A stretch of 64,000 nt of DNA from an uncultured Gemmatimonadales bacterium (GTDB taxonomy: Bacteria > Gemmatimonadota > Gemmatimonadetes > Longimicrobiales > Gaopeijiaceae), in the NCBI GenBank assembly GCA_937919655.1, contig CALFPJ010000048.1, positions 1 through 64,000 on the forward strand, given 5' to 3'. Below are positions 1 through 64,000 of this stretch, one piece after another. Made by a program: the position numbers and the translations under genes. The notes below the pieces were generated by a model. That model did no database searches. It worked only from the letters and a program-made list of their open reading frames with translations, and was not told the DNA's origin. Every line of letters begins with the position of its first letter. The first letter of the stretch is position 1.

Positions 1-40
1 TGACGGAAACCGTGACGTTTGAACCGGGAGCTGTTCGACG

Positions 41-1078
41 ATGAAGCCCTCTCTTGCACTTTCGGCCCTCCTCATCTTGTCAGTCGGCTGCACGGGCTCT
101 GACGCACCCAGCACCGGAGATTCCACGGCCGGTCCAGCGTTCACCTTCGAGGTCCCAGACTACGCCTCGGACACGTGGTACAAGGGGAACACGCATGCGC
201 ATACGACGGAGAGCGACGGCGACTCGCCACCGGAGTACGTCGCGCGCTGGTACAAGGACCACGGTTACGACTTCCTGGTCCTGACAGATCACAACGTCTT
301 CACCGACCCAGCGACCCTGAGCCACTTGGTCGATTCGACCTTCCTGCTCATCCCCGGGGAAGAGGTCACGTCGAGCTTCGAGGATGCATCGGTGCACGTG
401 AACGGACTGAATCTGCCCGGGCTCGTTGAAGCGCGAGAGGCTGAGACGCTGCTCGCCACGATCCAAGCCAACGTCGACGCGATTCGAGAGGTCGAGGGTG
501 TGCCACACATCAACCACCCGAATTTCCGTTGGTCTTTCGGGGTGAATGAGTTGGCTCAACTCGAGAACGACAAACTGCTCGAGATCTGGAACGGCCATCC
601 GACCGTCCACAACGAAGGCGGCAGCGGGGCGCCGGGGCTCGAAGAGATCTGGGATATTCTGCTCACCGGCGGCAAACGCATTTACGGGATCGCTGTAGAC
701 GATGCGCATCACTTCCAGGGTGAGTTCTCCCAGGACCGTGCGAACCCAGGCCGCGGCTGGGTCGCCATCCGAGCAGGGTCCCTCGAGCCGTCAGCGCTCA
801 TGACTGCACTTGAAGCGGGTCACTTCTACGCCAGCACCGGAGTGGCACTCGAGGACATTGCGGTTACGGCGACCCGGCTCGAGATCCACATCGGGCAGGA
901 TCGCGACTTCAAGTACCGGACGTCGTTCATCGGGTCGAGTGGGCGCGTGTTGCATGAAACCCAGGACAATCCGGCCGTCTTCGAACTCAGAGCGGACGAA
1001 GGCTATGTACGCGCGAAGGTGGTAGACTCAGGCGGCCGGGTCGCTTGGACCCAGCCCGTCTTCGTCACCGTCAGGTAG
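41..1078 (+). CDS. PHP-domain (CehA/McbA-like) metallohydrolase lipoprotein
   Basis: A 345-residue exported protein. The N-terminus is a lipoprotein signal ending in a lipobox (SVGC, Cys17), so it should sit on a membrane facing the periplasm. A PHP-type metal site follows: NTHAHTTESDGD puts His52 and His54 at the first strand end, LTDHN gives Asp83-His84, and later EEV, HPNF and VDDAHH segments supply the remaining acidic and His ligands expected of the PHP fold. PHP enzymes hydrolyse phosphoesters or related bonds with bound metal ions; the substrate cannot be told from the sequence. The ATG at 41 gives a complete signal peptide. It is followed 12 bp later by a membrane protein gene on the same strand. 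Fold is seen; substrate unknown. Confidence 0.8.
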   Translation: MKPSLALSALLILSVGCTGSDAPSTGDSTAGPAFTFEVPDYASDTWYKGNTHAHTTESDGDSPPEYVARWYKDHGYDFLVLTDHNVFTDPATLSHLVDSTFLLIPGEEVTSSFEDASVHVNGLNLPGLVEAREAETLLATIQANVDAIREVEGVPHINHPNFRWSFGVNELAQLENDKLLEIWNGHPTVHNEGGSGAPGLEEIWDILLTGGKRIYGIAVDDAHHFQGEFSQDRANPGRGWVAIRAGSLEPSALMTALEAGHFYASTGVALEDIAVTATRLEIHIGQDRDFKYRTSFIGSSGRVLHETQDNPAVFELRADEGYVRAKVVDSGGRVAWTQPVFVTVR

Positions 1079-1090
1079 GGATCTCCCTCC

Positions 1091-1762
1091 ATGATTCGTT
1101 GGGTCGTCACCGCTGCCTTCCTGGGCCTCGCCGCCGGCATCATTTGGCTGGCCTTCTTCGTCGGTGCGGAGACACCTCGCGGAAATCTGCTCATCAACCT
1201 CGGCACGGAGATTGTCGGTATCGTGATCACGGTAGCCGTGGTCGAGTGGTTCTTCGAAAAACGGCGACACAATACGCGAGGTCGGCAGCTCGCCTGGGAA
1301 GCACTGCACGCCCTCGAGCACGCGGTTTGGGTCTGGCAGGGTGGCCCCCGGGAGATGGACACCGATGAAGTGCGCGGAGTCCTGAACGCCGCAAGCGCCG
1401 ACGACCCGCTCCCCGACTTCACTGAGGGCCTGTTCATGAACATCGGCACGCGTAGCCGCCGACTCCTGAACAATGATCCGGAAGCCGTTGCCGCGGTGCC
1501 CGGCTTCATGAACGGACTGGAGCATCTCGCTCGATTGAGTTCGATGCGCGACGGCAAAACGACGATGCCTTCGCTGAAGCTCGCCGACATCCTGGATGAG
1601 GCCACGGCGGAACTCGCCGAGTCGCTAGGCAAGCCCACGGAGCGGCACCTCGCGAGCCTCATTCGATTTCGCGATCCGTCAACGGAGAGTCAGGAACGCA
1701 GGCACTTCGGAGGGCACGGCCACGTTTCGAGGCCCAGTGGACAAGCCGAGGCGATGGAGTGA
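1091..1762 (+). CDS. Two-helix inner-membrane protein of unknown function
   Basis: A 223-residue protein I do not recognise. Two hydrophobic helices lie at about residues 4-22 and 35-54, the second followed by a basic stretch (FFEKRRHNTRGRQ), so the remaining ~165 residues are probably cytoplasmic by the positive-inside rule. The soluble part is helical and rich in Leu, Ala and Glu, with no catalytic motif that I can name. The gene starts 12 bp after the PHP hydrolase, and its stop overlaps the GTG start of the MBL-fold gene by 4 bp (GTGA), so the three are probably co-transcribed and the last two translationally coupled. Confidence 0.65.
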   Translation: MIRWVVTAAFLGLAAGIIWLAFFVGAETPRGNLLINLGTEIVGIVITVAVVEWFFEKRRHNTRGRQLAWEALHALEHAVWVWQGGPREMDTDEVRGVLNAASADDPLPDFTEGLFMNIGTRSRRLLNNDPEAVAAVPGFMNGLEHLARLSSMRDGKTTMPSLKLADILDEATAELAESLGKPTERHLASLIRFRDPSTESQERRHFGGHGHVSRPSGQAEAME

Positions 1763-2634
1763 GACGCAGCACCGGGCAGCACGGCACCCAGAGGGGCCGG
1801 ACCGGATGGGCGCTTGCAGCCATGTTGTGCGCTGCGTGGCTCCCCGGCTGCACTGAGACCGAGCCCGAAGTACAACCCGAACCATCGGGGATCCAAAAAG
1901 CGACGGCGCCCGAGCCCGGCATCGAAATCGACTACATCGCTCACGCTTCGTTCTTGATGCGCGCTCCGGACGGCACCGAGTTGCTCATTGACCCGTACGC
2001 GAATCGGGTGTGGCTGGGGTACGATTGGCCCCAAGGGATCGAGCCCGACGCGATTTTGATCACCCACCCGCACTACGATCACGATGCCGGGCGTTACCGC
2101 GAGATGCCCTTCCCGTGGTCCGATGACGTGCCGGTGATGGACGCGCCCGAGACACATATCTTCGGGGACTTCACGGTGACCGGCGTGCGAGGCAAACACG
2201 CCGATCCCTACGGAAAAGAGTTCGGGCAACTCAATACGATGATGGTGATTGAGACAGCTGGGCTGCGCATCGCGCACCTCGGCGACAACGGCCCGCTGAC
2301 CGCGGAGATGATCGCCGGCCTCGGCAGAGTCGATGTGCTCATGATGCCAGGCGACGCCGTGTATCATATCCTGTCAGCAGAGACTACTATGGACATCATC
2401 GCCGCGCTTCAGCCCCGGGTCGTGATCCCGATGCATTACCGGCTCGGGGACCTGGAGCTGACTGACGATGCTCCAAGCGACCTGGGCGACATCGATCCGT
2501 GGCTTGAAGGACGGAGTGTCGTCGAGCGGCTGGGCAGTAACACGATCACACTGACGGCGGGGACACTCCCGGCTGAACAGACTTTTCTCGTCTTCGAGCA
2601 CGCGCCTGACGTGACGAAGCCGTCAGGGTCCTAA
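1759..2634 (+). CDS. MBL-fold metal-dependent hydrolase, lipoprotein
   Basis: A 291-residue metallo-beta-lactamase-fold protein of the UlaG/UPF0173-like group. It begins with a GTG that overlaps the previous stop codon (GTGA). The leader ends in a lipobox (LPGC, Cys31), so the enzyme is lipid-anchored. THPHYDHD (His103, His105, Asp107, His108) is the HxHxDH metal motif; HLGDNG and PMHYRLGD near the C-terminal half carry the further Asp and His ligands. UlaG relatives hydrolyse lactones or phosphodiesters and are usually cytoplasmic, so an anchored version is somewhat unusual. Substrate unknown. It ends 22 bp before the M28 peptidase gene. Confidence 0.8.
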   Translation: MRRSTGQHGTQRGRTGWALAAMLCAAWLPGCTETEPEVQPEPSGIQKATAPEPGIEIDYIAHASFLMRAPDGTELLIDPYANRVWLGYDWPQGIEPDAILITHPHYDHDAGRYREMPFPWSDDVPVMDAPETHIFGDFTVTGVRGKHADPYGKEFGQLNTMMVIETAGLRIAHLGDNGPLTAEMIAGLGRVDVLMMPGDAVYHILSAETTMDIIAALQPRVVIPMHYRLGDLELTDDAPSDLGDIDPWLEGRSVVERLGSNTITLTAGTLPAEQTFLVFEHAPDVTKPSGS

Positions 2635-2656
2635 CCAAAGAACCACTGGGAAGTCC

Positions 2657-4468
2657 ATGAGGTCGTTCGCCGGCATTGTCACCTCTGTCACCTTACCGCT
2701 CCTTATGGTGGCGCTTCTCGTCGCGCGCCCCGTGCACGCGCAGGAGTCGCCTCTCAGTGCCGCCGTGAGGTCGTCGATATCCCCCGAGCGACTCGACGCG
2801 CACGCCAAAGTCATCACGAGCTACGAGCGGCCGTCGGGCAGCACTGGAGAGAACGCCGCCATCGACTACGTGGTCGAAGCCCTGCGCGCGGCCGGCGTCC
2901 CTGTAGAAGTCCACGAGTTCATGGGGTATACGAGTAACCCCGTGTCGGCGTCCGTCACCGTGCCGGGATCCGATTGGAATCCCGATGCGATCACGCTCGC
3001 CTTCTCTGGCGCGACGGACGGCGTCGAGGGCCCGGTCTTAGACATGGGCACACTGAACGACCTGCCCGAGCTTGAGATCGGCACGGGGGAGCTCCTCCTC
3101 CTGCGAGACGCATCGACCTTCTCCAACGTGCGCGGCAAGGTCGTGATCGTCACGGGGCAGCCGCGTAACATCCCCACCCTCGCGCTTCAGGAGTTGGGCG
3201 CCGTCGCCGCGATCTTCATCAACCCGGAGGAACGGCTCAACGACCTGATCGTCACGTCGACGTGGGGCACACCGTCCCTGATGAGTGAGCATCGACTCCC
3301 CACCCTGCCCGTCGCCCAGATCAAGAAGAGCGACGGGGATCGGCTGCGTGCGATGATGGAGAGCGGCCCAGTGACCGTGCGGGTCAGCACCGAGGTCGAT
3401 ACCGGGTGGAAGCCGTTACGGCTCCCTGTGGCCCGTGTGATGCCGACCGACGCCGACGACTCCACGCCTTACGTGTTGCTCGGTGGTCACATCGATGGCT
3501 GGTACCACGGGGGGACGGACGAGGGCGCGTCGAACGCCGCGATGGTGGAGATGACGATTCAGTTCCACAAGCGGCGCGATCAGATGCGTCGCGGATTGGT
3601 CGTGGCTTGGTGGCCCGGCCACTCAAACGGGCGCTACGCGGGATCGACCTGGTTCTCTGACACCTTCTATGACGAGCTACGCACACGCGGGCTCGTGTAC
3701 ATGAACATCGACGGTGTCGGGCAGATCGACTCGGATCGGTTCGGCGCATCGGTGTCGCCTGCATTGTCTGCGCTCGCCGTAGAGACAGTTCAGCGCCTAG
3801 GCGGGCAGGAGATCAGGCCGGGGCGGCCCGGGCGCAACTCGGATCAGGCCTTCAACGGTGTCGGGCTGCCCCTGTTGCAGTTCAATCACTCTCGGCCGAA
3901 TGCGATGGGTGGCTACTGGTGGTGGCACACTCCGGACGACACCTATGACAAGATCGACTTCGACATTTTGAAGGCGGACACGGAGCTGTATGTGTCGGCG
4001 ATCTCGGAGTTTGTCGCGGGGCCCACACTCCCGATCAGCATCGAGGACGAGCTTAGCGCGTTGATGGACGCGCTCGCGCAGCGCGAGGAAGCGTCGGGTG
4101 GCGCCCTCGATTTGTCGGAGGCGCTGGGCCGGGCGAGTGACCTCGCTGGCATGTTGGCTGGCCGAGAGATTCGGACAGGAGAACGGGCGGCCCGTGCTCA
4201 AGAGCACGAAGCACTCCTGAACATCCTGCGACCCATCCACCGGATCATGTTCGTGCCCGGAAGCGACCATCACCCAGACCCGGGAATCTACGGCCGTCCC
4301 CTGCCAGGCCTGGAAGCCGCCGCGGTCTTGGCACAGTCCGAGCCCGACTCCGACCGGTACCGCTTCGCCATGGCGCAGTTACTCCGCGAGCGGAACCGGA
4401 TTCTCGAAGCGCTAGACGAAGCCACCCATGCGGCGATCGATATGTTCCAAGGGAGACCGAGGTCATGA
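2657..4468 (+). CDS. Exported M28-family peptidase with atypical active site
   Basis: A 603-residue protein with a signal peptide (cleavage near VHAQ, about residue 28), a PA-like insert (about 110-230) and an M28 zinc-peptidase domain. GGHIDGWYHGGTDEGASN supplies His278 and the bridging Asp288; NIDGVG gives Asp352; WWWHTPDDT gives His424. The Glu-Glu pair expected after WW (WDAEE in classical members) is absent: the aligned segment reads WWPGHSNGRYAGS (residues 318-330). The catalytic base and one zinc ligand are therefore replaced, which suggests a divergent subfamily or a non-catalytic role. The stop overlaps the start of the quinoprotein gene (ATGA). Family is clear; activity uncertain. 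Confidence 0.82.
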   Translation: MRSFAGIVTSVTLPLLMVALLVARPVHAQESPLSAAVRSSISPERLDAHAKVITSYERPSGSTGENAAIDYVVEALRAAGVPVEVHEFMGYTSNPVSASVTVPGSDWNPDAITLAFSGATDGVEGPVLDMGTLNDLPELEIGTGELLLLRDASTFSNVRGKVVIVTGQPRNIPTLALQELGAVAAIFINPEERLNDLIVTSTWGTPSLMSEHRLPTLPVAQIKKSDGDRLRAMMESGPVTVRVSTEVDTGWKPLRLPVARVMPTDADDSTPYVLLGGHIDGWYHGGTDEGASNAAMVEMTIQFHKRRDQMRRGLVVAWWPGHSNGRYAGSTWFSDTFYDELRTRGLVYMNIDGVGQIDSDRFGASVSPALSALAVETVQRLGGQEIRPGRPGRNSDQAFNGVGLPLLQFNHSRPNAMGGYWWWHTPDDTYDKIDFDILKADTELYVSAISEFVAGPTLPISIEDELSALMDALAQREEASGGALDLSEALGRASDLAGMLAGREIRTGERAARAQEHEALLNILRPIHRIMFVPGSDHHPDPGIYGRPLPGLEAAAVLAQSEPDSDRYRFAMAQLLRERNRILEALDEATHAAIDMFQGRPRS

Positions 4469-6405
4469 GACACATCACAACTGTATCGCTCGCCGCATTG
4501 CTTCTCACCGTGGTCGGCTGCGGGTCACCCGACGGGGCAGGTCCAGGCGGCAGTGCGGCGATCGCCGATGCTGACTGGCCCGCATACGGTCGAGACCAGG
4601 GCGGCACGAAGTTCTCGCCGCTTACCCTGATCGATCGCAACAACGTGACGCAGCTCGACGTCGCTTGGACGTGGGATACCGACGAAAAGGTGATCGCAGG
4701 ACCCTCTGCACCCATCCGGGGCCAGACCGTCCGGCCCGGAAGTTTCGAGGTCACACCCATCGTGGTCGCAGATACCATGTATCTGGTGACGCCCTACAAT
4801 CGTGTCGTGGCGCTGAACGGCTCCACCGGAGCCGTGATCTGGGAGTACGATCCGCGAACGACCATGTTCGGGCAGCCCCCAAACGGCACGGGCTTCGTCC
4901 ACCGTGGGATCGCAATGTGGTCGGGACCCGAGGGGCGGAGGATCCTCCTGAACTCACGCTGGCGGCTGATCGCGATCGATGCGGCCACCGGTGAGGAGAT
5001 TGAGTCGTTCGGATATCGGGGTGAGATCGATCTCACCGCAGATCTCATGTGGCCGACCAACCCGCTACACTACACCCAGACGTCGCCGCCCGTCGTGTTC
5101 GAGGACCTGGTCATCGTCGGCAACGGTGTGGGGGATGCCATCGTCTACCCCAACGACCCTCCGGGTCACCTGCAGGCGTTCGACGTCCGTACAGGCGAGC
5201 GTGTGTGGAATCTCAATCTGATTCCACAGGAAGGCGAGCCGGGCAACGAGACCTGGGAGGGTGACTCAGAGACGGTGACCGGTCACACCAACGTGTGGGC
5301 ACCCATGGCGCTCGACGACGAACGCGGCATCGTGTATCTCGGCGTTGGCACGCCCAGTAACGATTACTACGGCGGTGATCGGTTGGGGGACAATTTGTAC
5401 GCCGAGTCGTTGCTCGCAGTGAATGCACGCACGGGTGAATTGTTGTGGCACTTCCAGACCGTTCACCACGGGTTGTGGGACTACGACCTGCCATCCCCGC
5501 CGGTCCTCTACACGGCAGAGGTGGAGGGGCGCACCGTAGACGCCGTGGCCATAGTCGGGAAAACGGGCTTCATCTACGTGTTCGACCGGGTGACCGGTGT
5601 GCCCGTCTGGCCCATCGAGGAGCGCGCGGTGCCAGGCAGCGACGTGCCGGGCGAGGTAACCGCCGCGACACAGCCCTTCCCTACCCTGCCCGAGCCGTTC
5701 GCGAGACAGCAGTTCACGCCCGACGACCTCATCGATCTGACCCCCGAGCTGCGGCGCCGTGCGGAGGAACTCACGCGGGGCTACACGTTTGGCGGTCTCT
5801 ACACACCGCCCACCATGGGGGGCACGTTGGCCATGCCCGGGATCATTGGGGGTGGCAACTGGGGCGGATCCGCCATCGACCCGACTACGAGCATGCTCTT
5901 CGTGAAGTCCACGGAAGAAGCGAGCCTGCTCAAGATCGCGGCGAACGACCCGATGATCACCGCCGGCGCGTTCGGCATCGACCGGGCGTCCTCGCGGACG
6001 CTGCGCATCGATGGAATTCCCATTACGAACCCGCCCTGGGGGACGCTGACCGCGCTCGACATGACGACCGGGAAGATTTCGTGGCAGGTGCCTGTGGGGG
6101 ATCAGCCACAGCTTCGTGACAACCCGCTGCTGCGGGGCGTCGACCTACCCGACAGGCTAGGTGTTGCAGGCGCGGCTGGGCCGGTGGTGACGGCTGCGGG
6201 GCTCATCTTCCTGACCGGCGGTGGCGATGTCTTGTACGGCTTCGACGCCGCGACGGGCGATGAGCTGTGGAGCGCGCAGCTGCCCGGGCGAGGATACGCG
6301 AACCCGATGACGTTTGCGTCTGGGGGCCGGCAGTACGTTGCGATCGCGACGGGGGGCGGGCGGGATGCGGCGACTCTGGTGGTTTTTGGGCTGCCTGAGG
6401 GCTAG
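4465..6405 (+). CDS. PQQ-dependent alcohol/glucose-type dehydrogenase lipoprotein
   Basis: A 646-residue quinoprotein with the eight-bladed propeller pattern: an N-terminal WPAYGRDQGGTKFSPL signature, repeated Trp-docking motifs (VAWTW, VIWEYD, ELLWHF, ISWQV, ELWSAQL) and HHGLWDYDLPSPPVL, which lines the PQQ site. The leader ends in a lipobox (VVGC, Cys19), placing it at the periplasmic face, where such enzymes oxidise sugars or alcohols and pass electrons to quinone or cytochrome c. There is no N-terminal membrane domain as in Gcd and no fused cytochrome (no CxxCH seen). The start overlaps the M28 stop by 4 bp. No PQQ biosynthesis genes are present in the window. The real substrate cannot be deduced. 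Confidence 0.88.
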   Translation: MRHITTVSLAALLLTVVGCGSPDGAGPGGSAAIADADWPAYGRDQGGTKFSPLTLIDRNNVTQLDVAWTWDTDEKVIAGPSAPIRGQTVRPGSFEVTPIVVADTMYLVTPYNRVVALNGSTGAVIWEYDPRTTMFGQPPNGTGFVHRGIAMWSGPEGRRILLNSRWRLIAIDAATGEEIESFGYRGEIDLTADLMWPTNPLHYTQTSPPVVFEDLVIVGNGVGDAIVYPNDPPGHLQAFDVRTGERVWNLNLIPQEGEPGNETWEGDSETVTGHTNVWAPMALDDERGIVYLGVGTPSNDYYGGDRLGDNLYAESLLAVNARTGELLWHFQTVHHGLWDYDLPSPPVLYTAEVEGRTVDAVAIVGKTGFIYVFDRVTGVPVWPIEERAVPGSDVPGEVTAATQPFPTLPEPFARQQFTPDDLIDLTPELRRRAEELTRGYTFGGLYTPPTMGGTLAMPGIIGGGNWGGSAIDPTTSMLFVKSTEEASLLKIAANDPMITAGAFGIDRASSRTLRIDGIPITNPPWGTLTALDMTTGKISWQVPVGDQPQLRDNPLLRGVDLPDRLGVAGAAGPVVTAAGLIFLTGGGDVLYGFDAATGDELWSAQLPGRGYANPMTFASGGRQYVAIATGGGRDAATLVVFGLPEG

Positions 6406-6534
6406 GACGCAGCCAAACAGTCCGTTCCAGGCATTCCGGCGCCCAACTCCTGGCATGAGCCTTCCTGATGACCGGGTCGATTGCCCTCAATGTCACTAAA
6501 GACCAGGAAGTGAGGGTTGTCATCCTAGTGTCAT

Positions 6535-6560
6535 TACATCATGATGTATCCATCATGATG
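6535..6560. promoter_or_regulatory. Tandem palindromes over the vapB start, likely autoregulatory operator
   Basis: TACATCATGATGTA (6535-6548) is a perfect 14-bp palindrome. Its core CATCATGATG (6537-6546) recurs at 6551-6560, 14 bp away, where it contains the ATG-ATG start of the antitoxin gene. Ribbon-helix-helix antitoxins usually bind short tandem palindromes over their own promoter or start, with toxin as co-repressor. Sequence symmetry is seen directly; binding by VapB is inferred. Confidence 0.6.
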
Positions 6561-6797
6561 AGACGTACTCAACTTTCGTTCGATCCCCGGATGCTGCGCG
6601 GGGCCCGAAGCCGCGCGAGCGAGCTCGGCGTCTCGCTGGCCGAGTACGTTCGGCGCCTCGTCGCTGAGGACCTTGGCGGTCACACCCCTAGCGCGGATCC
6701 TGGGATCGTTTTCGACCTCGGGGCGTCTCACGGCTCGGATGTCTCGGCCAGCAAGGACGCCATGCTCGGCGCGGCGTTCGCGGACGCCGAGCGTTGA
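6555..6797 (+). CDS. vapB: VapB-type ribbon-helix-helix antitoxin
   Basis: An 80-residue antitoxin of a type II toxin-antitoxin pair. The N-terminus (MMRRTQLSFDPRML, then a helical RSRASELGVSLAEYVRRLV) has the beta-strand and two helices of a ribbon-helix-helix DNA-binding fold; the C-terminal half (FDLGASHGSDVSASK) is low in structure, as expected for the part that wraps the toxin. A longer frame reaches back to 6468, but I chose ATG 6555 (or 6558) because the RHH strand begins there and the added residues look non-coding. The stop overlaps the toxin's TTG start by 4 bp (TTGA). Expression is probably set by the tandem palindromes at the start codon. Confidence 0.8.
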   Translation: MMRRTQLSFDPRMLRGARSRASELGVSLAEYVRRLVAEDLGGHTPSADPGIVFDLGASHGSDVSASKDAMLGAAFADAER

Positions 6798-7207
6798 GCC
6801 TCTTCGTCGACACGTCCGCTTGGTACGCTGCTGCGGACACAGCCGATGTGAGCAACCCACGCGCGAAAGAAATCCTCTCGGCGGGTGAGCCACTCCTCAC
6901 GACAGATCACATTCTGGTCGAGACCTGGACCCTGCTCCGCTGGCGCCTAGGCCGCCCCGCGGCCGAAGCTTTCTGGGATGGACTGCGCAGTGGCGTGGCC
7001 ACCCTAGAGCCGGTGGGCCCTGCCGACCTGCAAGCCGCCTGGACCATGGGCCGTGACTTCCCGGACCAGAACTTCTCGCTGGTCGACCGAACGAGCTTCG
7101 CCGTTATGGAGAGGCTCGGCCTGCAGCGTGCGGCTACGCTAGATGCCGACTTCGCGGTCTACCGGTATGGCGCGAAGCGCAACAAAGCGTTCGAGGTCGT
7201 GAGGTAG
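6794..7207 (+). CDS. vapC: VapC-type PIN-domain ribonuclease toxin
   Basis: A 137-residue PIN domain. The metal-binding acidic residues are visible: Asp6 in FVDTSAW, Glu43 in ILVETW, Asp98 in SLVDRTS and Asp117/Asp119 in TLDADF. VapC toxins cleave tRNA or rRNA when freed from VapB. Translation starts at TTG overlapping the vapB stop, so toxin output is coupled to and probably lower than antitoxin output. The stop codon at 7205-7207 touches the broken end of a serine hydrolase gene on the opposite strand, which suggests the vapBC module arrived by recombination that removed the 3' half of that gene. Confidence 0.87.
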   Translation: MSLFVDTSAWYAAADTADVSNPRAKEILSAGEPLLTTDHILVETWTLLRWRLGRPAAEAFWDGLRSGVATLEPVGPADLQAAWTMGRDFPDQNFSLVDRTSFAVMERLGLQRAATLDADFAVYRYGAKRNKAFEVVR

Positions 7208-7954
7208 CGAGGGGAGGTCCCAGTACGGCACGACCGCGCCCGATAGGTCATACCCCTTCACGAAATGCCGTCGCATATCAGCAGTCAGGGTGATCCCGGA
7301 GTTCTTCATGCCGAGCGGATCAAGAATCCGTGCTTTTGCTAGGCCCTCATAGTCCGTCCCACTCTTCAAGGCCAGGAGGTGCCCCATCAGACCGACTGCC
7401 AGGTTGGAATATTCGAACTCGGCTCCGACATCGCGCCGAAGGGTGTGGAAATTCAGAAAGTCATAGAGCATCTCGACGGTGTAATCCACGTAGGGATTGT
7501 TCGGATCCGCCGGGCTCATATTGCTAGGGAGCCTGGGTAGTGCCTAACGGTGCGTCGCGATGTCCAGGAAGCGAATGGCCTGGCCGGGACGGCTCGGAAT
7601 CGTCACGCCGGCGGGCACATGATCCTGGACTGGGTCTTCGATAGACAGCAGGCCGTCGGCGGCCATGTCGGCGAGAAGGATCGACGTGAAGACCTTCGAG
7701 ATGGACCCGATTTCGAAGACACTTTCGGCGTCCAGCGGCAATGCGCCGAGCCCGGCCTCTCCATAAGCCAGAATTCGTCGAGTGCCGTCCGCCTCTAGGA
7801 CGCCCACCACGATTCCGGTCGCCCTACCTTCATCGACACGCGTCCGAATCAGCTCTTGGATCTCGGAATCCGCGGGGAAGTGCTGTGCCGCCAAAGGCGC
7901 CGCCATCACAACAACCGCGAGGACAGTGATCAGCATCGACAATTTGCGCCGCAT
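7208..7954 (-). pseudogene. Class C beta-lactamase-family serine hydrolase, truncated with an in-frame stop
   Basis: Reading leftward from ATG 7954, a signal peptide (MRRKLSML to PLAAQ) leads into a serine beta-lactamase-like domain with the SxxK motif SISK and the downstream FEYSN segment bearing the Tyr motif. Two defects are seen. An in-frame TAG at 7544-7546 falls where relatives read THxSGLPRLP (the frame continues unbroken as LPRLPSNMSPADP). Homology stops after DLPSLP at 7208, next to the vapC stop codon, so the C-terminal half, with the third active-site motif, is gone. It is non-functional unless read through and complemented. A second, intact member of this family lies at 40380-41579. 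Confidence 0.82.
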
Positions 7955-8148
7955 GGAACTACCTCTGCGGTAAGAATTGGTAAGACCCTTTTGGTAAGCT
8001 ACGGACGGCGCAGCACATCCGTTCATCCTTGCAACCCTCTGCCGGCCGGCCGCGCCTCATTGGCGACGAACAAACCACCCTCTACCTTCGCATCCGTGGC
8101 GCCCGAGTTCCTTCGAGCGCGCTACGCGACACGCTCTTTGGAGGCTTC

Positions 8149-8607
8149 ATGCCGAAGTATTCGCTGCGTATCAACGGTAGTGTCCACGACGTCGACGTGG
8201 CTGCGGACACCCCGTTGCTTTGGGTTCTCAGAGACGTCCTCGGGATGACCGGCACTAAGTTCGGCTGTGGGGCCAATCAGTGCGGGGCGTGCACGGTCCA
8301 CCTAGACGGTGCTCCGGCCCGCTCGTGCACGCGGGCCATCTCCGGTGCGGCGAATCGGGAGATCACGACGATCGAAGGGCTGGGCGCGGAGGGACTCACC
8401 ACACTCCAGAACGCTTGGCTCGCCGAGGATGTGCCTCAGTGTGGTTACTGCCAATCCGGTCAGCTCATGGCGGCTTCGGCATTGCTGGCCGACAACCCCG
8501 ACCCAAGCGATGAAGACATCGACCGGGCCATGCTGCGCAACATCTGCCGCTGCGGCACCTACCAACGCATCCGCAAAGCGATCCACCGCGCCGCTCGGGA
8601 GGGCTGA
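8149..8607 (+). CDS. [2Fe-2S] subunit of a molybdenum hydroxylase (IorA-like)
   Basis: A 152-residue small subunit of the xanthine oxidase family, most like isoquinoline 1-oxidoreductase alpha subunits. The plant-type ferredoxin cluster is formed by Cys40, Cys45, Cys48 and Cys60 ([17 protein letters not shown], then SCTR); the second cluster by the CGYCQSGQ and CRCGTYQRI motifs in the C-terminal helical domain. It passes electrons from the molybdenum centre outward. ATG 8149 was chosen over an upstream in-frame ATG (8029) because GGAGG lies at 8140-8144 and the family begins at this residue. The large subunit gene starts 2 bp after the stop. Confidence 0.93.
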
Positions 8608-8609
8608 CC

Positions 8610-10856
8610 ATGTCTGACTTCAATGTGGTGAACGTCTCCCGGCGCGACGTGCTCAAGACGCTGGGGCTCGCGACCGGTTTCGTTGTGTCGTCCGCCGTCG
8701 TGCCGAAAGGCATCCGCGCCCTCGCCAACCGAGCGCTGGCCGATGGTATCCTGGCCGACCGTCTTGAGCCGTCGGTCTACCTTGCGCTCGACACAGATGG
8801 GATGGTTCATGCCTATATCCATCGAGTGGAGATGGGTCAGGGCGCCCGCACGGGACTCACGCAGATTCTCGCGGACGAGCTCGAGGCCAACTGGGATCGA
8901 ATTCACGTCGTACCCGCATTCGGCGACTTGAAGTTCGGCAGCCAGAATACCGACGGTTCGACCTCCATCCGGATGTTCTACGATGCCTTCCGCATGGCGG
9001 GCGCGACGGCTCGCCATATGCTTGAGGACGCAGCCGCTGCCGAATGGGGCGTCGCACGCGATCAGGTGGAGGCAACCGATCACAAGATCCTCAACAAGGT
9101 CACCGGGAGATCTCAGGACTATCGCGATTTCGTGGCGGCGGCCGCACTCCTGACGGCACCGGCGGCTGAGTCCGTGACGCTCAAGACGCGAGCACAGCAT
9201 CGCTACATCGGTAAGCCTGTGCGGAACCTCCACATGGAGGAATTCGCAACCGGGAGTTCGATCTATGGACAAGATGTGCGCCGGGAGGGGATGGTCTACG
9301 CGGTAGCCGCACGACCGCCCTCGGTGGGTGGCAAGCTCACCGGGTACAACCGGGAGGCCGCGCTCGCTGTCTCTGGGGTTTTGGACGTGGTCGAACTGCC
9401 AGAGATGAAGGCGGGGTGGGGCTTCCAACCCCTCGGCGGTGTCGCGGTAATCGCCACCAACACGTGGGCGGCTATCCAAGGTCGCAAAGCGTTGGCAGCG
9501 AGCTTCGACGGGGGGCCGAATGGGTCGTTCGACACGACCGAGTACGAGGCTTCACTGTGGCGTTCGATCGATGCGGGAGGGGAGGAGACCTACGCACGCG
9601 GAGACGTGGATACGGCGCTCGCGGGGTCGGCCCGACGCATCACAGCCGACTACTTCGTCCCTTTCCAGCACCACGCGCCCATGGAGCCGCCGGCAGCAAC
9701 AGCTGAGTGGATCGACGGCAAGCTGAATATCTGGACGAGTTGTCAGGACCCGCAGGCCGTGCAGAACACCGTGGCGCCATACGTCGGGGTCGCCGCTGAG
9801 GATATCTACGTTGAGGCCACGCTGCTGGGAGGGGCCTTCGGTCGGAAGTCGAAGCCCGACTTTGCTGTCGAAGCCGCCGTCCTGGCGACGCACGCGCAGC
9901 GGCCAGTAAAAATGATCTGGACGCGGGAAGACGATGTCCAGCATGGCTTTTATCATGCGATCTCCGCACAGCGCGTCGACGTGGGTCTCGATGCATCGGG
10001 TCGAGTGCAGGCGTGGGACCACCGGGCCGCGTATCCATCGCTGATGGAGACCGCGACGGGGCAGCAGACCGACGCGGCGACATCGTTCGAGGTGGGGCCC
10101 GTCATGGAGCAGCCCCTGGTCGTGCCGCACATGAGGATCCGGTCCGGTGAGGCGAAAGCGCATGTGCGAGTCGGCTGGCTGCGGTCCGTCACGAGCATTC
10201 AACACGCGTTTGCAATGGGTTCCATGATCGACGAGATCGCTGAGGTCACAGGCCGTCGACCCGATGAGGTATGGCAGGACCTGTTCGGATCTGTCCTCAC
10301 TGGCGCCGACCTCACCGACGCTAGCCGGCGCGAACCGAGACCTCTAGTCGCAGAGCGCCTCGGCGCCGTCCTGCGCCGTGTCACCGAAATGTCTGGGTAC
10401 GGCCGAGCGCTTCCTCCCGGGACCGGTATCGGCCTGGCGGCGTTCACGAGCTTCGGGAGCTTCACGGCCGCCGCGCTCGAGGTCAGCGTGTCAGAGGACG
10501 GCGAGGTGCACGTCCCGCGTGCGTGGACAGCGATCGACTGCGGTCTCGCGGTCAGTCCCGAACGCGTCACATCTCAGATGGAAGGCGCCGTCGTGTTCGG
10601 ACTGACCATCGCGCTGCACGGCGCGATCACCGTGAAAAATGGGGCGGTCGAGCAGGACAACTTCGACGGCTACCAGGTGTGCCGCATCAACGAAGCGCCC
10701 GAAGTCGAGGTCGCGATTTTTGAGAATGAGCACCCTCTCGGAGGGGCGGGCGAGCCGGGCGTACCGCCGGTTGCCGCAGCGTTGAGCAACGGGATCTTTG
10801 CCGCGGTTGGGAAGCGGATACGCAGGTTACCGGTCGGAGATCAACTGACGGGGTAG
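8610..10856 (+). CDS. Molybdopterin-binding large subunit of a molybdenum hydroxylase (IorB-like)
   Basis: A 748-residue subunit of the aldehyde oxidase/xanthine dehydrogenase family, IorB type, with a twin-arginine signal (SRRDVLK, residues 10-16), so the Moco enzyme is exported folded together with the small subunit. Typical segments are seen: GQGARTGL, LGGAFGRKSKPDF near the cofactor, and GGAGEPGVPPVAAAL at the C-terminus, whose Glu is the usual catalytic base. Such enzymes hydroxylate N-heteroaromatics or oxidise aldehydes using water as the oxygen source. Neither a cytochrome partner nor an XdhC-type maturation gene is adjacent. Substrate unknown. Confidence 0.92.
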   Translation: MSDFNVVNVSRRDVLKTLGLATGFVVSSAVVPKGIRALANRALADGILADRLEPSVYLALDTDGMVHAYIHRVEMGQGARTGLTQILADELEANWDRIHVVPAFGDLKFGSQNTDGSTSIRMFYDAFRMAGATARHMLEDAAAAEWGVARDQVEATDHKILNKVTGRSQDYRDFVAAAALLTAPAAESVTLKTRAQHRYIGKPVRNLHMEEFATGSSIYGQDVRREGMVYAVAARPPSVGGKLTGYNREAALAVSGVLDVVELPEMKAGWGFQPLGGVAVIATNTWAAIQGRKALAASFDGGPNGSFDTTEYEASLWRSIDAGGEETYARGDVDTALAGSARRITADYFVPFQHHAPMEPPAATAEWIDGKLNIWTSCQDPQAVQNTVAPYVGVAAEDIYVEATLLGGAFGRKSKPDFAVEAAVLATHAQRPVKMIWTREDDVQHGFYHAISAQRVDVGLDASGRVQAWDHRAAYPSLMETATGQQTDAATSFEVGPVMEQPLVVPHMRIRSGEAKAHVRVGWLRSVTSIQHAFAMGSMIDEIAEVTGRRPDEVWQDLFGSVLTGADLTDASRREPRPLVAERLGAVLRRVTEMSGYGRALPPGTGIGLAAFTSFGSFTAAALEVSVSEDGEVHVPRAWTAIDCGLAVSPERVTSQMEGAVVFGLTIALHGAITVKNGAVEQDNFDGYQVCRINEAPEVEVAIFENEHPLGGAGEPGVPPVAAALSNGIFAAVGKRIRRLPVGDQLTG

Positions 10857-10958
10857 CTTCGGCGGGTTGGGACGTTCCTTGGCGCCTAAGCTCCGGCAAG
10901 TTTATCTGTACCGCGGACCCACTCCAGTGGAGAGGATCGAAATGAGCGAGGGGCTCCA

Positions 10959-11924
10959 ATGAAGGCGCAACGCAGACTCCTGCCGGACCGCGGCGACCGA
11001 GAATTAGAGCTCGGATTTGGGTCCGTCGTTTCATGGACACGCAACGGCGCCTCCTCAATCGCGACGGCACCTTAAACGTCCGGCGTACCGGGCTGGGGTT
11101 CTGGGAATCGTTTCCCCTCTGTCACCTCCTGCTTGAGCTGACTTGGCCCCGTTTTCTGGCACTAGTAGGGGCCTTCTACTTGACCCTCAACGCCCTTTTT
11201 TGGGCTCGCTTATCCCTCGCTCGGGCCAGATGCCGTATCTGGAGGAATCGCGATCACCTTTGCCGCTCGGGTCGTCGAGGCCTTCTTCTTCAGCGTGCAG
11301 ACTTCGGCGACGCTGGACTACGGGGGACTTGCACCCAACGGGCTCATCGCGAATCTACTCGTGACCGTCGAGTCCCTGGCTGGCCTACTGAGCTTCGGTT
11401 TGGTGTCTGGTCTGATGTTCGCGCGCTTTGTACGGCCCGTGGCACGGGTCCTCTACAGTGACGTCGCGGTAGTCGCCCCGTACCGAGACATTTCCGCGTT
11501 TAAGTTGCGCCTGATCAATCAGCGAACCACGGAGATCTCTGATCTGGCCATCCGCGTGATCTTAGTGCGCCGGCAGAAGGACGGGGAGGGCCGGGAGTAC
11601 ATTGAGCTCGAACTGGAGCGTTCCAAGGTCGCGTTCTTCCCTTTGGCTTGGACTGTCGTGCACCCAACTGAGGAAGGGAGCCCGCTGCTGGGACTCACCT
11701 CCGAGGCACTGAGGGAGTGCGAAGCAGAGTTCCTGATCCTTCTCCAAGGGTTCGACGAGACCTTCTCTCAGGTGGTGCACTCGCGGCCTTCTTATCGGGC
11801 GGAGGAGGTCGTGTTTGGAGCCCGATTCGTAAACATGTTCGATCAGGCGGCCGCCGAACACGGCGACATCAGCGTCGATGTCGCGCTGCTGCACGACGTG
11901 GAGCGCGCGGCGCTGCCCCTCTAA
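10959..11924 (+). pseudogene. KirBac inward-rectifier K+ channel, two frameshifts and altered filter
   Basis: Three consecutive frames together encode a KirBac channel. Frame A from ATG 10959 gives the N-terminal slide-helix region (ELGFGSVVS). Near 11031 one base is missing, after which frame B reads RRLLNRDGTLNVRRTGLG and the first membrane helix (HLLLELTWPRFLAL). In the T6 run at 11196-11201 one extra T shifts to frame C, which reads the pore helix (EAFFFSVQTSAT), the second helix and the whole cytoplasmic domain (ARFVRPVARVL, SWTV-like AWTVVHPTEE, ETFSQVVHSRPSY). The selectivity filter reads TLDYG; Gly is normal where Asp is encoded (GAC 11316-11318). Two shifts plus a filter change argue for decay rather than one sequencing slip. 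Confidence 0.82.
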
Positions 11925-11936
11925 GCTGGAGGCGAT

Positions 11937-11974
11937 CCGCCCTTTCATTGCGGTTGAATGCCCCAGCAGGGCGG
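11937..11974 (+). terminator. Weak hairpin after the KirBac relic
   Basis: CCGCCCT (11937-11943) pairs with AGGGCGG (11968-11974) across a 24-nt loop, shortly after the channel stop codon. The following bases (CTATCTTCC) are only partly T-rich and the loop is long, so termination is possible but weak. Confidence 0.3.
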
Positions 11975-12029
11975 CTATCTTCCTCGCTCTTCAACCGTCA
12001 AGACCGCGTAGACTCGAGGGGGAACGTGA

Positions 12030-13460
12030 GTGAGTGACAATTTTTGGGCCCTGGTGATCGCGGTCATCAACATCGGATTGTGGTCGATCCTGTATGTCTA
12101 CATCTACTACAACCTCCTGCTCATTTGGTTGGAGTGGCATACGCGTAACAAGACCACGCCGCCGCCGCCCGCACCCGAGGAATGGCCGGGGGTCACTGTT
12201 CAGTTGCCGATGTACAACGAGGCTGAGGTGTGCGAGGCGCTCCTGGCAGCTGTAGTTGCGCTGGACTACCCCCGGGACAAGCTCCACATCCAGGTGCTAG
12301 ACGATTCAACGGATCGGACCTCTGCGCTTGTGGCTGCCCGGGTCGCAGAGTATCAACGGCAGGGCGTCAGCGTCTCCCACCTGCAGCGAGTCGACAGGGT
12401 CGGATACAAAGCCGGGGCCCTCGCAGAAGGACTGCTTGAGACCGACGACCCATTCCTCCTCCTGCTCGACGCAGATTTTCTGCCGAACCCGACACTCCTT
12501 CGAGAGGTCCTTCCGCATTTCGCGGACCCAAAGGTCGGGATGGTCCAGGCGCGGTGGGGGCACATTCGCCCCCCCGCAACAAGCCTCGAGCGCTCGGCGG
12601 CCTTTTGGATCGACAGGCACTTTGCCATTGAGCAGGTCGCTCGCAGTCGCTCAGGGCACTTCTTTCACTTCAATGGCACCGGGGGGGTGTGGCGTCGATC
12701 AGCTATTGACGATGCGGGTGGATGGGCCGCCGACACCCTGGCGGAAGACCTCGACCTCAGCCTACGTGCTTGGCAAAAGGGTTGGCGCTTCGTCTACGCA
12801 CACGACACGATCGTCCCGGCTCTACTGCCCCCCGATGTCCGAGCTCTCAAGATCCAGCAGGGCCGGTGGTCGACGGGCGCGTTCCAGGTCGCCCGCAAGC
12901 ACCTCCCGGCCTTGTGGCGCTCGTCCCAAAGAAAACGTGACGTCGCGTTTATCACGCTACAAGTGACGGGATATTCATTCCCGACCCTGCTTCTCGCTCT
13001 GGCTCTTTTCGCAGCGCCCGCAGCTTGGGCGCGCCCACACTTGGGATCGTTCTGGCGCTTTACCATGATCGACCTTCCCGCGATCAGCTTCGTGGTCGGG
13101 CTGATCGTCCAAGCGGTGATATCCGGAGCGCGGAGGGGCAGGCAGGCGGGATGGCTCGAGTTCGAGGCGTCCTCTCTGGGACTCGGCTTGGCGCCCCTAG
13201 TGTTCTCCGCCGGACTTCAGGGCCTACGGAGCCTTGGGGGTGCCTTTCAGCGCACACCGAAACGTACCGGAGGAGCTGAATGGCTCTGGAGTTCAGGGGC
13301 GGCCATCGAAGTCGGTCTAGCGATTTGGTGTGCGGCCGGCGCGGTCGGGGCCGGGCTACTCGGGGGGTGGTCCTGCGTGCCCATCCCGCTTGTCGCTAGT
13401 GTGGGACTCGCGGTGTTCGGGGTCGGTAGCATGAGAGGGAGCGCGGCACGGACTCCTTGA
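12030..13460 (+). CDS. Membrane glycosyltransferase, GT2 (cellulose-synthase-like)
   Basis: A 476-residue processive-type GT2. One N-terminal membrane helix (about 8-30) precedes a GT-A domain with the expected signatures: VQLPMYNE, the nucleotide-binding LDDSTD, the metal-binding LLDADF, the acceptor-base EDLD and the QQGRW (QxxRW) motif. Four or so C-terminal helices (about 305-470) form the membrane part. It resembles the CESA-CaSu-A2 group, which makes beta-linked glucans, mannans or glycolipids from nucleotide sugars. Start is GTG 12030 after a purine-rich GAGGGGG; an ATG is not available. No BcsB, PilZ domain or cellulase is adjacent, so cellulose itself is unlikely. Product not known. 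Confidence 0.88.
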   Translation: MSDNFWALVIAVINIGLWSILYVYIYYNLLLIWLEWHTRNKTTPPPPAPEEWPGVTVQLPMYNEAEVCEALLAAVVALDYPRDKLHIQVLDDSTDRTSALVAARVAEYQRQGVSVSHLQRVDRVGYKAGALAEGLLETDDPFLLLLDADFLPNPTLLREVLPHFADPKVGMVQARWGHIRPPATSLERSAAFWIDRHFAIEQVARSRSGHFFHFNGTGGVWRRSAIDDAGGWAADTLAEDLDLSLRAWQKGWRFVYAHDTIVPALLPPDVRALKIQQGRWSTGAFQVARKHLPALWRSSQRKRDVAFITLQVTGYSFPTLLLALALFAAPAAWARPHLGSFWRFTMIDLPAISFVVGLIVQAVISGARRGRQAGWLEFEASSLGLGLAPLVFSAGLQGLRSLGGAFQRTPKRTGGAEWLWSSGAAIEVGLAIWCAAGAVGAGLLGGWSCVPIPLVASVGLAVFGVGSMRGSAARTP

Positions 13461-14146
13461 GCCGTATCCCGTATGGAGACGATGACCGTACCGACCCCAC
13501 GCTCCCCAGCCGCCTCCGCCTGACGCGCGAGCCCCTAGCACCGGTCCATGAAGAGCCGATCATTCATGGGGCAGTCACCGACGCGGAGTCCACCATCCTG
13601 GTCACTGTCACTCCGCCATCAAAGTCACCGGGGGGGCAACCGCGACGCTTCTCAGCGCTGGAAGCACCCACGCGCCGATCGAGACGAGTCCGACCAAGGC
13701 GGCCACAATCCGACCAGTGGCGTTTTGGATCCCCCTGTGAATGGACGCGCCCTAGGCGTCGTCTCCGAGCCGAGCAGGGTGAGCAGGACCACTACCTCGA
13801 ACTCTCCCAGATCGTCACGTCCACTCATTCCCCGCGCCGTTCACCCGAGTCACTAACTTTGTTTGGGTCAACAATGTCTCATAGCGATCCCACGCCAGAC
13901 CAAGGGGGTCGCCCCGTGCCCAAGCTGTACTATCTTGCACGCTGAGGCCGAGCTGGACGCCTACCAGTATGCCCTGAACGAGTAGGTATCCCGTCACCAA
14001 GTCCGCAGGGCCGGCCTTGGCCCGAGCGGGTCCTCTCGTCCCCACAGCTGCCGACAGCGCCCTGGGGGACGCAGCCGTTCTACCGGGCGTTGAAGCCTAG
14101 TGAACAGCAGCTTGGCTGTTAAAACCGATCCTTTTGAGCGACTACG
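13461..14146. other. 686-bp intergenic stretch, decayed
   Basis: No intact gene is supported here. The left part contains remnants of a PadR regulator on the minus strand (annotated separately). A plus-strand frame from 13457 to 13945 is Arg/Ser/Pro-rich with no recognisable fold and is best explained as the shadow of that relic. A short hairpin (14103-14108 with 14115-14120) lies just before the PLP decarboxylase but has no T-tract on the plus strand. From 13829 to 14146 I see nothing else. Confidence 0.5.
13608..13828 (-). pseudogene. PadR-family regulator relic
   Basis: Reading leftward from ATG 13828 the frame gives MSGRDDLGEFEVVVLLTLL, close to the start of PadR regulators (xxLGEFExxVLLAxLRLGDDAYG). 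One base is then missing, and the adjacent frame continues as RLGDDA-stop-GASIHRGIQNATGR and VSIGAWVLPALR, where relatives have GDDAYG..I...I...TGR..SIGAV...L.RL. The Tyr codon has become TAG. Together this is the N-terminal winged helix of a PadR protein carrying a frameshift and a nonsense mutation; the C-terminal helix is absent. In related bacteria such PadR genes sit beside ABC permeases; none is adjacent here. The match is from memory of the family pattern. Confidence 0.55.
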
Positions 14147-15649
14147 ATGAACAACGCACACCGCCTGGCCCCTCTGAACATGGATGGCGCCAGCTTCCGT
14201 GACCTGGGGCACGACCTGGTAGACCGCATCGCCGACTTCCTGGATGGCATTTCGGCGTCGCCGGTCACGACAGGGGACTCACCAGAAGAGGTGCGTACGC
14301 TCATTCGGGCCGATGCCCCCATGCCCCGCGAGGGGCGGGATGCGGCGGAGCTCCTCGCTGAGAGCAGCGGGTGGATCTTCGACCGATCTCTGCACAACGG
14401 GCACCCGCGCTTCATGGGATACATCACTTCATCAGCCGCGCCGATCGGGATGCTCGGGGATATGCTGGCGGCGGCGGTAAACCCCAACGTGGGCGCCTGG
14501 ACGCTGTCTCCGGTGGCCACCGAGATCGAAGCGCAGACGGTGCGCTGGATCGCCGAGCTGCTGCGGTATCCCACCGACGCCGGCGGCCTCATGGTGAGCG
14601 GCGGGAATATGGCCAACATGGCCTGCTTTTGGGCCGCTCGGGTCGCGGTTGGCGGACAGAGCATGCGGGCGACGGGCCGAAGCGCCGACGGCAGGCCTCT
14701 CGTGGTCTTGGCGTCAGCCGAAACCCACACCTGGCTGCAGAAGGCCACAGATTTAGGCGGTCTTGGGACCGACGCCATCCAGTGGGTCGAGACGGACTCC
14801 GATCTCTGCATGAAACCAGCAGCGCTGAGGGCGGCGCTGGACGAAGTCGAAGCTGCGGGACAGACACCCATGATGGTGGTCGCCAGCGCCGGCTCGGTGA
14901 GTACGGGTGCCGTCGACCCCCTTCGGGCGATCTCCAAAATATGCCGCGACCGTGGCGTCTGGCTCCACGTGGACGGGGCTTACGGGGGCTTCGCGGCTAT
15001 GCTGCCCGATGCGCCCGAAGAGCTCTGCTACCTCGCGCTCGCCGACTCGGTGGCAGTGGATCCCCACAAGTGGCTCTACGCGCCAATGGAAGCCGGGTGT
15101 GCTCTGGTGCGTGACCCCGAACATCTACGCGCTGCATTCAGTTACCACCCTCCCTACTATCACTTCGGCGTCGAAGCCAACAATTACGTGGACTTTAGCC
15201 CCCAAAATTCCCGGGGCTTCCGGGCACTGAAGGTATGGCTCGGCCTTCAGCAAGCTGGACGGGAAGGGTACGAACGCATGCTCGCCGACGACTGCCGGCT
15301 GTCACGATTGCTGTACCGCGAGGCCGAACTCCATCCTGACCTTGAGGCGTTCGGCCAAGGTCTGAGCATCACCACCTTCCGTTACGTCCCAGCGCAACTC
15401 CGCGAAAGGCTGGGCGATCCGGAGACTGAGCTGTACCTCAACGACCTAAATAAGGAAATCCAGGCTCGCCTGGAGAGGGGAGGAGAGATCTTCCTGTCCA
15501 ATGCCGTAGTGGGCGGGCGTTATCTGCTCCGAGGCTGCATCGTAAACTTCCGAACGGACGAAGAAGACGTGCGTGCCATCCCCCGTGTCGTCGCGCGGGT
15601 GGGCGCCGAGACTCATGCGGAGTTGGGCGTAGCCCTAACGGACGGGTGA
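14147..15649 (+). CDS. Group II PLP-dependent amino acid decarboxylase
   Basis: A 500-residue aspartate-aminotransferase-fold decarboxylase of the aromatic-amino-acid/glutamate decarboxylase group. The PLP lysine is Lys308 in AVDPHKWLYAP; the ring-stacking His lies in SAETHTWLQKA and the pyridine-binding Asp in VDGAYGG. The pattern SGGNMANM and the arrangement NPNVGAW and SPVATEIE fit the AADC branch more than GadB. It removes the carboxyl group of an L-amino acid (Tyr, Trp, DOPA or similar) in the cytoplasm; specificity cannot be read reliably. The gene stands alone; its start ATG lies after a decayed region with no obvious Shine-Dalgarno. Confidence 0.9.
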   Translation: MNNAHRLAPLNMDGASFRDLGHDLVDRIADFLDGISASPVTTGDSPEEVRTLIRADAPMPREGRDAAELLAESSGWIFDRSLHNGHPRFMGYITSSAAPIGMLGDMLAAAVNPNVGAWTLSPVATEIEAQTVRWIAELLRYPTDAGGLMVSGGNMANMACFWAARVAVGGQSMRATGRSADGRPLVVLASAETHTWLQKATDLGGLGTDAIQWVETDSDLCMKPAALRAALDEVEAAGQTPMMVVASAGSVSTGAVDPLRAISKICRDRGVWLHVDGAYGGFAAMLPDAPEELCYLALADSVAVDPHKWLYAPMEAGCALVRDPEHLRAAFSYHPPYYHFGVEANNYVDFSPQNSRGFRALKVWLGLQQAGREGYERMLADDCRLSRLLYREAELHPDLEAFGQGLSITTFRYVPAQLRERLGDPETELYLNDLNKEIQARLERGGEIFLSNAVVGGRYLLRGCIVNFRTDEEDVRAIPRVVARVGAETHAELGVALTDG

Positions 15650-15778
15650 CCCGCGGTGAACCCAACCGTCTCCACTGCCACGGCGGCGCGCGGTAGCGGT
15701 AACTTCTGAACGCGCACCGGCATGGGTCCGGGCGACGCCGTGACCCGCAGGGGTCCCAAGTCCTTCCGCGTTTTGGTT

Positions 15779-17368
15779 ATGACAATGTTGCCGCCCGAAA
15801 TCGAGATCGAGCTGACGCTCGACGAGGCCGACGACGACGAGGCCGTGCGCCGAAAGGCCGCACGCCAGATCGGCTACGAGCCGGGGGACCTCCCCGAGCT
15901 CACCCTGCGCAAAAAGTCTATTGACGCCCGGCACGGCAGAGTGGTCTTTCGGCTCCTATTGGAGGTGGCTCCGGAGCCTCGTGAACTCGGAGCGCCACAT
16001 CCCGTGGATGTGGATCGCTTGGATAGAGTCATCGTGGTCGGGGACGGACCAGCGGGGTTGTTCTGCGCGTACGAACTCGCGCGCCGCGGCATCGGCTGTA
16101 CGGTTTTGGACAGGGGCAAGACGGTGCAGCCCCGCCGCAGGGACCTGAGGGGACTAAACCAGTTCGGAGTCGTGGACGGCGACAGCAACTATTGCTTCGG
16201 CGAGGGCGGAGCCGGCACCTATAGCGACGGCAAGCTCTACACTCGGTCCCACAAGCGCGGCGACTGCCGCGATGTGCTCGAGGTATTGGCGCTACACGGG
16301 GCTCCGGAGTCGATCCTCACTGACGCACGACCTCACATCGGCAGCAACAAGCTGCCCAAGGTCGTCACTTCCATGCGAGAGCACTTGGAGGCGCGCGGGG
16401 TGACGTTCCGATTCGGGGCACGGGTGGTGGCTTTGCTGACGAGGGAGCAGGGCTCGGGACGTCGCGTGTGCGGGGTGCGGCTCGAGTCCGGAGACGAAGT
16501 CGCCGCCGACGCGGTGGTGCTGGCTACCGGGCACTCGGCGCGGGACGTCTTCCGCATGCTGCTCGACGCCGGGGTGGCCCTCGAGCCGAAGGCGTTCGCC
16601 TTAGGCGTACGCATCGAGCACCCTCAGCCGTTTATCAATCGCATTCAGTACGGCCGCCATGCGGCGCATACCAAGCTCCCGAACGCTCCGTACAAACTTG
16701 CCTTCACCGAGTCCGGGCGCGGCGTTTTCAGCTTCTGCATGTGCCCCGGCGGCTTCATCGTTCCAGCATCTACGAACTCCGGCGAACTCGTCTTGAACGG
16801 CATGAGCCTGTCGCGGCGCGACTCCCCCTACGCGAACTCCGGTCTGGTTGTAGGGGTTGAGGTCGCAGACGCCCTCAAGGCCGGATTCAGCGGACCCTTG
16901 GCGGGCGTGGATCTGCAGCACCGCATAGAAGAGGCGGCCTGGCAGGCAGGCGGAGGCGATCTGCGCGCACCCGCCACTCGAGCCACCGACTTCGTGGCCG
17001 GTCGGGGCTCGACCACAGTGCCTGGGACCAGCTACCAGCCCGGACTGGCCGCCGGGAATGTGGGAGACGTTTTGGACGTCGTCGGCCTCGGCATCGCGGA
17101 GCGGATGCGCCGCGCGCTCAACGTCTTCGAGAAACGAATGCGCGGATACGTGAGTGAAGAGGCCGTGTTGGTTGGCGTTGAGTCCCGGACAAGTTCACCG
17201 GTGCGGGTACCCAGGGACTCGGAGAGCCTCACGAGTCCAGACCTCGGTGGACTCTACCCCTGCGGCGAAGGCGCGGGATACGCTGGCGGCATCATGAGCG
17301 CAGCAATGGACGGCATGAGTGTGGCGCGCGCGGTCGCGACGGCGCTTCCCTCGGCGTCGTCTACCTGA
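15779..17368 (+). CDS. COG2509-type FAD-dependent dehydrogenase
   Basis: A 529-residue flavoprotein. An N-terminal ~75-residue domain (ELTLDEADDDEAVRRKAARQ onward) precedes the Rossmann GxGxxG-type site VIVVGDGPAGLFCAYELARR; GEGGAGTYSDGKLYTR and the C-terminal GLYPCGEGAGYAGGI are hallmarks of the COG2509 family, whose reaction is not established. ATG 15779 was chosen over an in-frame ATG at 15722 because the conserved N-terminal domain begins close to it. The last 8 bp overlap the end of hldD on the other strand, so the two genes converge with no room for a terminator between them. Confidence 0.87.
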   Translation: MTMLPPEIEIELTLDEADDDEAVRRKAARQIGYEPGDLPELTLRKKSIDARHGRVVFRLLLEVAPEPRELGAPHPVDVDRLDRVIVVGDGPAGLFCAYELARRGIGCTVLDRGKTVQPRRRDLRGLNQFGVVDGDSNYCFGEGGAGTYSDGKLYTRSHKRGDCRDVLEVLALHGAPESILTDARPHIGSNKLPKVVTSMREHLEARGVTFRFGARVVALLTREQGSGRRVCGVRLESGDEVAADAVVLATGHSARDVFRMLLDAGVALEPKAFALGVRIEHPQPFINRIQYGRHAAHTKLPNAPYKLAFTESGRGVFSFCMCPGGFIVPASTNSGELVLNGMSLSRRDSPYANSGLVVGVEVADALKAGFSGPLAGVDLQHRIEEAAWQAGGGDLRAPATRATDFVAGRGSTTVPGTSYQPGLAAGNVGDVLDVVGLGIAERMRRALNVFEKRMRGYVSEEAVLVGVESRTSSPVRVPRDSESLTSPDLGGLYPCGEGAGYAGGIMSAAMDGMSVARAVATALPSASST

Positions 17369-18347
17369 AGGGGTCGTCGGAGGCCAGGTGCTGCGCCACA
17401 TAGTCAGCCACCCCTTCCTCCACGGACCGGAACGGCTTGTCGTATCCCGCCGCGCGCAGGCGCTCCATATTCGCCTGGGTGAAGTACTGATACTTGTCGC
17501 AAATGTCCTCGGGCGTGTCCTTCCATTCGACCTTCAGGTCCTGGCCGACGGCCGCATACAACGCGCCCATGAGCTCCAGCCACGTCTGGGCCTTACCCGT
17601 TCCTAGATTGAATAGCCCTTCGACTTCAGGATGCTCCATGATCCAAATCATGACGTCGACGCAGTCCTTCACGTAGACGAAGTCCCGCTTCTGGCCCCCA
17701 TCGGGGTAGTCGGGGTTATGGGATCGAAAGAGGGTGGCCGGCTCTCCGACCGCGGCGCCTTGATAGGCCTTCGTCACCACTGACTGCATCTCGCCTTTGT
17801 GATGCTCGTTGGGTCCGTACACGTTGAAAAACTTAAGCCCCACCCACTGCGGCGGGCGCGCCTCTCCTGCAGCGATCCGTCGAGCCACCCATCTGTCGAA
17901 CGTATGCTTGCTCCACCCGTAGGCGTTCAGAGGAAGAAGCTTCGACAGGGCCTCAGGGGAGCCATCGTCGCCGAAGCCCTGCGCGCCGTCGCCGTAGGTG
18001 GCCGCCGATGACGCATACAGGAACGGCACGCGGTTCTGTGTGCACCAGTCCCACAGCGCCTGTGGGAGGCGGACGTTGGTCTGAACGATCAGGTCCACGT
18101 CCTTCTCTGTGGTGGCCGAGATCGCGCCCATGTGAAAGACGTACGAGATCTCGTCCCCAGCACGGTCGAGGAGCTCGAAGATGTCTTCCGGTGGAACCAA
18201 CTCTTCAAGCTCACGGCGCCGAAGGTTCTTCCACTTCTCCCCTTTGCCTAGCTCGTCGATCACGCAAAAAGGGCCGTGGCCACGTTCTTCCAAACCGGCG
18301 AGGAGGTTGGAGCCGATGAAGCCGGCTCCTCCGGTGACTACGATCAT
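17361..18347 (-). CDS. hldD: ADP-L-glycero-D-manno-heptose 6-epimerase
   Basis: A 328-residue short-chain-dehydrogenase-type epimerase that converts ADP-D-glycero-manno-heptose to the L-glycero form for the LPS inner core. Seen: the NADP-binding VTGGAGFIGSNL at the very start, FHMGAISATTE, the catalytic YxxxK in NAYGWSKHTFD, and FFNVYGPNEHHKGEMQSV, which is diagnostic for HldD rather than UDP-galactose epimerases. The start at 18347 puts the glycine motif at residues 4-15 as in the family; an upstream frame to 18434 is Arg-rich and unlikely. It implies an LPS-bearing outer membrane. No other heptose genes are nearby. Confidence 0.93.
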   Translation of the reverse strand: MIVVTGGAGFIGSNLLAGLEERGHGPFCVIDELGKGEKWKNLRRRELEELVPPEDIFELLDRAGDEISYVFHMGAISATTEKDVDLIVQTNVRLPQALWDWCTQNRVPFLYASSAATYGDGAQGFGDDGSPEALSKLLPLNAYGWSKHTFDRWVARRIAAGEARPPQWVGLKFFNVYGPNEHHKGEMQSVVTKAYQGAAVGEPATLFRSHNPDYPDGGQKRDFVYVKDCVDVMIWIMEHPEVEGLFNLGTGKAQTWLELMGALYAAVGQDLKVEWKDTPEDICDKYQYFTQANMERLRAAGYDKPFRSVEEGVADYVAQHLASDDPFR

Positions 18348-18449
18348 AGGTTTCAGCTTTGATAGCGGGACGGCACGACGACCCCGAAATCTACGACGTG
18401 GCGGCCCGTACGCGACCCGGGAAGGCCGCCGCACTTCTTCAACCGCCCG

Positions 18450-19163
18450 CTAAGGCACATCCATGTTCCGCAGCCTACGTGTCGACAGCACCAAGAACAG
18501 GACCACAACTGCCACCGACACGGCGATCGTCGTCGGGAGGCCGACAGGCTGGCTTTCGGCGAAGCGCCGCGGGTCCAGGCCGTGCATCAATGCGATCGAA
18601 TAGTGGCGGATGCTGAAGAAGCGGATCCCGGACACGAAGCCCGAAAAGAAGCCTTCCCAGAGCACGATGTAGAGAAGCCCCACGCCGATGGCTTGTTTGG
18701 TCACTAGGCCAAGCCAAACAAACACCGACGCGTACATGAGGAGGCCGACTAGGATCCCCGTGGCCACCGCGAAGATCGCCAAAGCGTCGTGATTGAAGGC
18801 CAGGAAGCTCGTCAATACGGCGCTGCCTACGATGAACGGACCAGCCACGACCACGGACGCCGCAAGCTTCGGCAGAACGATCTGCCAACGCGGAATCGGA
18901 GAGAGCGTGAGATTCGCCAGTGTGCGCTCCTCAATCTCGTTTGCAAAAGCCACGCTCGCGATCGCGACGATGATCAGGGGCGCGATCGAACCGGCAAGCA
19001 TCGTGCTCAGAACGATGATCTCGAATTCGCTCACGGACGGCGCATCGATTGCTCGCACGCTCATCGCGGTAAAAAACACCGGCAGGGCAGCGAGCGTCGT
19101 CATGATCACGACACGCCACTTTCCCGACAGCTGTCTCAAGGTCAGCAAGAAGACGGGACTCAT
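18450..19163 (-). CDS. ABC-2 type transporter permease
   Basis: A 237-residue membrane protein with six predicted helices in the ABC-2/NosY-like pattern (FANEIEERTLANLTLSPIPRWQIVLPKL is the typical cytoplasmic loop after helix 2). It should form the channel for the ATPase encoded 2 bp upstream (19166-20095). It is the last gene of a four-gene cluster of two ATPases and two permeases. Substrate not indicated; relatives move lipids, peptides or lipoproteins, or support gliding and copper-enzyme maturation. It is separated from hldD by about 100 bp. Confidence 0.85.
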   Translation of the reverse strand: MSPVFLLTLRQLSGKWRVVIMTTLAALPVFFTAMSVRAIDAPSVSEFEIIVLSTMLAGSIAPLIIVAIASVAFANEIEERTLANLTLSPIPRWQIVLPKLAASVVVAGPFIVGSAVLTSFLAFNHDALAIFAVATGILVGLLMYASVFVWLGLVTKQAIGVGLLYIVLWEGFFSGFVSGIRFFSIRHYSIALMHGLDPRRFAESQPVGLPTTIAVSVAVVVLFLVLSTRRLRNMDVP

Positions 19164-19165
19164 GG

Positions 19166-20095
19166 TCAGCCCTCCACCAGATAGCCGAACACACTCTCGA
19201 GCGAGTCATCCAAGGGCTCGACCCTTCGCAGGCTGATCGACGACGCTTGGGCCAATTTGGGCAGCTCCACCTGGAGATCTCGCACGTTATTGCTCAACAC
19301 GATAATTGCACCATCGGGATCAACGTTGACCGCATCCACGGACGGGAGCCGGACGACCGCTGACGCCAAGGCCCTCGGATCATCCGAGATAATGCGCACG
19401 TGATAAGGCCTTTTGTCGAGCGCGGCCCGGATTGAACGAAAGCCTCCCGACGCGGCGAGTTTGCCGTTGACGATGAGCAGGACAGTCTCAGCGACTTGTT
19501 CGACCTCTTCCAGAATGTGCGACGAGATCACGATCGTGCGGCCACCTTCCGCGAGCTTCTGCAACAGACTCTGGAAGTGAACGCGTTGCCGCGGGTCCGC
19601 GCCGTTGAGCGGCTCGTCGAGAATGAGGACTTCAGGGTCGTGCACCAGAGTAGCCGCAAGGCGCATGCGCTGACGCATTCCTCTCGAATAAGTGCCCATC
19701 GGGAGGTGAGCCGCGTGCGGGAGGTCCACCAGATCGATGGCCTTTTCTGTCGCGGCATCCAGGTCAACGACACCACGTAGCCGCCCCATCATGCGCACGA
19801 ATTCCCTTCCCTTCATGAAGCTGTAGACCGTCTCGTGCTCTGACATCACACCCATGCGGCCATAGAGGGACGGATTGTCTCTCACCGGCTCCCCGAACAT
19901 CGTCACGGATCCGTCAGAGACGCCGGCCAGCCCCGTCATCATACGGAGCAGTGTCGTCTTTCCAGCCCCGTTCGGGCCCAACAATCCGGTGATGCCGGGC
20001 AAGATATCGAACGTGACATCGCTGACGGCGACGACGCTGCCAAACCAGCGGGACACGTGGTCGACCCGAATGACGGGTTCTGGACGGCCGCTCAT
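19166..20095 (-). CDS. ABC transporter ATP-binding protein
   Basis: A 309-residue ATPase: Walker A GPNGAGKTTL, signature YSRGMRQRM (a degenerate SGGQ, common in this group), Walker B VLILDEPLNGADP and a switch His in VISSHILEEVE. The ~80 residues after the ATPase domain form the regulatory tail found in ABC-2/CcmA-type proteins. ATG 20095 overlaps the stop of the upstream permease (ATGA); a longer frame to 20176 would lie inside that gene. It should energise the permease at 18450-19163. Confidence 0.9.
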   Translation of the reverse strand: MSGRPEPVIRVDHVSRWFGSVVAVSDVTFDILPGITGLLGPNGAGKTTLLRMMTGLAGVSDGSVTMFGEPVRDNPSLYGRMGVMSEHETVYSFMKGREFVRMMGRLRGVVDLDAATEKAIDLVDLPHAAHLPMGTYSRGMRQRMRLAATLVHDPEVLILDEPLNGADPRQRVHFQSLLQKLAEGGRTIVISSHILEEVEQVAETVLLIVNGKLAASGGFRSIRAALDKRPYHVRIISDDPRALASAVVRLPSVDAVNVDPDGAIIVLSNNVRDLQVELPKLAQASSISLRRVEPLDDSLESVFGYLVEG

Positions 20096-21024
20096 GGCGT
20101 CAGCCTCCGGTAGCGCGTCCACAGGACCAGTCCGGGCACAACGACCCAGGCGAAGTACCAGCCAACCAGAACCCATGCAGGGAACTCCCGCGCGGGAGCC
20201 CCGCTGGTGACCCCACTCACTTCACCGAAAATCAGGTCGTTCACGTGCACCGGAATGTTGGTGAGGTTGAACATCGAGATCCATTGTCCGGCCGCCCCCC
20301 CGATCTCCGACGCCAGCGCCGTTGTGAACGGCGTGGTGATCACGAAAAGGCCCACCAAAAAGACGGCGGCATAAGCGCGACGATTCGTAAAGCCGGCGAC
20401 GAGCATGGCAAGCGTCGTGGTGTACGCAGCGATGGCCGCTCCGGCCGTCAGAATCCTCGGAATGTCGAGCCAATGAGTCTGGAGATAGCCCGCAGGGTCA
20501 GGGTTTCCCATCACCAGTCCGATCATCAGAACGAACTGCGGCAGCCAGGCGACGCATAGGGACACGGAGAGGAATGCCAGCCAGCGCGCCACGATGTAGT
20601 CCGACCCGTTAAGCGGCCGCACCAGATACAGATTGATTACGCCGTCCCGGCGGTCTGGGCAGAGGAGTTCGGGCGCAACCACTGCAGCAAAAACGAAAAA
20701 GAAGATCGAGGAGATACCGTAGAAGTCCGAGTGGTTTGGCAGTCCAGCCGCCGCGTCAGGCCCACCCAGCCGCAGCACCGCGCCAACCACAAGCGCCATG
20801 ATGAAGCCTATTCCCACCAGAAGGGCGATAAAGCCCCAAGGCAGCACTTTGGCGCGGGGCCCGCGCCCCAGACCCAGCGCGATCCGCACGCCGTCTTTGA
20901 ATACAGCCATACGCGCACGATGGCGGCCCTCGCGGGGGCCATCGTAACGCTCGTAGCCGATGTCGAAGACCCTGCCCTCTGCATGCCCGCTGACGGCACG
21001 CGTCTCAGACGTCGACCCGCTCAC
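20092..21024 (-). CDS. ABC-2 type transporter permease
   Basis: A 310-residue permease with an N-terminal cytoplasmic segment (VFDIGYERYDGPREGR, recurrent in this permease group) followed by six helices. APELLCPDRRDGVINLYLVRPLNGSDYI is the conserved cytoplasmic loop between helices 2 and 3. It begins with GTG overlapping the stop of the upstream ATPase (GTGA) and ends overlapping the start of the next ATPase, so stoichiometric synthesis is likely. The paired ATPase is probably 21021-21947. Confidence 0.87.
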   Translation of the reverse strand: MSGSTSETRAVSGHAEGRVFDIGYERYDGPREGRHRARMAVFKDGVRIALGLGRGPRAKVLPWGFIALLVGIGFIMALVVGAVLRLGGPDAAAGLPNHSDFYGISSIFFFVFAAVVAPELLCPDRRDGVINLYLVRPLNGSDYIVARWLAFLSVSLCVAWLPQFVLMIGLVMGNPDPAGYLQTHWLDIPRILTAGAAIAAYTTTLAMLVAGFTNRRAYAAVFLVGLFVITTPFTTALASEIGGAAGQWISMFNLTNIPVHVNDLIFGEVSGVTSGAPAREFPAWVLVGWYFAWVVVPGLVLWTRYRRLTP

Positions 21025-21947
21025 TGGGCTGCTCCAGGTCCGTTGCCCTCGTCGGACGACGTGAACAGCTCGGCGAGCGCACGCCGGTTTGGTGCCATGC
21101 GCCGTAGTGGAGCGCCCGACGCCACCAACGAATCTCTCACGTGGTCGTATACGGACTTGTCATCGCCTTGGATGTTCAGGCCCCTGCCGTCGGAGGTCAC
21201 CACGACCCCGCGCCGTTGAAGTTCCGCCACGAGCTGTTCCTGGTTTGCGTCCACTTCAATGAAGACAGATTCAGTTTCGCCGGTGAAGTCGCTGACCTCG
21301 CCGGACTGGACCAACTCGCCTCCCTGAAGGACGATGATCCGGTCGCACGTCCGCTCGACGTCCGCCATGAGGTGCGACGAGAAGAGGATGCTGATGCCGA
21401 ATTCACGATGTGTCTTGCGTACGAGGTCGAGCATCTCTTCCCGCCCTGCGGGATCGAGTCCCGCAGTCGGTTCGTCGAGGAAGACCATTTTGGGATCGTG
21501 AACCAGGGCCTGGGCCAGCTTGACCCGTTGCTTCATCCCGGTCGAGTACCCGCCGATCGCGCGATAGCGCTCCTCGAACAGACCGGCATGTCGCAGCGTG
21601 TCCGCCGCGCGTGTCCGCGCCCGGGCTGGTGGCAGTCCGCTGACCTCCGCCATATGCGTAAGGAACTCGGCAGCGCTGACCGCACTCGGAAGGCAATCGT
21701 GCTCAGGCATGTACCCCAGCTTTGACCGGACCGAGATGCTCTTGGACGCGTCCTCACCAAGGACGATCGCAGACCCGGAAGTCGGCTCCAGCAGCCCCAA
21801 GAAGATCTTGATGGCCGTGCTCTTACCAGCCCCGTTCTCACCAAGCACACCCGTGATGCCGTCGAAGATCCCGAAGCTGACACCGTTGAGCGCAATGACA
21901 TCCTTGTAATGCTTCGCCAGGTTTTTGGCCTCTACGAGGGCTTCCAC
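21021..21947 (-). CDS. ABC transporter ATP-binding protein
   Basis: A 308-residue ATPase with Walker A GENGAGKSTA, signature YSTGMKQRVKLAQAL, Walker B MVFLDEPTAGLDP and SSHLMADVE switch, plus a C-terminal ~80-residue regulatory tail. I place the start at GTG 21947 (VEALVEAKNLAKHYKD); an open frame to 22154 would run through the Sel1-repeat gene and shows no conservation pattern. First gene of the four-gene ABC cluster; the promoter must lie upstream, within or beyond the Sel1 gene, so the cluster may depend on transcription through that broken gene. Confidence 0.88.
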   Translation of the reverse strand: MEALVEAKNLAKHYKDVIALNGVSFGIFDGITGVLGENGAGKSTAIKIFLGLLEPTSGSAIVLGEDASKSISVRSKLGYMPEHDCLPSAVSAAEFLTHMAEVSGLPPARARTRAADTLRHAGLFEERYRAIGGYSTGMKQRVKLAQALVHDPKMVFLDEPTAGLDPAGREEMLDLVRKTHREFGISILFSSHLMADVERTCDRIIVLQGGELVQSGEVSDFTGETESVFIEVDANQEQLVAELQRRGVVVTSDGRGLNIQGDDKSVYDHVRDSLVASGAPLRRMAPNRRALAELFTSSDEGNGPGAAQ

Positions 21948-21984
21948 TAGCGACCAAGCTCCGAGTTGGGGTAATCGCACTGAT

Positions 21985-22823
21985 TCATCGTCGGCATGCC
22001 TCTTGGTATCCGATGCGACACGCGCGTCGAAAAAAGGAAGAGGCTCGGCCCGTGTTTCTCGAGACGCCGGTCCCCGTTGCGTACATGTCTCCGAGCCGAA
22101 AACAGCTCTCGGCATGGGGCGGGGAACCATCATCGCCGTCCGTCGTCTCGTCACACGCCTTATCCAACAACTCGACGGCGCGATCGTAGTCCTGCGTGAC
22201 CCCTACCCCTCGCGCGTGAAGGTCGGCGAGACGGAAACACCCAACCATTTCGCTCTCACACGCGCCCTCGTACAGAGCGACCGCACGATCCACGTCCTGC
22301 TCGAGGCCCGCGCCTAACTCGTAGGCATGACCCAGGTGAGTGCAGCCGAGCACCCCACCCCCATCACAGGCCTGCTGGAACAGATCTGCGGCTTCGGCCA
22401 CATCGACTTCGACGCGGCATACATGTCGGCGAGATCAGCGCAGCCAGTCATCGCTCCGGTATCGCATCCCTTCGCGAGGAGCGTGGCCGCCATCGTGGAG
22501 TCCGGGGTGATCCCGTTGGGTCCTGCGTCCTCGTGCACCAGCATGTTGCCGAGTCGCACGCAGCCTCGAGCGACCTCGGCGTCGCACGCGGCCTCGAATA
22601 GCTCCGATGCGCGAGACCAGTCCCGAAGGACATATTGGCCGCGAAGTGTCTGGTAGCCGAGCGAATCGCACGCCTCGGCCTGTCCGTCGGCGCAGAGGAT
22701 GCCCAACTCCCTCGCGACCTTTGCGCCCGGGTTGCACGCAGCCACGAGGGCCACGGATGCAAACGGAAGAAGTCTGGCCACCAGCCAAGATCGGCCTTGA
22801 TGCAACATGCCTTTCCCTCTCAT
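21985..22823 (-). pseudogene. Cys-rich Sel1/HcpA-like repeat lipoprotein, frameshifted
   Basis: From ATG 22823 (or 22808) a signal ending in a lipobox (LVAAC) leads into Sel1-like repeats, each with a Cys pair as in Helicobacter HcpA proteins: QAEACDSLG, AACDAEVARGCVRLG, GCDTGAMTGCADLADMY. One base is lost within about 22404-22416; the neighbouring frame resumes in phase with the repeat (DVAEAADLFQQACDGG, GCTHLGHAYELG, SCFRLGDMYATGTGV) to a stop at 21985. About 280 residues in six or seven repeats would result without the shift. Such proteins are periplasmic scaffolds for protein contacts. A sequencing error is possible; otherwise a recent pseudogene. Confidence 0.75.
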
Positions 22824-23014
22824 GCCTCTAGCAACTCCCTCAGGAAGGTCACACCCGCGACCAGAACAACCGCCACCCTCACTTCGGCCACCCTGACGAG
22901 AGCAGTGGCGTCCAGGATTCCGAATTCGAACACGTGTAGTCTGGCAGCGCTCATGCTGGACCGAAACGAGCCCAAGAACTGGCCGCGGCCGAACACGGAC
23001 CCCACATTGCGGTG

Positions 23015-23593
23015 ATGACCCACGATCGCCGCACTTTCCTGAAGCGCTCCGGCGCTGCCCTGAGCGTCGCCGCGGTTGGCACGACGCTCCCACAAACCTT
23101 GGCCGCAGATGCGGCCGTGCGCCGCCTCGACCCCGCCCTGCTGCGCGCCGTCGCCGAGGTCGTGCTGCCCTCTGAACTCGGCGCTCCCATGCGCGAAGAG
23201 GCAGTGGCGGACTTCGAAGCCTGGGCGAACGCGTATGAGCCGGTGGCCGAAATGAACCATGGCTACGGCACCTCCGAGATCCTTTACGGCCCGCCCGACC
23301 CGGTTCCCGCCTGGACGGCGCAACTCGAAGCGCTCGAGTTGGAGACTCAGAAACGGACGGGCTCGGCATTCGCAGCCCTAACTCCGAACGCACGCCGGGC
23401 GCTATTGGAACGCCAAGGGCTAGACGGTGGCAACGGGATGCCGAACCCGCTCGGCGCACAACACGTGGCCGTCGCGCTCATGGCCCACTGGTTCGGTTCT
23501 GCGGACGCGAAGGACCGGTGCTATGAGAGGCGAATCGGCGAACAAACGTGCCGCGGGATCGACAGTGCGCCCGCCGAACCCAGGGAGCTCTGA
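23015..23593 (+). CDS. Gluconate 2-dehydrogenase subunit 3-like Tat protein
   Basis: A 192-residue protein with a twin-arginine signal (DRRTFLKRSGAALSV) and the LDPALLRAVAEVVLPSE segment typical of the small (gamma) subunit of membrane gluconate/fructose/sorbitol dehydrogenases. The subunit carries the folded flavin subunit across the membrane by hitch-hiking on the Tat signal. A GTG precedes the ATG by one codon (23012). Its stop overlaps the start of the GMC gene (TGATG), so the two are co-translated. The C-terminal half is short and Cys-poor. No third, multihaem cytochrome subunit is next to them. Confidence 0.8.
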   Translation: MTHDRRTFLKRSGAALSVAAVGTTLPQTLAADAAVRRLDPALLRAVAEVVLPSELGAPMREEAVADFEAWANAYEPVAEMNHGYGTSEILYGPPDPVPAWTAQLEALELETQKRTGSAFAALTPNARRALLERQGLDGGNGMPNPLGAQHVAVALMAHWFGSADAKDRCYERRIGEQTCRGIDSAPAEPREL

Positions 23594-25206
23594 TGCGCCA
23601 GGTTGAGACGGACGTTTTGATTATTGGAGGGGGCATCACCGCCGCCATGGTCGCGGAGAAGCTGACCGACGAACACGACGTCGACGTGCTGGTCTTGGAG
23701 GCTGGCGGACACTCCACGCCACTTCAAGGACGCGCCCAGGCCCGGCAGCGCTACATCGACTACGGCGAGAACCCCTGGCACGACGACCACATCCACGACC
23801 AAAAGCCCGAAGGTATCATGTCGCGGTCGATGACCGTGGGCGGGCAAGCGCTCCACTGGGGCGGCACGGTGCCGCGTTATACGCCGGAGGACTTCCGGCT
23901 GCGGTCGACCTTCGGGGTGCACACAGACTGGCCCATCGACTTCGACACGCTCGACCCGTACTACCAGGAAGCTGAGGAGCGCATTGGCGTCTCGGGCGTG
24001 CAAGGCCCGGAGCATTTGGATCCGCGGGGGGCTCCCTACCCCATGCGCGAGGTGCCGCTCACGTGGACCCTCGACCGGTTGAAGGCTTGGATCGAGAACG
24101 CTGGCATCCCCATATGGGCCAACCCGGTCGCGAAGAACACTGAGCCATACCGTGGTCGCAACCTCTGCTTACGCTGCGACACCTGTAACATTTGCCCAAC
24201 GGGCGCGAAGTATTCGCCGGACTTCACCTTCGCCCAATTACTCGCAGCAAACCGTATTCGTCTCGAAACAGGCACGCTGATCCGGAGGCTCGAGCTCGAG
24301 CCAGGGACCAACCGGATCCTCGCGGCGATTGGCCGCAGTTACGACGACCCCGACACGGACGTCATCTACCGAGCCAAGACCTACGTCCTCGCCGGGGGCT
24401 ACACGTGGAGCCCGCACCTCCTCATGCTGTCGGCAAACGATCGCTTTCCAGACGGTCTGGCGAATTCGTCGGGGACGCTGGGTAGGTATATGGCAGGCCA
24501 CCGCGCGGTGAGCGCGACAGTAGAACTGCCTCAGCGACTGCTGCCGGGCATGTACTACGGGCACAGTCTCATCTCGAAGTTCTTTCAGCGGCCACAGCTC
24601 GAGGGCGGACCCTCGCTCTCCGAAGGGCGTTATGTCCGGCACGATTTCCGCGTTTGGGAGTCGGCCAGCGCTCGCGGGCCTCGCATGCGAGACGACGAGG
24701 GCCGCATGATGATGGGCGACGAAGTCATGGCCGACTGGCGCTCACGGACCGCTACGGGGACCGCGCGCCTGCGTTCGTACTACGACGTGATCCCGGACCG
24801 AAGCAGCCGGATCGTGCTGGACCGCAATCGCACCAACCGCTTCGGCGATCCCATGCCGACGCTGGAGTTCCAGGATGCCCCGGTGTCGCGAGACCTCCGC
24901 GGGCACACGGAAGATCGCCTGCGTGCGAATTTCGAGCGGGTGGCTCGGGCCGGGGGAGGCAGCGTGCTCCGCACGTCCGTCGATTCGACTCAGGACCACC
25001 CAGGTGGGGGTTGCCGCATGGGCGATGATCCCGGCGACAGCGTGGTCGACTCATGGGGACGGGCACACGATCACGAGAACCTGTTCGTGGTGGGCGCGCC
25101 GACGCTGGTTTCCGCTGGCTGCAACAACGGGACGCTGACATTTTCAGCGCTTTCGCTGCGCTCGGCCGAGGAAATCGGGAAGGCCTTTCGGTCGCGCGAC
25201 GGGTAG
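23593..25206 (+). CDS. GMC-family FAD oxidoreductase with a four-Cys motif
   Basis: A 537-residue flavin subunit without its own signal. FAD binding is shown by DVLIIGGGITAAMVAEKL and LVLEAGG; MTVGGQALHWGGTVPRYTP and the C-terminal HPGGGCRMGDDP and NLFVVGAPTLVSAGCNNGTLT are GMC signatures. Cys192, Cys195, Cys198 and Cys201 (CLRCDTCNICPTG) form a ferredoxin-like spacing in the region where FAD glucose dehydrogenase alpha subunits bind an Fe-S cluster. Probably oxidises a sugar, sugar acid or alcohol in the periplasm, exported with the Tat partner upstream. An electron acceptor gene is not present. Confidence 0.88.
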   Translation: MRQVETDVLIIGGGITAAMVAEKLTDEHDVDVLVLEAGGHSTPLQGRAQARQRYIDYGENPWHDDHIHDQKPEGIMSRSMTVGGQALHWGGTVPRYTPEDFRLRSTFGVHTDWPIDFDTLDPYYQEAEERIGVSGVQGPEHLDPRGAPYPMREVPLTWTLDRLKAWIENAGIPIWANPVAKNTEPYRGRNLCLRCDTCNICPTGAKYSPDFTFAQLLAANRIRLETGTLIRRLELEPGTNRILAAIGRSYDDPDTDVIYRAKTYVLAGGYTWSPHLLMLSANDRFPDGLANSSGTLGRYMAGHRAVSATVELPQRLLPGMYYGHSLISKFFQRPQLEGGPSLSEGRYVRHDFRVWESASARGPRMRDDEGRMMMGDEVMADWRSRTATGTARLRSYYDVIPDRSSRIVLDRNRTNRFGDPMPTLEFQDAPVSRDLRGHTEDRLRANFERVARAGGGSVLRTSVDSTQDHPGGGCRMGDDPGDSVVDSWGRAHDHENLFVVGAPTLVSAGCNNGTLTFSALSLRSAEEIGKAFRSRDG

Positions 25207-25388
25207 ATCCAGACAGACATCCGGCCGGAGCTTGCCGAGACCGGTCAACTGCAGTTCTAGGCCACACCTTCCAACACCTGGAGGAACCCACGTGTGCGTC
25301 CAAGCGTCGATTTAACGTCTCCACAACCACAGGCGTCAAGTGTCTGTATTGGGGAGGTGCGCTCACGTGGAACCATGAGGATGGCGAA

Positions 25389-26207
25389 ATGACACCAGCA
25401 ACAACAAAGTTCACCCGCTCTGGCCTTGCCCTGGCCCTGGCATTGGCGTTGGGGGCGTGCGCCGATACCACCGGCCTAGACTCGTTCAGCGACGAGATCC
25501 TCTACGACATGGCTATCGTGGCTGCTGACGCCACAATCGAAGATGTGAACTCGTGGGCCCAACCGATGGGATTCGCTCGGGGGCTCTCGGAGCTTCGGGG
25601 CATTCCGGGAATGGGCGGATCCGGCGTGCCGAGAGGTATGCCGGGCGGCCACAAAGGGATTGGTGGTTCACTTTCGGGCACCCGCGAGGCGACCTTCTTT
25701 GACGCGTCCGGAAGCGTTCAGGACGCATACGACGCCGAGACCACTGCCATGATTCACTTCGTGAGCGAAGTCGGCGGTGATGTCTCGCGTGACAATTGGT
25801 CCGCGACCCTCGCGCGCGGGCGGGACATGACCGTGACGGGACTGGCCGGGACCGAGACACACAGAACGTTCAACGGAAGTGGCTCGGAGGACGTCAGCCG
25901 GAGTCGCCATACTGAAGAGGGCGATCGCGCTTACGCGATGAGTGGATCATTCACTTACGCGGACGTCGTGACGCCCATTCCGGGATCCGACCCGAAGTAC
26001 CCGACATCTGGAACGATCACGCGAAACATGACCGCCACCCGAACTGGTACTGATGGGTCGGAGACGCGAACGGTGGCGATGATGATCACCTTCGACGGCG
26101 ACGAAACCGCCTCGATCACGGTGAACGGCGAGACGATGGAAATCGACCTGACCACCCGCGAGGGGCGTAACCCTCTGCGGAAGAAGAGGGGCGGCTCGGG
26201 CGGCTGA
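25389..26207 (+). CDS. Lipoprotein of unknown function
   Basis: A 272-residue lipoprotein: leader ALALALALGACAD with the lipobox Cys near residue 24, then a low-complexity Gly/Met/Arg stretch (about 70-100: GIPGMGGSGVPRGMPGG) and a C-terminal beta-rich, Thr-rich region (SGSFTYADVV, TITRNMTATRTG, ETRTVAMMITFDGDETASITVNG) that looks like antiparallel strands. No family recognised. ATG 25389 overlaps by 4 bp the stop of a tiny upstream frame (ending MRMAK) preceded by GGAGG, but whether that leader is translated is unknown. A strong terminator follows, so this is the end of the transcription unit. Confidence 0.7.
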   Translation: MTPATTKFTRSGLALALALALGACADTTGLDSFSDEILYDMAIVAADATIEDVNSWAQPMGFARGLSELRGIPGMGGSGVPRGMPGGHKGIGGSLSGTREATFFDASGSVQDAYDAETTAMIHFVSEVGGDVSRDNWSATLARGRDMTVTGLAGTETHRTFNGSGSEDVSRSRHTEEGDRAYAMSGSFTYADVVTPIPGSDPKYPTSGTITRNMTATRTGTDGSETRTVAMMITFDGDETASITVNGETMEIDLTTREGRNPLRKKRGGSGG

Positions 26208-26234
26208 AGCGGCTTCTCGCAGATCTCCACAATG

Positions 26235-26267
26235 GGGGTGGTGGGCTTCGGCTCACTGCCCCTTTTT
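26235..26267 (+). terminator. Strong intrinsic terminator
   Basis: A 12-bp stem (26235-26246 with 26251-26262, including three G-U pairs) is closed by a TTCG tetraloop and followed at once by TTTTT (26263-26267). It lies 28 bp after the lipoprotein stop and 44 bp before the end of the oppositely oriented merR gene. Confidence 0.85.
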
Positions 26268-26310
26268 GTTGGCCCGACGGCGGCTCGGGGGCCGGGCATG
26301 ACGGGCGAGC

Positions 26311-27060
26311 CTAGCCTAGCCCTCCACCGATCGCCGTCCGGGCCGCGCTCATATACGCCCACAGCCCCGGGGCCATATGCATACCGTGGCCTTCGACGAC
26401 CCGATCGGGCCCCTCTGTCTTATACATCTTCGTGAGTGAGGCGGCCATCACCGGATCGCCTCCGGTAAACTGCTCGATCAGGGCAGATCCCCGCTTCGCG
26501 AGCGTGGCGACGTGCGGGTCACTCGGGTCTAGGCCACGCTTCATGGCGTCCTCGAACCTGCCGAATAGCTCGACCCAATCGACCTGAGCCTGCGCGATGG
26601 GCCCCGGGCCCATTTCTTCGGCCCTCTCTGCGAGCGACTCAAGCTGGTCATCCGAGTAATACCGGGAGTAGTTCACGGTCACTGAGATCGACTGGGTCAA
26701 CTCATCGACAGTCGCAGCCTCTCCACTCCGGACGCGGTCGCGCAACGACTCGATCAGGGATCGCAGGCGCTCGTGCTGCTGGATCTGCTCCTGCAGGCGC
26801 TCGATCTGGAGGGTCAGGACGCGCTCCAGGGAGTACTGAGGCCGCAGGAGGCAGTCCCGAATCTCGTTGAGCGGGAGGCCTAGCTGCTTCAGAGAGGCGA
26901 TCTGCTGAAGTCGCTCCAACTCAGGCTCGCCGTAGAGGCGATGCCCCGTCGCCGTGCGTCGGGACGGAGACAGAAGTCCGATCTCGTCATAATAATGCAG
27001 CGCGCGGACTGTGAGCCCGGTGCGTTTGGCTAGGCCTCCGACCTTCAACGTTGTTTCCAC
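26311..27060 (-). CDS. MerR-family regulator with TipAS-like C-terminal domain
   Basis: A 249-residue regulator. The N-terminal winged helix (LKVGGLAKRTGLTVRALHYYDEIGLLSPSRR, then GHRLYGEPELERLQQI) is MerR-type; a long coiled-coil dimer helix (about 80-125) follows; the C-terminal half (residues about 150-249, EMGPGPIAQAQVDWVELFGRFE to LWAYMSAARTAI) resembles the TipAS drug-binding domain of TipAL. No Cys residues suited to metal sensing are seen, which fits an organic ligand. An upstream operator-promoter at 27154-27184 closely resembles the tipA site, so it is probably autoregulated and activated on ligand binding. No efflux gene is adjacent; target genes other than itself are unknown. Confidence 0.88.
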   Translation of the reverse strand: METTLKVGGLAKRTGLTVRALHYYDEIGLLSPSRRTATGHRLYGEPELERLQQIASLKQLGLPLNEIRDCLLRPQYSLERVLTLQIERLQEQIQQHERLRSLIESLRDRVRSGEAATVDELTQSISVTVNYSRYYSDDQLESLAERAEEMGPGPIAQAQVDWVELFGRFEDAMKRGLDPSDPHVATLAKRGSALIEQFTGGDPVMAASLTKMYKTEGPDRVVEGHGMHMAPGLWAYMSAARTAIGGGLG

Positions 27061-27153
27061 CCTGCCCTCAGTTCAGCTCGTTTCTCACCACGCCGCGGGG
27101 CTCAGCTCCTAGATCCAAAACCTCAAGCGACATTAGATCCCCCGGACCCAGTG

Positions 27154-27184
27154 AAGCTAAGACCTCACGTAACGTGAGGCACAA
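27154..27184 (-). promoter_or_regulatory. MerR/TipA-type operator in a 19-bp-spaced promoter
   Basis: CCTCACGTAACGTGAGG (27163-27179) is a perfect inverted repeat about a single central base. Read on the minus strand it lies between TTGTGC (-35, 27184-27179) and TAGCTT (-10, 27159-27154) with a 19-bp spacer, the over-long spacing that MerR-family activators correct by DNA distortion. The dyad differs at one central base from the Streptomyces tipA operator as I remember it. It would drive merR (start 27060) with a leader of about 85 nt. Confidence 0.72.
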
Positions 27185-27231
27185 GCGGCCCGCCGCCCGA
27201 ATGCCACCGTATTCATGTCCGGTTGCACCAA

Positions 27232-28524
27232 TTAGCGCTCCACCTTTGTCGGCGCTCGCACCACGTCCCCGCCCTTCATGACGAACATGACACGACGCAG
27301 GGCTGTAATATCCGCGGTCGGGTCACCCTCTACGGCCACGAGGTCGGCCAGTAGCCCCTCCCCGATGCGGCCGCGGTCAGACAGTTCGAAAATGTCGGCA
27401 TTCCCAGAGGTCGCTACCTGGACCACTGCGGACGCGGTCATGCCGTAGTCGACCATCAACTCGAGTTCGCGGTAGTTCTCTCCGTGTGGGTAGACCCCCA
27501 CGTCGCCGCCGAAGCACATGGGCACCCCGGAACTCAGCGCCATGGCGAAGGTTTCTCGTTTGCGGGTGATGCGGGCAGGCTCGGGGTCCACCCCTCGACG
27601 CCATCCACCGTACTGAGTGATGGCATCTCCCGCCGCGAGCGTCGGACAGAAGCCGACGTGCTTCTCGGCCATCAGCGCGAAGATCTCAGGCGTGCCGCCG
27701 TCTCCGTGGTCGATGGTCCGCACCCCGGCGCGAATGGCGCGCATCATGCCTTCGGGGGTCGCTGCGTGCGCGACGACCCGACGGCCCGAACTCGCGGCGA
27801 CCTCGACCACCAGCCGCAACTCGTCCTCGGTGAACGTCGCACTCGCCTCTCCGTTCGGACCCCAACGGTAGTCGGCATAGACCTTCACCCAATCCACACC
27901 TCGCCCCATTTGATTGCGAGTCGCTCGGATGAGTCCATCGTGGCCATCAGCCTCTTCGGCACCCTTGGGAAGACTCCACTCTGGGGCGCCCTTCGGACCG
28001 TAACTCCCCGTCGCAACAAGCGCCGGGCCCGACACGAGCATGCGCGGGCCAGGGATCACGCCCTTGTCGATCGCCGCCTTGAGCCCGACATCCGCGTAGC
28101 CTGCGCCTTCGCTACCCAGATCACGCACCGTCGTAACACCGGCCATCAGGGTGGCGCGCGCGTGCACGGTGGCACGGGCTACGCGTTCAGCATGCGATTC
28201 GAGTAACACCTGATCGTTCCACGACGTCTCGTTGTAAGGGTGCAGAAGAAGGTGACTGTGTCCCTCAATGAGACCCGGCAAGAGCGTGGTCCCAGGAAGC
28301 CTGACTTCCGTCCCCCCAGCAGGTGTCGGGATCGACGGGCCCGCCGCAACAATACGCGAGCCGTCGACGAGCACAGCCCACCCGTCGTGCATGCGCTCGC
28401 CATCGAATACCCTGTCGGGGCGAAGGACGATGGGCGCTCGGTCCGCCGCTTGGGCAGCCAAGGGCGGCGTCAAGAAGGCGGCCACAGAGAGGACAGCAAC
28501 GAGCGCTAGGGCCACCCTACGCAT
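27232..28524 (-). CDS. Exported metal-dependent amidohydrolase
   Basis: A 430-residue imidazolonepropionase/prolidase-type amidohydrolase. The signal peptide ends near PPLAAQA (residue 26). Metal ligands: LPGLIEGHSHLLLH (HxH after strand 1), the Lys position in VDWVKVYAD, VVAHAATPEG, TIDHGD (His) and FGGDVGVYPHG (Asp). ERVFDGERMHDGWAVLVDG and the C-terminal GLLADLVAVEGDPT are the beta-sandwich segments of the superfamily. Homologues hydrolyse dipeptides or cyclic amides in the periplasm; substrate not determined. It is about 20 bp downstream of the FGase-like gene on the same strand, so probably in one unit with it. Confidence 0.87.
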   Translation of the reverse strand: MRRVALALVAVLSVAAFLTPPLAAQAADRAPIVLRPDRVFDGERMHDGWAVLVDGSRIVAAGPSIPTPAGGTEVRLPGTTLLPGLIEGHSHLLLHPYNETSWNDQVLLESHAERVARATVHARATLMAGVTTVRDLGSEGAGYADVGLKAAIDKGVIPGPRMLVSGPALVATGSYGPKGAPEWSLPKGAEEADGHDGLIRATRNQMGRGVDWVKVYADYRWGPNGEASATFTEDELRLVVEVAASSGRRVVAHAATPEGMMRAIRAGVRTIDHGDGGTPEIFALMAEKHVGFCPTLAAGDAITQYGGWRRGVDPEPARITRKRETFAMALSSGVPMCFGGDVGVYPHGENYRELELMVDYGMTASAVVQVATSGNADIFELSDRGRIGEGLLADLVAVEGDPTADITALRRVMFVMKGGDVVRAPTKVER

Positions 28525-28546
28525 ATGGATCCCCGAACAGTCTGAG

Positions 28547-29767
28547 TCACTCCCCCGCAGGCGCGAAGAAGCCGTAATGCTCCATCATAAACAACCGGAC
28601 GGCAGCGGCCACTTGGGTCGCGTATGCGCGTCGGTTTTGATCAGTATCTCGCAGCCCCGTGTAGTGATGCTCGATCTGGATTCCGCTGATCATCTCACCG
28701 TCAGAGAGTGACCCGTGGGCACGCGCGTTGTAACCACCTGTGAAGTACGCTTCCGACCCAGGGGAAGGATCGCTTGGGCTTGGCACTGATCGTACGCCAG
28801 CCACCTGGAGAAAACCACCGAACGACGTGGGGCCGCGCAACAGCTGCGAGAAGGGTAGAGGCGAATCCCTACCTATCTCTCGGATGCTTGTGGTCGCTAC
28901 GACCGCAAGTGCATCGAGGTTGATGTCGGTCTGGTTCAGCGTCGCCGCGCTCAAGAGGTATCCCAGCTCGAGTCGGTCCACATCATGTCCGTGTCCGTGG
29001 ATGTCGAAGTACATGCCACGCTCTGAACGCTCCTCGACAGCCACCCGGGCAACCTGAATCCACTCTTGAAATTCCCTCCAGGCCTGCTCAGCATAAGGAT
29101 TGCCCTGGGCCGCCTCTACGATGTCGCGGTTGGGGTCGAGCTTGGTCCGTCGCAGATGCGAAATCACCACATGGGGCGCGAGGCCGGTTTGTTCAATAAA
29201 GGCGTCCCGTATGGCACGGACGAGCTCGACTGTGTTCCGGTCTGTGACCGTAGTACCGAAGGTCCGATCTCCGATCTCGCTTGGGGTCAACGCGCCACCG
29301 TGCGGCGCCGACAACACAACGGGAAGATCCCCAGGGATGTACTCCACATAGGAACCGCGCCCGAAATAGCTGACGCCCCGCTCGTACACGGCAGCGTTCT
29401 GAGGAACAAAGACGTCCAGTTTCGCTGTGCCGACGGCCCCGGCGAGGGTCGCCGTCACCACAGTGGTGCCTGTCGCGACCCCCATCGCGACTCCGTCGGT
29501 CCGGACGGTGGCTACGCGGGTATCGTTTGTCTCCCACGTCACAGCTCCCGACACCATATTTCCGGACACATCGACTGCGCGCGCAGAAAAAGACGCCGTC
29601 TCCCCGATGCCGACAACCAGCGCTTCTCCAGGCTCAACGGTCACCGTCACAGTGCCGACGGCGGTGCCACTGTCACCGCCGCATGACGTCGCAAACAAGA
29701 CGATCGTCATGAGCATCAGGTGGGCGGCCCACCACCGCCGGGAGAGTCTAAGCATGACCATAATCAT
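28547..29767 (-). CDS. Lipoprotein with Big2-like domain and N-formylglutamate-amidohydrolase-like domain
   Basis: About 406 residues. The leader ends in a lipobox (LFATSC). Residues about 40-125 form a bacterial Ig-like (Big2) domain (VTVEPGEALVVGIGETASF to VATGTTVVTATLAG). The rest resembles N-formylglutamate amidohydrolases: VVLSAPHGG, the RxxLDPNRD motif in RRTKLDPNRDI, and FDIHGHGH carry the metal-site His, Asp and Glu residues. The enzymes release formate from N-formylglutamate or act on related amides; the anchored form with an Ig spacer suggests a cell-surface substrate. Start placed at ATG 29767 with ATGs at 29761 and 29755 also possible; no Shine-Dalgarno decides. The frame open to 30085 is non-coding in character. 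Confidence 0.75.
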   Translation of the reverse strand: MIMVMLRLSRRWWAAHLMLMTIVLFATSCGGDSGTAVGTVTVTVEPGEALVVGIGETASFSARAVDVSGNMVSGAVTWETNDTRVATVRTDGVAMGVATGTTVVTATLAGAVGTAKLDVFVPQNAAVYERGVSYFGRGSYVEYIPGDLPVVLSAPHGGALTPSEIGDRTFGTTVTDRNTVELVRAIRDAFIEQTGLAPHVVISHLRRTKLDPNRDIVEAAQGNPYAEQAWREFQEWIQVARVAVEERSERGMYFDIHGHGHDVDRLELGYLLSAATLNQTDINLDALAVVATTSIREIGRDSPLPFSQLLRGPTSFGGFLQVAGVRSVPSPSDPSPGSEAYFTGGYNARAHGSLSDGEMISGIQIEHHYTGLRDTDQNRRAYATQVAAAVRLFMMEHYGFFAPAGE

Positions 29768-29967
29768 CGCGATCCATACAAGACGAGGCCAGGCCACGTT
29801 CGGCACCGCCAACAGGTGACATTCCTGCGCCCCGGTGCCATGCTCATGGCCGTGGCTATCTTCGCGGCGCTGATCCGGCCCGCATCGGCTTGCTGCTCCG
29901 ACACCGCGCGGACGCGGCCCTTCGGGAACGGATCCACGCCGGCACCTCAAGTGGAGATCCTTCAGGC

Positions 29968-30678
29968 ATGAACGCCTCGTCAGACGAAAGAACGGTCCTC
30001 GCGCTCGGCGCCTTGGTCCGTCTCTTGGAGTACTGTGGCGAAGCCCGATGGTTGAAGTGGGCTCGCGGACACCTCCGGTCGGCACGGGCCGGAGTGTTAG
30101 ACGTCACCCTCCTGGACGCCTACGGTGGCTTCGGGTCCTTCAACCACCTGATCTTGGATCCAGCCAGCGGGCACGCCCTGGAAGCGCTTGAAGTCCCCTG
30201 GGCGAATCGACTGCTCGCCACGCTCGGAGAACGAGTCTATCAACTGGCGCTGGAACGCACAGACGAGCGTTTCGCCGCCGAATGGGTGCGGCCGCCTGAC
30301 CCACCCATTCAGGGCTGGCGCTGCCTCGAGTGCGGCCACGGGGAAATCACCGATACTGACGTGGAATGGTGGATCGCCCGGGTTTTGGTTCCAGCCTATG
30401 TCGCAGACTCATCGCTCGCGCAGGACCCCGAGTTGGTCATGGTCGTTCTGTCCGGTCAGTTGATCGGCGCGGCAGAATCCCGGGCAGATGCCATCTCGAG
30501 GGCGCACGCGAGCGGCATCCACTACACGTTCCGGGACGGTGAGATGAGGCCATGCCCCTCGTGTGAGAGCGAGGAGACCGTCGACTACCGCTGGATATTC
30601 GCGGGCGGCGGTCTGCACCCCGCCGAGGACAATCCAGAACTGCGGCCACCTGTGGGTCGCAACGGGACTTCGCCCTGA
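29968..30678 (+). CDS. DUF6966-like protein with two Cys pairs
   Basis: A 236-residue cytoplasmic protein. Residues about 5-75 (LVRLLEYCGEARWLKWARG, LDAYGGFGSFNHLIL) match my memory of the DUF6966 helical domain. The C-terminal half has CLECGHGE and CPSCESEE, two CxxC pairs about 75 residues apart that could share one zinc ion, although no function is known. ATG 29968 overlaps the stop of a 43-codon frame starting at ATG 29840 (a possible small secreted peptide, MLMAVAIFAALIRPASA, unsupported otherwise). The gene is divergent from the FGase-like gene. Confidence 0.6.
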   Translation: MNASSDERTVLALGALVRLLEYCGEARWLKWARGHLRSARAGVLDVTLLDAYGGFGSFNHLILDPASGHALEALEVPWANRLLATLGERVYQLALERTDERFAAEWVRPPDPPIQGWRCLECGHGEITDTDVEWWIARVLVPAYVADSSLAQDPELVMVVLSGQLIGAAESRADAISRAHASGIHYTFRDGEMRPCPSCESEETVDYRWIFAGGGLHPAEDNPELRPPVGRNGTSP

Positions 30679-31047
30679 CGGCTAAGCCAATGAGCGAGCG
30701 TTCACGGGTGGTTGGTGCCCGACGAAGCAGTCAATGCGGTCGACCCATTCGTGAGGGACAAACGGCCCTTCTTAGACATCTTCTCCAAGCATGCACTCGG
30801 CGAGGCAATCAGAGTCGGCGGCAAGCATGCCGGTACGGAGCGGTCCAGGTCATCTGCTCAGTTTGGATGATTGCTCCCACGAAGCGACGAGGGGATCACG
30901 CGTAGAACGAATCGCCTAGACTTCCCAAAGTGCCAGCCGTCGCTGTGCGGTGCGCTGATTTCCGGCAGCGCTGGCCCCATAGCTGCCGAGGCAGAAGATT
31001 GGTGGGTGCAGTCCTACTTCAACCCTCGAACCTGCCTCAGGTGGGCC
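30679..31047. other. 369-bp intergenic region before the acylase operon
   Basis: No known gene is recognised. A plus-strand frame from about 30712 to 30870 (reading PFVRDKRPFLDIFSKHALGE) has protein-like composition and may be a remnant or small protein of about 50 residues, without a clear ribosome site. An in-frame extension of the acylase gene back to 30871 lacks signal-peptide character and was not used. The promoter of the downstream operon should lie here, but I could not pick one with confidence. Confidence 0.35.
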
Positions 31048-33189
31048 ATGATCCCGATACTCCTACTGGCATTATCGGCACTTCAGCTGCCTGACTCTGG
31101 CGCGGCGATCTCCGCTCGAGTCGAAATCGTGCGCACCGAATACGGCGTCCCACACGTGTTCGCCGAGGACCTCAAGGCGATGGGCTTTGGGCTCGGATAC
31201 GTGCAGTCACAGGATTTCGGAGCCTCGATCGCGGTCTCGTTCGTCGAGAGTCGCGGGGTCCTAGCTCGTCACGAAGGGTACGGTGAGATCGAGTCTGATT
31301 TTGTGGCCCGCGGCGTGTACGAGCGTGCGGTCGCGACCTATCACCAACTGGATACACGCACCCAAGACGTCTACGAGGGGTTCGCAGAGGGGCTGAATTT
31401 CTACATCCGGCTTCACGCGAGTGAATTCCCAGCGTGGATCCGGCCCGACTTCATCGGCGTCGATGCGCTGGCGCGGGACGTGCAGAGTTGGAGCCGCGCC
31501 GACGCTGCGCGCTTCGTGCGCGCGCTCACTCGACCCGGCGAAGCACCCGCCCCCGAGGAGGAGGAAGAGGAGGCACTCGCTTTCGCGCTGGACGGATCCA
31601 ACGCTTGGGCGTTCGACGGCTCGCGGACCGAATCTGGGCGTGCGATTCTGCTCAGGAATCCCCATCTGGCTTGGGCGACCGACGCCCCTCTTTTGACGCG
31701 CAGCCTTGGTTCGACCTACTACGAAGCCCACGTGCGGGTACCCGGGGTCATCGACTTCTACGGGGACTTCCGCATTGGTGGGGCGTTCGGAATCATTGGC
31801 GGCTTCAACCGTCACCTGGGTTGGGCGACGACCAACAATTACCCGGCCTACTCCCAGGTCTACGCGCTTGAGGCTCACCCGACCCTCGCGGACCACGCAG
31901 TCCTAGACGGTGCACCTCTAGCGCTGACCCAGCACACGACAAGCGTGGACTACGCCACCTCCGACGGGGGGTCTCAGGCCGAAAGTCGTTCGCGGTGGAC
32001 CACCGAGTACGGACCGGTCATCCACCGCACTTCAGATCGGGTCTACGTCCTAAAGGACCCCCGGGACGGTGAGTTCAGAAGAGGTGAACAATTCCTAAAG
32101 ATGATGCTCTCCGAAAGTCTTGATGAGTGGTTGGAGGTCATGCACATGCGTGCGCACCCAAGCTCGAACTTCACCTACGCCGATGCAGCGGGAAACATCG
32201 TTCACTATTTCAACGCCCGGCTCCCCTTACTTCCCCATGAGATGACGGGCGACAGCGCGGCCTTCGCCGCTTCGGCCAAGGACATCTGGTCGAGGCTGGT
32301 CCCCTGGGATGACCTCCCGCTCTATCTGAACCCGCCAGGCGGGTATGTATCTCAGACCAACGACACGCCCGATTACACCAACCTCAACGTCCCGTTGGAC
32401 CGCGATACCGTGGCGGCGAACCTGCCTGAACCGCGGCTTCGGCTGAGGAGCCAACTCTCACTGGACTTGGCTCACAACGCGCCCATCATGAGTCTGGAAG
32501 ACGTCGTACGCCTCAAACATTCTCCTCGAATGCTGATGGCAGAACGTGTCCTCGACGACCTCCTCACGGCTCTTCGCTCACAAGGCGCCGCCTTCACTCG
32601 GCCGATCGCCATTCTCGAAAACTGGGACCGCACTGCGTCCGTCGAGAGCCGCGGAGGCGTGCTCTTCAAGCGGTGGGCGGAAGACTACTTCTCCGACGAG
32701 AATGTACCCGGGCTCTGGGCTCAAGCTTGGGATATCGACCGTCCGGCAGAAACTCCGCTCGGGCTAGGAAATCAGGGTCGTGCCCGCGAGGCGATGGCCC
32801 GCGCAGTCGCCTCATTGGAGCGAGACGGCACAGACTTGGACGCGCGCTGGGGCGACGTGCACAGAGTCATTCGGGGGAGTGTAAACGTCCCTGTGGCAGG
32901 GTGTGAGCCGACACTGGGCTGTTTTCGAGCCCTCTCATACAGCCGCACGGACGATGGGCAGTACGCTGCGAATCGGGGCGACGCCTGGATTCTTGTCGTC
33001 GAGTTCGGTGACATACCTAGGGCCTATGCTGTATTGTCCTACGGCCAAACCGCTCGGGAGGAGTCCGATCACTTCGCTGATCAGGCGGCGATGTTCGCCC
33101 GGGGAGAGCTAAAGGCAGTGGCCTGGACCGACGAAGACATCAGGCTGAAGACCATAGATCGATACAGACCCGGACAGGAAATCAGGTAA
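31048..33189 (+). CDS. Penicillin acylase-family N-terminal-nucleophile hydrolase
   Basis: A 713-residue S45-type amidase precursor. The signal peptide (MIPILLLALSALQLPDSGAA) exports it. The alpha chain begins VEIVRTEYGVPHVFA; autocleavage before Ser184 in DGSNAWAF would free the nucleophile of the beta chain, with LRNPHLAW, YSQVYALE and the Asn in LENWDRTAS completing the family pattern. An acidic EEEEEE run (about 170-176) just before the cut is probably part of the spacer. Relatives cleave N-acyl amides: penicillins, acyl-homoserine lactones (PvdQ-like) or acyl amino acids. The stop overlaps the desaturase start (TAATG), which hints at an acyl-lipid substrate, but this is inference. Confidence 0.9.
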   Translation: MIPILLLALSALQLPDSGAAISARVEIVRTEYGVPHVFAEDLKAMGFGLGYVQSQDFGASIAVSFVESRGVLARHEGYGEIESDFVARGVYERAVATYHQLDTRTQDVYEGFAEGLNFYIRLHASEFPAWIRPDFIGVDALARDVQSWSRADAARFVRALTRPGEAPAPEEEEEEALAFALDGSNAWAFDGSRTESGRAILLRNPHLAWATDAPLLTRSLGSTYYEAHVRVPGVIDFYGDFRIGGAFGIIGGFNRHLGWATTNNYPAYSQVYALEAHPTLADHAVLDGAPLALTQHTTSVDYATSDGGSQAESRSRWTTEYGPVIHRTSDRVYVLKDPRDGEFRRGEQFLKMMLSESLDEWLEVMHMRAHPSSNFTYADAAGNIVHYFNARLPLLPHEMTGDSAAFAASAKDIWSRLVPWDDLPLYLNPPGGYVSQTNDTPDYTNLNVPLDRDTVAANLPEPRLRLRSQLSLDLAHNAPIMSLEDVVRLKHSPRMLMAERVLDDLLTALRSQGAAFTRPIAILENWDRTASVESRGGVLFKRWAEDYFSDENVPGLWAQAWDIDRPAETPLGLGNQGRAREAMARAVASLERDGTDLDARWGDVHRVIRGSVNVPVAGCEPTLGCFRALSYSRTDDGQYAANRGDAWILVVEFGDIPRAYAVLSYGQTAREESDHFADQAAMFARGELKAVAWTDEDIRLKTIDRYRPGQEIR

Positions 33190-34211
33190 TGGATCATCCC
33201 AGGCCCGATCGCGAAAAGACCGAGCATTGGAATAAAATTCTGGAGCCCTACTGGGGCGCCGACACGAAGAGCAGCATCCTACAGATCTGTTCGTCGGTGA
33301 TCCCGTACGCGGTCCTCTGGTACGCAACGTTCAGGAGTCTGGAGATGGGATACTGGCTGACGCTGTTATTGGCCATTCCGACCGCCGGATTCCTGATGCG
33401 CATGTTCATGATCCAGCACGATTGCGGCCATGGTTCGTTCTTCAAGTCGCGCAAAGCCAGAGACTGGGTCGGTCGGTGCATCGGCGTGCTGTTGTTGACG
33501 CCCTACGACTACTGGAAACGGACCCACGCCTACCACCACGCGCACTCGGGCGACCTTAATTTTCGAGGTTTCGGGGACGTCGACACGTTCACGGTGAAAG
33601 AGTATCTGTCTTGGCCGTGGCAGAAGCGCCTGAACTACCGGTTGTACCGGCACCCACTGGTGCTCTTCGTGATCGGCCCGATCTATCTCTTCGTCTTCAA
33701 GCACCGCTTTCCGGCCGACATCCCGAAAAACTGGACGAAAGCATGGCACGGGGTATGGTGGACCAACCTCGCGATCGTTGCGGGCGTGGTCCTGATGGGT
33801 CAGTTGATTGGCTACCAGCGCTTCTTCATGGTGCAGGTCCCCATCACGGTGATCGCTTCGTCCCTGGGCGTATGGATGTTCTACGTCCAGCATCAATTCG
33901 AGAACACGTATTGGAATTGGCACCAGAATTGGGACTACTACGACGCGTCTCTTTACGGCAGCTCATTCTTGGTCCTCCCCCGGCCTCTACAGTGGATGAC
34001 GGCCAGCATTGGCGTTCACCACGTGCATCACATGAGTGCCCGTATTCCAAATTACAAGTTGCAGAAAGTGCACGACGAGAACCCCGAGTTTCACGTCGTG
34101 AACAAAGTGCACTTCAGCGACACACTGAAGCTGATTAACCTCGCACTCTGGGATGAGGACAATCGCCGTCTGATCCGCTTCAAGGACCTCAAGAAGATGA
34201 AGGCGGCCTAG
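33189..34211 (+). CDS. Membrane fatty acid desaturase
   Basis: A 340-residue di-iron desaturase with the three His boxes: HDCGH (77-81), HAYHH (113-117) and HHVHH (277-281). Four membrane helices lie around residues 35-75 and 155-225. The pattern fits the acyl-lipid delta-12/omega-3 desaturase group (DesA-like), which introduces a double bond into acyl chains using O2 and ferredoxin-type electrons. No reductase is encoded nearby. It is translationally coupled to the acylase (TAATG) and followed 20 bp later by a VOC-family gene after an AGGAGGG ribosome site. Confidence 0.92.
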
Positions 34212-34231
34212 AACGACAGCTGAGGAGGGAC

Positions 34232-34624
34232 ATGGAACTGGGCGCATTTTCGGTGAGCCTGACCGTAAAGGACCTCAACGTCTCCCGTGACTTCTACGAG
34301 AAGCTCGGTTTCTCGGTCACAGGTGGTGACCGCGAGCACTACGTGATCATGGTCAACGGCACGAGCGTCGTCGGGCTCTTCCAAGGGATGTTCCCAAAGA
34401 ACATTCTGACGTTCAATCCAGGGCTGACGCAGAATAAGGAAACGCTCGCCGACTTCACCGATGTCCGCGAGATCCGCGCGAAGCTCGTCGAGGCCGGAGT
34501 CGTCATGCTCTCCGACACGGATCCCGACGGTAGGGGGCCGGCCCACCTTGCCTTCGAGGACCCCGACGGTAACCCGGTGCTCATCGACCAGTTCGTTCCG
34601 AGGCCGGGGTCCGCGCAGGAGTGA
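34232..34624 (+). CDS. VOC-superfamily (glyoxalase-like) protein
   Basis: A 130-residue protein made of two beta-alpha-beta-beta-beta units: [24 protein letters not shown] and the second half ending [19 protein letters not shown]. The usual first metal-binding His after strand 1 is replaced (SVSL), so metal-dependent lyase chemistry is doubtful; a binding or resistance-type role is possible. An excellent AGGAGGG ribosome site precedes the start, so it is well translated. The last 4 bp overlap the GTG of the membrane glycosyltransferase-like gene. Confidence 0.82.
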
Positions 34625-36234
34625 CCCCACGCACGTCGGTGCTGTCGGTCGGCATCCTGGCGTTGGTCGTGGTCATTGGCCACCTCACGCTCTTCCCCAA
34701 GATCGCCGATCTCGACGGCTTCTATCACATCGGGCATGCGTTCGCGTACGCCGAGGGGTCGATGTTCAACACCTCGATGCCATGGGCGACCCAGTCGATC
34801 ATCGCCGACCAAGGCGCCGACCTGTGGTGGGGCTTTCACGTGGCACTGATGCCATTCACGCTCATCGGGAATGTGGATTGGGCAATCCGCGTTGCCGCCA
34901 TCGCGCTCACGGCCAGCCTCGCGCTGTGCTTTCTGTGGATCCTGGGCCGCCACGGCGTCACGGGAGCCGGCTGGTGGACCGCGCTGTTCTTGATCGCGGT
35001 CCCCGACGTGTTCTTCCGCCACCTCATGCTGCGCCCACACATTTTGTCCGTGGCGGCGTCCCTGGCACTCCTGTCCTTCATGACACGTGGCCGCTGGCGA
35101 CTTGTGTTCATGGCCAGCGCACTGATCGCCTGGCTGCATCTGGGTGTTTTCTGGATGGCTCCCGCCGTCGCGATCGCATACGGGTTGGTCCGCCTCGGTG
35201 AGGCGCTGTTTGGGCTCAAGCCAGGCAGAGAGAGCGTGTCGCCGTCCGTTGCGATCTCGGCATCCTTTCTGGGAACCGTAGCTGGTTGGCTGCTCAGGCC
35301 CCATCCCATTGAAGCGGGCGTCCTCGCCAACGTGCAGATCCTCCGACTCTTCGCCCAAAAGGCGACTGAGGCGCCCCTCCTGTTCGCAGCGGATTTGTTT
35401 CCGATGCCCTTCCTGGAACTCGTGAGCACGTCGTGGTTCTTCCTCACCGCGTGGTTGATCGTCGCCATCGGGACCCTCACGTACCTGGGACGGGACAAAC
35501 TCAGCAATATCCCACGGGAAGAGCGAACCCTTCTCCTCACCACGCTCGTGATCTCCCTCGCGTTCGCCCTTATCGCGACGCTGTCCGCTCGCGGGGCGAT
35601 TGAACAGTGGGTGGCTTTTGGCGCCCTCGCCCTGCCGGTCTTCTGGACACACGTGGTCTACGTCTATCACAGACGTTCGGTGCGGCGCTTCGTACTCCTG
35701 GCCTTGTCCCTTCACCTGGGGTGGGGCGCGTGGCGCCATTCACTGAACGTGAAGCACGCCGCATTCGAACCCGACACGATGGAATCCGCGGCGCGGTTTC
35801 TGGCTGACAACAGCGAACCCGGACAGGTGGTGTTCCACACCCGCCTGGACAACTTCGGGCCGCTCTTCGCGTTCAACCGCGACAACCTATATATAGGGGG
35901 CATGGATCCGATCTTCCAATTCGTGCACGAGCCCCGATTCTACTGGGAGTACTTCTACGTTTCGTCAGATATCAACGTGGAGTCGACCTGCGACGCCTTC
36001 CCATGCTCACGCGGCAACATGACGGACATGTACACCGTATTGCGAGACCATTTCGCAGCTCGTTGGGTGGTGGTGGAACCCAGTCGCAACCCTCGCTTCT
36101 CGCTCTACTTATCGAACGACGAGCGCTACCGACTGGCGCACGAGTCGCCGAGTGAAGCAGTCTTTGAAGTTGTGGGTGCGCTCTCCGCTGCTCCCGCCTT
36201 CGATTCGATTCTCGGACCTCGCCGGATTAACTAA
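34621..36234 (+). CDS. GT-C-like multispanning membrane protein
   Basis: A 537-residue membrane protein with about eleven helices, then a ~140-residue soluble C-terminal domain (from about 395). The first periplasmic loop, [13 protein letters not shown], has the acidic residue near the end of helix 1 expected of GT-C enzymes that use polyprenyl-phosphate sugars (ArnT/PMT-like). The C-terminal domain ([41 protein letters not shown]) also recurs in such proteins. It begins with GTG overlapping the VOC stop (GTGA). The sugar and acceptor are unknown; assignment rests on topology and the first loop. Confidence 0.65.
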
Positions 36235-36948
36235 ATGCGCGTCTCGCTCTTTGCCACATGTCTCGGAAACGAGTTCTACGCTGATGCGTGTGCAGATGCC
36301 GTGCGACTTCTTCGGCATTTCGGCGTCGAGGTCGACGTGCCCGAAGGTCAGACTTGCTGCGGACAACCTGCGTTTAACTCGGGGCACCAGGACGAAGCAC
36401 GGCGGATGGCTCGCCACACGCACCAGGTGTTCGCAGAGTCCGAGTATGTCGTCCTCCCCTCGGGCAGCTGCGCGGGAATGATGCGCAGCTTCTATCCGGA
36501 ACTTCTTGGGACCGACGACGCCTCCGTGCGGAGTCTCACGACGCGCACCTACGAGCTCGCCCAATTCCTTGTGCAGGTACTCGGCGTCGACGCACCCGGC
36601 ACAGGTCTAAGTGGCCGCGTCGTGGCCTATCATCATGGCTGCCACGCCCTGCGAGAGCTCGGGGTCCGGGATGAGCCCGTCGCACTCCTGCGCGGATGCG
36701 GGGCGGAAGTGATTGCCTGGGAGGCCGACGAGGAGTGCTGCGGCTTCGGCGGACTATTCAGCGCGAAGTTGCCTGAGGTCTCCGCCGCGATGGCCGACCG
36801 CAAGCTCGATACCTTGCCGACCGTGGACCTCCTGACCTCCGCGGACGGCGGCTGCCTCATGCAGCTGTCGGGGCGGGCGACGCACCGTGGGGTGGGGCCT
36901 CCAATTCGTCACCTCGCGAGCGTGCTGTGGGAGGGTGTGGGCTCATGA
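36235..36948 (+). CDS. lutA: L-lactate utilisation protein LutA, CCG-domain subunit
   Basis: A 237-residue subunit of the LutABC L-lactate oxidase complex. Both cysteine-rich CCG domains are seen: QTCCGQPAFNSG in the first and EECCGFGGLFSAKL in the second, with VSLFATCLGNEFY at the start and GGCLMQLSGR near the end, close to Bacillus LutA throughout. It starts directly after the upstream TAA and its stop overlaps lutB (ATGA). The complex oxidises L-lactate to pyruvate with Fe-S carriers. No LldP-type lactate permease gene lies in this window. Confidence 0.93.
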   Translation: MRVSLFATCLGNEFYADACADAVRLLRHFGVEVDVPEGQTCCGQPAFNSGHQDEARRMARHTHQVFAESEYVVLPSGSCAGMMRSFYPELLGTDDASVRSLTTRTYELAQFLVQVLGVDAPGTGLSGRVVAYHHGCHALRELGVRDEPVALLRGCGAEVIAWEADEECCGFGGLFSAKLPEVSAAMADRKLDTLPTVDLLTSADGGCLMQLSGRATHRGVGPPIRHLASVLWEGVGS

Positions 36949-38339
36949 GCTTCACGGGCCCAGGGCGGTACCGGGAAGAGTCTGCCAAGATGCTGCGCGA
37001 CAAGCCAGAAATGCGGCACTCGGTCACCCAAGCCACGCGTACCTTCGACGACCACCGCACGCATGCGTTCGGTCAGGTGGACGGAGAGCGCTGGCGCGAC
37101 TGGGCTCGAGACGTGAAGACGCATCTGCTCAGCAATCTCGACATCTATTTGGAGCAGGCAGAAGAGAGCCTGGAACGGAACGGGGCTCACGTTCACTGGG
37201 CCGAGACGGGTGCCGATGCCCTCGCGATCCTGGAAAAGATCGTCGAGGACAACGACGTCAAGCGTGTTGTGAAGGCCAAGAGCATGCTCAGTGAGGAACT
37301 GGCCATAAACGCGCACCTTGAGAGCCTCGGCGTCAGCGTCTTCGAGACCGACCTGGGCGAGTACATCATCCAGCTGCTGGGCGAGCCGCCAAGCCACATT
37401 GTGGGGCCGGCCATCCACCGCAGCCTGGACGACTGTCGGAGACTCTTTCATGAACACTTCGGCACTCCGCTGGATGCTGAGCCCGACGCCCTCGCCGCGG
37501 CCGCACGAATCGCCCTGAGACAGGAGTTCTTGGCCGCCGACCTCGGCATTTCAGGCGGCAATTTTCTCGCCGCGGACACCGGCACCGTCGCCCTGATCGA
37601 AAACGAAGGGAATATCCGCCTATCGACTTCCCTGCCCCGCATCCACGTGGCCTTCGTCGGCATCGAAAAACTGGTCCCTACCCTCGGAGACGTGGCCGGA
37701 TTCGTCCAGTTGACCACCCGTTCTGCGACCGGGCAGCCCATCGGCAACTACGTGTCGCTCATCCAAGGGCCACGGCGCGAAGACGAGCCAGACGGGCCTG
37801 AAGAGGTGCACGTCGTACTGGTCGACAACGGACGCACGAACCTGTTGGCGGACGATACCGCCTGGGAGGCACTTCGCTGTGTGCGTTGCGGTGCGTGCCT
37901 CAACATTTGCCCCGTGTATCGGCAGACCGGGGGGCACGCATACGGGTGGCCCTATTCGGGACCGATTGGCGCGATCATCGCACCCGGCTTGCTCGGGCTG
38001 GAGAAGGCAATGCCACTCCCCCACGCCTCGAGCCTGTGCGGCGCGTGCGTCGACGTATGCCCGGTGCGAATCCCGATTCCCGAGATCCTGGTGCATTGGC
38101 GTGAGCGTGCGGTTGAAGAGGGTCTCGTTCCGCTCGCGGAGACCGTCGGGTTGAAGGCCTACACGGCGGCGGCTGAACGACCCGTGGTCTTCGGCGCAGC
38201 GGGGGCAGCGCTTCGGTACGCGCCGCTGGAACTCGGGGGGCGAGCCCTCCCCATCTTATCTGGCTGGATGCAGGAACGATCCGCACCAAAGCCGAGCCCG
38301 AAGAGCTTCATGCAGCTGTGGAAGGAGGGCCTCGAATGA
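36945..38339 (+). CDS. lutB: L-lactate utilisation protein LutB, ferredoxin-type subunit
   Basis: A 464-residue iron-sulfur subunit. The N-terminal two thirds form the LUD domain (VVKAKSMLSEELAINAHLE, GGNFLAADTGTVALIENEGN); the C-terminal part has two 4Fe-4S motifs, CVRCGACLNICPVY and CGACVDVCPVRI, followed by a helical tail (KAYTAAAERP to FMQLWKEGLE). ATG 36945 overlaps the lutA stop by 4 bp; an earlier in-frame ATG at 36927 lies inside lutA and was rejected. Together with LutA and LutC it channels electrons from lactate to the quinone pool or another acceptor. The stop overlaps lutC. Confidence 0.94.
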   Translation: MSFTGPGRYREESAKMLRDKPEMRHSVTQATRTFDDHRTHAFGQVDGERWRDWARDVKTHLLSNLDIYLEQAEESLERNGAHVHWAETGADALAILEKIVEDNDVKRVVKAKSMLSEELAINAHLESLGVSVFETDLGEYIIQLLGEPPSHIVGPAIHRSLDDCRRLFHEHFGTPLDAEPDALAAAARIALRQEFLAADLGISGGNFLAADTGTVALIENEGNIRLSTSLPRIHVAFVGIEKLVPTLGDVAGFVQLTTRSATGQPIGNYVSLIQGPRREDEPDGPEEVHVVLVDNGRTNLLADDTAWEALRCVRCGACLNICPVYRQTGGHAYGWPYSGPIGAIIAPGLLGLEKAMPLPHASSLCGACVDVCPVRIPIPEILVHWRERAVEEGLVPLAETVGLKAYTAAAERPVVFGAAGAALRYAPLELGGRALPILSGWMQERSAPKPSPKSFMQLWKEGLE

Positions 38340-39016
38340 GCATGGCTGAGGGCCCGGAAGGCGGCGGGTCGGAAGACCGCCCTCGCCCGCACCACAACGA
38401 CCGAGCGGGCGCGCGGGCGCGGATCCTCGGCAAAGTGCGGGACGCCATCACGAAGCGGCGACGCGAGCCGCACCCCGGCCACTTCGGAGGTTGGCGCGAT
38501 CAGGCGCCTGAAGATCCGGTTGAGCAGTTCATTCGACTCTTCAAAGCGGCGGGTGGCGAGGTGTGCAGGTTCGACTTGCGTGAAAGCGCCTCGGAGTGGG
38601 TTCGCAACTTCATTGGCGACTATGCCACGGTGTCGCTCGGCACCATCGCGCGGCGGGAAGCGCAGCATGGAGCCAGAGCGGTTCGCATCGAGCACACGGA
38701 CCCGGCCGATGCGGAGGTTGGCGTATCGATGGCCTACGGGGCGGTCGCCGAAACGGGCTCACTGATCATGATCCCTCAGGACGGACGCCGCGCTCAGCTC
38801 CTTCCACCCGTGCACGTGGTGTGGGTTGAGGAGCGGACGGTCTTTCCCATGCTCATCGACGCGATGGCCGCGCTGGCCAAAGAGCTACCCTCTGCAGTGG
38901 GCCTTCACTCCGGTCCGTCCAAGTCGGCGGATATCGGACAGATCTTGGTGAAAGGCGTCCACGGGCCAGGGCGGCTCATCGCCGTCCTGGTGGACGACAA
39001 GGGAGTACAATGGTGA
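38336..39016 (+). CDS. lutC: L-lactate utilisation protein LutC (LUD domain)
   Basis: A 226-residue LUD-domain protein. SMAYGAVAETGSLIM is the conserved core and SKSADIGQILVKGVHGPG the C-terminal signature of LutC. The N-terminal 30 residues are charged and variable. ATG 38336 overlaps the lutB stop (ATGA). Function is inferred from the family and from complete lutA-lutB-lutC synteny. Its last 7 bp overlap the start of a cyclase-family gene, so the unit continues. Confidence 0.92.
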   Translation: MSMAEGPEGGGSEDRPRPHHNDRAGARARILGKVRDAITKRRREPHPGHFGGWRDQAPEDPVEQFIRLFKAAGGEVCRFDLRESASEWVRNFIGDYATVSLGTIARREAQHGARAVRIEHTDPADAEVGVSMAYGAVAETGSLIMIPQDGRRAQLLPPVHVVWVEERTVFPMLIDAMAALAKELPSAVGLHSGPSKSADIGQILVKGVHGPGRLIAVLVDDKGVQW

Positions 39017-39585
39017 AAACGCTTCTGAGACTATGTGCCGTGCCCGTCGCGTTCACCGCCTGCGCCGCGCCCGCGCCGCCGCCAAACACACTGGCCGCCT
39101 TGTTCGCGGACGGACTCGAGGTCGTCGACCTCACCCACACGGTGAGTGCGGACGCGCCTTTCTGGCCCGGCCCCGCGGTGAGCCCTTTCTCATACGACAC
39201 CCTCTCCGCGCACGACGATGGTGCGCCCTCCATGGGCGCATACTCTGTGCCCGAGCACTTCGGCACACACTTCGACGCGCCGGTTCATGGTGGCGCGGGC
39301 CTGGCATCTGTAGACCTCGTGTCCACCAAGGAGCTGTTCGGCCCCGCCGTCGTGATCGACGTCACGGCGCAGGCGCTAGTGGGCGTGGACACCGGTAGTG
39401 TGGATCCTGGCAACGCCCAAGGCTTCCCCGCCCACGGCGTAGTGAACGGGTCGGGACGCTTCCATCTGGAGAACCTGGCTGACATGAGTCGCCTGCCTGA
39501 GTCGGGAGCCTACTTGATCGTGGCGCCAATCAAGATTCAGGGCGGGTCCGGTGGTCAGGTTCGCGTGTTCGCGGTGCTTCCGTGA
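39010..39585 (+). CDS. Cyclase-family (kynurenine formamidase-like) protein with internal deletion
   Basis: A 191-residue lipoprotein (lipobox FTAC) of the metal-dependent cyclase/KynB family. VVDLTHTVSADAPFWPG and EHFGTHFDAPVH (the HxGTHxDAPxH metal motif) are intact, as are the C-terminal VGVDTGSVDPGNAQGFPAH and KIQGGSGGQVRVFAVLP. The roughly 65 residues that normally lie between the VVIDV strand and VGVDT (ending in the pattern that builds the substrate pocket) are missing, in frame. The metal site may survive, but the fold is probably impaired. It overlaps lutC and the cyclophilin gene. Confidence 0.78.
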   Translation: MVKTLLRLCAVPVAFTACAAPAPPPNTLAALFADGLEVVDLTHTVSADAPFWPGPAVSPFSYDTLSAHDDGAPSMGAYSVPEHFGTHFDAPVHGGAGLASVDLVSTKELFGPAVVIDVTAQALVGVDTGSVDPGNAQGFPAHGVVNGSGRFHLENLADMSRLPESGAYLIVAPIKIQGGSGGQVRVFAVLP

Positions 39586-40307
39586 GAACGCTTCCGCGTT
39601 TGCTGCTGGGATTGGGGCTCGTTGTCGTGGCGTGCGCGGAGCAAGGCGGCCCAGAGCGAGGCAGTCCGGAGCAAAGTGTCCCGGAGGACGGCGCAGCCGG
39701 TGGCGGCCCAGCGGACCACCGCGCCGTTCTGCTTGACCCCATCCACCCCGCCTGGTCTGAGCCCGCCCCGGACACATTCCACGCCAACATCGAAACGACC
39801 CGCGGCACCTTCGTAATTGAGGTCGTGCGCGCCTGGGCGCCCGTCGGTGTCGACCGTTTCTTTAACCTGATCCGTCACGGTTACTACGACGACGTGCGCT
39901 TCCACCGCGTCGTGCCTGGCTTCATCACCCAATGGGGCGTCTCCGGTGACCCCGAGGTGAACGCCGTCTGGTACGACCGTGGCATGCCCGACGACACCGT
40001 CGTGGCAAGCAACGTACGGGGCACCATCGCGTTCGCCTTCACACAACCAGGCACTCGGGCCACGCAGATCTACATCAGCATGGTGGACAACTCCCGCCTC
40101 GACGCACAGGGCTTCGCGCCGTTCGGGAGAGTGGTAGAGGGCATGGACCAGGTCGTGGACTCGATCTATTCGGGCTACAGAGAGGGCTCCGGTGGGGGCG
40201 TCCGTGGTGGCGACCAAAGCCGTCTCGTCGCGGAAGGCAACGCGTACGTCGATGCGGCATTTTCTGAGCTGGACGAGCTGATTCGGGCGACGATCGTGGC
40301 TCGCTAG
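39582..40307 (+). CDS. Cyclophilin-type peptidyl-prolyl isomerase lipoprotein
   Basis: A 241-residue lipoprotein (lipobox VVAC, Cys near residue 15) with a Gln/Pro/Glu/Ala linker, then a cyclophilin domain from about residue 68: TTRGTFVIEVVRAWAPVGVDRFFNLIRHGYYDDVRFHRVVPGF shows the catalytic Arg/Phe pair (FHRVVPGF), FTQPGTRATQIYISMVDN replaces the usual AxxxxxSGxSQFFI and APFGRVVEGMDQVV ends the fold. It should assist folding of exported proteins. It starts with GTG overlapping the cyclase stop (GTGA) and is the last gene of the run that starts with the acylase. Confidence 0.86.
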   Translation: MRTLPRLLLGLGLVVVACAEQGGPERGSPEQSVPEDGAAGGGPADHRAVLLDPIHPAWSEPAPDTFHANIETTRGTFVIEVVRAWAPVGVDRFFNLIRHGYYDDVRFHRVVPGFITQWGVSGDPEVNAVWYDRGMPDDTVVASNVRGTIAFAFTQPGTRATQIYISMVDNSRLDAQGFAPFGRVVEGMDQVVDSIYSGYREGSGGGVRGGDQSRLVAEGNAYVDAAFSELDELIRATIVAR

Positions 40308-40379
40308 CTTCGCGCCCGGCGCCCCCTCCCCATTCCATCATCGCCCCGATTTGGGTGTGCGGAGGGCAGCCAGACCGCC

Positions 40380-41579
40380 CTACCCCACCAACGCCGAGTA
40401 CACCAACTGCTGGAACTGCTGTCCGAAATTCGTGCTCCGGTTCGGATAAATCTGGATCATGAAGATCCCGATCAGATCCTCCTCTGGATCGATCCAGAAC
40501 GCGGTCCCGTGCAGGCCGCCCCAATAAAATGTGCCCACAGAGGTCAGTAACGCGTTTACGCTCTCCTTCACGGCAAAACCCAAGCCGAAGCCGTTACTGG
40601 TCCCCGGATCCTCAACGTCGCCTAGGTGGTCCACACGCATGAAGTCGACGGTCTTTCGACCAAGGATACGCGTACCGTTCAACGCGCCACCGTTTAAGAC
40701 CATTTGCGTGAAACGAGCATAGTCGCGGGCTGTGCTCACCAGGCCACCTCCCCCAGAGAACATGGTCACGGGCGAGACAAATGTGACCGTATCACCTAGA
40801 GCCAAGGTCCCTTGAGCGTCCGTATGCCGGTAAGTGCGTGTGAGCCTGGCGTGGTCCTCGGCCGGCGCATAGAACCCGGTATCCTCCATGTCGAGCCGCT
40901 CGAAAATGCGCGTGCGCAGGAACGCATCGAACGGCATGCCCGAAACGACTTCGACCAACCGTCCCAGCACGTCTGTCGACACGCTGTAGATCCAACGGGC
41001 CCCCGGTTGCGCGATGAGGGGGATGTCTCCAAGCCCCCTCATCATCTCGTCCAAGTCTTTGGCACCAAGGAGGTTCGCGCTCAAGTACATCGAGTCGACG
41101 GGGGTATTCGAAAAGATGCCGTAGGTCAGGCCTGACGTGTGTCGGAGCAGATCCTCGATCGTGACCTGCCGTCGAGGCCTTTCGGTTTCGAGATTCGCGA
41201 TGGTCGCCCCCTCCTCCAGCTTCGCCACCTGCAGACGAGCCAACTCCGGGATGTAACGTCCAATCGGGTCGCCGAGTGCAAACTTCCCTTCCTCCCACAA
41301 CATCATGACCGCCAACGCCGTAATCGGCTTGGTCATGGAGTAGATGCGGAAGAGGTCGCCGGCCTCCAGCGGATCACGCGCCTCGAGGTCCCTGTATCCC
41401 CATTCTTCTTGGTAGGCGACCTGGCTGTTCCGAATCACCATGCCCATCGCCCCCGCGATGCGGCCCTCGTCGACGTGTTCCTGGAAGACGGTTCCAATGT
41501 GCGCGAGCCGCTCCGCAGACAGTCCGACGCGGTCCGGATTCGTGACGGGCAGCTCCTGAGCCGCTAGCCCGTGGGTCAC
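40380..41579 (-). CDS. Serine hydrolase, class C beta-lactamase family
   Basis: A 399-residue member of the beta-lactamase/EstB/D-Ala carboxypeptidase group. Active-site motifs: Ser81-Met-Thr-Lys84 (SMTK), Tyr in WIYSVST, and the third motif near GGLHGTAFWIDP (HGT in place of KTG), typical for the esterase-like branch. The chosen start is GTG 41579. The first residues (THGLAAQELP) look like the end of a signal peptide whose beginning is out of frame: upstream, ATG AAG CCC starts a short frame ending at TGA 41576-41578. The true N-terminus is therefore uncertain and could hide a small frameshift. Substrate unknown. Confidence 0.85.
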   Translation of the reverse strand: MTHGLAAQELPVTNPDRVGLSAERLAHIGTVFQEHVDEGRIAGAMGMVIRNSQVAYQEEWGYRDLEARDPLEAGDLFRIYSMTKPITALAVMMLWEEGKFALGDPIGRYIPELARLQVAKLEEGATIANLETERPRRQVTIEDLLRHTSGLTYGIFSNTPVDSMYLSANLLGAKDLDEMMRGLGDIPLIAQPGARWIYSVSTDVLGRLVEVVSGMPFDAFLRTRIFERLDMEDTGFYAPAEDHARLTRTYRHTDAQGTLALGDTVTFVSPVTMFSGGGGLVSTARDYARFTQMVLNGGALNGTRILGRKTVDFMRVDHLGDVEDPGTSNGFGLGFAVKESVNALLTSVGTFYWGGLHGTAFWIDPEEDLIGIFMIQIYPNRSTNFGQQFQQLVYSALVG

Positions 41580-41802
41580 ACGAGTCCGGCAAGGGCATTG
41601 GGCTTCATGTTGTCCTCAGGGAGATTTGGGTCCCGGCTGGGCCCACCCGCCGCGTTTTCGGCAGGACGAATCAGGACCCGCCATGCACGGTAGGGTGGAC
41701 CCAACTCAAACGCCACGATTTGACCCAATCGCCTTCCCGCTGAAAGTTGCGAACCGGCGGGCTTCCCTGCGGTGTCCGTTTCCCCGGTCAAATGAGGGTC
41801 GA

Positions 41803-43131
41803 GTGAGCGACGGCGAATCGACGTACAAACTCCAGCGCGTTCTGGGCATCAAGGACGGCATGGCGGTCACCGTGGGCATCGTGATCGGAGCCGGCATCCT
41901 AAGGACACCCGGATTGATCGCGGGTTATCTGGGGAATCCGTGGATGATACTGGCTGTCTGGTTCTTCGGCGGCGTGGTTGTGGCTCTCTCCACCCTTGTG
42001 CTCGCGGAGATGGCTGCTGCGCTCCCTGAGGCGGGGGGCAAGTACGTATACGCGCGCCACGCGTGGGGGCCGACCATGGGCTTCGTCGCAGGCTGGTCTG
42101 AGCTGCTCGTCTCACGCGGCTTCTCCGGAGCTGCCAAGGCGGTCGCGATCGCGGAGTACATTCGTATCCTCACCGGCGGTCGGGGCTCCACACCCATCCT
42201 ATCTCTCGCCGTGTGCGTCGCTTTCTTCTTTCTGCATACACGCGGCCTCAAGGCGAGCACGACCTTCCAGAACATCTCGACCGCAATCAAGGTGCTGATC
42301 GTCTTCGCGATCGCCGGAGCCGGGATGGCAGCCGGGGGCTTCGTCGGCTTCCAACCCGCCGTCACCACGGCCTCCGGCCCGACCGCGGGTCTTCTCGGCT
42401 TCGCACTCGCCTATCAGTCGATCTCCTTCGCCTACTACGGATGGGAAGACGCCGCGAAGATGGCCGAAGAGGTGAAAGATCCGGGAAGGGCACTCCCCAA
42501 GATCCTCGTGGGCGGCTCCCTCGCGGTGATGGTCATGTATCTTCTCATGAACACCGCGTTCCTCGCCGCGCTTACGCCCGCAGAAATGGCCGGCTCCGAG
42601 TTGGTTGCCAAAGACGCGATCGCGGCCGTTTTTGGCGGTGCGGCCGGAACGGTGGTCGTGGTCGCCAGCCTGCTCATTCTGGTCAGCAGCCTGAACGTGA
42701 ACTTCCTGGGGCTTCCCCGCGTGGCGTACGGCCTCTCACAGCATGGCCTCGCCCCGGCCTCATTCTCAAAGGTGGACGCACGGGGTACCCCCCGGAACGC
42801 GCTCTACTTCATTTCGGCCTGGATCGCCCTACTCGCGCTATCAGGGGCGTTCGAACTCCTCATACGTTTTATGATGACCGTCGCGATCACCGTCGATACC
42901 ATGGTCCTCATGGGCTACTTCAAGCTGCGCTGGTCCAAGCCGGACCTTGAGCGGCCCTTTAGCATGCCCGGCCATCCTTGGTTGCCGGCAATCACCATCG
43001 CGCTCTATATCTCGATCCTCGTAATTCTGATCGGCACACAGCCGATGCTCGCGCTCGGGGCCGGAGCGATGTTGACCGCCATTCTGTTAGCCGGATTGTT
43101 TACCACTCGTCGCAACGCCCGCTCCGTCTAA
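41803..43131 (+). CDS. APC-family amino acid permease
   Basis: A 442-residue transporter with twelve predicted helices. GMAVTVGIVIGAGILRTPG is the helix-1 substrate/sodium-site motif of the APC superfamily, and ALPEAGGKYVYARHAWGP follows in helix 2. YGWEDAAKMAEEVKDPGRALPK is the conserved loop after helix 6, and STTFQNISTAIKVL lies before helix 5. It should be an amino acid/proton symporter or an exchanger. Start GTG 41803 gives the usual short cytoplasmic N-terminus; an upstream extension to 41626 is low in conservation pattern. The TPP-decarboxylase pair follows about 100 bp later, but a functional link is not demonstrated. Confidence 0.9.
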   Translation: MSDGESTYKLQRVLGIKDGMAVTVGIVIGAGILRTPGLIAGYLGNPWMILAVWFFGGVVVALSTLVLAEMAAALPEAGGKYVYARHAWGPTMGFVAGWSELLVSRGFSGAAKAVAIAEYIRILTGGRGSTPILSLAVCVAFFFLHTRGLKASTTFQNISTAIKVLIVFAIAGAGMAAGGFVGFQPAVTTASGPTAGLLGFALAYQSISFAYYGWEDAAKMAEEVKDPGRALPKILVGGSLAVMVMYLLMNTAFLAALTPAEMAGSELVAKDAIAAVFGGAAGTVVVVASLLILVSSLNVNFLGLPRVAYGLSQHGLAPASFSKVDARGTPRNALYFISAWIALLALSGAFELLIRFMMTVAITVDTMVLMGYFKLRWSKPDLERPFSMPGHPWLPAITIALYISILVILIGTQPMLALGAGAMLTAILLAGLFTTRRNARSV

Positions 43132-43233
43132 TCGTGCACTCGTTCCTTCTCATGATGAATACCCACCTGCACGAGCATCTCGGCCAATCCATCGTTCCCG
43201 CACGGGCCAACGGCGTGAAGCCGCCCTGGAGCG

Positions 43234-43779
43234 ATTAGCCTGGCCGCCCCCATCCAGACGCTGCGGGTTCTTGCCGCGGCACGAATCACGCATGTCGTGG
43301 GGATCCCAGACAACGCCTCTGCTCCGCTCTTCGACTCGCTGAGCGGCAGCCCGAGCATCGAGCTCGTGACGGTCACTAGGGAGGGCGAAGCCTTCGCGAT
43401 CGCATCCGGGCTTTGGCTTGGAGGCGCTGCACCCCTCGTTGTCATTCAAAACACCGGCCTGCTCGAGTCCGGAGACAGCCTTAGGGGGACCGCAATCCGA
43501 ATGGCGGCTCCGATCCCGATCCTGATCACCGGGCGGGGCTACGAGAAGATGGCCGCGGCCGGGCTCACCCCGGACGAGCCCCGCACGAGCGCGCTCCTCA
43601 CGCGTCCGGACGTGGACTCTACGGCCCTGTTCACCGAGCCCACCCTAGCGGCCTGGGGCATCCCGTTCGAGCGCTGCTCCGAGGACGGCGACCCCGCAGC
43701 AACGCTGGAGCGCGCGATCAATGCAGCACGCTCGAACGAGCAACCCACGGCAGCGGTCATCGCACGAGCGCTGAACTAG
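43234..43779 (+). CDS. TPP-dependent decarboxylase, N-terminal (PYR-like) subunit
   Basis: About 181 residues resembling the alpha subunit of sulfopyruvate decarboxylase (ComD) and the N-terminal domain of phosphonopyruvate decarboxylase. ITHVVGIPDNASAPLFD opens the fold and VTREGEAFAIASGLWLGG carries the catalytic Glu that contacts the thiazolium. The first GTG (43297) would cut away helix 1 (PIQTLRVLAAARITHV); no ATG, GTG or TTG exists between the upstream stop at 43216 and that GTG. ATT 43234 (reading SLAAP after it, with GGAG just upstream) or CTG 43240 are the only candidates. The stop TAG is formed by the left CTAG copy of the mobile element. The TPP-binding half is at 43940. Confidence 0.75.
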   Translation: MSLAAPIQTLRVLAAARITHVVGIPDNASAPLFDSLSGSPSIELVTVTREGEAFAIASGLWLGGAAPLVVIQNTGLLESGDSLRGTAIRMAAPIPILITGRGYEKMAAAGLTPDEPRTSALLTRPDVDSTALFTEPTLAAWGIPFERCSEDGDPAATLERAINAARSNEQPTAAVIARALN

Positions 43780-43940
43780 TGTCCTTCCCCAGAAGTTCGT
43801 TCGGCACCGAGAGTGTCGATGCCCCGCGCTGGCAAGGCGCGACGACAAGGAACAGCAGCGCTACTGGGCGGAGGAGCGACGAAGCTAGCGTGGATGCAGC
43901 GGCGCTCGAATGCAAACGAACTTCTGGGACAGGGCACTAG
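43776..43940. mobile_element. MITE-like element with 22-bp inverted ends and CTAG duplication
   Basis: A 157-bp element (43780-43936) ends in 22-bp inverted repeats (43780-43801 and 43915-43936) that match at 19 positions and share the inner 14 bases CCCAGAAGTTCGTT. It is flanked by direct CTAG copies (43776-43779, 43937-43940), the expected target duplication of several IS5/IS427-like transposases. It has no coding capacity of its own, so it would need a transposase in trans. Removing it and one CTAG restores a gap-free junction between the decarboxylase subunits (TAGTG). Internal sequence is GC-rich and partly self-complementary. Confidence 0.75.
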
Positions 43941-44548
43941 TGTTGACGCGCGCCCAACTTCTCGATCCGCTCGCTCGCCTTCGAACGAATGAAGTCGTCG
44001 TGACCACAATGAGCGTGACGCGCCCCTGGGGACGCATCTCGGATCACGATCTCGACTTCGCATCTGCGGACAGTGCTATGGGGCACGCCGCGGACCTGGC
44101 GTTGGGCATCGCTTTGGCGCGTCCGGATCGGCGTGTCATCTGCTTGAACGGGGACGGCAGTATGCTCATGACCCTGGGCACGTTGGCCACCGTGATCGGT
44201 ACGGGCGTCACGAACCTTATTCTCTTCGTGGTCGACAACGGCACGTACGAAATCACCGGCAATCAGCCGTTAGCCGCGGCCGCAAGACTGGACCACGGTG
44301 CCATGGCGAGGGCTGCGGGCTGGACGAGCGTGCATCGTTTCGATGACCCTCGCGCATACGTGACGGCTCTGCCGTCGATCCTCGCAGAGCCGGGACCGAC
44401 GTTCGTGCACGTGCTCGTGGAGCCCGGGACCGAGGGGCCTATCGGCCGCACGCCGTCCGAAGAAGCGCGTTACCTGCGCGTGTCTCTCGCGGAGTGGTCG
44501 CTTGTACTGAAAGCGGCCCTAGCTGCAGACCCGCGCGCGGGCACGTAG
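43940..44548 (+). CDS. TPP-dependent decarboxylase, C-terminal (TPP-binding) subunit
   Basis: A 202-residue subunit like ComE of sulfopyruvate decarboxylase or the C-terminal domain of phosphonopyruvate decarboxylase. LNGDGSMLM to VVDNGTYEI is the GDG-N motif that holds the magnesium-diphosphate of thiamine diphosphate; DSAMGHAADLALGIALARPDR precedes it. Start is GTG 43940, whose first base belongs to the right CTAG copy; the family begins at about this residue (TRAQLLDPLARLR). A longer frame to ATG 43910 would use element sequence. It should decarboxylate a 2-oxo acid together with the alpha subunit; the exact acid is not known. Confidence 0.85.
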   Translation: MLTRAQLLDPLARLRTNEVVVTTMSVTRPWGRISDHDLDFASADSAMGHAADLALGIALARPDRRVICLNGDGSMLMTLGTLATVIGTGVTNLILFVVDNGTYEITGNQPLAAAARLDHGAMARAAGWTSVHRFDDPRAYVTALPSILAEPGPTFVHVLVEPGTEGPIGRTPSEEARYLRVSLAEWSLVLKAALAADPRAGT

Positions 44549-44729
44549 GCGGTCGGCAGCAGCGAGCGACCGTGTGCGGGCCTGACCGCGCGCTCCTCCA
44601 TGCACCGGTTCGCAGGCCCCCGGCCCCGGCTTTTTAACAAAGCATCCGCAACCACCCTCCAATGTTCAGAGTGGAGTGAGAAACATTACTTCGCTCAACC
44701 AAATGAGCATTCAGGAAGGGAGCTTCACG

Positions 44730-45554
44730 ATGAAGAAGATGACGGGTGGATTGTTGGTTCTCGCGACGATTTTTGCGGCCAGCGCTGGGGACCTTACGGC
44801 TCAACAGGGCCGACGTGGCCCGCAGGGACAGGGCCAAATAGCCGGACAGGGCGGGCAACGCGCTCAGATGCAGGACATGCGCGGGCGGCAGGCGCAACGC
44901 ATGCGCAGCCAGCAGATGCGCCACCTTGGCGCTCAGATGCAGGGCCGCCGCGCACGACAGGACGGAGTCGAGGCCATCATGCGGATGCGCGAGCGCCTTG
45001 AATTGACCGATTCCCAGGTCGGCGAACTCGATGGCCTGCGTAGTCAGAGCGTGGCGCGGCGGAACGCTCAGATGGCCATGATGTCCGAAATGCGATCGAA
45101 ACTGGCCGCAGGCCAAATCCAGCGCAGCGAGATCATGGCTGTGATGGAGGCCCAGCGTGAAGGAGCCGACGGCATTCGTGAGCAGCACCGCGAGCGCATC
45201 GACGCGATCTTGACCGAGGGCCAACGCGAAAGTCTGCAACAAATGCGGCAGGTTGGCCTGGCCTTTCAGGCCGGCCGTGCGGCGGGTGCCGCCCGCGGCC
45301 AGCAGGCTGGGCGTGGCGTTCGTAGCCAGCGGGGCGCGCGTGGGGGATACGAAGGCCAGGGCATGCGTGCGCGGGGCGACGACGACCGAGGCTCAGCAGC
45401 CCAGATGAGGGGGCGGCGCGGCCGGGGTGGTGCTCAACCACCCGTGCCAGGTCGTGGCATGATGCGCGGGCGAGGCGGCCCGATCGGTGCCGACAGCATC
45501 GGCGACGACACCACAGGAATCGGCATCAGCAACACAGACATCGGACCCGTTTAG
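44730..45554 (+). CDS. Exported Arg/Gly/Gln-rich Spy/LTXXQ-like protein
   Basis: A 274-residue periplasmic protein: signal peptide with cleavage near LTAQQ, a Gln/Arg/Met-rich segment (about 28-75), a helical core MRMRERLELTDSQVGELDGLRSQS... in which LTDSQ corresponds to the LTxxQ motif of Spy/CpxP-type proteins (second copy LTEGQ), and a long RG-rich tail (about 190-260) ending in a TGIGISNTDIG segment. Spy-like proteins are periplasmic chaperones or metal-stress proteins; the basic tail is unusual and may bind polyanions. A GGGAG ribosome site precedes ATG 44730. A terminator follows. Confidence 0.7.
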   Translation: MKKMTGGLLVLATIFAASAGDLTAQQGRRGPQGQGQIAGQGGQRAQMQDMRGRQAQRMRSQQMRHLGAQMQGRRARQDGVEAIMRMRERLELTDSQVGELDGLRSQSVARRNAQMAMMSEMRSKLAAGQIQRSEIMAVMEAQREGADGIREQHRERIDAILTEGQRESLQQMRQVGLAFQAGRAAGAARGQQAGRGVRSQRGARGGYEGQGMRARGDDDRGSAAQMRGRRGRGGAQPPVPGRGMMRGRGGPIGADSIGDDTTGIGISNTDIGPV

Positions 45555-45587
45555 TCTAAACGCACCTCACCAAGTGGGTTCGATGTA

Positions 45588-45617
45588 GCCCCCGTTCAGC
45601 TAAGGCTGGGCGGGGGC
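45588..45617. terminator. Bidirectional hairpin terminator
   Basis: A 13-bp stem (45588-45600 with 45605-45617, all paired when two central T-G pairs are counted) and a TAAG loop lie between the converging Spy-like gene and the M6 protease gene. Only a short T run follows on the plus strand (TTT at 45620-45622), so it could serve both directions with moderate efficiency. Confidence 0.65.
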
Positions 45618-45638
45618 GCTTTGCTGCCCAGAAACCGC

Positions 45639-47540
45639 CTAGTCCACGCCCGACCCCTGCGATCTCAACCACTTCCTCAGATCCCCCACGTCGTAACGGC
45701 CATTATTGTTGCCTATTTGGTCCAGGTAGACCCTCTCGCCTGGCGAGAGTGCCACACCCTCCGATACCAGGAACGGCCGCAACAGCTCCGTGACCTCAAC
45801 CACCCAAGGTGTGGTCGTGAGGGTCATCGTCACGGGCTCAGACGTGAAGCCCAGGGCATCCTGGACTGAGAACGACCACTCGTGCGGCCCGGCCTCGGTG
45901 ACGAACCCCCCGACGTAGACCTCGTCCCCATTGCCTGAAAGGGTCACCGAGGCGGGCACGTCTCCTGTGGCTGTATAGGGCTGAACGCCGCCCGCTATCC
46001 GGAGAAACTGCAAGAACGGGGCGACTCTCTCCACCTCAATCGACGCCTCCGGAGGCACAATCTGTGGCGTTCTTCCCGTGGAGATCACGAGCCGTGCCCT
46101 CCCGTCCACCACCGAGACCTCGTGCACCGTCACCGCGGTCGCCTGCCCGTTGCTGAGTAGCAGCTGGGGAGTCGTCGACGCGTGCAGCTTCCGGCTGAAT
46201 CCATCCACGCCCCACGCGTCCGTCGCCTCGCCCCGATTTCCGCCTTCGAAGAAATTACGCGTCAGCCCCCGGTTTCCGTCTTGCTCTAGGAGCGTGAGGA
46301 AGTAGGGATTGGTCGTGGTAGGGTCGGGCCTCAGTGCAGCATCCAGGTCCTGTTTGTAGAACAGGACCCCGTCCGCGGGAATCGACGCGTCGAAGCCGGT
46401 GCGCATCCTAAGCTCGGCAACGAGGAACTCCCGCCCCACTGCGTCCATTTGTATTCGGAGCGCTTGCCCAGAACTCTGGACCGGATCGAGGAAGATCTCT
46501 TGGTTCCAGACCTCACCGATATCCACATAGTCGAGCCAGCCGAGAAAGTTCTTGGAGCGGGCCACCATGTGGGTCGGGCCAAACGGTTCGTCACGATCGT
46601 CGACCGGGCCACAACCCCAAGAGCCTGCGGCCATCAGGGACCAACAGCCCAAAACCCAGCGGCGGCCCTGTGCGCCTCCTTCCGCGGTCGGGTGATAGTA
46701 ATCGGGTAGGCCCAGCACGTGACCATATTCGTGCGAGATCACATTCGCGGATTGCACACGGGCACCCGTGCAGTCGGTCACACTCTGGGTGATGTATCCG
46801 TCGACTTTGATCTGGTCGCCGTTGGCGCTGGCGTCGTTCGTCTGGTAGGGCCCCGCCTGGGTGGCACCCGAAATGCTCCATCTGTGCGGCCAGATAGACG
46901 GCCCGCCGCACGACCCCGCGATCTCGAGAAACTCGAAGGTGAGCGCGTCCACGAAGCCGTCATCGTCGCCGCTGTTCGCCAATCCGTCAGGTCCGTCGCT
47001 GTCGTACTCGCCGAAGTCGACATCGACATCGACGAGATCGAGCGCCTCGCTGAAGTAGGGGCCGAGAGAAGCATCTGACCCGAGTCCGTTCCCCGTGCCC
47101 ACCACCGTTGTCATAGGCCGGGACGTCCGCACCCACGGCAACACTTCCCCAGTAACGGTGAGCGCACCTCGAGATATCTCCTGGTAGGCCTCCGTAATGG
47201 TGCCGTACTGTGCCGGACCATCGAACAGAGCTGACTGGATCATGTCACGCGTAATCGCCGGCTCCTGCGAGTCTGAAAAGAGCGCCAGCACGATCGCGAT
47301 CTTTGCGGTGCCCTCAGCGCGGCTCGCGACTCGCTCGCCGGACTCGAGAGTGCGAAACATGCCATTGGGGAGCTTATACGCAGCAGGATCGACGCGGACA
47401 CGCTCGTAGTATGCGTCCGGCAAGCGCAGGCCGCGCACGGCCGCAGCGGCTTCTATGTCCTGAGCGTCCGCAGAGTCCGCGGACACGGCTGCCCAGCCCA
47501 GCGCCACCGCGGCACACGCCGCTAGCCGCACGGCCCTCAT
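45639..47540 (-). CDS. Secreted M6-type metalloprotease with dockerin-like end
   Basis: A 633-residue protease. The signal peptide ends near ADAQ (residue 27). The zinc site is HEYGHVLGLPD (His270, Glu271, His274, Asp280), the HExxHxxGxxD motif of the immune-inhibitor-A (M6) family, preceded by an Asp-rich, calcium-binding-like stretch (DVDVDFGEYDSDGPDG). A beta-rich region (about 480-600) follows, then a C-terminal NNNGRYDVGDLRKWL like one half of a type I dockerin repeat, perhaps for surface anchoring. It should degrade proteins outside the cell. The small lipoprotein gene 47537-47914 lies directly upstream, overlapping by 4 bp. Confidence 0.88.
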   Translation of the reverse strand: MRAVRLAACAAVALGWAAVSADSADAQDIEAAAAVRGLRLPDAYYERVRVDPAAYKLPNGMFRTLESGERVASRAEGTAKIAIVLALFSDSQEPAITRDMIQSALFDGPAQYGTITEAYQEISRGALTVTGEVLPWVRTSRPMTTVVGTGNGLGSDASLGPYFSEALDLVDVDVDFGEYDSDGPDGLANSGDDDGFVDALTFEFLEIAGSCGGPSIWPHRWSISGATQAGPYQTNDASANGDQIKVDGYITQSVTDCTGARVQSANVISHEYGHVLGLPDYYHPTAEGGAQGRRWVLGCWSLMAAGSWGCGPVDDRDEPFGPTHMVARSKNFLGWLDYVDIGEVWNQEIFLDPVQSSGQALRIQMDAVGREFLVAELRMRTGFDASIPADGVLFYKQDLDAALRPDPTTTNPYFLTLLEQDGNRGLTRNFFEGGNRGEATDAWGVDGFSRKLHASTTPQLLLSNGQATAVTVHEVSVVDGRARLVISTGRTPQIVPPEASIEVERVAPFLQFLRIAGGVQPYTATGDVPASVTLSGNGDEVYVGGFVTEAGPHEWSFSVQDALGFTSEPVTMTLTTTPWVVEVTELLRPFLVSEGVALSPGERVYLDQIGNNNGRYDVGDLRKWLRSQGSGVD

Positions 47541-47914
47541 CGCCGGAAATCCAGCGTGTAACCCGTCAGAATACGTGTGGCATCGTCCGGACCCGCGACC
47601 TCGTCGATGACCCAGCCGGGCGGGTTCGTCGTGTCCGCCACGGCGACCCGAAACATCAACTCACCACCGCTTTGATCAATGAGCACTATTCGCGTCACGC
47701 TGTTGCCCGCGAGACTGTGGACCTCGGTCACACCGGACGCGCTGACGGCGCCGACATCGTTGCCCAGCAACGACACCAAGGCCGCGCCCTCGTCACCGTT
47801 CGGCGATCTCAGAGTGACGGTCATCGTCCCCGGGCCAGAGACCGGAGCCTGGTCAGTGCACCCTGACGCGGCGGCGGCCATGAAGAGGGTGAGCGCGATG
47901 CGACGGAGGGTCAT
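47537..47914 (-). CDS. Small lipoprotein, partner of the M6 protease gene
   Basis: A 125-residue lipoprotein (lipobox ASGC, near residue 19) of unknown function. The mature part is short and beta-rich (TMTVTLRSPNGDEGAALVSLLG, RIVLIDQSGGELMFRVAVAD), similar in feel to the cohesin-like or fimbrial-type domains often found beside dockerin-bearing proteins, though I cannot prove that. The last 4 bp overlap the protease start (ATGA), so the two are co-translated. A physical cohesin-dockerin pairing with the protease is a testable guess. Confidence 0.65.
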   Translation of the reverse strand: MTLRRIALTLFMAAAASGCTDQAPVSGPGTMTVTLRSPNGDEGAALVSLLGNDVGAVSASGVTEVHSLAGNSVTRIVLIDQSGGELMFRVAVADTTNPPGWVIDEVAGPDDATRILTGYTLDFRR

Positions 47915-48173
47915 GCGAGGCCTTTGTGAGAGTCGAACCGAGATACCAAAGAATCTATGGTCGGGCGTGCGGTAATCTACGCCCGCTGCATAGGACGGCT
48001 TTCGGCAGTGACTCTGTCACCGATCATCAAAGGACTGCCGCCAGTTCCGGCGAACTGCTCTGAACTGAAACTATCGGGGGAGTGACTCCGGCGAGGGTCC
48101 AACGGTGTCGGGCCTCCTCCCCGGCCGTATGTTGGAGGCCTGTTTTGATCGCGACACCACCACCGGAACCACC

Positions 48174-49367
48174 ATGCCGAGACAACCCACGACGATTGCG
48201 ATCCTGACAGCCATGCTGTTCATCAATGGCTGCACCGCGGCGGATACGCCGGGGGACGCCCCGGCGGCGACTCCTGCTCCCGGGCGGCTGGTCATCGTCG
48301 GCGGCGGGCTTCAGGCCGACAACGCCGCCGTCTACCAGGCCGTCCTCGAGGGCCGGCTGGGTGGCGGGCCGCTGTGCGTGCTGCCCACGGCGGGTGCCGA
48401 TCCCATGGCGTCCATGGCGTCGGCCACAGAGACATTGCTCGGCTACACGGGTCCAGAGGGCGTAAAGGGGATCTTCCTGTCCACGGAGAACCCGTCCGAT
48501 GCCCGGTCCCCGGAAATGGCCGCGGACATCGCGTCCTGCTCAGGCTTCTACTTCACCGGCGGGGTCCAGTCCCGAGTCGTAGACGTATTTCTTCCCGAGG
48601 ACGATACCACACTGGCCTACCAGGCTCTATGGCAGCGGTGGCAAGAAGGAGCCGTCGTCGCGGGCTCCAGCGCCGGGGCTGCCATGATGAGCCGCGTCAT
48701 GATCGCGAGCGGGGGAAGCGCCGACGCTGTCGCCAATGGAGTGGCTACAAATGAGGACGGAGACGGGGTCCACATTCGCGGCGGGATGGGCTTCTTCGAC
48801 CGTGCCTTTTTGGATCAGCACTTCCTGGCTCGGGGACGCATCGGGCGCCTCATAGTCTCGGTGCTCGTCACCGACTCCCTTCGCGTCGGCCTGGGTATCG
48901 ACGAGAACACCGCGCTGGTCGTCGATGGTGACACAGCCTTTGTGGCCGGCGCGTCAGGCGTAGTGGTGGTCGACGGAAGGCAGGTCGCGCACGCCGGACC
49001 AGGGCGAGGGACTGGGCTGAAGGTCAGTCTCGCTGGGGCGGGAGACGCCTTGGATTTGCGAACATTTGAGGTGCGGAGGGCCGGTACCAAGGTGGCGCTG
49101 CCCGCAAACGGCGAGCCGGCGGTGCTTCCGGACGATCCCTTCGCTCGTTGGGCGTTTCTTCACCTGGTGGTGGACCTGGCCTCCGGCCTCGAAGGGGAGG
49201 CAGCCTTCTCGATCGGGGACGACTCTCTCGGAGCGGCGACGCTCACGATAAGGAAAGACGCGGGTTTCTCGGCGGCGATGACGGCCCGAGAGGGCGGCGT
49301 GGAAGAAACGCCGGCCGGATTGTCGGCTGGCCCGTTCGAGGTAGATCTGGTCGCACGGGGGCGGTGA
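48174..49367 (+). CDS. Cyanophycinase-like S51-family lipoprotein
   Basis: A 397-residue lipoprotein (lipobox INGC, Cys20). The domain at about 40-290 resembles cyanophycinase/peptidase E: RLVIVGGG, FYFTGGVQSRVVD, the nucleophile Ser166 in AGSSAGAAMMS and FLDQHFLARGRIGRL with the conserved His. Cyanophycinases split the beta-Asp-Arg dipeptide from cyanophycin; many homologues outside cyanobacteria are exported and act on other isoaspartyl peptides. The C-terminal ~100 residues are an added beta-rich domain. ATG 48174 was chosen because the leader begins there; the open frame to 48105 is unlikely. Confidence 0.85.
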   Translation: MPRQPTTIAILTAMLFINGCTAADTPGDAPAATPAPGRLVIVGGGLQADNAAVYQAVLEGRLGGGPLCVLPTAGADPMASMASATETLLGYTGPEGVKGIFLSTENPSDARSPEMAADIASCSGFYFTGGVQSRVVDVFLPEDDTTLAYQALWQRWQEGAVVAGSSAGAAMMSRVMIASGGSADAVANGVATNEDGDGVHIRGGMGFFDRAFLDQHFLARGRIGRLIVSVLVTDSLRVGLGIDENTALVVDGDTAFVAGASGVVVVDGRQVAHAGPGRGTGLKVSLAGAGDALDLRTFEVRRAGTKVALPANGEPAVLPDDPFARWAFLHLVVDLASGLEGEAAFSIGDDSLGAATLTIRKDAGFSAAMTAREGGVEETPAGLSAGPFEVDLVARGR

Positions 49368-49369
49368 GC

Positions 49370-50239
49370 CTACCCCCCCAACGCCTCCTTCATCGCCCGA
49401 TACCCCTCGTCCAGAAAGAACTGGACGTGGTCAAAATCAAACGTCCCGTACCCCTCCAAGCGCGGCCGCACATACATCAACGGCGGCCCATCCCACGCCG
49501 AGATCAGGTCCCGACGTCGACGCCAGGTCATGATGGCAAAGACCCGCTCGTGCACAGCCAGCATGCCCTGCTCCAGCACTTTATCGATATCTCCCTTCTC
49601 CCCCGCACCCGGGTCGCACCCGATAATCCCGGTCGCTCCCTCAGCCTCGGCCCGGTCCAACGCGAGTGGATGCGCACTCCCTCCATCCACGAACGCGCGC
49701 CCCTCATGGACAAACGGCGGGTAGAAGACCGGCAACGCCGATGATGCATAGACCGCCTCGGCCACCGAAACATCGGTACGCGCGCCGGTGCCGAACCACT
49801 CGGTCGAGCCGTCAGCTAAGTCCACGGCGTTCACAAGGACAGGGATGCGCAACGAATTCCATCCCTCAGGAGGGACCAGTCGCTCGTAGAACTCCATCAA
49901 CGAGTTCCCGCGGAACAGGCTGGGCTGACGAATCCCGTTGATCCACGCAGCCCGCCGGTTCAGGCGGACGATGTCCGCCCTCCTCACCGCCAGCGCATGC
50001 TCCCTCATCTCCTCCCAACTCATGCCACTGGAAGCCAGCACCCCGATCAGGGCCCCGATACTCGTCCCCACGATCCCCTGGGGGCGGACACCGGCTTCAA
50101 CTAAGGCTCTCCAGGCCCCCACGTGTGCCAGACCCTTCAAACCACCCCCACCCAAGACCAGCCAAGGCCGAGTCCCGAGGTCACCAAAAGTGCTTGTAGT
50201 ACTTGGTTTTCTTAGCGATTCACCCTCTAGCGGCTGCAC
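49370..50239 (-). CDS. Patatin-like phospholipase
   Basis: A 289-residue lipid acyl hydrolase. The oxyanion hole GGGGLKG, the nucleophile in GTSIG (GxSxG) and the Asp of DGG (AFVDGGSAHPL) form the patatin Ser-Asp dyad. It lacks a signal peptide, so it acts in the cytoplasm or on the inner leaflet. Bacterial patatins of this RssA/NTE-like size hydrolyse phospholipids or lysophospholipids. The end converges with the cyanophycinase-like gene (2 bp apart) and the start is divergent from the suf operon, about 100 bp away. Confidence 0.9.
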   Translation of the reverse strand: MQPLEGESLRKPSTTSTFGDLGTRPWLVLGGGGLKGLAHVGAWRALVEAGVRPQGIVGTSIGALIGVLASSGMSWEEMREHALAVRRADIVRLNRRAAWINGIRQPSLFRGNSLMEFYERLVPPEGWNSLRIPVLVNAVDLADGSTEWFGTGARTDVSVAEAVYASSALPVFYPPFVHEGRAFVDGGSAHPLALDRAEAEGATGIIGCDPGAGEKGDIDKVLEQGMLAVHERVFAIMTWRRRRDLISAWDGPPLMYVRPRLEGYGTFDFDHVQFFLDEGYRAMKEALGG

Positions 50240-50268
50240 TTGACCCCCCTAAGTGGCAAGTCTAGATT
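50240..50268 (+). promoter_or_regulatory. Candidate sigma70-type promoter for the suf operon
   Basis: TTGACC (50240-50245) and TAGATT (50263-50268) are separated by 17 bp, 72 bp before sufC. The -35 box matches the consensus at five of six positions and the -10 box at four of six. No SufR/IscR gene or clear IscR box is seen next to it. Confidence 0.4.
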
Positions 50269-50339
50269 TCGGTACCTGAAACATAGAATCATTCTTGATA
50301 AGCGGCGCTCACGGGCTCCGCTGACTTGTCTGAGGACGA

Positions 50340-51128
50340 ATGAGCAACGCTCCCATTTTGAAGGTCGAAGGCCTCGAAGCAAAGGTCACCGACGAAGAGT
50401 TGAACATCCTGAAGGGTCTTGACCTAGAGATCGGTAAGGGTGAAATCCACGCCATCATGGGCCCGAACGGTTCCGGAAAGAGCACCTTCGCAAAGGTGCT
50501 TGCTGGCCATCCCGGTTACGAGGCCACGTCTGGTTCGGTCACGTTCTGCGGTGAAGACCTTCTTTCCCTGGAAGCCGACGAGCGCTCCCAGGCCGGTGTC
50601 TTCTTGGCATTCCAGTACCCCGTTGAGATTCCAGGGGTCTCTATTGCCAACTTTTTGCGGACCGCCGTCCAGGCGCATCAGCCGGAGGGTGAGGAACTCG
50701 ACATCTTCGACTTCGCTGACATTCTGACCGAGCGCATGGAAATGCTCGAGATGGACGTCTCCTTTGCCGAGCGTCACGTGAACGACGGCTTCAGCGGTGG
50801 CGAGAAGAAGCGCAACGAGATCCTTCAGATGGCGATGCTGAAACCGAAGCTCGCGGTCATGGATGAGACAGACTCGGGCCTCGACATCGATGCCCTCAAG
50901 ATCGTCTCAAGCGGCGTCAACAAGCTGCTCGCTGAGGATCCCGAAATGTCGATCCTCCTCATCACGCACTACCAGCGCCTCCTCGACTACATCAAGCCGG
51001 ACTTCGTGCACGTGATGGTCGACGGGCGCATCGTGCGTTCGGGTGGCCCAGAAGTCGCGCTCGCTCTTGAGGCTGAGGGCTACAAAGACTGGCGCGAAAC
51101 CGACGCAGCAGCAGCCACCAGCGCCTAA
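50340..51128 (+). CDS. sufC: Fe-S cluster assembly ATPase SufC
   Basis: A 262-residue ABC-type ATPase of the SufBCD scaffold. Walker [12 protein letters not shown], signature [11 protein letters not shown] (typical of SufC), Walker [13 protein letters not shown] and the switch [12 protein letters not shown] are all intact. It drives the structural change that allows cluster assembly on SufB/SufD. ATG 50340 follows GAGGA. First gene of the operon sufC-sufB-sufD-Rieske-sufS-sufU. Confidence 0.97.
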
Positions 51129-51142
51129 AAAGGGGACCCTCC

Positions 51143-52558
51143 ATGCCGCAGAATGAGACCATTCAGGATCTGGGCCTCGACGAATACAAGTACGACTTCA
51201 AGACCGAAGGCAAGCCAGTCTTCCGTGCCGAGAAGGGCCTGTCCGAGGAAGTCGTTCGACAGATCTCTGCGCACAAGGACGAGCCACAGTGGATGCTAGA
51301 CTTCCGCTTGAAGGCGCTCGAGACCTACTACAAGAAGCCAATGCCCAAGTGGGGCGGCGACCTCTCGGACCTAGAGAACGTCTTGGACGAGATCTACTTC
51401 TACGTGCGCCCGCAGGACAAAATGGAGCGCTCGTGGGACGACGTTCCTGAGGACATCAAGAACACGTTTGAGAAGCTTGGCATCCCCGAGGCCGAACGTA
51501 AGGTCTTGGCCGGTGTCGGCGCCCAGTTTGAGTCCGAGATGATCTATCACTCGCTTCGTGAAGAATGGTCGAAGCAGGGCGTCATCTTCGATTCGATCGA
51601 AGACGGTCTTAAGAACCATCCTGAACTCTTCCGTGAGCACTTCGGCACGATCATCCCCACGGGTGACAACAAGTTCTCGGCAATGAACTCGGCCGTTTGG
51701 TCGGGTGGTTCGTTCGTGTACGTCCCGAAGGGTGTCAGCCTCGACACGCCACTGCAGGCGTACTTCCGGGTGAACCAGGAGCGCATGGGGCAGTTCGAGC
51801 GCACACTGATCATCATCGATGAAGGGGCGCAGGCTCACTACATCGAAGGGTGCACGGCGCCGGTCTACTCCACCGAGTCGTTTCACTCGGGCGTGATTGA
51901 GATCGTTGTGAAGAAGAACGCACGCTTCCGCTATACGACCATTCAGAATTGGTCGAACAATATGTACAACCTCGTTACCCAGCGGGCGATCGTGCACGAG
52001 GGTGGAAACATGGAGTGGCTGGACGGCAACCTCGGGTCCAAGCTGACCATGAAGTACCCGTCCTGCTACCTAGTTGGAGAAGGGGCACACGGAGAGATCA
52101 TGTCCATCGCCTACGCAGGCGACGGACAGCACCAGGACACGGGTGGGAAGGTCGTGCATGTCGCGCCCAACACCACGTCTTCGATCATCTCGAAGTCGAT
52201 CTCCAAGGGCACCGGACGCTCGACATATCGTGGGCTCTGCAAGGTGCACGAGGGTGCGCACCACGCCCGCTCCAACGTCGAATGCGACGCGTTGCTCATC
52301 AACGACACGTCTCGTACGGACACGTACCCGTACATCGAGATCGAAGAGAACGACGCGAACGTCGGGCACGAAGCCTCAGTCTCGAAGATCGGCGAAGAGC
52401 AGCTCTTCTACCTCACCAGTCGGGGTATCTCGGTGATTGAGGCGATGGCGATGATCGTGCGTGGATTCATCGAGCCGATCGCGAAGGAGCTGCCGCTTGA
52501 GTATGCGGTGGAGTTGAATCGGCTCATAGAGATGGAGATGGAAGGCTCCGTAGGCTAA
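51143..52558 (+). CDS. sufB: Fe-S cluster assembly scaffold SufB
   Basis: A 471-residue scaffold subunit. The beta-helix core contains [36 protein letters not shown] (Cys of the cluster-building path), [13 protein letters not shown]-type ARSNVECD and the His in [19 protein letters not shown]. It receives sulfur from SufSU and builds the nascent Fe-S cluster with SufC and SufD. It starts 14 bp after sufC with an AAAGGGGA ribosome site. About 190 bp without a gene separate it from sufD; that stretch is relatively AT-rich near sufD and may hold a secondary promoter. Confidence 0.97.
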
Positions 52559-52752
52559 TTAGGCAGGGGCCGTGAAATCGGCCTCGGGCGGCGTTGGTCT
52601 CCGTGCGCTGACCTGCGAAGTAGCGTTGCTACTCCTCGGTCATCGTACTCGACCGCCTTGCTCGACGCTCGATTTGACGACCCCCGATACTGAGTGGCTT
52701 CCAAAACAGCAACAACTGCACAGAAACAACTGAATAAATAACTAGGGACTAC

Positions 52753-54093
52753 ATGCAAAGCGTGGGATTGATGGAAGGTGTGACTGAGGCGCTGAATCCG
52801 GCGGCTGTTGAGCGGCTTTCTCTTGGGGAGCCGGAGTGGCTGCGTGAGCGACGCGTGCATGCTTGGGATGTTTATGAGCGTACACCGATGCCGACTACGA
52901 AGCTTGAGGAGTGGCGGTATACGAACCTCAAGAAGAAGCTCGATCTTGATGCGTTGGCGCTGAGCACGTCTGAGGCGGTTTCCGGCGATTACGCTACCTG
53001 GCCGGAAGCGCTGCGTGCCGCGATGGCTGCGGACCGGGAAGCGGCCGGCCACTTGGTCATCATCGATGGTCATGTCGTCCACACAGATCTCGATGCCTCG
53101 CTCGCCGCTCAGGGTGTGATCCTTGAGTCGCTGCACGACGCGGTGGTGAATCATCCGGCGCTTGTGCAGGAGCATCTCGCGACCGAAGCGGTGCCTGCCG
53201 AAGAGGGCAAGTTCGCGGCACTCAACGCTGCGCTTTGGAACGACGGCGTCTTCCTGTATGTACCGCGGGGCGTGTCGCTCGACCTACCGGTACGGGTCAC
53301 TCGTTGGCTCAGCGAGTCGGCTACCGCGTATTTCAGCCGCGTGCTGATCGTGGCCGAACCGACCAGCCGAGTATCCTACGTCGACGAGGTCCTCTCCGAC
53401 GACTTCGACGCGCAGACGCTGACGTCCACCGCGGTTGAGGTGATCGCTCGGGACGGCGCGCAGGTCCAGTACGTGGCCGTGCAGCGACTTGGCCAGGGTG
53501 CCTTCTATCAGTCGGTGCAGCGAACGTTGGCCCACCGGGACTCGACGCTCGACACGCTCAACGTTGCCCTCGGCGCTTCGGTGACGCGCGTCGACCTCAA
53601 CGCGCGTCTGTTGGGACCGGGTGCCAACTCAGACATGCTCGGCCTGTACTTCGGCGACGCCAACCAGCACTTCGACTTCAATACGAGCCAGGACCACACC
53701 GTCCCGAACACGTCGAGCGACCTCCTCTACAAGGGCGCACTCGACGGAGCCAGTCGGTCTGTGTTCCGGGGAATCATTCGGGTCTATCCGGGTGCACAGG
53801 GTACCGACGCGTACCAGACGAACCGCAATCTCCTGCTGTCACCCCATGCGCGTGCGGACTCGTTGCCGAACCTCGAGATCGAGGCGGATGACGTGAAGTG
53901 CTCACACGGGGCGACTGTGGGGCACCTCGACGACGAGGCGAAGTTCTACCTCATGAGCCGCGGGTTGAACCGGGTGCAGGCTGAACGACTGGTTGTTCTT
54001 GGTTTTCTGGGCGAGGTGTTGGGGAAGTTGCCCTTGGGCGGGGTCGCAGAGAAAGTTTCTCGGGTGATTGAGGCGAAATTGGCTCAATCATAG
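52753..54093 (+). CDS. sufD: Fe-S cluster assembly protein SufD
   Basis: A 446-residue paralogue of SufB. PTTKLEEWRYTNLKK near the N-terminus, AALNAALWNDGVFLYVPRGVSLDLPVRV, NLEIEADDVKCSHGATVGHLDDEAKFYLMSRG and the C-terminal LGEVLGKLPL are characteristic; the last contain the His at the SufB-SufD interface. It completes the SufBC2D scaffold and helps iron entry. It starts with ATG 52753 after an AGGGA site, 194 bp after sufB. The first ~70 codons use more T-ending codons than the rest, without obvious consequence. Confidence 0.96.
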   Translation: MQSVGLMEGVTEALNPAAVERLSLGEPEWLRERRVHAWDVYERTPMPTTKLEEWRYTNLKKKLDLDALALSTSEAVSGDYATWPEALRAAMAADREAAGHLVIIDGHVVHTDLDASLAAQGVILESLHDAVVNHPALVQEHLATEAVPAEEGKFAALNAALWNDGVFLYVPRGVSLDLPVRVTRWLSESATAYFSRVLIVAEPTSRVSYVDEVLSDDFDAQTLTSTAVEVIARDGAQVQYVAVQRLGQGAFYQSVQRTLAHRDSTLDTLNVALGASVTRVDLNARLLGPGANSDMLGLYFGDANQHFDFNTSQDHTVPNTSSDLLYKGALDGASRSVFRGIIRVYPGAQGTDAYQTNRNLLLSPHARADSLPNLEIEADDVKCSHGATVGHLDDEAKFYLMSRGLNRVQAERLVVLGFLGEVLGKLPLGGVAEKVSRVIEAKLAQS

Positions 54094-54248
54094 GGGTCGC
54101 GGAGGAACGCGTCCCTCTTCGAGGATCGCTTCGCCGTGAGCTTTGTGGTTTTGTTGCCGGGGTTGTGGCTGCGCTTAACGGCGTGCGGCCGACCGGATCC
54201 ACATGCCGATATCCTCTGCGTGGGACGCGTTCCTCCGCGACGGGTAGG

Positions 54249-54275
54249 GTGTACAGCTACAGGTGTACAGCTACA
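54249..54275. repeat. Tandem 13-bp direct repeat upstream of the Rieske gene
   Basis: GTGTACAGCTACA occurs at 54249-54261 and again at 54263-54275, one base apart. Each copy contains a TGTA/TACA inverted pair. It lies in the 290-bp gap between sufD and the Rieske gene, about 110 bp before the latter, where a regulator could bind. The rest of the gap shows no gene. Confidence 0.55.
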
Positions 54276-54383
54276 CACGGTGGAGCGGACACGACTGCAT
54301 TGGAACACGACTTCGTCTTGGCTGGCTTGGCTTCGTCGGGGCTTATAAGTAATGCGTCGTGAACATCTTCTGCGAGGGTCTTG

Positions 54384-54695
54384 ATGGCTAACTGGGTTCG
54401 AGTGGCTGGCTTGGCTGACGTGCCTGAGGGGAAGCTCCTGGGCATCATGGCGGGTTCGATTCCGGTTGTGTTGGCGAATCCGGATGGGGACGTCTACGCT
54501 CTGCGGGACGAGTGTTCACACGAGACATACCCTTTGTCGGACGGCGAGCTGGATGGGGGGGACGTGGTGTGTTTGTATCACGGAGCCCGCTTCGAATGCG
54601 CTTCTGGGCGCAACAAGGCGCTTCCTGCTGTGCGACCGGTGAAGTCTTTCCCGGTTGAGATCCGGGAAGGCGAGATTTTCATCGACGTGGAGTAG
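54384..54695 (+). CDS. Rieske-type ferredoxin of the suf operon
   Basis: A 103-residue Rieske [2Fe-2S] protein. The cluster ligands are the CSH box in DECSHETYPLS and the CLYH box in VVCLYHGARFEC; the remaining sequence matches NirD/BphF-type small ferredoxins. Such a protein is often encoded between sufD and sufS in related operons and is thought to supply electrons for cluster assembly, though its role is not established. Start ATG 54384; a TTG one codon upstream is also possible. It ends 25 bp before sufS. Confidence 0.9.
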   Translation: MANWVRVAGLADVPEGKLLGIMAGSIPVVLANPDGDVYALRDECSHETYPLSDGELDGGDVVCLYHGARFECASGRNKALPAVRPVKSFPVEIREGEIFIDVE

Positions 54696-54720
54696 GCTCC
54701 ACAGGGACTAAGGAACACCC

Positions 54721-55950
54721 ATGGCCGCTTTCGACCCGGCTTTGATCCGCCGAGACTTTCCCGCGCTACACCAGACGATCAATGGCAAGCCGCTCGTCTA
54801 TCTCGACAGCGCAGCCACATCTCAGAAACCCAAGGCGGTAATCGCCGCGATCGAGTCGTACTACGCGCACGACAACGCGAACGTCCATCGAGGCATTCAC
54901 GAACTGTCACGCCGCGCGACGATCGCCTACGAGGAAGCGCGAGGGAAGGTGGCCCGATGGATCAACGCCGCCGAGCCTGCCGAGATCATTTGGACGCGGG
55001 GTACCACGGAAGCCATCAACCTCGTATCCATGGCGTGGGGGCTCGACAACGTCGGCAAAGACGACGAGATCCTCATTTCGGTGATGGAGCACCACTCGAA
55101 CATCGTGCCATGGCAGCTCCTCGCCATGCGGACCGGCGCCACGCTCAAGTACATCGAGTTGGACGACCACGGGCGACTGGTTCTCGACGACCTCCCTTCC
55201 CTGCTGACCGCCCGGACCAAGATCGTGGCCCTGGGTCACGTTTCGAACGCGCTGGGCACGATCAACCCCATCAAGGAGATCACCGCCGCCGCGAAGAAGG
55301 TCGGAGCTCTGGTCGTAGTCGATGGCGCCCAAGGTGCGGTTCACACAAAGGTGGACGTGCAGGACCTTGGCGTGGACTGCTACGCTTTCAGCGGCCATAA
55401 GATGTGCGGGCCGACAGGCATCGGCGTCCTATGGGCACGCAAAGAACTCCTCGAGTCGATGTCGCCCTACCAGGGCGGCGGCGAGATGATCCACATCGTG
55501 GGTCGCGACGCAAGCAGTTGGGCCGAGGTGCCGCATAAGTTCGAAGCGGGCACGCCTAATATTGCAGGCGCGATCGGCATGGGCGCCGCCGTCGACTTCC
55601 TATCCGACATCGGCATGGACGCGATCGCTGAACACGAGCGCTCGCTGATGGAGTATGCGATGCAGCAGGTCGGAGCCGTCGAAGGCATCACGATCTACGG
55701 ACCCGACTCCCTCGACGAGCGCTCGGCGGTGCTGTCGTTCACACTCGGCGACGCGCATCCCCACGATATCTCGACGATCCTCGACAGCGACGGCATCGCG
55801 GTGCGTGCGGGGCATCACTGCGCGCAGTTAGTGATGAAGCATTTTGGTGTAGCGGCGACCGCGCGCGCCTCTTTTTATCTCTACAGCACAAAGGATGACG
55901 TCGATCGGCTGGTGGCAGGGTTGGGCCAGGTGAGGCAGATCTTCGGGTGA
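54721..55950 (+). CDS. sufS: Cysteine desulfurase SufS
   Basis: A 409-residue class II cysteine desulfurase. The PLP lysine is Lys227 in FSGHKMCGPTG; NVHRGIHELSRRAT and EHHSNIVPWQ are SufS signatures, and the persulfide Cys lies in VRAGHHCAQ. It takes sulfur from L-cysteine and hands it to SufU for SufBCD. Placed between the Rieske gene and sufU with the same orientation. Confidence 0.96.
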   Translation: MAAFDPALIRRDFPALHQTINGKPLVYLDSAATSQKPKAVIAAIESYYAHDNANVHRGIHELSRRATIAYEEARGKVARWINAAEPAEIIWTRGTTEAINLVSMAWGLDNVGKDDEILISVMEHHSNIVPWQLLAMRTGATLKYIELDDHGRLVLDDLPSLLTARTKIVALGHVSNALGTINPIKEITAAAKKVGALVVVDGAQGAVHTKVDVQDLGVDCYAFSGHKMCGPTGIGVLWARKELLESMSPYQGGGEMIHIVGRDASSWAEVPHKFEAGTPNIAGAIGMGAAVDFLSDIGMDAIAEHERSLMEYAMQQVGAVEGITIYGPDSLDERSAVLSFTLGDAHPHDISTILDSDGIAVRAGHHCAQLVMKHFGVAATARASFYLYSTKDDVDRLVAGLGQVRQIFG

Positions 55951-56042
55951 GTCTGGCCTCGGGCCGATCGCCCGAAATACGCTGACTTGGAATCTGACTC
56001 CGACACGCGATACATTGGACTTACGCCTGAACCGATAGGTAC

Positions 56043-56495
56043 ATGGAAACTCCGCAACTTTCTTCGCTCTACCAGCAGCTGATTCTCGAGCACTACCGCA
56101 ACCCGCGGAACAAGGCCGAGCTGGAAGAGAAGACCGTCGAAATCCACATGGCCAACCCGGTCTGTGGGGACGAAATTCGCTTGCAGTTGCGAATCGAGGA
56201 CGACCATATCGCCGAAGCGAAATTCATCGGCCAGGGCTGCTCGATCTCACAAGCTGCGATCAGCATGATGACCACCAAGTTGCAAGGGGCCTCCATCGAC
56301 GACGCCCTTGGGCTGGCCCATAGGTTCACCGAGCTCATGCACGGCGACCCTGAGGCCGCCAAGGACAGAACGCTGGGAGACCTCAGAGCGTTGCAGGGAG
56401 TGAGCAAATTTCCGGTGCGCATTAAGTGCGCCCTGATCGGCTTTGACGCCCTGCAGGAAGCGTTGAAGAAGCACGCCTCGGAGGGGTCCGCCTGA
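56043..56495 (+). CDS. sufU: Sulfur-transfer protein SufU
   Basis: A 150-residue zinc-dependent sulfurtransferase. LYQQLILEHYRNPRNKAELE is the SufU start; the zinc ligands are Cys and Asp in NPVCGDEI, Cys in GQGCSIS and Cys in RIKCALIG. The ~18-residue insertion between the second and third ligands that distinguishes SufU from IscU is present (LGLAHRFTELMHGDPEAAKD region). It accepts persulfide sulfur from SufS. Last gene of the suf unit, possibly coupled to the MGMT gene. Confidence 0.95.
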   Translation: METPQLSSLYQQLILEHYRNPRNKAELEEKTVEIHMANPVCGDEIRLQLRIEDDHIAEAKFIGQGCSISQAAISMMTTKLQGASIDDALGLAHRFTELMHGDPEAAKDRTLGDLRALQGVSKFPVRIKCALIGFDALQEALKKHASEGSA

Positions 56496-56551
56496 GTCCG
56501 CGAGAAGTTCACTCGGCTCATCTGCCCGATACGCGGGCAGGCCCCATCACC

Positions 56552-57040
56552 GTGTGGGTCTCACGCACCGGAGTACGTCATCTCGAATTTGGTCCGCTTC
56601 CCAAAGACGACCATACCGACCCGCTCGAGGAATGGCCTGAAAAGCTGGCCGAGGCCGTTCGGCAACTTGAGGAATACTTCGACCGAAAGCGACAAACCTT
56701 CGACCTTCCGCTCGACTTCGCCGGGGTGACGACCCCTTTCCAAGACGACATATACGCGCGGCTGATCGAGATCGACTACGGGCACGTCACGTCCTATGGG
56801 CAAGTGGCTCGTGATGTAGGGAGGCCTGATATGGCGCGCGCGGTAGGCCAGGCAGTCGGCGCCAACCCGATTCCGATCATCGTTCCATGCCATCGAGTGG
56901 TCGCCTCGGACCTTCGCCTCACAGGTTTCGGGGGAGGGCTCCAGGCAAAAGTCGCCCTACTCAAACTCGAAGGGGTAGGCGTGGATGGAATAACCGCGAA
57001 CAGCAAGGTGCGGCCGGAAGTCATTCCGCTTGACCTTTAG
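56552..57040 (+). CDS. Methylated-DNA-protein cysteine methyltransferase (Ogt-like)
   Basis: A protein of at least 162 residues that repairs O6-alkylguanine by suicidal alkyl transfer to the Cys of the PCHRV motif (Cys113). TTPFQDDIYARLIEIDYGHVTSYGQVARDVGRPDMARAVGQAVGANPIPIIVPCHRVVASDLRLTG-type order is seen in pieces: helix-turn-helix YGQVA, PCHRV, then TGFGGGLQAKVALL. GTG 56552 is the first conventional start, but the family segment (GPITVWVSRTGVRHLEFG) begins earlier in the same frame; CTG 56492, overlapping the sufU stop as CTGA, would add 20 residues and fits better. Confidence 0.87.
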   Translation: MWVSRTGVRHLEFGPLPKDDHTDPLEEWPEKLAEAVRQLEEYFDRKRQTFDLPLDFAGVTTPFQDDIYARLIEIDYGHVTSYGQVARDVGRPDMARAVGQAVGANPIPIIVPCHRVVASDLRLTGFGGGLQAKVALLKLEGVGVDGITANSKVRPEVIPLDL

Positions 57041-57173
57041 AGAATCTTGTCGGGCGCCTCTGAATCCTACTGATTCTCCGGATCGTTATCGCACCGCTCC
57101 AGACGCGAACGCGACATCAGCCTTCGGTGTGCGACGCGCTCCTGTGTACAACGTCTTTCCCGCAAAACCACTC

Positions 57174-57821
57174 ATGAATATGAACCGATTACTTACGCTG
57201 TTTGTTGTCGCTCTAGCCGCCTGCAGCCCTGGGGAGCAGGTGGCATCTGCATCTGGAGCTGCACAGACCCCAGACACGACAATCAAACCCCTTGAGAGGA
57301 CACCGCTGACAGAGGCGGACATGGAAGGGCTGGAGCCCGTAGACGTGTCCGTCGAACTGCCCTGGACGCGAAACACGGTGAACCGCAGCGCGACGCCGCA
57401 AGCGGCCCGCTCCTTGGTCCAGAGCGTCGTGGTTTCGAGCCATGAAGCGTTCGACCGCGCGGTCTTTACGTTCAGTTCCGAGGCCGCGTTTCCCGGCTAT
57501 GACATCGAGATCGTCGAGCCAGAAACGGCAATCACCTGCGGCGAGGTCGAAGGGGGAGATTCGACGGTCGTGGAGCACGCGCCGGCAGTGGAAGGTCGAC
57601 GCTTCTTGGTTCTGCGCTTCGCGCCTGCCCGTACCCGTGCAGACGGCCGTACTGCGGTCGCGACCGACACGGACCTGTTTGAGCTACCGAGAATCCATGA
57701 GGCCGGGGTCACCTGCGCGGAAGACGACGCAGTCACATGGATCGCAGGACTCGCGGACGGCACAGATGTGCGCGTTCTCGAAATGCGATCCCCGCTGCGA
57801 CTCGTGGTTGACATTCGGTGA
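57174..57821 (+). CDS. AMIN-like-domain lipoprotein
   Basis: A 215-residue lipoprotein (lipobox LAAC, near residue 16). After a ~45-residue linker, LVQSVVVSSHEAFDRAVFTFSSEAAFPGYDIEIV and the closing DVRVLEMRSPLRLVVDIR resemble the AMIN-like beta-sandwich found in Gram-negative periplasmic proteins, which bind peptidoglycan or envelope proteins in better-studied cases. Two Cys (about 123 and 182) could form a disulfide. ATG 57174 begins the leader; the open frame back to 57030 is not protein-like. The stop overlaps the porin start (GTGA). Confidence 0.72.
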   Translation: MNMNRLLTLFVVALAACSPGEQVASASGAAQTPDTTIKPLERTPLTEADMEGLEPVDVSVELPWTRNTVNRSATPQAARSLVQSVVVSSHEAFDRAVFTFSSEAAFPGYDIEIVEPETAITCGEVEGGDSTVVEHAPAVEGRRFLVLRFAPARTRADGRTAVATDTDLFELPRIHEAGVTCAEDDAVTWIAGLADGTDVRVLEMRSPLRLVVDIR

Positions 57822-58900
57822 CCACCCGACTCTTGCTTTGCGCGCTCTGCCTGGGCGCGGGCCTCGTCGTTCCAGGCCAGCCCCTCGTGGGGCAGGCGGT
57901 CGAGCCGCGCCAACCGGTTGAGCGTACCGAACTCGGTGGTCGCGTACACATGCAGTTGGCGACCACGTCCGTAGACAGCGTACCGCAGAGTGAGTTCCTG
58001 CTGCGGCGAGCTCGCATTTGGGCGGCGGCCAGGCTCAACGACTGGATCGACGCCGCCGTCCAGGTGGACATGGCCAAGGGCGAGGTTTCTGGTCGTTATG
58101 CGTTTGTGCGCTTCGAGCTGGATCCCGCACTCTTCGTGTCCATCGGACAGTTAAAGCGGGCCTTCGACCTATTTGAGCTCACGAGTTCTAGTGAGATCCT
58201 GGCCATCGAACGCGACGGCTCGATCGCCGGAGTCACAGACTGTGCCGGAATCGGCGGCGTGTGTTCCTACTCTCGGTTCTCAGAGCGACTCGCGCAGTCA
58301 TCGCTGGACGTCGGCATCCTCGCCACGGGTGTGCTCGCGGCAGGCGAAATCACGTACCTCGCCACGTTCACCAACGGGTCCGGGGCGAACGCACGCGAGA
58401 CGAATAATGCCAAGTCGTTCGCTGGGCGGCTTGAGTGGTCACCCGTTGACCGCCTACGCATCGGCGGCAACTACGGCTCACACGACTACATAAACGAGGT
58501 GACGGGCCTGACGGACCGCGCACCGGCCGCCGCGTTCGACGTGGAATGGGGTGACTTCGCTGAGGGACTCCACCTGCAGGCCGGTATCATGACCGGCGAG
58601 AACTGGCGGGCGTTGGACGACACCGGCTCTAGTCCCCTCTTCCTCACCTACCAGGGGATCGTCACGTATCGTGTGCCTCTGGCCGACCCAGGCAAGGTCG
58701 TAGCCGTCGAACCCGTGGGACGCGTGAGTTGGGGTGACCCAGACCGGGCGACGGCGCGGGACGGCGGTTGGCTTCTAACCCCCGGCCTGATGCTGCACTT
58801 CGGCGGTCGCAACCGCCTCTCCGCAAATCTGGATATGTGGCGCCCACAGACGGGTTCCGCAGTGTGGGGCTTGAAAGTGCTGACAGCGGTCTACTTCTAG
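57818..58900 (+). CDS. OprO/OprP-like porin
   Basis: A 360-residue outer-membrane beta-barrel: signal peptide (cleavage near VVPGQP), short linker, then alternating strands such as GRVHMQLATTSVD, FLLRRARIWAAARLNDWIDAAVQVDM and a C-terminal GLKVLTAVYF ending in Phe, the usual barrel-assembly signal. FLLRRARIxxxxxxxxW is typical for phosphate-selective-type porins. The substrate is not known. GTG start overlaps the stop of the AMIN-like lipoprotein, suggesting the two are made together. Confidence 0.85.
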   Translation: MTTRLLLCALCLGAGLVVPGQPLVGQAVEPRQPVERTELGGRVHMQLATTSVDSVPQSEFLLRRARIWAAARLNDWIDAAVQVDMAKGEVSGRYAFVRFELDPALFVSIGQLKRAFDLFELTSSSEILAIERDGSIAGVTDCAGIGGVCSYSRFSERLAQSSLDVGILATGVLAAGEITYLATFTNGSGANARETNNAKSFAGRLEWSPVDRLRIGGNYGSHDYINEVTGLTDRAPAAAFDVEWGDFAEGLHLQAGIMTGENWRALDDTGSSPLFLTYQGIVTYRVPLADPGKVVAVEPVGRVSWGDPDRATARDGGWLLTPGLMLHFGGRNRLSANLDMWRPQTGSAVWGLKVLTAVYF

Positions 58901-58947
58901 CGCGCTCAGCAGACCCCACGCCCGGGGCGGCGTATCCGGCGGTAGCG

Positions 58948-60201
58948 CTAGCGAAAACGAGTGGGGGAGAACGCCGGAAGGCGCGCGTCATCGTCTCCAG
59001 TGACCAAGTTAGCAATCATGTCGCCGGTCACCGTCCCTAGCGTGAGCCCGAGCATGCCGTGGCCCGTGGCGACGCTCAGCCCTTCAACCCCCGCAAGCGC
59101 ACCAATAATTGGCATCCCATCGGCGGCCATGGGGCGCAACCCGCACCACTCCGAAAGCGGCGCATCGTGGCCGAGCTGGGGGAAGCACGTCCGTCCGGCT
59201 TTCGTAAGTTGCTCAAGTCGCGGACGCCTCAGGACGGCGTTGTTTCCAGAGAATTCCATGGTGCCGGCGAAACGTACGAAACCGTTCATCGGCGTACAAA
59301 ACACAGAAGTCTCGCTCAGCACGCAGGCGACGTTGAGCGGCGGAGCACCGCCCGCCCCAATCGCGATATCCCGGTGGTACCCCTTTCCAGGCTGAACCGG
59401 GAGCGCAGACCCGGCCCGGCGTGACAGCTCAAGGCTGAACGGGCCGGTGGCGAGCACCACAGCATCCGCGCCGACGACCTCCCCCTCGGAGGTGCGAACT
59501 CCAGTCACCCGACCGCTGTCGGTGGTGACCTCCCTGACGCCGACGCCCTCGCGAATGGTCACGCCCAAACGGGTCGCCCGCTCGGCGAAGGCGAGGAGAA
59601 ATTGAAACGGATCGAGCGTCCGGGCTTCGGGATAATAGACGCCTCCCCAAACATCCGGTCCGAAGGCAGGCTCCCGCTTGCGGAGTTCCTCACCGTCCAC
59701 GATCTCAGGATGGTACCCGTGCCTAGCGATGATCGAAGATTCGTGCGCCGCCTGCTTGAGGCCCTTATCCGTGGCGCAAACTTCGAAGTAACCCTCGCGC
59801 CGGTACCCACACTCGATCTGTTCTTCGTCGATGAGCTTGTCGAAGCCGGCGAGCGCATCCATCCCGAGCGGTGCCATCACCCGCATGCACGCCTCCACAT
59901 GTTGATCCGTGCAATAGCGAGCGAAGTTCCACATCCAGCGCCACAGCTCCGGATCCCACCGCGGTCGCAGGTAGAGAGGACTGGTCGGATCCATCATCTG
60001 AGTGATCGCCTGGCGAATTCGACCCGGGCGATTGAGGGGCGGATGTCCGGCCGAAACGGTACCCGCGTTCCCTCGCGACGCCCCCGCTCCCAGGACGTCC
60101 CTTTCCAATAGCTGGACGTCTGCGCCCTGCCGCGCGAGCGCATAGGCGCACGAGACGCCGATGACGCCGCCACCGACAACGACGACCCGGTGCGTCGTCA
60201 C
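58948..60201 (-). CDS. DadA-type FAD-dependent amino acid dehydrogenase
   Basis: A 417-residue flavoprotein of the DAO family: VVVVGGGVIGVSCAYALARQGADVQLLERD binds FAD; GNAGTVSAGH, GYHRDIAI and GHGMLGLTLG near the end are the DadA-like pattern. It oxidises D-amino acids or related secondary amines to 2-oxo acids and ammonia, transferring electrons to quinone. Start GTG 60201 overlaps the stop of the zinc dehydrogenase (GTGA), so the two are co-translated, perhaps for consecutive steps. Converges with the porin gene. Confidence 0.88.
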   Translation of the reverse strand: MTTHRVVVVGGGVIGVSCAYALARQGADVQLLERDVLGAGASRGNAGTVSAGHPPLNRPGRIRQAITQMMDPTSPLYLRPRWDPELWRWMWNFARYCTDQHVEACMRVMAPLGMDALAGFDKLIDEEQIECGYRREGYFEVCATDKGLKQAAHESSIIARHGYHPEIVDGEELRKREPAFGPDVWGGVYYPEARTLDPFQFLLAFAERATRLGVTIREGVGVREVTTDSGRVTGVRTSEGEVVGADAVVLATGPFSLELSRRAGSALPVQPGKGYHRDIAIGAGGAPPLNVACVLSETSVFCTPMNGFVRFAGTMEFSGNNAVLRRPRLEQLTKAGRTCFPQLGHDAPLSEWCGLRPMAADGMPIIGALAGVEGLSVATGHGMLGLTLGTVTGDMIANLVTGDDDARLPAFSPTRFR

Positions 60202-61454
60202 CCTACCGTCGGATCGAGTAGGACTTTGATGGAGCCCGTCTTACGCCGGTTCGCTGCGGTGGACAGGGCGTTCCGATACTGACCCAGCGGAAATACGTGC
60301 GTAACCATCGCGTCCACCGGGGCCCCTGTCTTAACGAGCAGGTCATGTGTGATCTGGAATGTGTGCTGACGTTCTCCGCGCCACTCCTCCAATCCGTACC
60401 CCACATAACCCTTCACATCGAGCTCGCGCGCCCACACAAAGGTGAGGTCGAGCTTGGGGATTTCGGCTGCGCAGCCCAGCATCACAATACGGGCCCGCGG
60501 GGCAGCATATCGCAGCGCCTGCTTGATAGTCTGACCGCTTCCGACGCAGTCGAAAATCAGTTGGAAGCCGCCCCCCGCATACACCTCGTCCCCCACGATC
60601 GGCATATACGCTTGAGCCCCTGTGTCCACCAAGGCCTGACGCGCTTCGTCGCCCGGAGACACGACCTCCGAGGCGCCCAAACTTCGGGCGATCTCAGCTT
60701 CGTTTCCCCTCTTGATCTGAGCGACGAGGCGCCCCTCGTACCCTACGGCTCGAAGAGACCAAATCGTGCCGAGTGCGATCGGTCCGCTTCCAATGACGAG
60801 GATGGGACCGTCACCGAACGGACGTGAATTCAACACCGCGTGCATCCCTACCGCGATCGGTTCAATGAGTGCCGCCGTCCTGTCGGACATGGCCTCGTCC
60901 ACCACGAAGAGCTGGCTCTCGTGGGCGATCATGCGCTCCGCCCATCCACCCGGCAGTGATGCGTGGTAGCCGATCGTGGCACCACGCTTCATCGGCACCC
61001 CGTCCACCTTAAGCAGACCCTCTTCACCCATCTGTTCACAAGTACAGTGCCGCCCATCCGAGCAAGAACGGCACTGCGCGCTTCCGGAATGGCCTCGCAT
61101 GGTGCACGAGATCATGGGATCAACCACCACGCGTTGCCCCGGAGTGACGCGGGTAACCGCCGGCCCCACCTCGACCACGCGGGCGAGAATCTCATGCCCG
61201 AGCACCGCAGGAAATGACCCGAACGGCTCCATGGCGGGGCTCGCCTTGTACGTCAGCGTCCCGATGTCGGTGCCACAGATTCCGGCCAGCACGATCTCGA
61301 GGCGCACCCAATCTTCGGCGGGCAGGGCTGGCTCAGCGACATCGCCGAAGCTCACGCCACTCATTCCACCAAAAATGGCCGACTCAGTGACCTTGCCGAG
61401 GCCTTTCCCGATCAAGAAGCTCGGGATCGTGACGTTGAAGGAGACAGCTCTCAT
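60198..61454 (-). CDS. Zinc-dependent MDR alcohol dehydrogenase
   Basis: A 418-residue medium-chain dehydrogenase. Catalytic zinc ligands lie in GICGTDIG and LGHEILARV; structural zinc Cys in the segment CTMRGHSGSAQCRSCSDGRHC; the NAD(P) site is LVIGSGPIALGTIWSL. FDCVGSGQTIKQALRYAAPRARIVMLG is typical. A ~20-residue insertion near the N-terminus (SFLIGKGLGKVTESAIFGG) is longer than in threonine or sorbitol dehydrogenases. ATG 61454 was chosen over 61487. The product of the DadA-type enzyme could be its substrate, but this is inferred from coupling alone. Confidence 0.9.
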   Translation of the reverse strand: MRAVSFNVTIPSFLIGKGLGKVTESAIFGGMSGVSFGDVAEPALPAEDWVRLEIVLAGICGTDIGTLTYKASPAMEPFGSFPAVLGHEILARVVEVGPAVTRVTPGQRVVVDPMISCTMRGHSGSAQCRSCSDGRHCTCEQMGEEGLLKVDGVPMKRGATIGYHASLPGGWAERMIAHESQLFVVDEAMSDRTAALIEPIAVGMHAVLNSRPFGDGPILVIGSGPIALGTIWSLRAVGYEGRLVAQIKRGNEAEIARSLGASEVVSPGDEARQALVDTGAQAYMPIVGDEVYAGGGFQLIFDCVGSGQTIKQALRYAAPRARIVMLGCAAEIPKLDLTFVWARELDVKGYVGYGLEEWRGERQHTFQITHDLLVKTGAPVDAMVTHVFPLGQYRNALSTAANRRKTGSIKVLLDPTVG

Positions 61455-61458
61455 GGTG

Positions 61459-61647
61459 TCAGTACGGCCTAGTGGGGCCATATCCATTTAGGAAGCCCTG
61501 CGTCGCTGGACTTCTCCCGTCAAAAACCGACCACAGTAAGGTACGATCAAGCACGAGTATCCCTAGGCCCATGAATGCACCCGCGGCGAGATGCAGCGCC
61601 GCTTGAGCGCGGCCGTACTTCTGTTCGGGTGCACTAGGGGGCGACAC
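61459..61647 (-). CDS. Possible 62-residue membrane protein
   Basis: A short frame from GTG 61647, overlapping the end of the DUF2007-like gene by 14 bp in another frame. It encodes one hydrophobic helix (AALHLAAGAFMGLGILVLD) between charged ends. Codon use looks coding, but no ribosome site or family supports it. If real it could be co-translated with the upstream membrane protein; if not, it is a remnant of a frameshifted C-terminus of that gene. Confidence 0.35.
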   Translation of the reverse strand: MSPPSAPEQKYGRAQAALHLAAGAFMGLGILVLDRTLLWSVFDGRSPATQGFLNGYGPTRPY

Positions 61648-62233
61648 CGGAGAGCGTTCGCAACAGCGATCGCAGTGGCCCCCAGGACCGACCCACGAGT
61701 CCGCTGAGAACAAACGCGGCCCCGAACAGTCCAACAAGAGCTGCCCACACCTCTCCTAGCTGGCCCTGAGGCACCCCTCCGACAACACCCTGCCCAAGCG
61801 CAACCAGGAGGGCCCCAAGAGTCAGGGCGACCGCACGCTCTGCACCACAAAGTTTAGAGGCACCCAGTGAAGGCCTGCCTATTCTCCTTTCCCCCCGCGC
61901 CACGGTTCGTGGCTCGACTGCCGTATCGCTACGAGGCATGAACAGTCCGGTGGGCGGAGCCTCGTCATCTTCCCGCTGGTCATCGGGAACCGAGGCCACT
62001 GCGGCGTTCGGCGTGACCTCCAACAAATCCCGAGCCTCATCCGCATCCTCACCGCGCACCCAGAGGCGCGCAGGCCGGCCCATGCCGACCCCTATGTCTA
62101 CGCCTCCAGCGTCATCCGTCTGCAGCCGGTAGGGAATCCCCGCATCATCCAAGAACCCGGCAGCGAACTCCGCTTCATGGCGGTAATTGAACTCGGCAAC
62201 GACTACATCGCCGGAGGGGGACCGTGAGGGCAT
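61634..62233 (-). CDS. DUF2007-like protein with two membrane helices
   Basis: A 199-residue protein. Residues about 8-72 (VVVAEFNYRHEAEFAAGFLDDAGIPYRLQTDD to DADEARDLLE) match the DUF2007 'putative signal transducing' domain, a small alpha/beta unit related to PII-like folds. A charged linker follows, and the C-terminal region has two hydrophobic helices (about 133-150 and 163-182). The domain is soluble and cytoplasmic; no ligand is established. The GC-rich linker is low in conservation. It stands between a small lipoprotein and the zinc dehydrogenase gene. Confidence 0.7.
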   Translation of the reverse strand: MPSRSPSGDVVVAEFNYRHEAEFAAGFLDDAGIPYRLQTDDAGGVDIGVGMGRPARLWVRGEDADEARDLLEVTPNAAVASVPDDQREDDEAPPTGLFMPRSDTAVEPRTVARGERRIGRPSLGASKLCGAERAVALTLGALLVALGQGVVGGVPQGQLGEVWAALVGLFGAAFVLSGLVGRSWGPLRSLLRTLSGVAP

Positions 62234-62311
62234 CGTGGGTACTACCCCGCGCCTCGGTGCGAGAGCCTGCTCAGCGCCGGTCGTCCGAACGCAACATGGA
62301 GGTATACCCGT

Positions 62312-62641
62312 TCATTCCGGAGAGGCTTCAATCCAAATCAACTCGATGATCGTGCCCGGACACGGATTGGAGAGGTCGAGGCGATTCGACGCCTCGAACT
62401 GAACCCGCAAGCCTTCGACTCGAAGGTTCGATGGGAGCAGCGTAGGGAGATACGTCTCATCGGAGGTCTCAATCACCCAACAATCGCCAACCTCGATCAC
62501 GGTCAACTTCACGAATCCGAAGTCGGCAACTTCCGCCTCCAGAATGTTGCAGGACGGCAGGCATACCAAGACGAATACTGCAAGTGTCGCCTTCACCGCA
62601 CGTCGAGCCGAGATCACCGTTCTCCAATCTTTCATCGCCAC
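62312..62641 (-). CDS. Small lipoprotein of unknown function
   Basis: A 109-residue protein with a long positively charged N-region (WRTVISARRAVKATL), a hydrophobic core and a lipobox (LPSC, near residue 31). The mature ~78 residues are beta-rich (FGFVKLTVIEVGDCWVIETSDETY) with two Cys that may pair. No family recognised. It lies about 110 bp downstream of the S9 peptidase gene and 80 bp upstream of the DUF2007-like gene. Confidence 0.6.
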   Translation of the reverse strand: MAMKDWRTVISARRAVKATLAVFVLVCLPSCNILEAEVADFGFVKLTVIEVGDCWVIETSDETYLPTLLPSNLRVEGLRVQFEASNRLDLSNPCPGTIIELIWIEASPE

Positions 62642-62749
62642 TTCCTCATTTATCCGCCGTCAGTCATTTCCCACACCATCGTATCACCCAAAGTGTCGTC
62701 AGGAGAAGTCGGCGTCTCCGAGGCTGGCTCCACCGCTACCCTCCCTGTG

Positions 62750-64000
62750 CTAGAAAACGACAGGGCTCGCTTCGATGACCAAGTGTTGGATGAAGAACTC
62801 CATCATTCTGTCCGCATTTACCGACGTGTGGCCGCGGTCCGGACCTACCTGAACCTCGAAGGTCTTCCCGGCAGCCTGGAGTGCCGCAATCAACTGCATG
62901 GTGTTGTTCGGATGTACGTTGTTGTCCGCGGTCCCGTAGTAGAGCAACAGATCACCTTCCAGATTCGCCGCGTAGGTCATCGCTGCACCCGCGTCATAAC
63001 CTGCGGCGTTGGCCTGCGGCGTGTACATGTACCGCTCGGTGTAGATCGTGTCGTAGTGACGCCAATCAGTCACAGAAGAGGATGCTGAAGCGGCCTGGAA
63101 GACGTCGGGATAACGAAGAATGGCCATAGCCGAAGAATATCCGCCGTACGAGGTGCCGAAGATGCCCACCCGTGTGCGATCCACGTACGACCGAGCCCAC
63201 AACGCGCGCACGCCGGCTGCCAGGTCATCGATTTCGACGATCCCCATGTTCTCATAGAGGGGGTCGAGCGCACGCTTTCCCTTACCGCCGGCACTACGTG
63301 CGTCGAGGGTCAGGTACAGGAAACCGGCCTCGGTATATCGATTAGGAACCGTGAAATTTTCGTTCGCTCCGTTCGTGGCCGGTCCCGCATAGACAGACAC
63401 GAGCATCGGATAACGGCGATTGGGATCGAAGTTCGACGGCTTGTGCAGCATGCCGTGCAGTTCGGTCACACCATCGGCCGCGTGGAACGTGAACATCTCG
63501 ACCGGCTCGAGCCCCAACGCGTCGAAGGGGGCCCCATTGCGCGCGGCGAGCGTCGCCACGATTCGGCCGTCCACCGCACGCAGCACCGTCTCTGGCGCGG
63601 AATCGTGCGTTTGCGAAACGTCCACGAAGTGCACACCGCTCGGGGCCACGGCAACCCGGTGGTTGAACGCTGGGTCAGTCAATCGCTCATCATTGCGTCC
63701 GTCGAGGCCCACTCGGTGCAGTTGCATCTTCATGTAGTTGTCGCCGCTACGGGCCATATAGAAGAGCTCACCCTTGGTCTCATCAACCCGCACGACGTTC
63801 TGAGCCTCGAACGAGTCGTGCTGCGTGATCGCGTTGAGCAATTCGCCGGACATGTCGTACAGGTAGAAGTTTTTCCAACCGTTACGCTCGGATGACCAAA
63901 TGAAGCGTTGGCCGTCGTCAAGGAACTGCTTGGAAGGGCGGTTGTTCGTCCAACTAGCCGACCACTCCTCCCGAATCACCACGCGGCAACTTCCGGTCTC
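62750..64000 (-). CDS. S9 prolyl oligopeptidase (DPP-IV type), 5' end outside the window
   Basis: The visible 417 codons are the C-terminal part of a dipeptidyl-peptidase-IV-like enzyme; the frame is still open at base 64000 (two in-frame GTG codons at 63982 and 63979 are not credible starts because the propeller sequence continues beyond them). ERNGWKNFYLYD and the following strands belong to the beta-propeller; the hydrolase domain contains the nucleophile in GTSYGGYSS, Asp in YYGTADNNVHP and His in DRGHTSV. It removes X-Pro dipeptides from peptides, normally outside the cytoplasm. Confidence 0.92.
   Translation of the reverse strand, partial: ETGSCRVVIREEWSASWTNNRPSKQFLDDGQRFIWSSERNGWKNFYLYDMSGELLNAITQHDSFEAQNVVRVDETKGELFYMARSGDNYMKMQLHRVGLDGRNDERLTDPAFNHRVAVAPSGVHFVDVSQTHDSAPETVLRAVDGRIVATLAARNGAPFDALGLEPVEMFTFHAADGVTELHGMLHKPSNFDPNRRYPMLVSVYAGPATNGANENFTVPNRYTEAGFLYLTLDARSAGGKGKRALDPLYENMGIVEIDDLAAGVRALWARSYVDRTRVGIFGTSYGGYSSAMAILRYPDVFQAASASSSVTDWRHYDTIYTERYMYTPQANAAGYDAGAAMTYAANLEGDLLLYYGTADNNVHPNNTMQLIAALQAAGKTFEVQVGPDRGHTSVNADRMMEFFIQHLVIEASPVVF

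Follow-up and report, generated by a model that had tools for sequence, protein, structure and literature searches.

MITEs are usually recognised by their conserved ends, and their interior tolerates change. Among described elements of the IS630/Tc1-mariner group, ISY100 inserts into TA and duplicates it (PMC2170065), and a preference of IS630 for TA within 5'-CTAG-3' is attributed to Tenzen and Ohtsubo (1991) as cited in PMC2170065. RNase III cutting has been reported for the Correia elements of Neisseria (PMC2649163). A literature search for MITEs in Gemmatimonadetes gave nothing related. Here we describe a 159-bp element at 43779-43937 of the window, the 64,000-nt stretch of DNA that was analysed, which belongs to a genome of 3.77 Mb in 114 contigs. 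The element is located between the TAG stop (43777-43779) of an alpha-subunit gene and the GTG start (43940-43942) of a beta-subunit gene, the two products being sulfopyruvate-decarboxylase-like (junction region 43776-43940). As read from the sequence, it has terminal inverted repeats of ~23 bp and TA flanks, with CTAG at either junction (43776-43779 and 43937-43940) and 157 bp separating the two CTAGs. The arms at 43775-43801 and 43915-43941 are 27 nt long, with 89% complementarity between them. Both contain the same inner CCCAGAAGTTCGTT, which is absent elsewhere in the window (0.23 matches expected by chance). The features of the locus are as follows.

43237 to 43779, plus strand: gene for the alpha subunit, with the N-terminal domain of TPP enzymes (PF02776) and similarity to sulfopyruvate/phosphonopyruvate decarboxylase (TIGR03845 at E 8.5e-17, short of the cut-off); conserved beside beta in relatives
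43776 to 43779, no strand: left CTAG junction, made of C, TA (target) and G (element base 1), the TA being assigned from copies with GTAG, TTAG, CTAA and CTAT junctions
43779 to 43801, plus strand: left terminal inverted repeat, GTGTCCTTCCCCAGAAGTTCGTT
43802 to 43914, plus strand: conserved hairpin core (model R1; covariance-model match of 107.4 bits, and structure)
43910 to 43912, plus strand: ATG within the element in the beta frame, which would add MQTNFWDRAL; a possible but unsupported alternative start
43915 to 43937, minus strand: right terminal inverted repeat, GTGCCCTGTCCCAGAAGTTCGTT as read on the minus strand
43931 to 43934, plus strand: AGGG within the right end, 5 nt upstream of the GTG start; Shine-Dalgarno-like, of putative function
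43937 to 43940, no strand: right CTAG junction, made of C (final element base), TA (duplicate) and the G of the GTG start
43940 to 44548, plus strand: gene for the beta subunit, with a GTG start and the C-terminal domain of TPP enzymes (PF02775; TIGR03297 at E 1.6e-31 and TIGR03846 at E 3.3e-31, each short of its cut-off); N-terminus aligned to relatives

Together, alpha and beta are nearest to sulfopyruvate/phosphonopyruvate decarboxylase, a candidate assignment from matches below the curated cut-offs. The start of alpha is uncertain: no in-frame ATG, GTG or TTG precedes the GTG at 43297, yet the similarity to relatives begins near 43237. The alpha homologues of three relatives (G001, G020 and G049) likewise seem to be without a usual start at the same place. 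Alpha possibly begins at an ATT or CTG, or its reading is continued from upstream.

The alpha and beta genes are adjacent in many relatives. In a genome of the same genus (G001), in which the element was not matched anywhere, the junction (L032) is empty and has a one-base TGA/ATG overlap (..CTTAACTGATGCTCACACGA.., reading CTT AAC TGA TG CTC ACA CGA). The identical one-base stop/start overlap, with nothing inserted, was found in four other genomes (L035, L036, L037 and L047). Removal of the element and one TA from the locus studied here gives CTG AAC TAG TG TTG ACG CGC, with the reconstructed junction AACTAGTG, which matches the empty junction of the relatives codon for codon, and the GTG of beta aligns with their initiator methionine (VLTRAQLLDPL against MLTRAQLLGPL). 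The alpha-beta spacing changed from -1 to +160 nt with the element. These results confirm that the element at the alpha/beta junction is a true insertion on a stop/start overlap, which damaged neither gene. An earlier note on this DNA had reconstructed a one-base overlap and pointed to strains lacking the element as the place to look for empty sites; the five relatives provide both.

Further copies of the element, the search for which the earlier note had also proposed, occur at more than 30 separate places in the same genome and in relatives across the Gemmatimonadota. BLAST gave 61 matches in the own genome, some of which are the second arm of one copy, and the copies are mostly 74-91% identical. 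Two end variants are present there, GTGTCCTG... and GTGTGGTG..., together with miniature versions of 59-68 bp. Single-end matches in this genome were considered as full-length IS and rejected, L198, L206 and L191 being miniature versions of about 60-70 bp and L209 and others truncated. Versions of 164-168 bp, with CTAG at most ends, were found in relatives from several families of the class. The exact core pattern was confined to Gemmatimonadota/Gemmatimonadetes or Longimicrobiales records when one genome per species (84,980 species) was searched. Two grounds on which the earlier note would have withdrawn its proposal are removed, as further copies exist and the 157 bp are not a fixed intergenic region in relatives. 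The element is short, multicopy and bounded by terminal inverted repeats, with no space for a transposase gene, and it has TA on either side and five empty junctions in relatives, which are the marks of a MITE. A stretch of ~20 bases beside a CTAG, ACTTCTTCAACAGCCTTCTAG, is common to the left flank of L007 and the right end of L022 and is probably a terminus belonging to a different repeat family of the own genome.

TA was observed at both ends in most copies, with CTAG preferred. The outer junction bases vary among copies (GTAG on the left in L009 and L010, TTAG on the left in L076, CTAA on the right in L100 and CTAT on the right in L080) and the inner G and C are constant. Because the outer bases vary while the inner ones stay, the inner G and C are the element's own and the duplication is TA. 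A 4-bp duplication of CTAG was rejected in favour of TA given the variable outer bases; the flanks described in the earlier note do stand at both junctions as CTAG, but only their TA is duplicated.

IS630-family transposase genes (PF13358) were detected in 17 of 59 sampled relatives. At the IS630 loci L149, L152, L154 and L163, inverted ends beginning CTA-GTG stand about 1150-1225 bp apart. The CTAG-flanked L152 end, GTGTAGTGTTGCAGAAGTCT, is identical to an element arm at 18 of its first 20 bases, and a single end at L161, GTGTCATGAGTTAGAAGTTC, is likewise identical to an arm at 18/20, its best match being the own-genome copy L016; in 2000 shuffles, the mean was 8.4 and the maximum 15 for L152, and the mean was 8.3 and the maximum 14 for L161. 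IS630 elements with unrelated ends (L148 and L164) showed no match to the element arms. The protein encoded at L152 is 365 aa long and combines an HTH domain with a DDE_3 domain. The L152 transposase gene (964-2061) seems to stop at a TAG that the flanking TA forms with the base after it, and its stop codon would therefore depend on the target site. In the 114 contigs of the own genome there was no match to PF13358 or to the L152 protein; the transposase is either missing from the assembly, since this many contigs may lack a multicopy IS, or lost, and the identity of the mobiliser is deduced from sister genomes. Thus, a full-length IS with the same ends, another check named in the earlier note, was found in sister genomes (L152, with a single end at L161) but not in the own genome. 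An origin of the core in the interior of an IS630 element was considered, and no convincing match to the core was obtained among the IS630 loci examined.

A TA duplication and ends matching full-length IS630-family elements of sister genomes characterise the element as IS630-type. We consider it about 90% probable that it is a non-autonomous IS630-type (Tc1/mariner-like) miniature, inserted at TA/CTAG on the stop/start overlap by a transposase supplied in trans, with intragenic copies lost by selection. The insertion, the empty site, the copies and the ends common with IS630 elements are direct observations, and mobilisation in trans would complete them: a trans-supplied transposase would have cut and pasted the element into the TA of the CTAG formed by the overlap of the alpha stop and beta start. 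The copies, empty sites and matching IS ends thereby uphold the earlier proposal of a MITE-like mobile element that preserved both reading frames.

The element is also a hairpin. A 166-nt stretch folds far better than its shuffles (z = -7.4 as RNA and -5.8 as DNA), and the base of the predicted hairpin (-91 kcal/mol) brings the alpha stop and the beta start together. In a 40-copy alignment (A1), 90.2% of cells in the arms are paired, double changes occur at 17 of 25 pairs and the covariation is 0.422, compared to 0.150 shuffled and at most 0.099 slid; in the core helices 92.8% are paired, with double changes at 20 of 26 pairs and a covariation of 0.310 compared to 0.139, and as the shuffles keep the relatedness among copies these figures show pairing and not its cause. 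As a strand comparison, G-U pairs were counted in 99 cells and A-C pairs in 18 (P = 0.08 by position), but in a structure chosen with an RNA model that permits G-U, and this bias was given no weight as evidence. The element lies in mixed orientations with respect to the genes that end at it (by eye) and therefore gives no sign of host-gene transcription of the element as a selected function. A search of Rfam returned nothing for L001 at E<=1 and nothing reaching the gathering score for eight other loci.

The pairing may be due to structural selection, to template switching between the arms or to transposase sites that have to match. If the matched arm changes arose by template switching (quasipalindrome correction, of the kind described in PMC7202029 and PMC8604942) rather than by structural selection, the arms would be expected to agree within a copy yet differ between copies, as they do, and the 17 doubly changed arm pairs would be accounted for. 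However, the internal loops of the core are mismatched and nearly invariant across families, and repeated correction should erase such mismatches. We therefore regard template switching as a serious contender with somewhat less than an even chance.

The core extends well beyond this genome. Its covariance model, R1, matched 35 of 150 genomes from the phylum, reaching at least 25 matches in a genome. It is borne on two unrelated end types, CTA-GTGT... and TA-GCAGYCCGTGGACAAA, and the latter is TA-flanked in several copies (L091, L236 and L239). G025 has tandem repeats of this core with other ends, on a 171-bp period (L091 491-1345 of G025:C1, and L092), as five copies between rpmF and plsX and two between rplC and rplD, and a CTAG-type copy stands after groEL. 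A core repeat of the TA-GCAGYCCGTGGACAAA type in the same genome (L095, about 434-1001; G025:C1) is apparently split by foreign sequence, with the start of an IS110-like gene (by eye) just downstream, and may have served as a target for another IS. A conserved core with differing ends is the reverse of the usual MITE pattern. It is conceivable, if rather unlikely, that the family is a phylum-wide mobile module whose ~113-nt core is selected as structured RNA or ssDNA, whose ends are exchanged among IS630-like transposases and which acts between operon genes as a translational or RNA-processing joint. What is new in the finding is the hairpin core, conserved across the phylum while its ends are exchanged; the insertion itself is tidy but ordinary. 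The family offers a set on which selection for structure can be weighed against homogenisation by template switching. The phylum is understudied, and the family is a candidate mobile RNA element from it.

Of 23 paired element copies, 9 (about 40%) stand exactly at coding-like stops, and the 79 other CTAGs in the window divide into 20 at coding-like stops, 45 inside genes and 14 elsewhere, the coding-like calls being approximate and made from frame length and codon-position GC. At least three copies in the own genome are on stop/start junctions. At L005, the element follows a TlpA-like gene and precedes a YbbR-like gene whose GTG overlaps the right CTAG, and at L198 a miniature element stands between CtaA-like and DUF420-like genes. 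The stop/element/start arrangement also occurs, or nearly so, in relatives at L064 and L085 (gene names at these four loci and at those of G025 come from reading of the translations). Because CTAG is rebuilt at both ends, a TAG stop on the left and any start on the right survive. On the IS630-type reading, the TA duplication and the terminal G and C of the element would recreate CTAG twice, keeping stop and start codons automatically, and selection would remove intragenic insertions, leaving copies at stops and between genes. Placement on a stop/start junction is thus ordinary for the element, and its share at stop codons is about what CTAG availability predicts. The exactness that the earlier note had called rare is not so: any insertion into C-TAG-TG keeps both codons, and the outcome recurs at L005 and L198. 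The alpha/beta site shows neatly how elements that target TA/CTAG can be harmless within operons.

A one-base stop/start overlap permits translational coupling. With the insertion, the alpha-beta mRNA would have gained a hairpin opening at the alpha stop and closing on the beta start, and the tie of beta translation to alpha may have changed in some way. The uncoupling proposed in the earlier note is one of several outcomes, as coupling may have been lost, kept or altered. Reduced or altered coupling is the most likely of three options and, on the predicted structure, has roughly an even chance; a negligible effect on coupling would be considerably less probable. Equally doubtful is that coupling was kept through the hairpin, with a ribosome at the alpha stop opening the base of the stem and exposing AGGG-CACTA-GTG. 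Such opening would fit a predicted mRNA structure in which the stop region and the start region of beta are paired, and an AGGG 5 nt upstream of the GTG, but that structure is a prediction, and the Shine-Dalgarno-like site belongs to the transposon end and recurs in other copies. A scan of 43700-44000 detected no sigma-70 promoter-like or terminator-like site.

An entire element that forms one imperfect hairpin with conserved internal loops would suit a REP/RAYT-like or other single-strand-transposed hairpin, but the TA flanks at both ends and the ~23-bp inverted ends common to IS630 elements make this very improbable; REP elements are not known to have such flanks or ends. A structured leader or attenuator native to the alpha-beta operon, with no insertion, would explain a highly stable fold (z = -7.4) precisely between both genes, but it is refuted, with hardly any probability left to it, because dozens of copies adjoin unrelated genes and five relatives are without the region at the same junction.

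Among known systems, the Chunjie MITE of Geobacter uraniireducens (Chen et al. 2008, cited in PMC10969869) is 235 bp compared to 159 bp for our element, a comparison made by description only. The Correia repeat enclosed elements (CREE) of Neisseria (PMC2649163) are similar in having a 153-157 bp class, inverted ends of ~26 bp, a conserved core, a TA target, many copies and a hairpin in mRNA. In contrast to our element, they are of other sequence and phylum and have promoters and an IHF site, no promoter being seen here. The CREE core end motifs CCGGTACGG and TCAGGACAA (PMC2649163) were not seen in the element, which places it outside the CREE, and its core spans several families and is borne with different ends. 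Compared to IS630 and Tc1-mariner elements such as ISY100 (PMC2170065), the element is without a transposase gene and its core was not found in the IS630 loci examined, but it shares with them the TA duplication, the CTAG target and inverted ends like those of IS630 in sister genomes.
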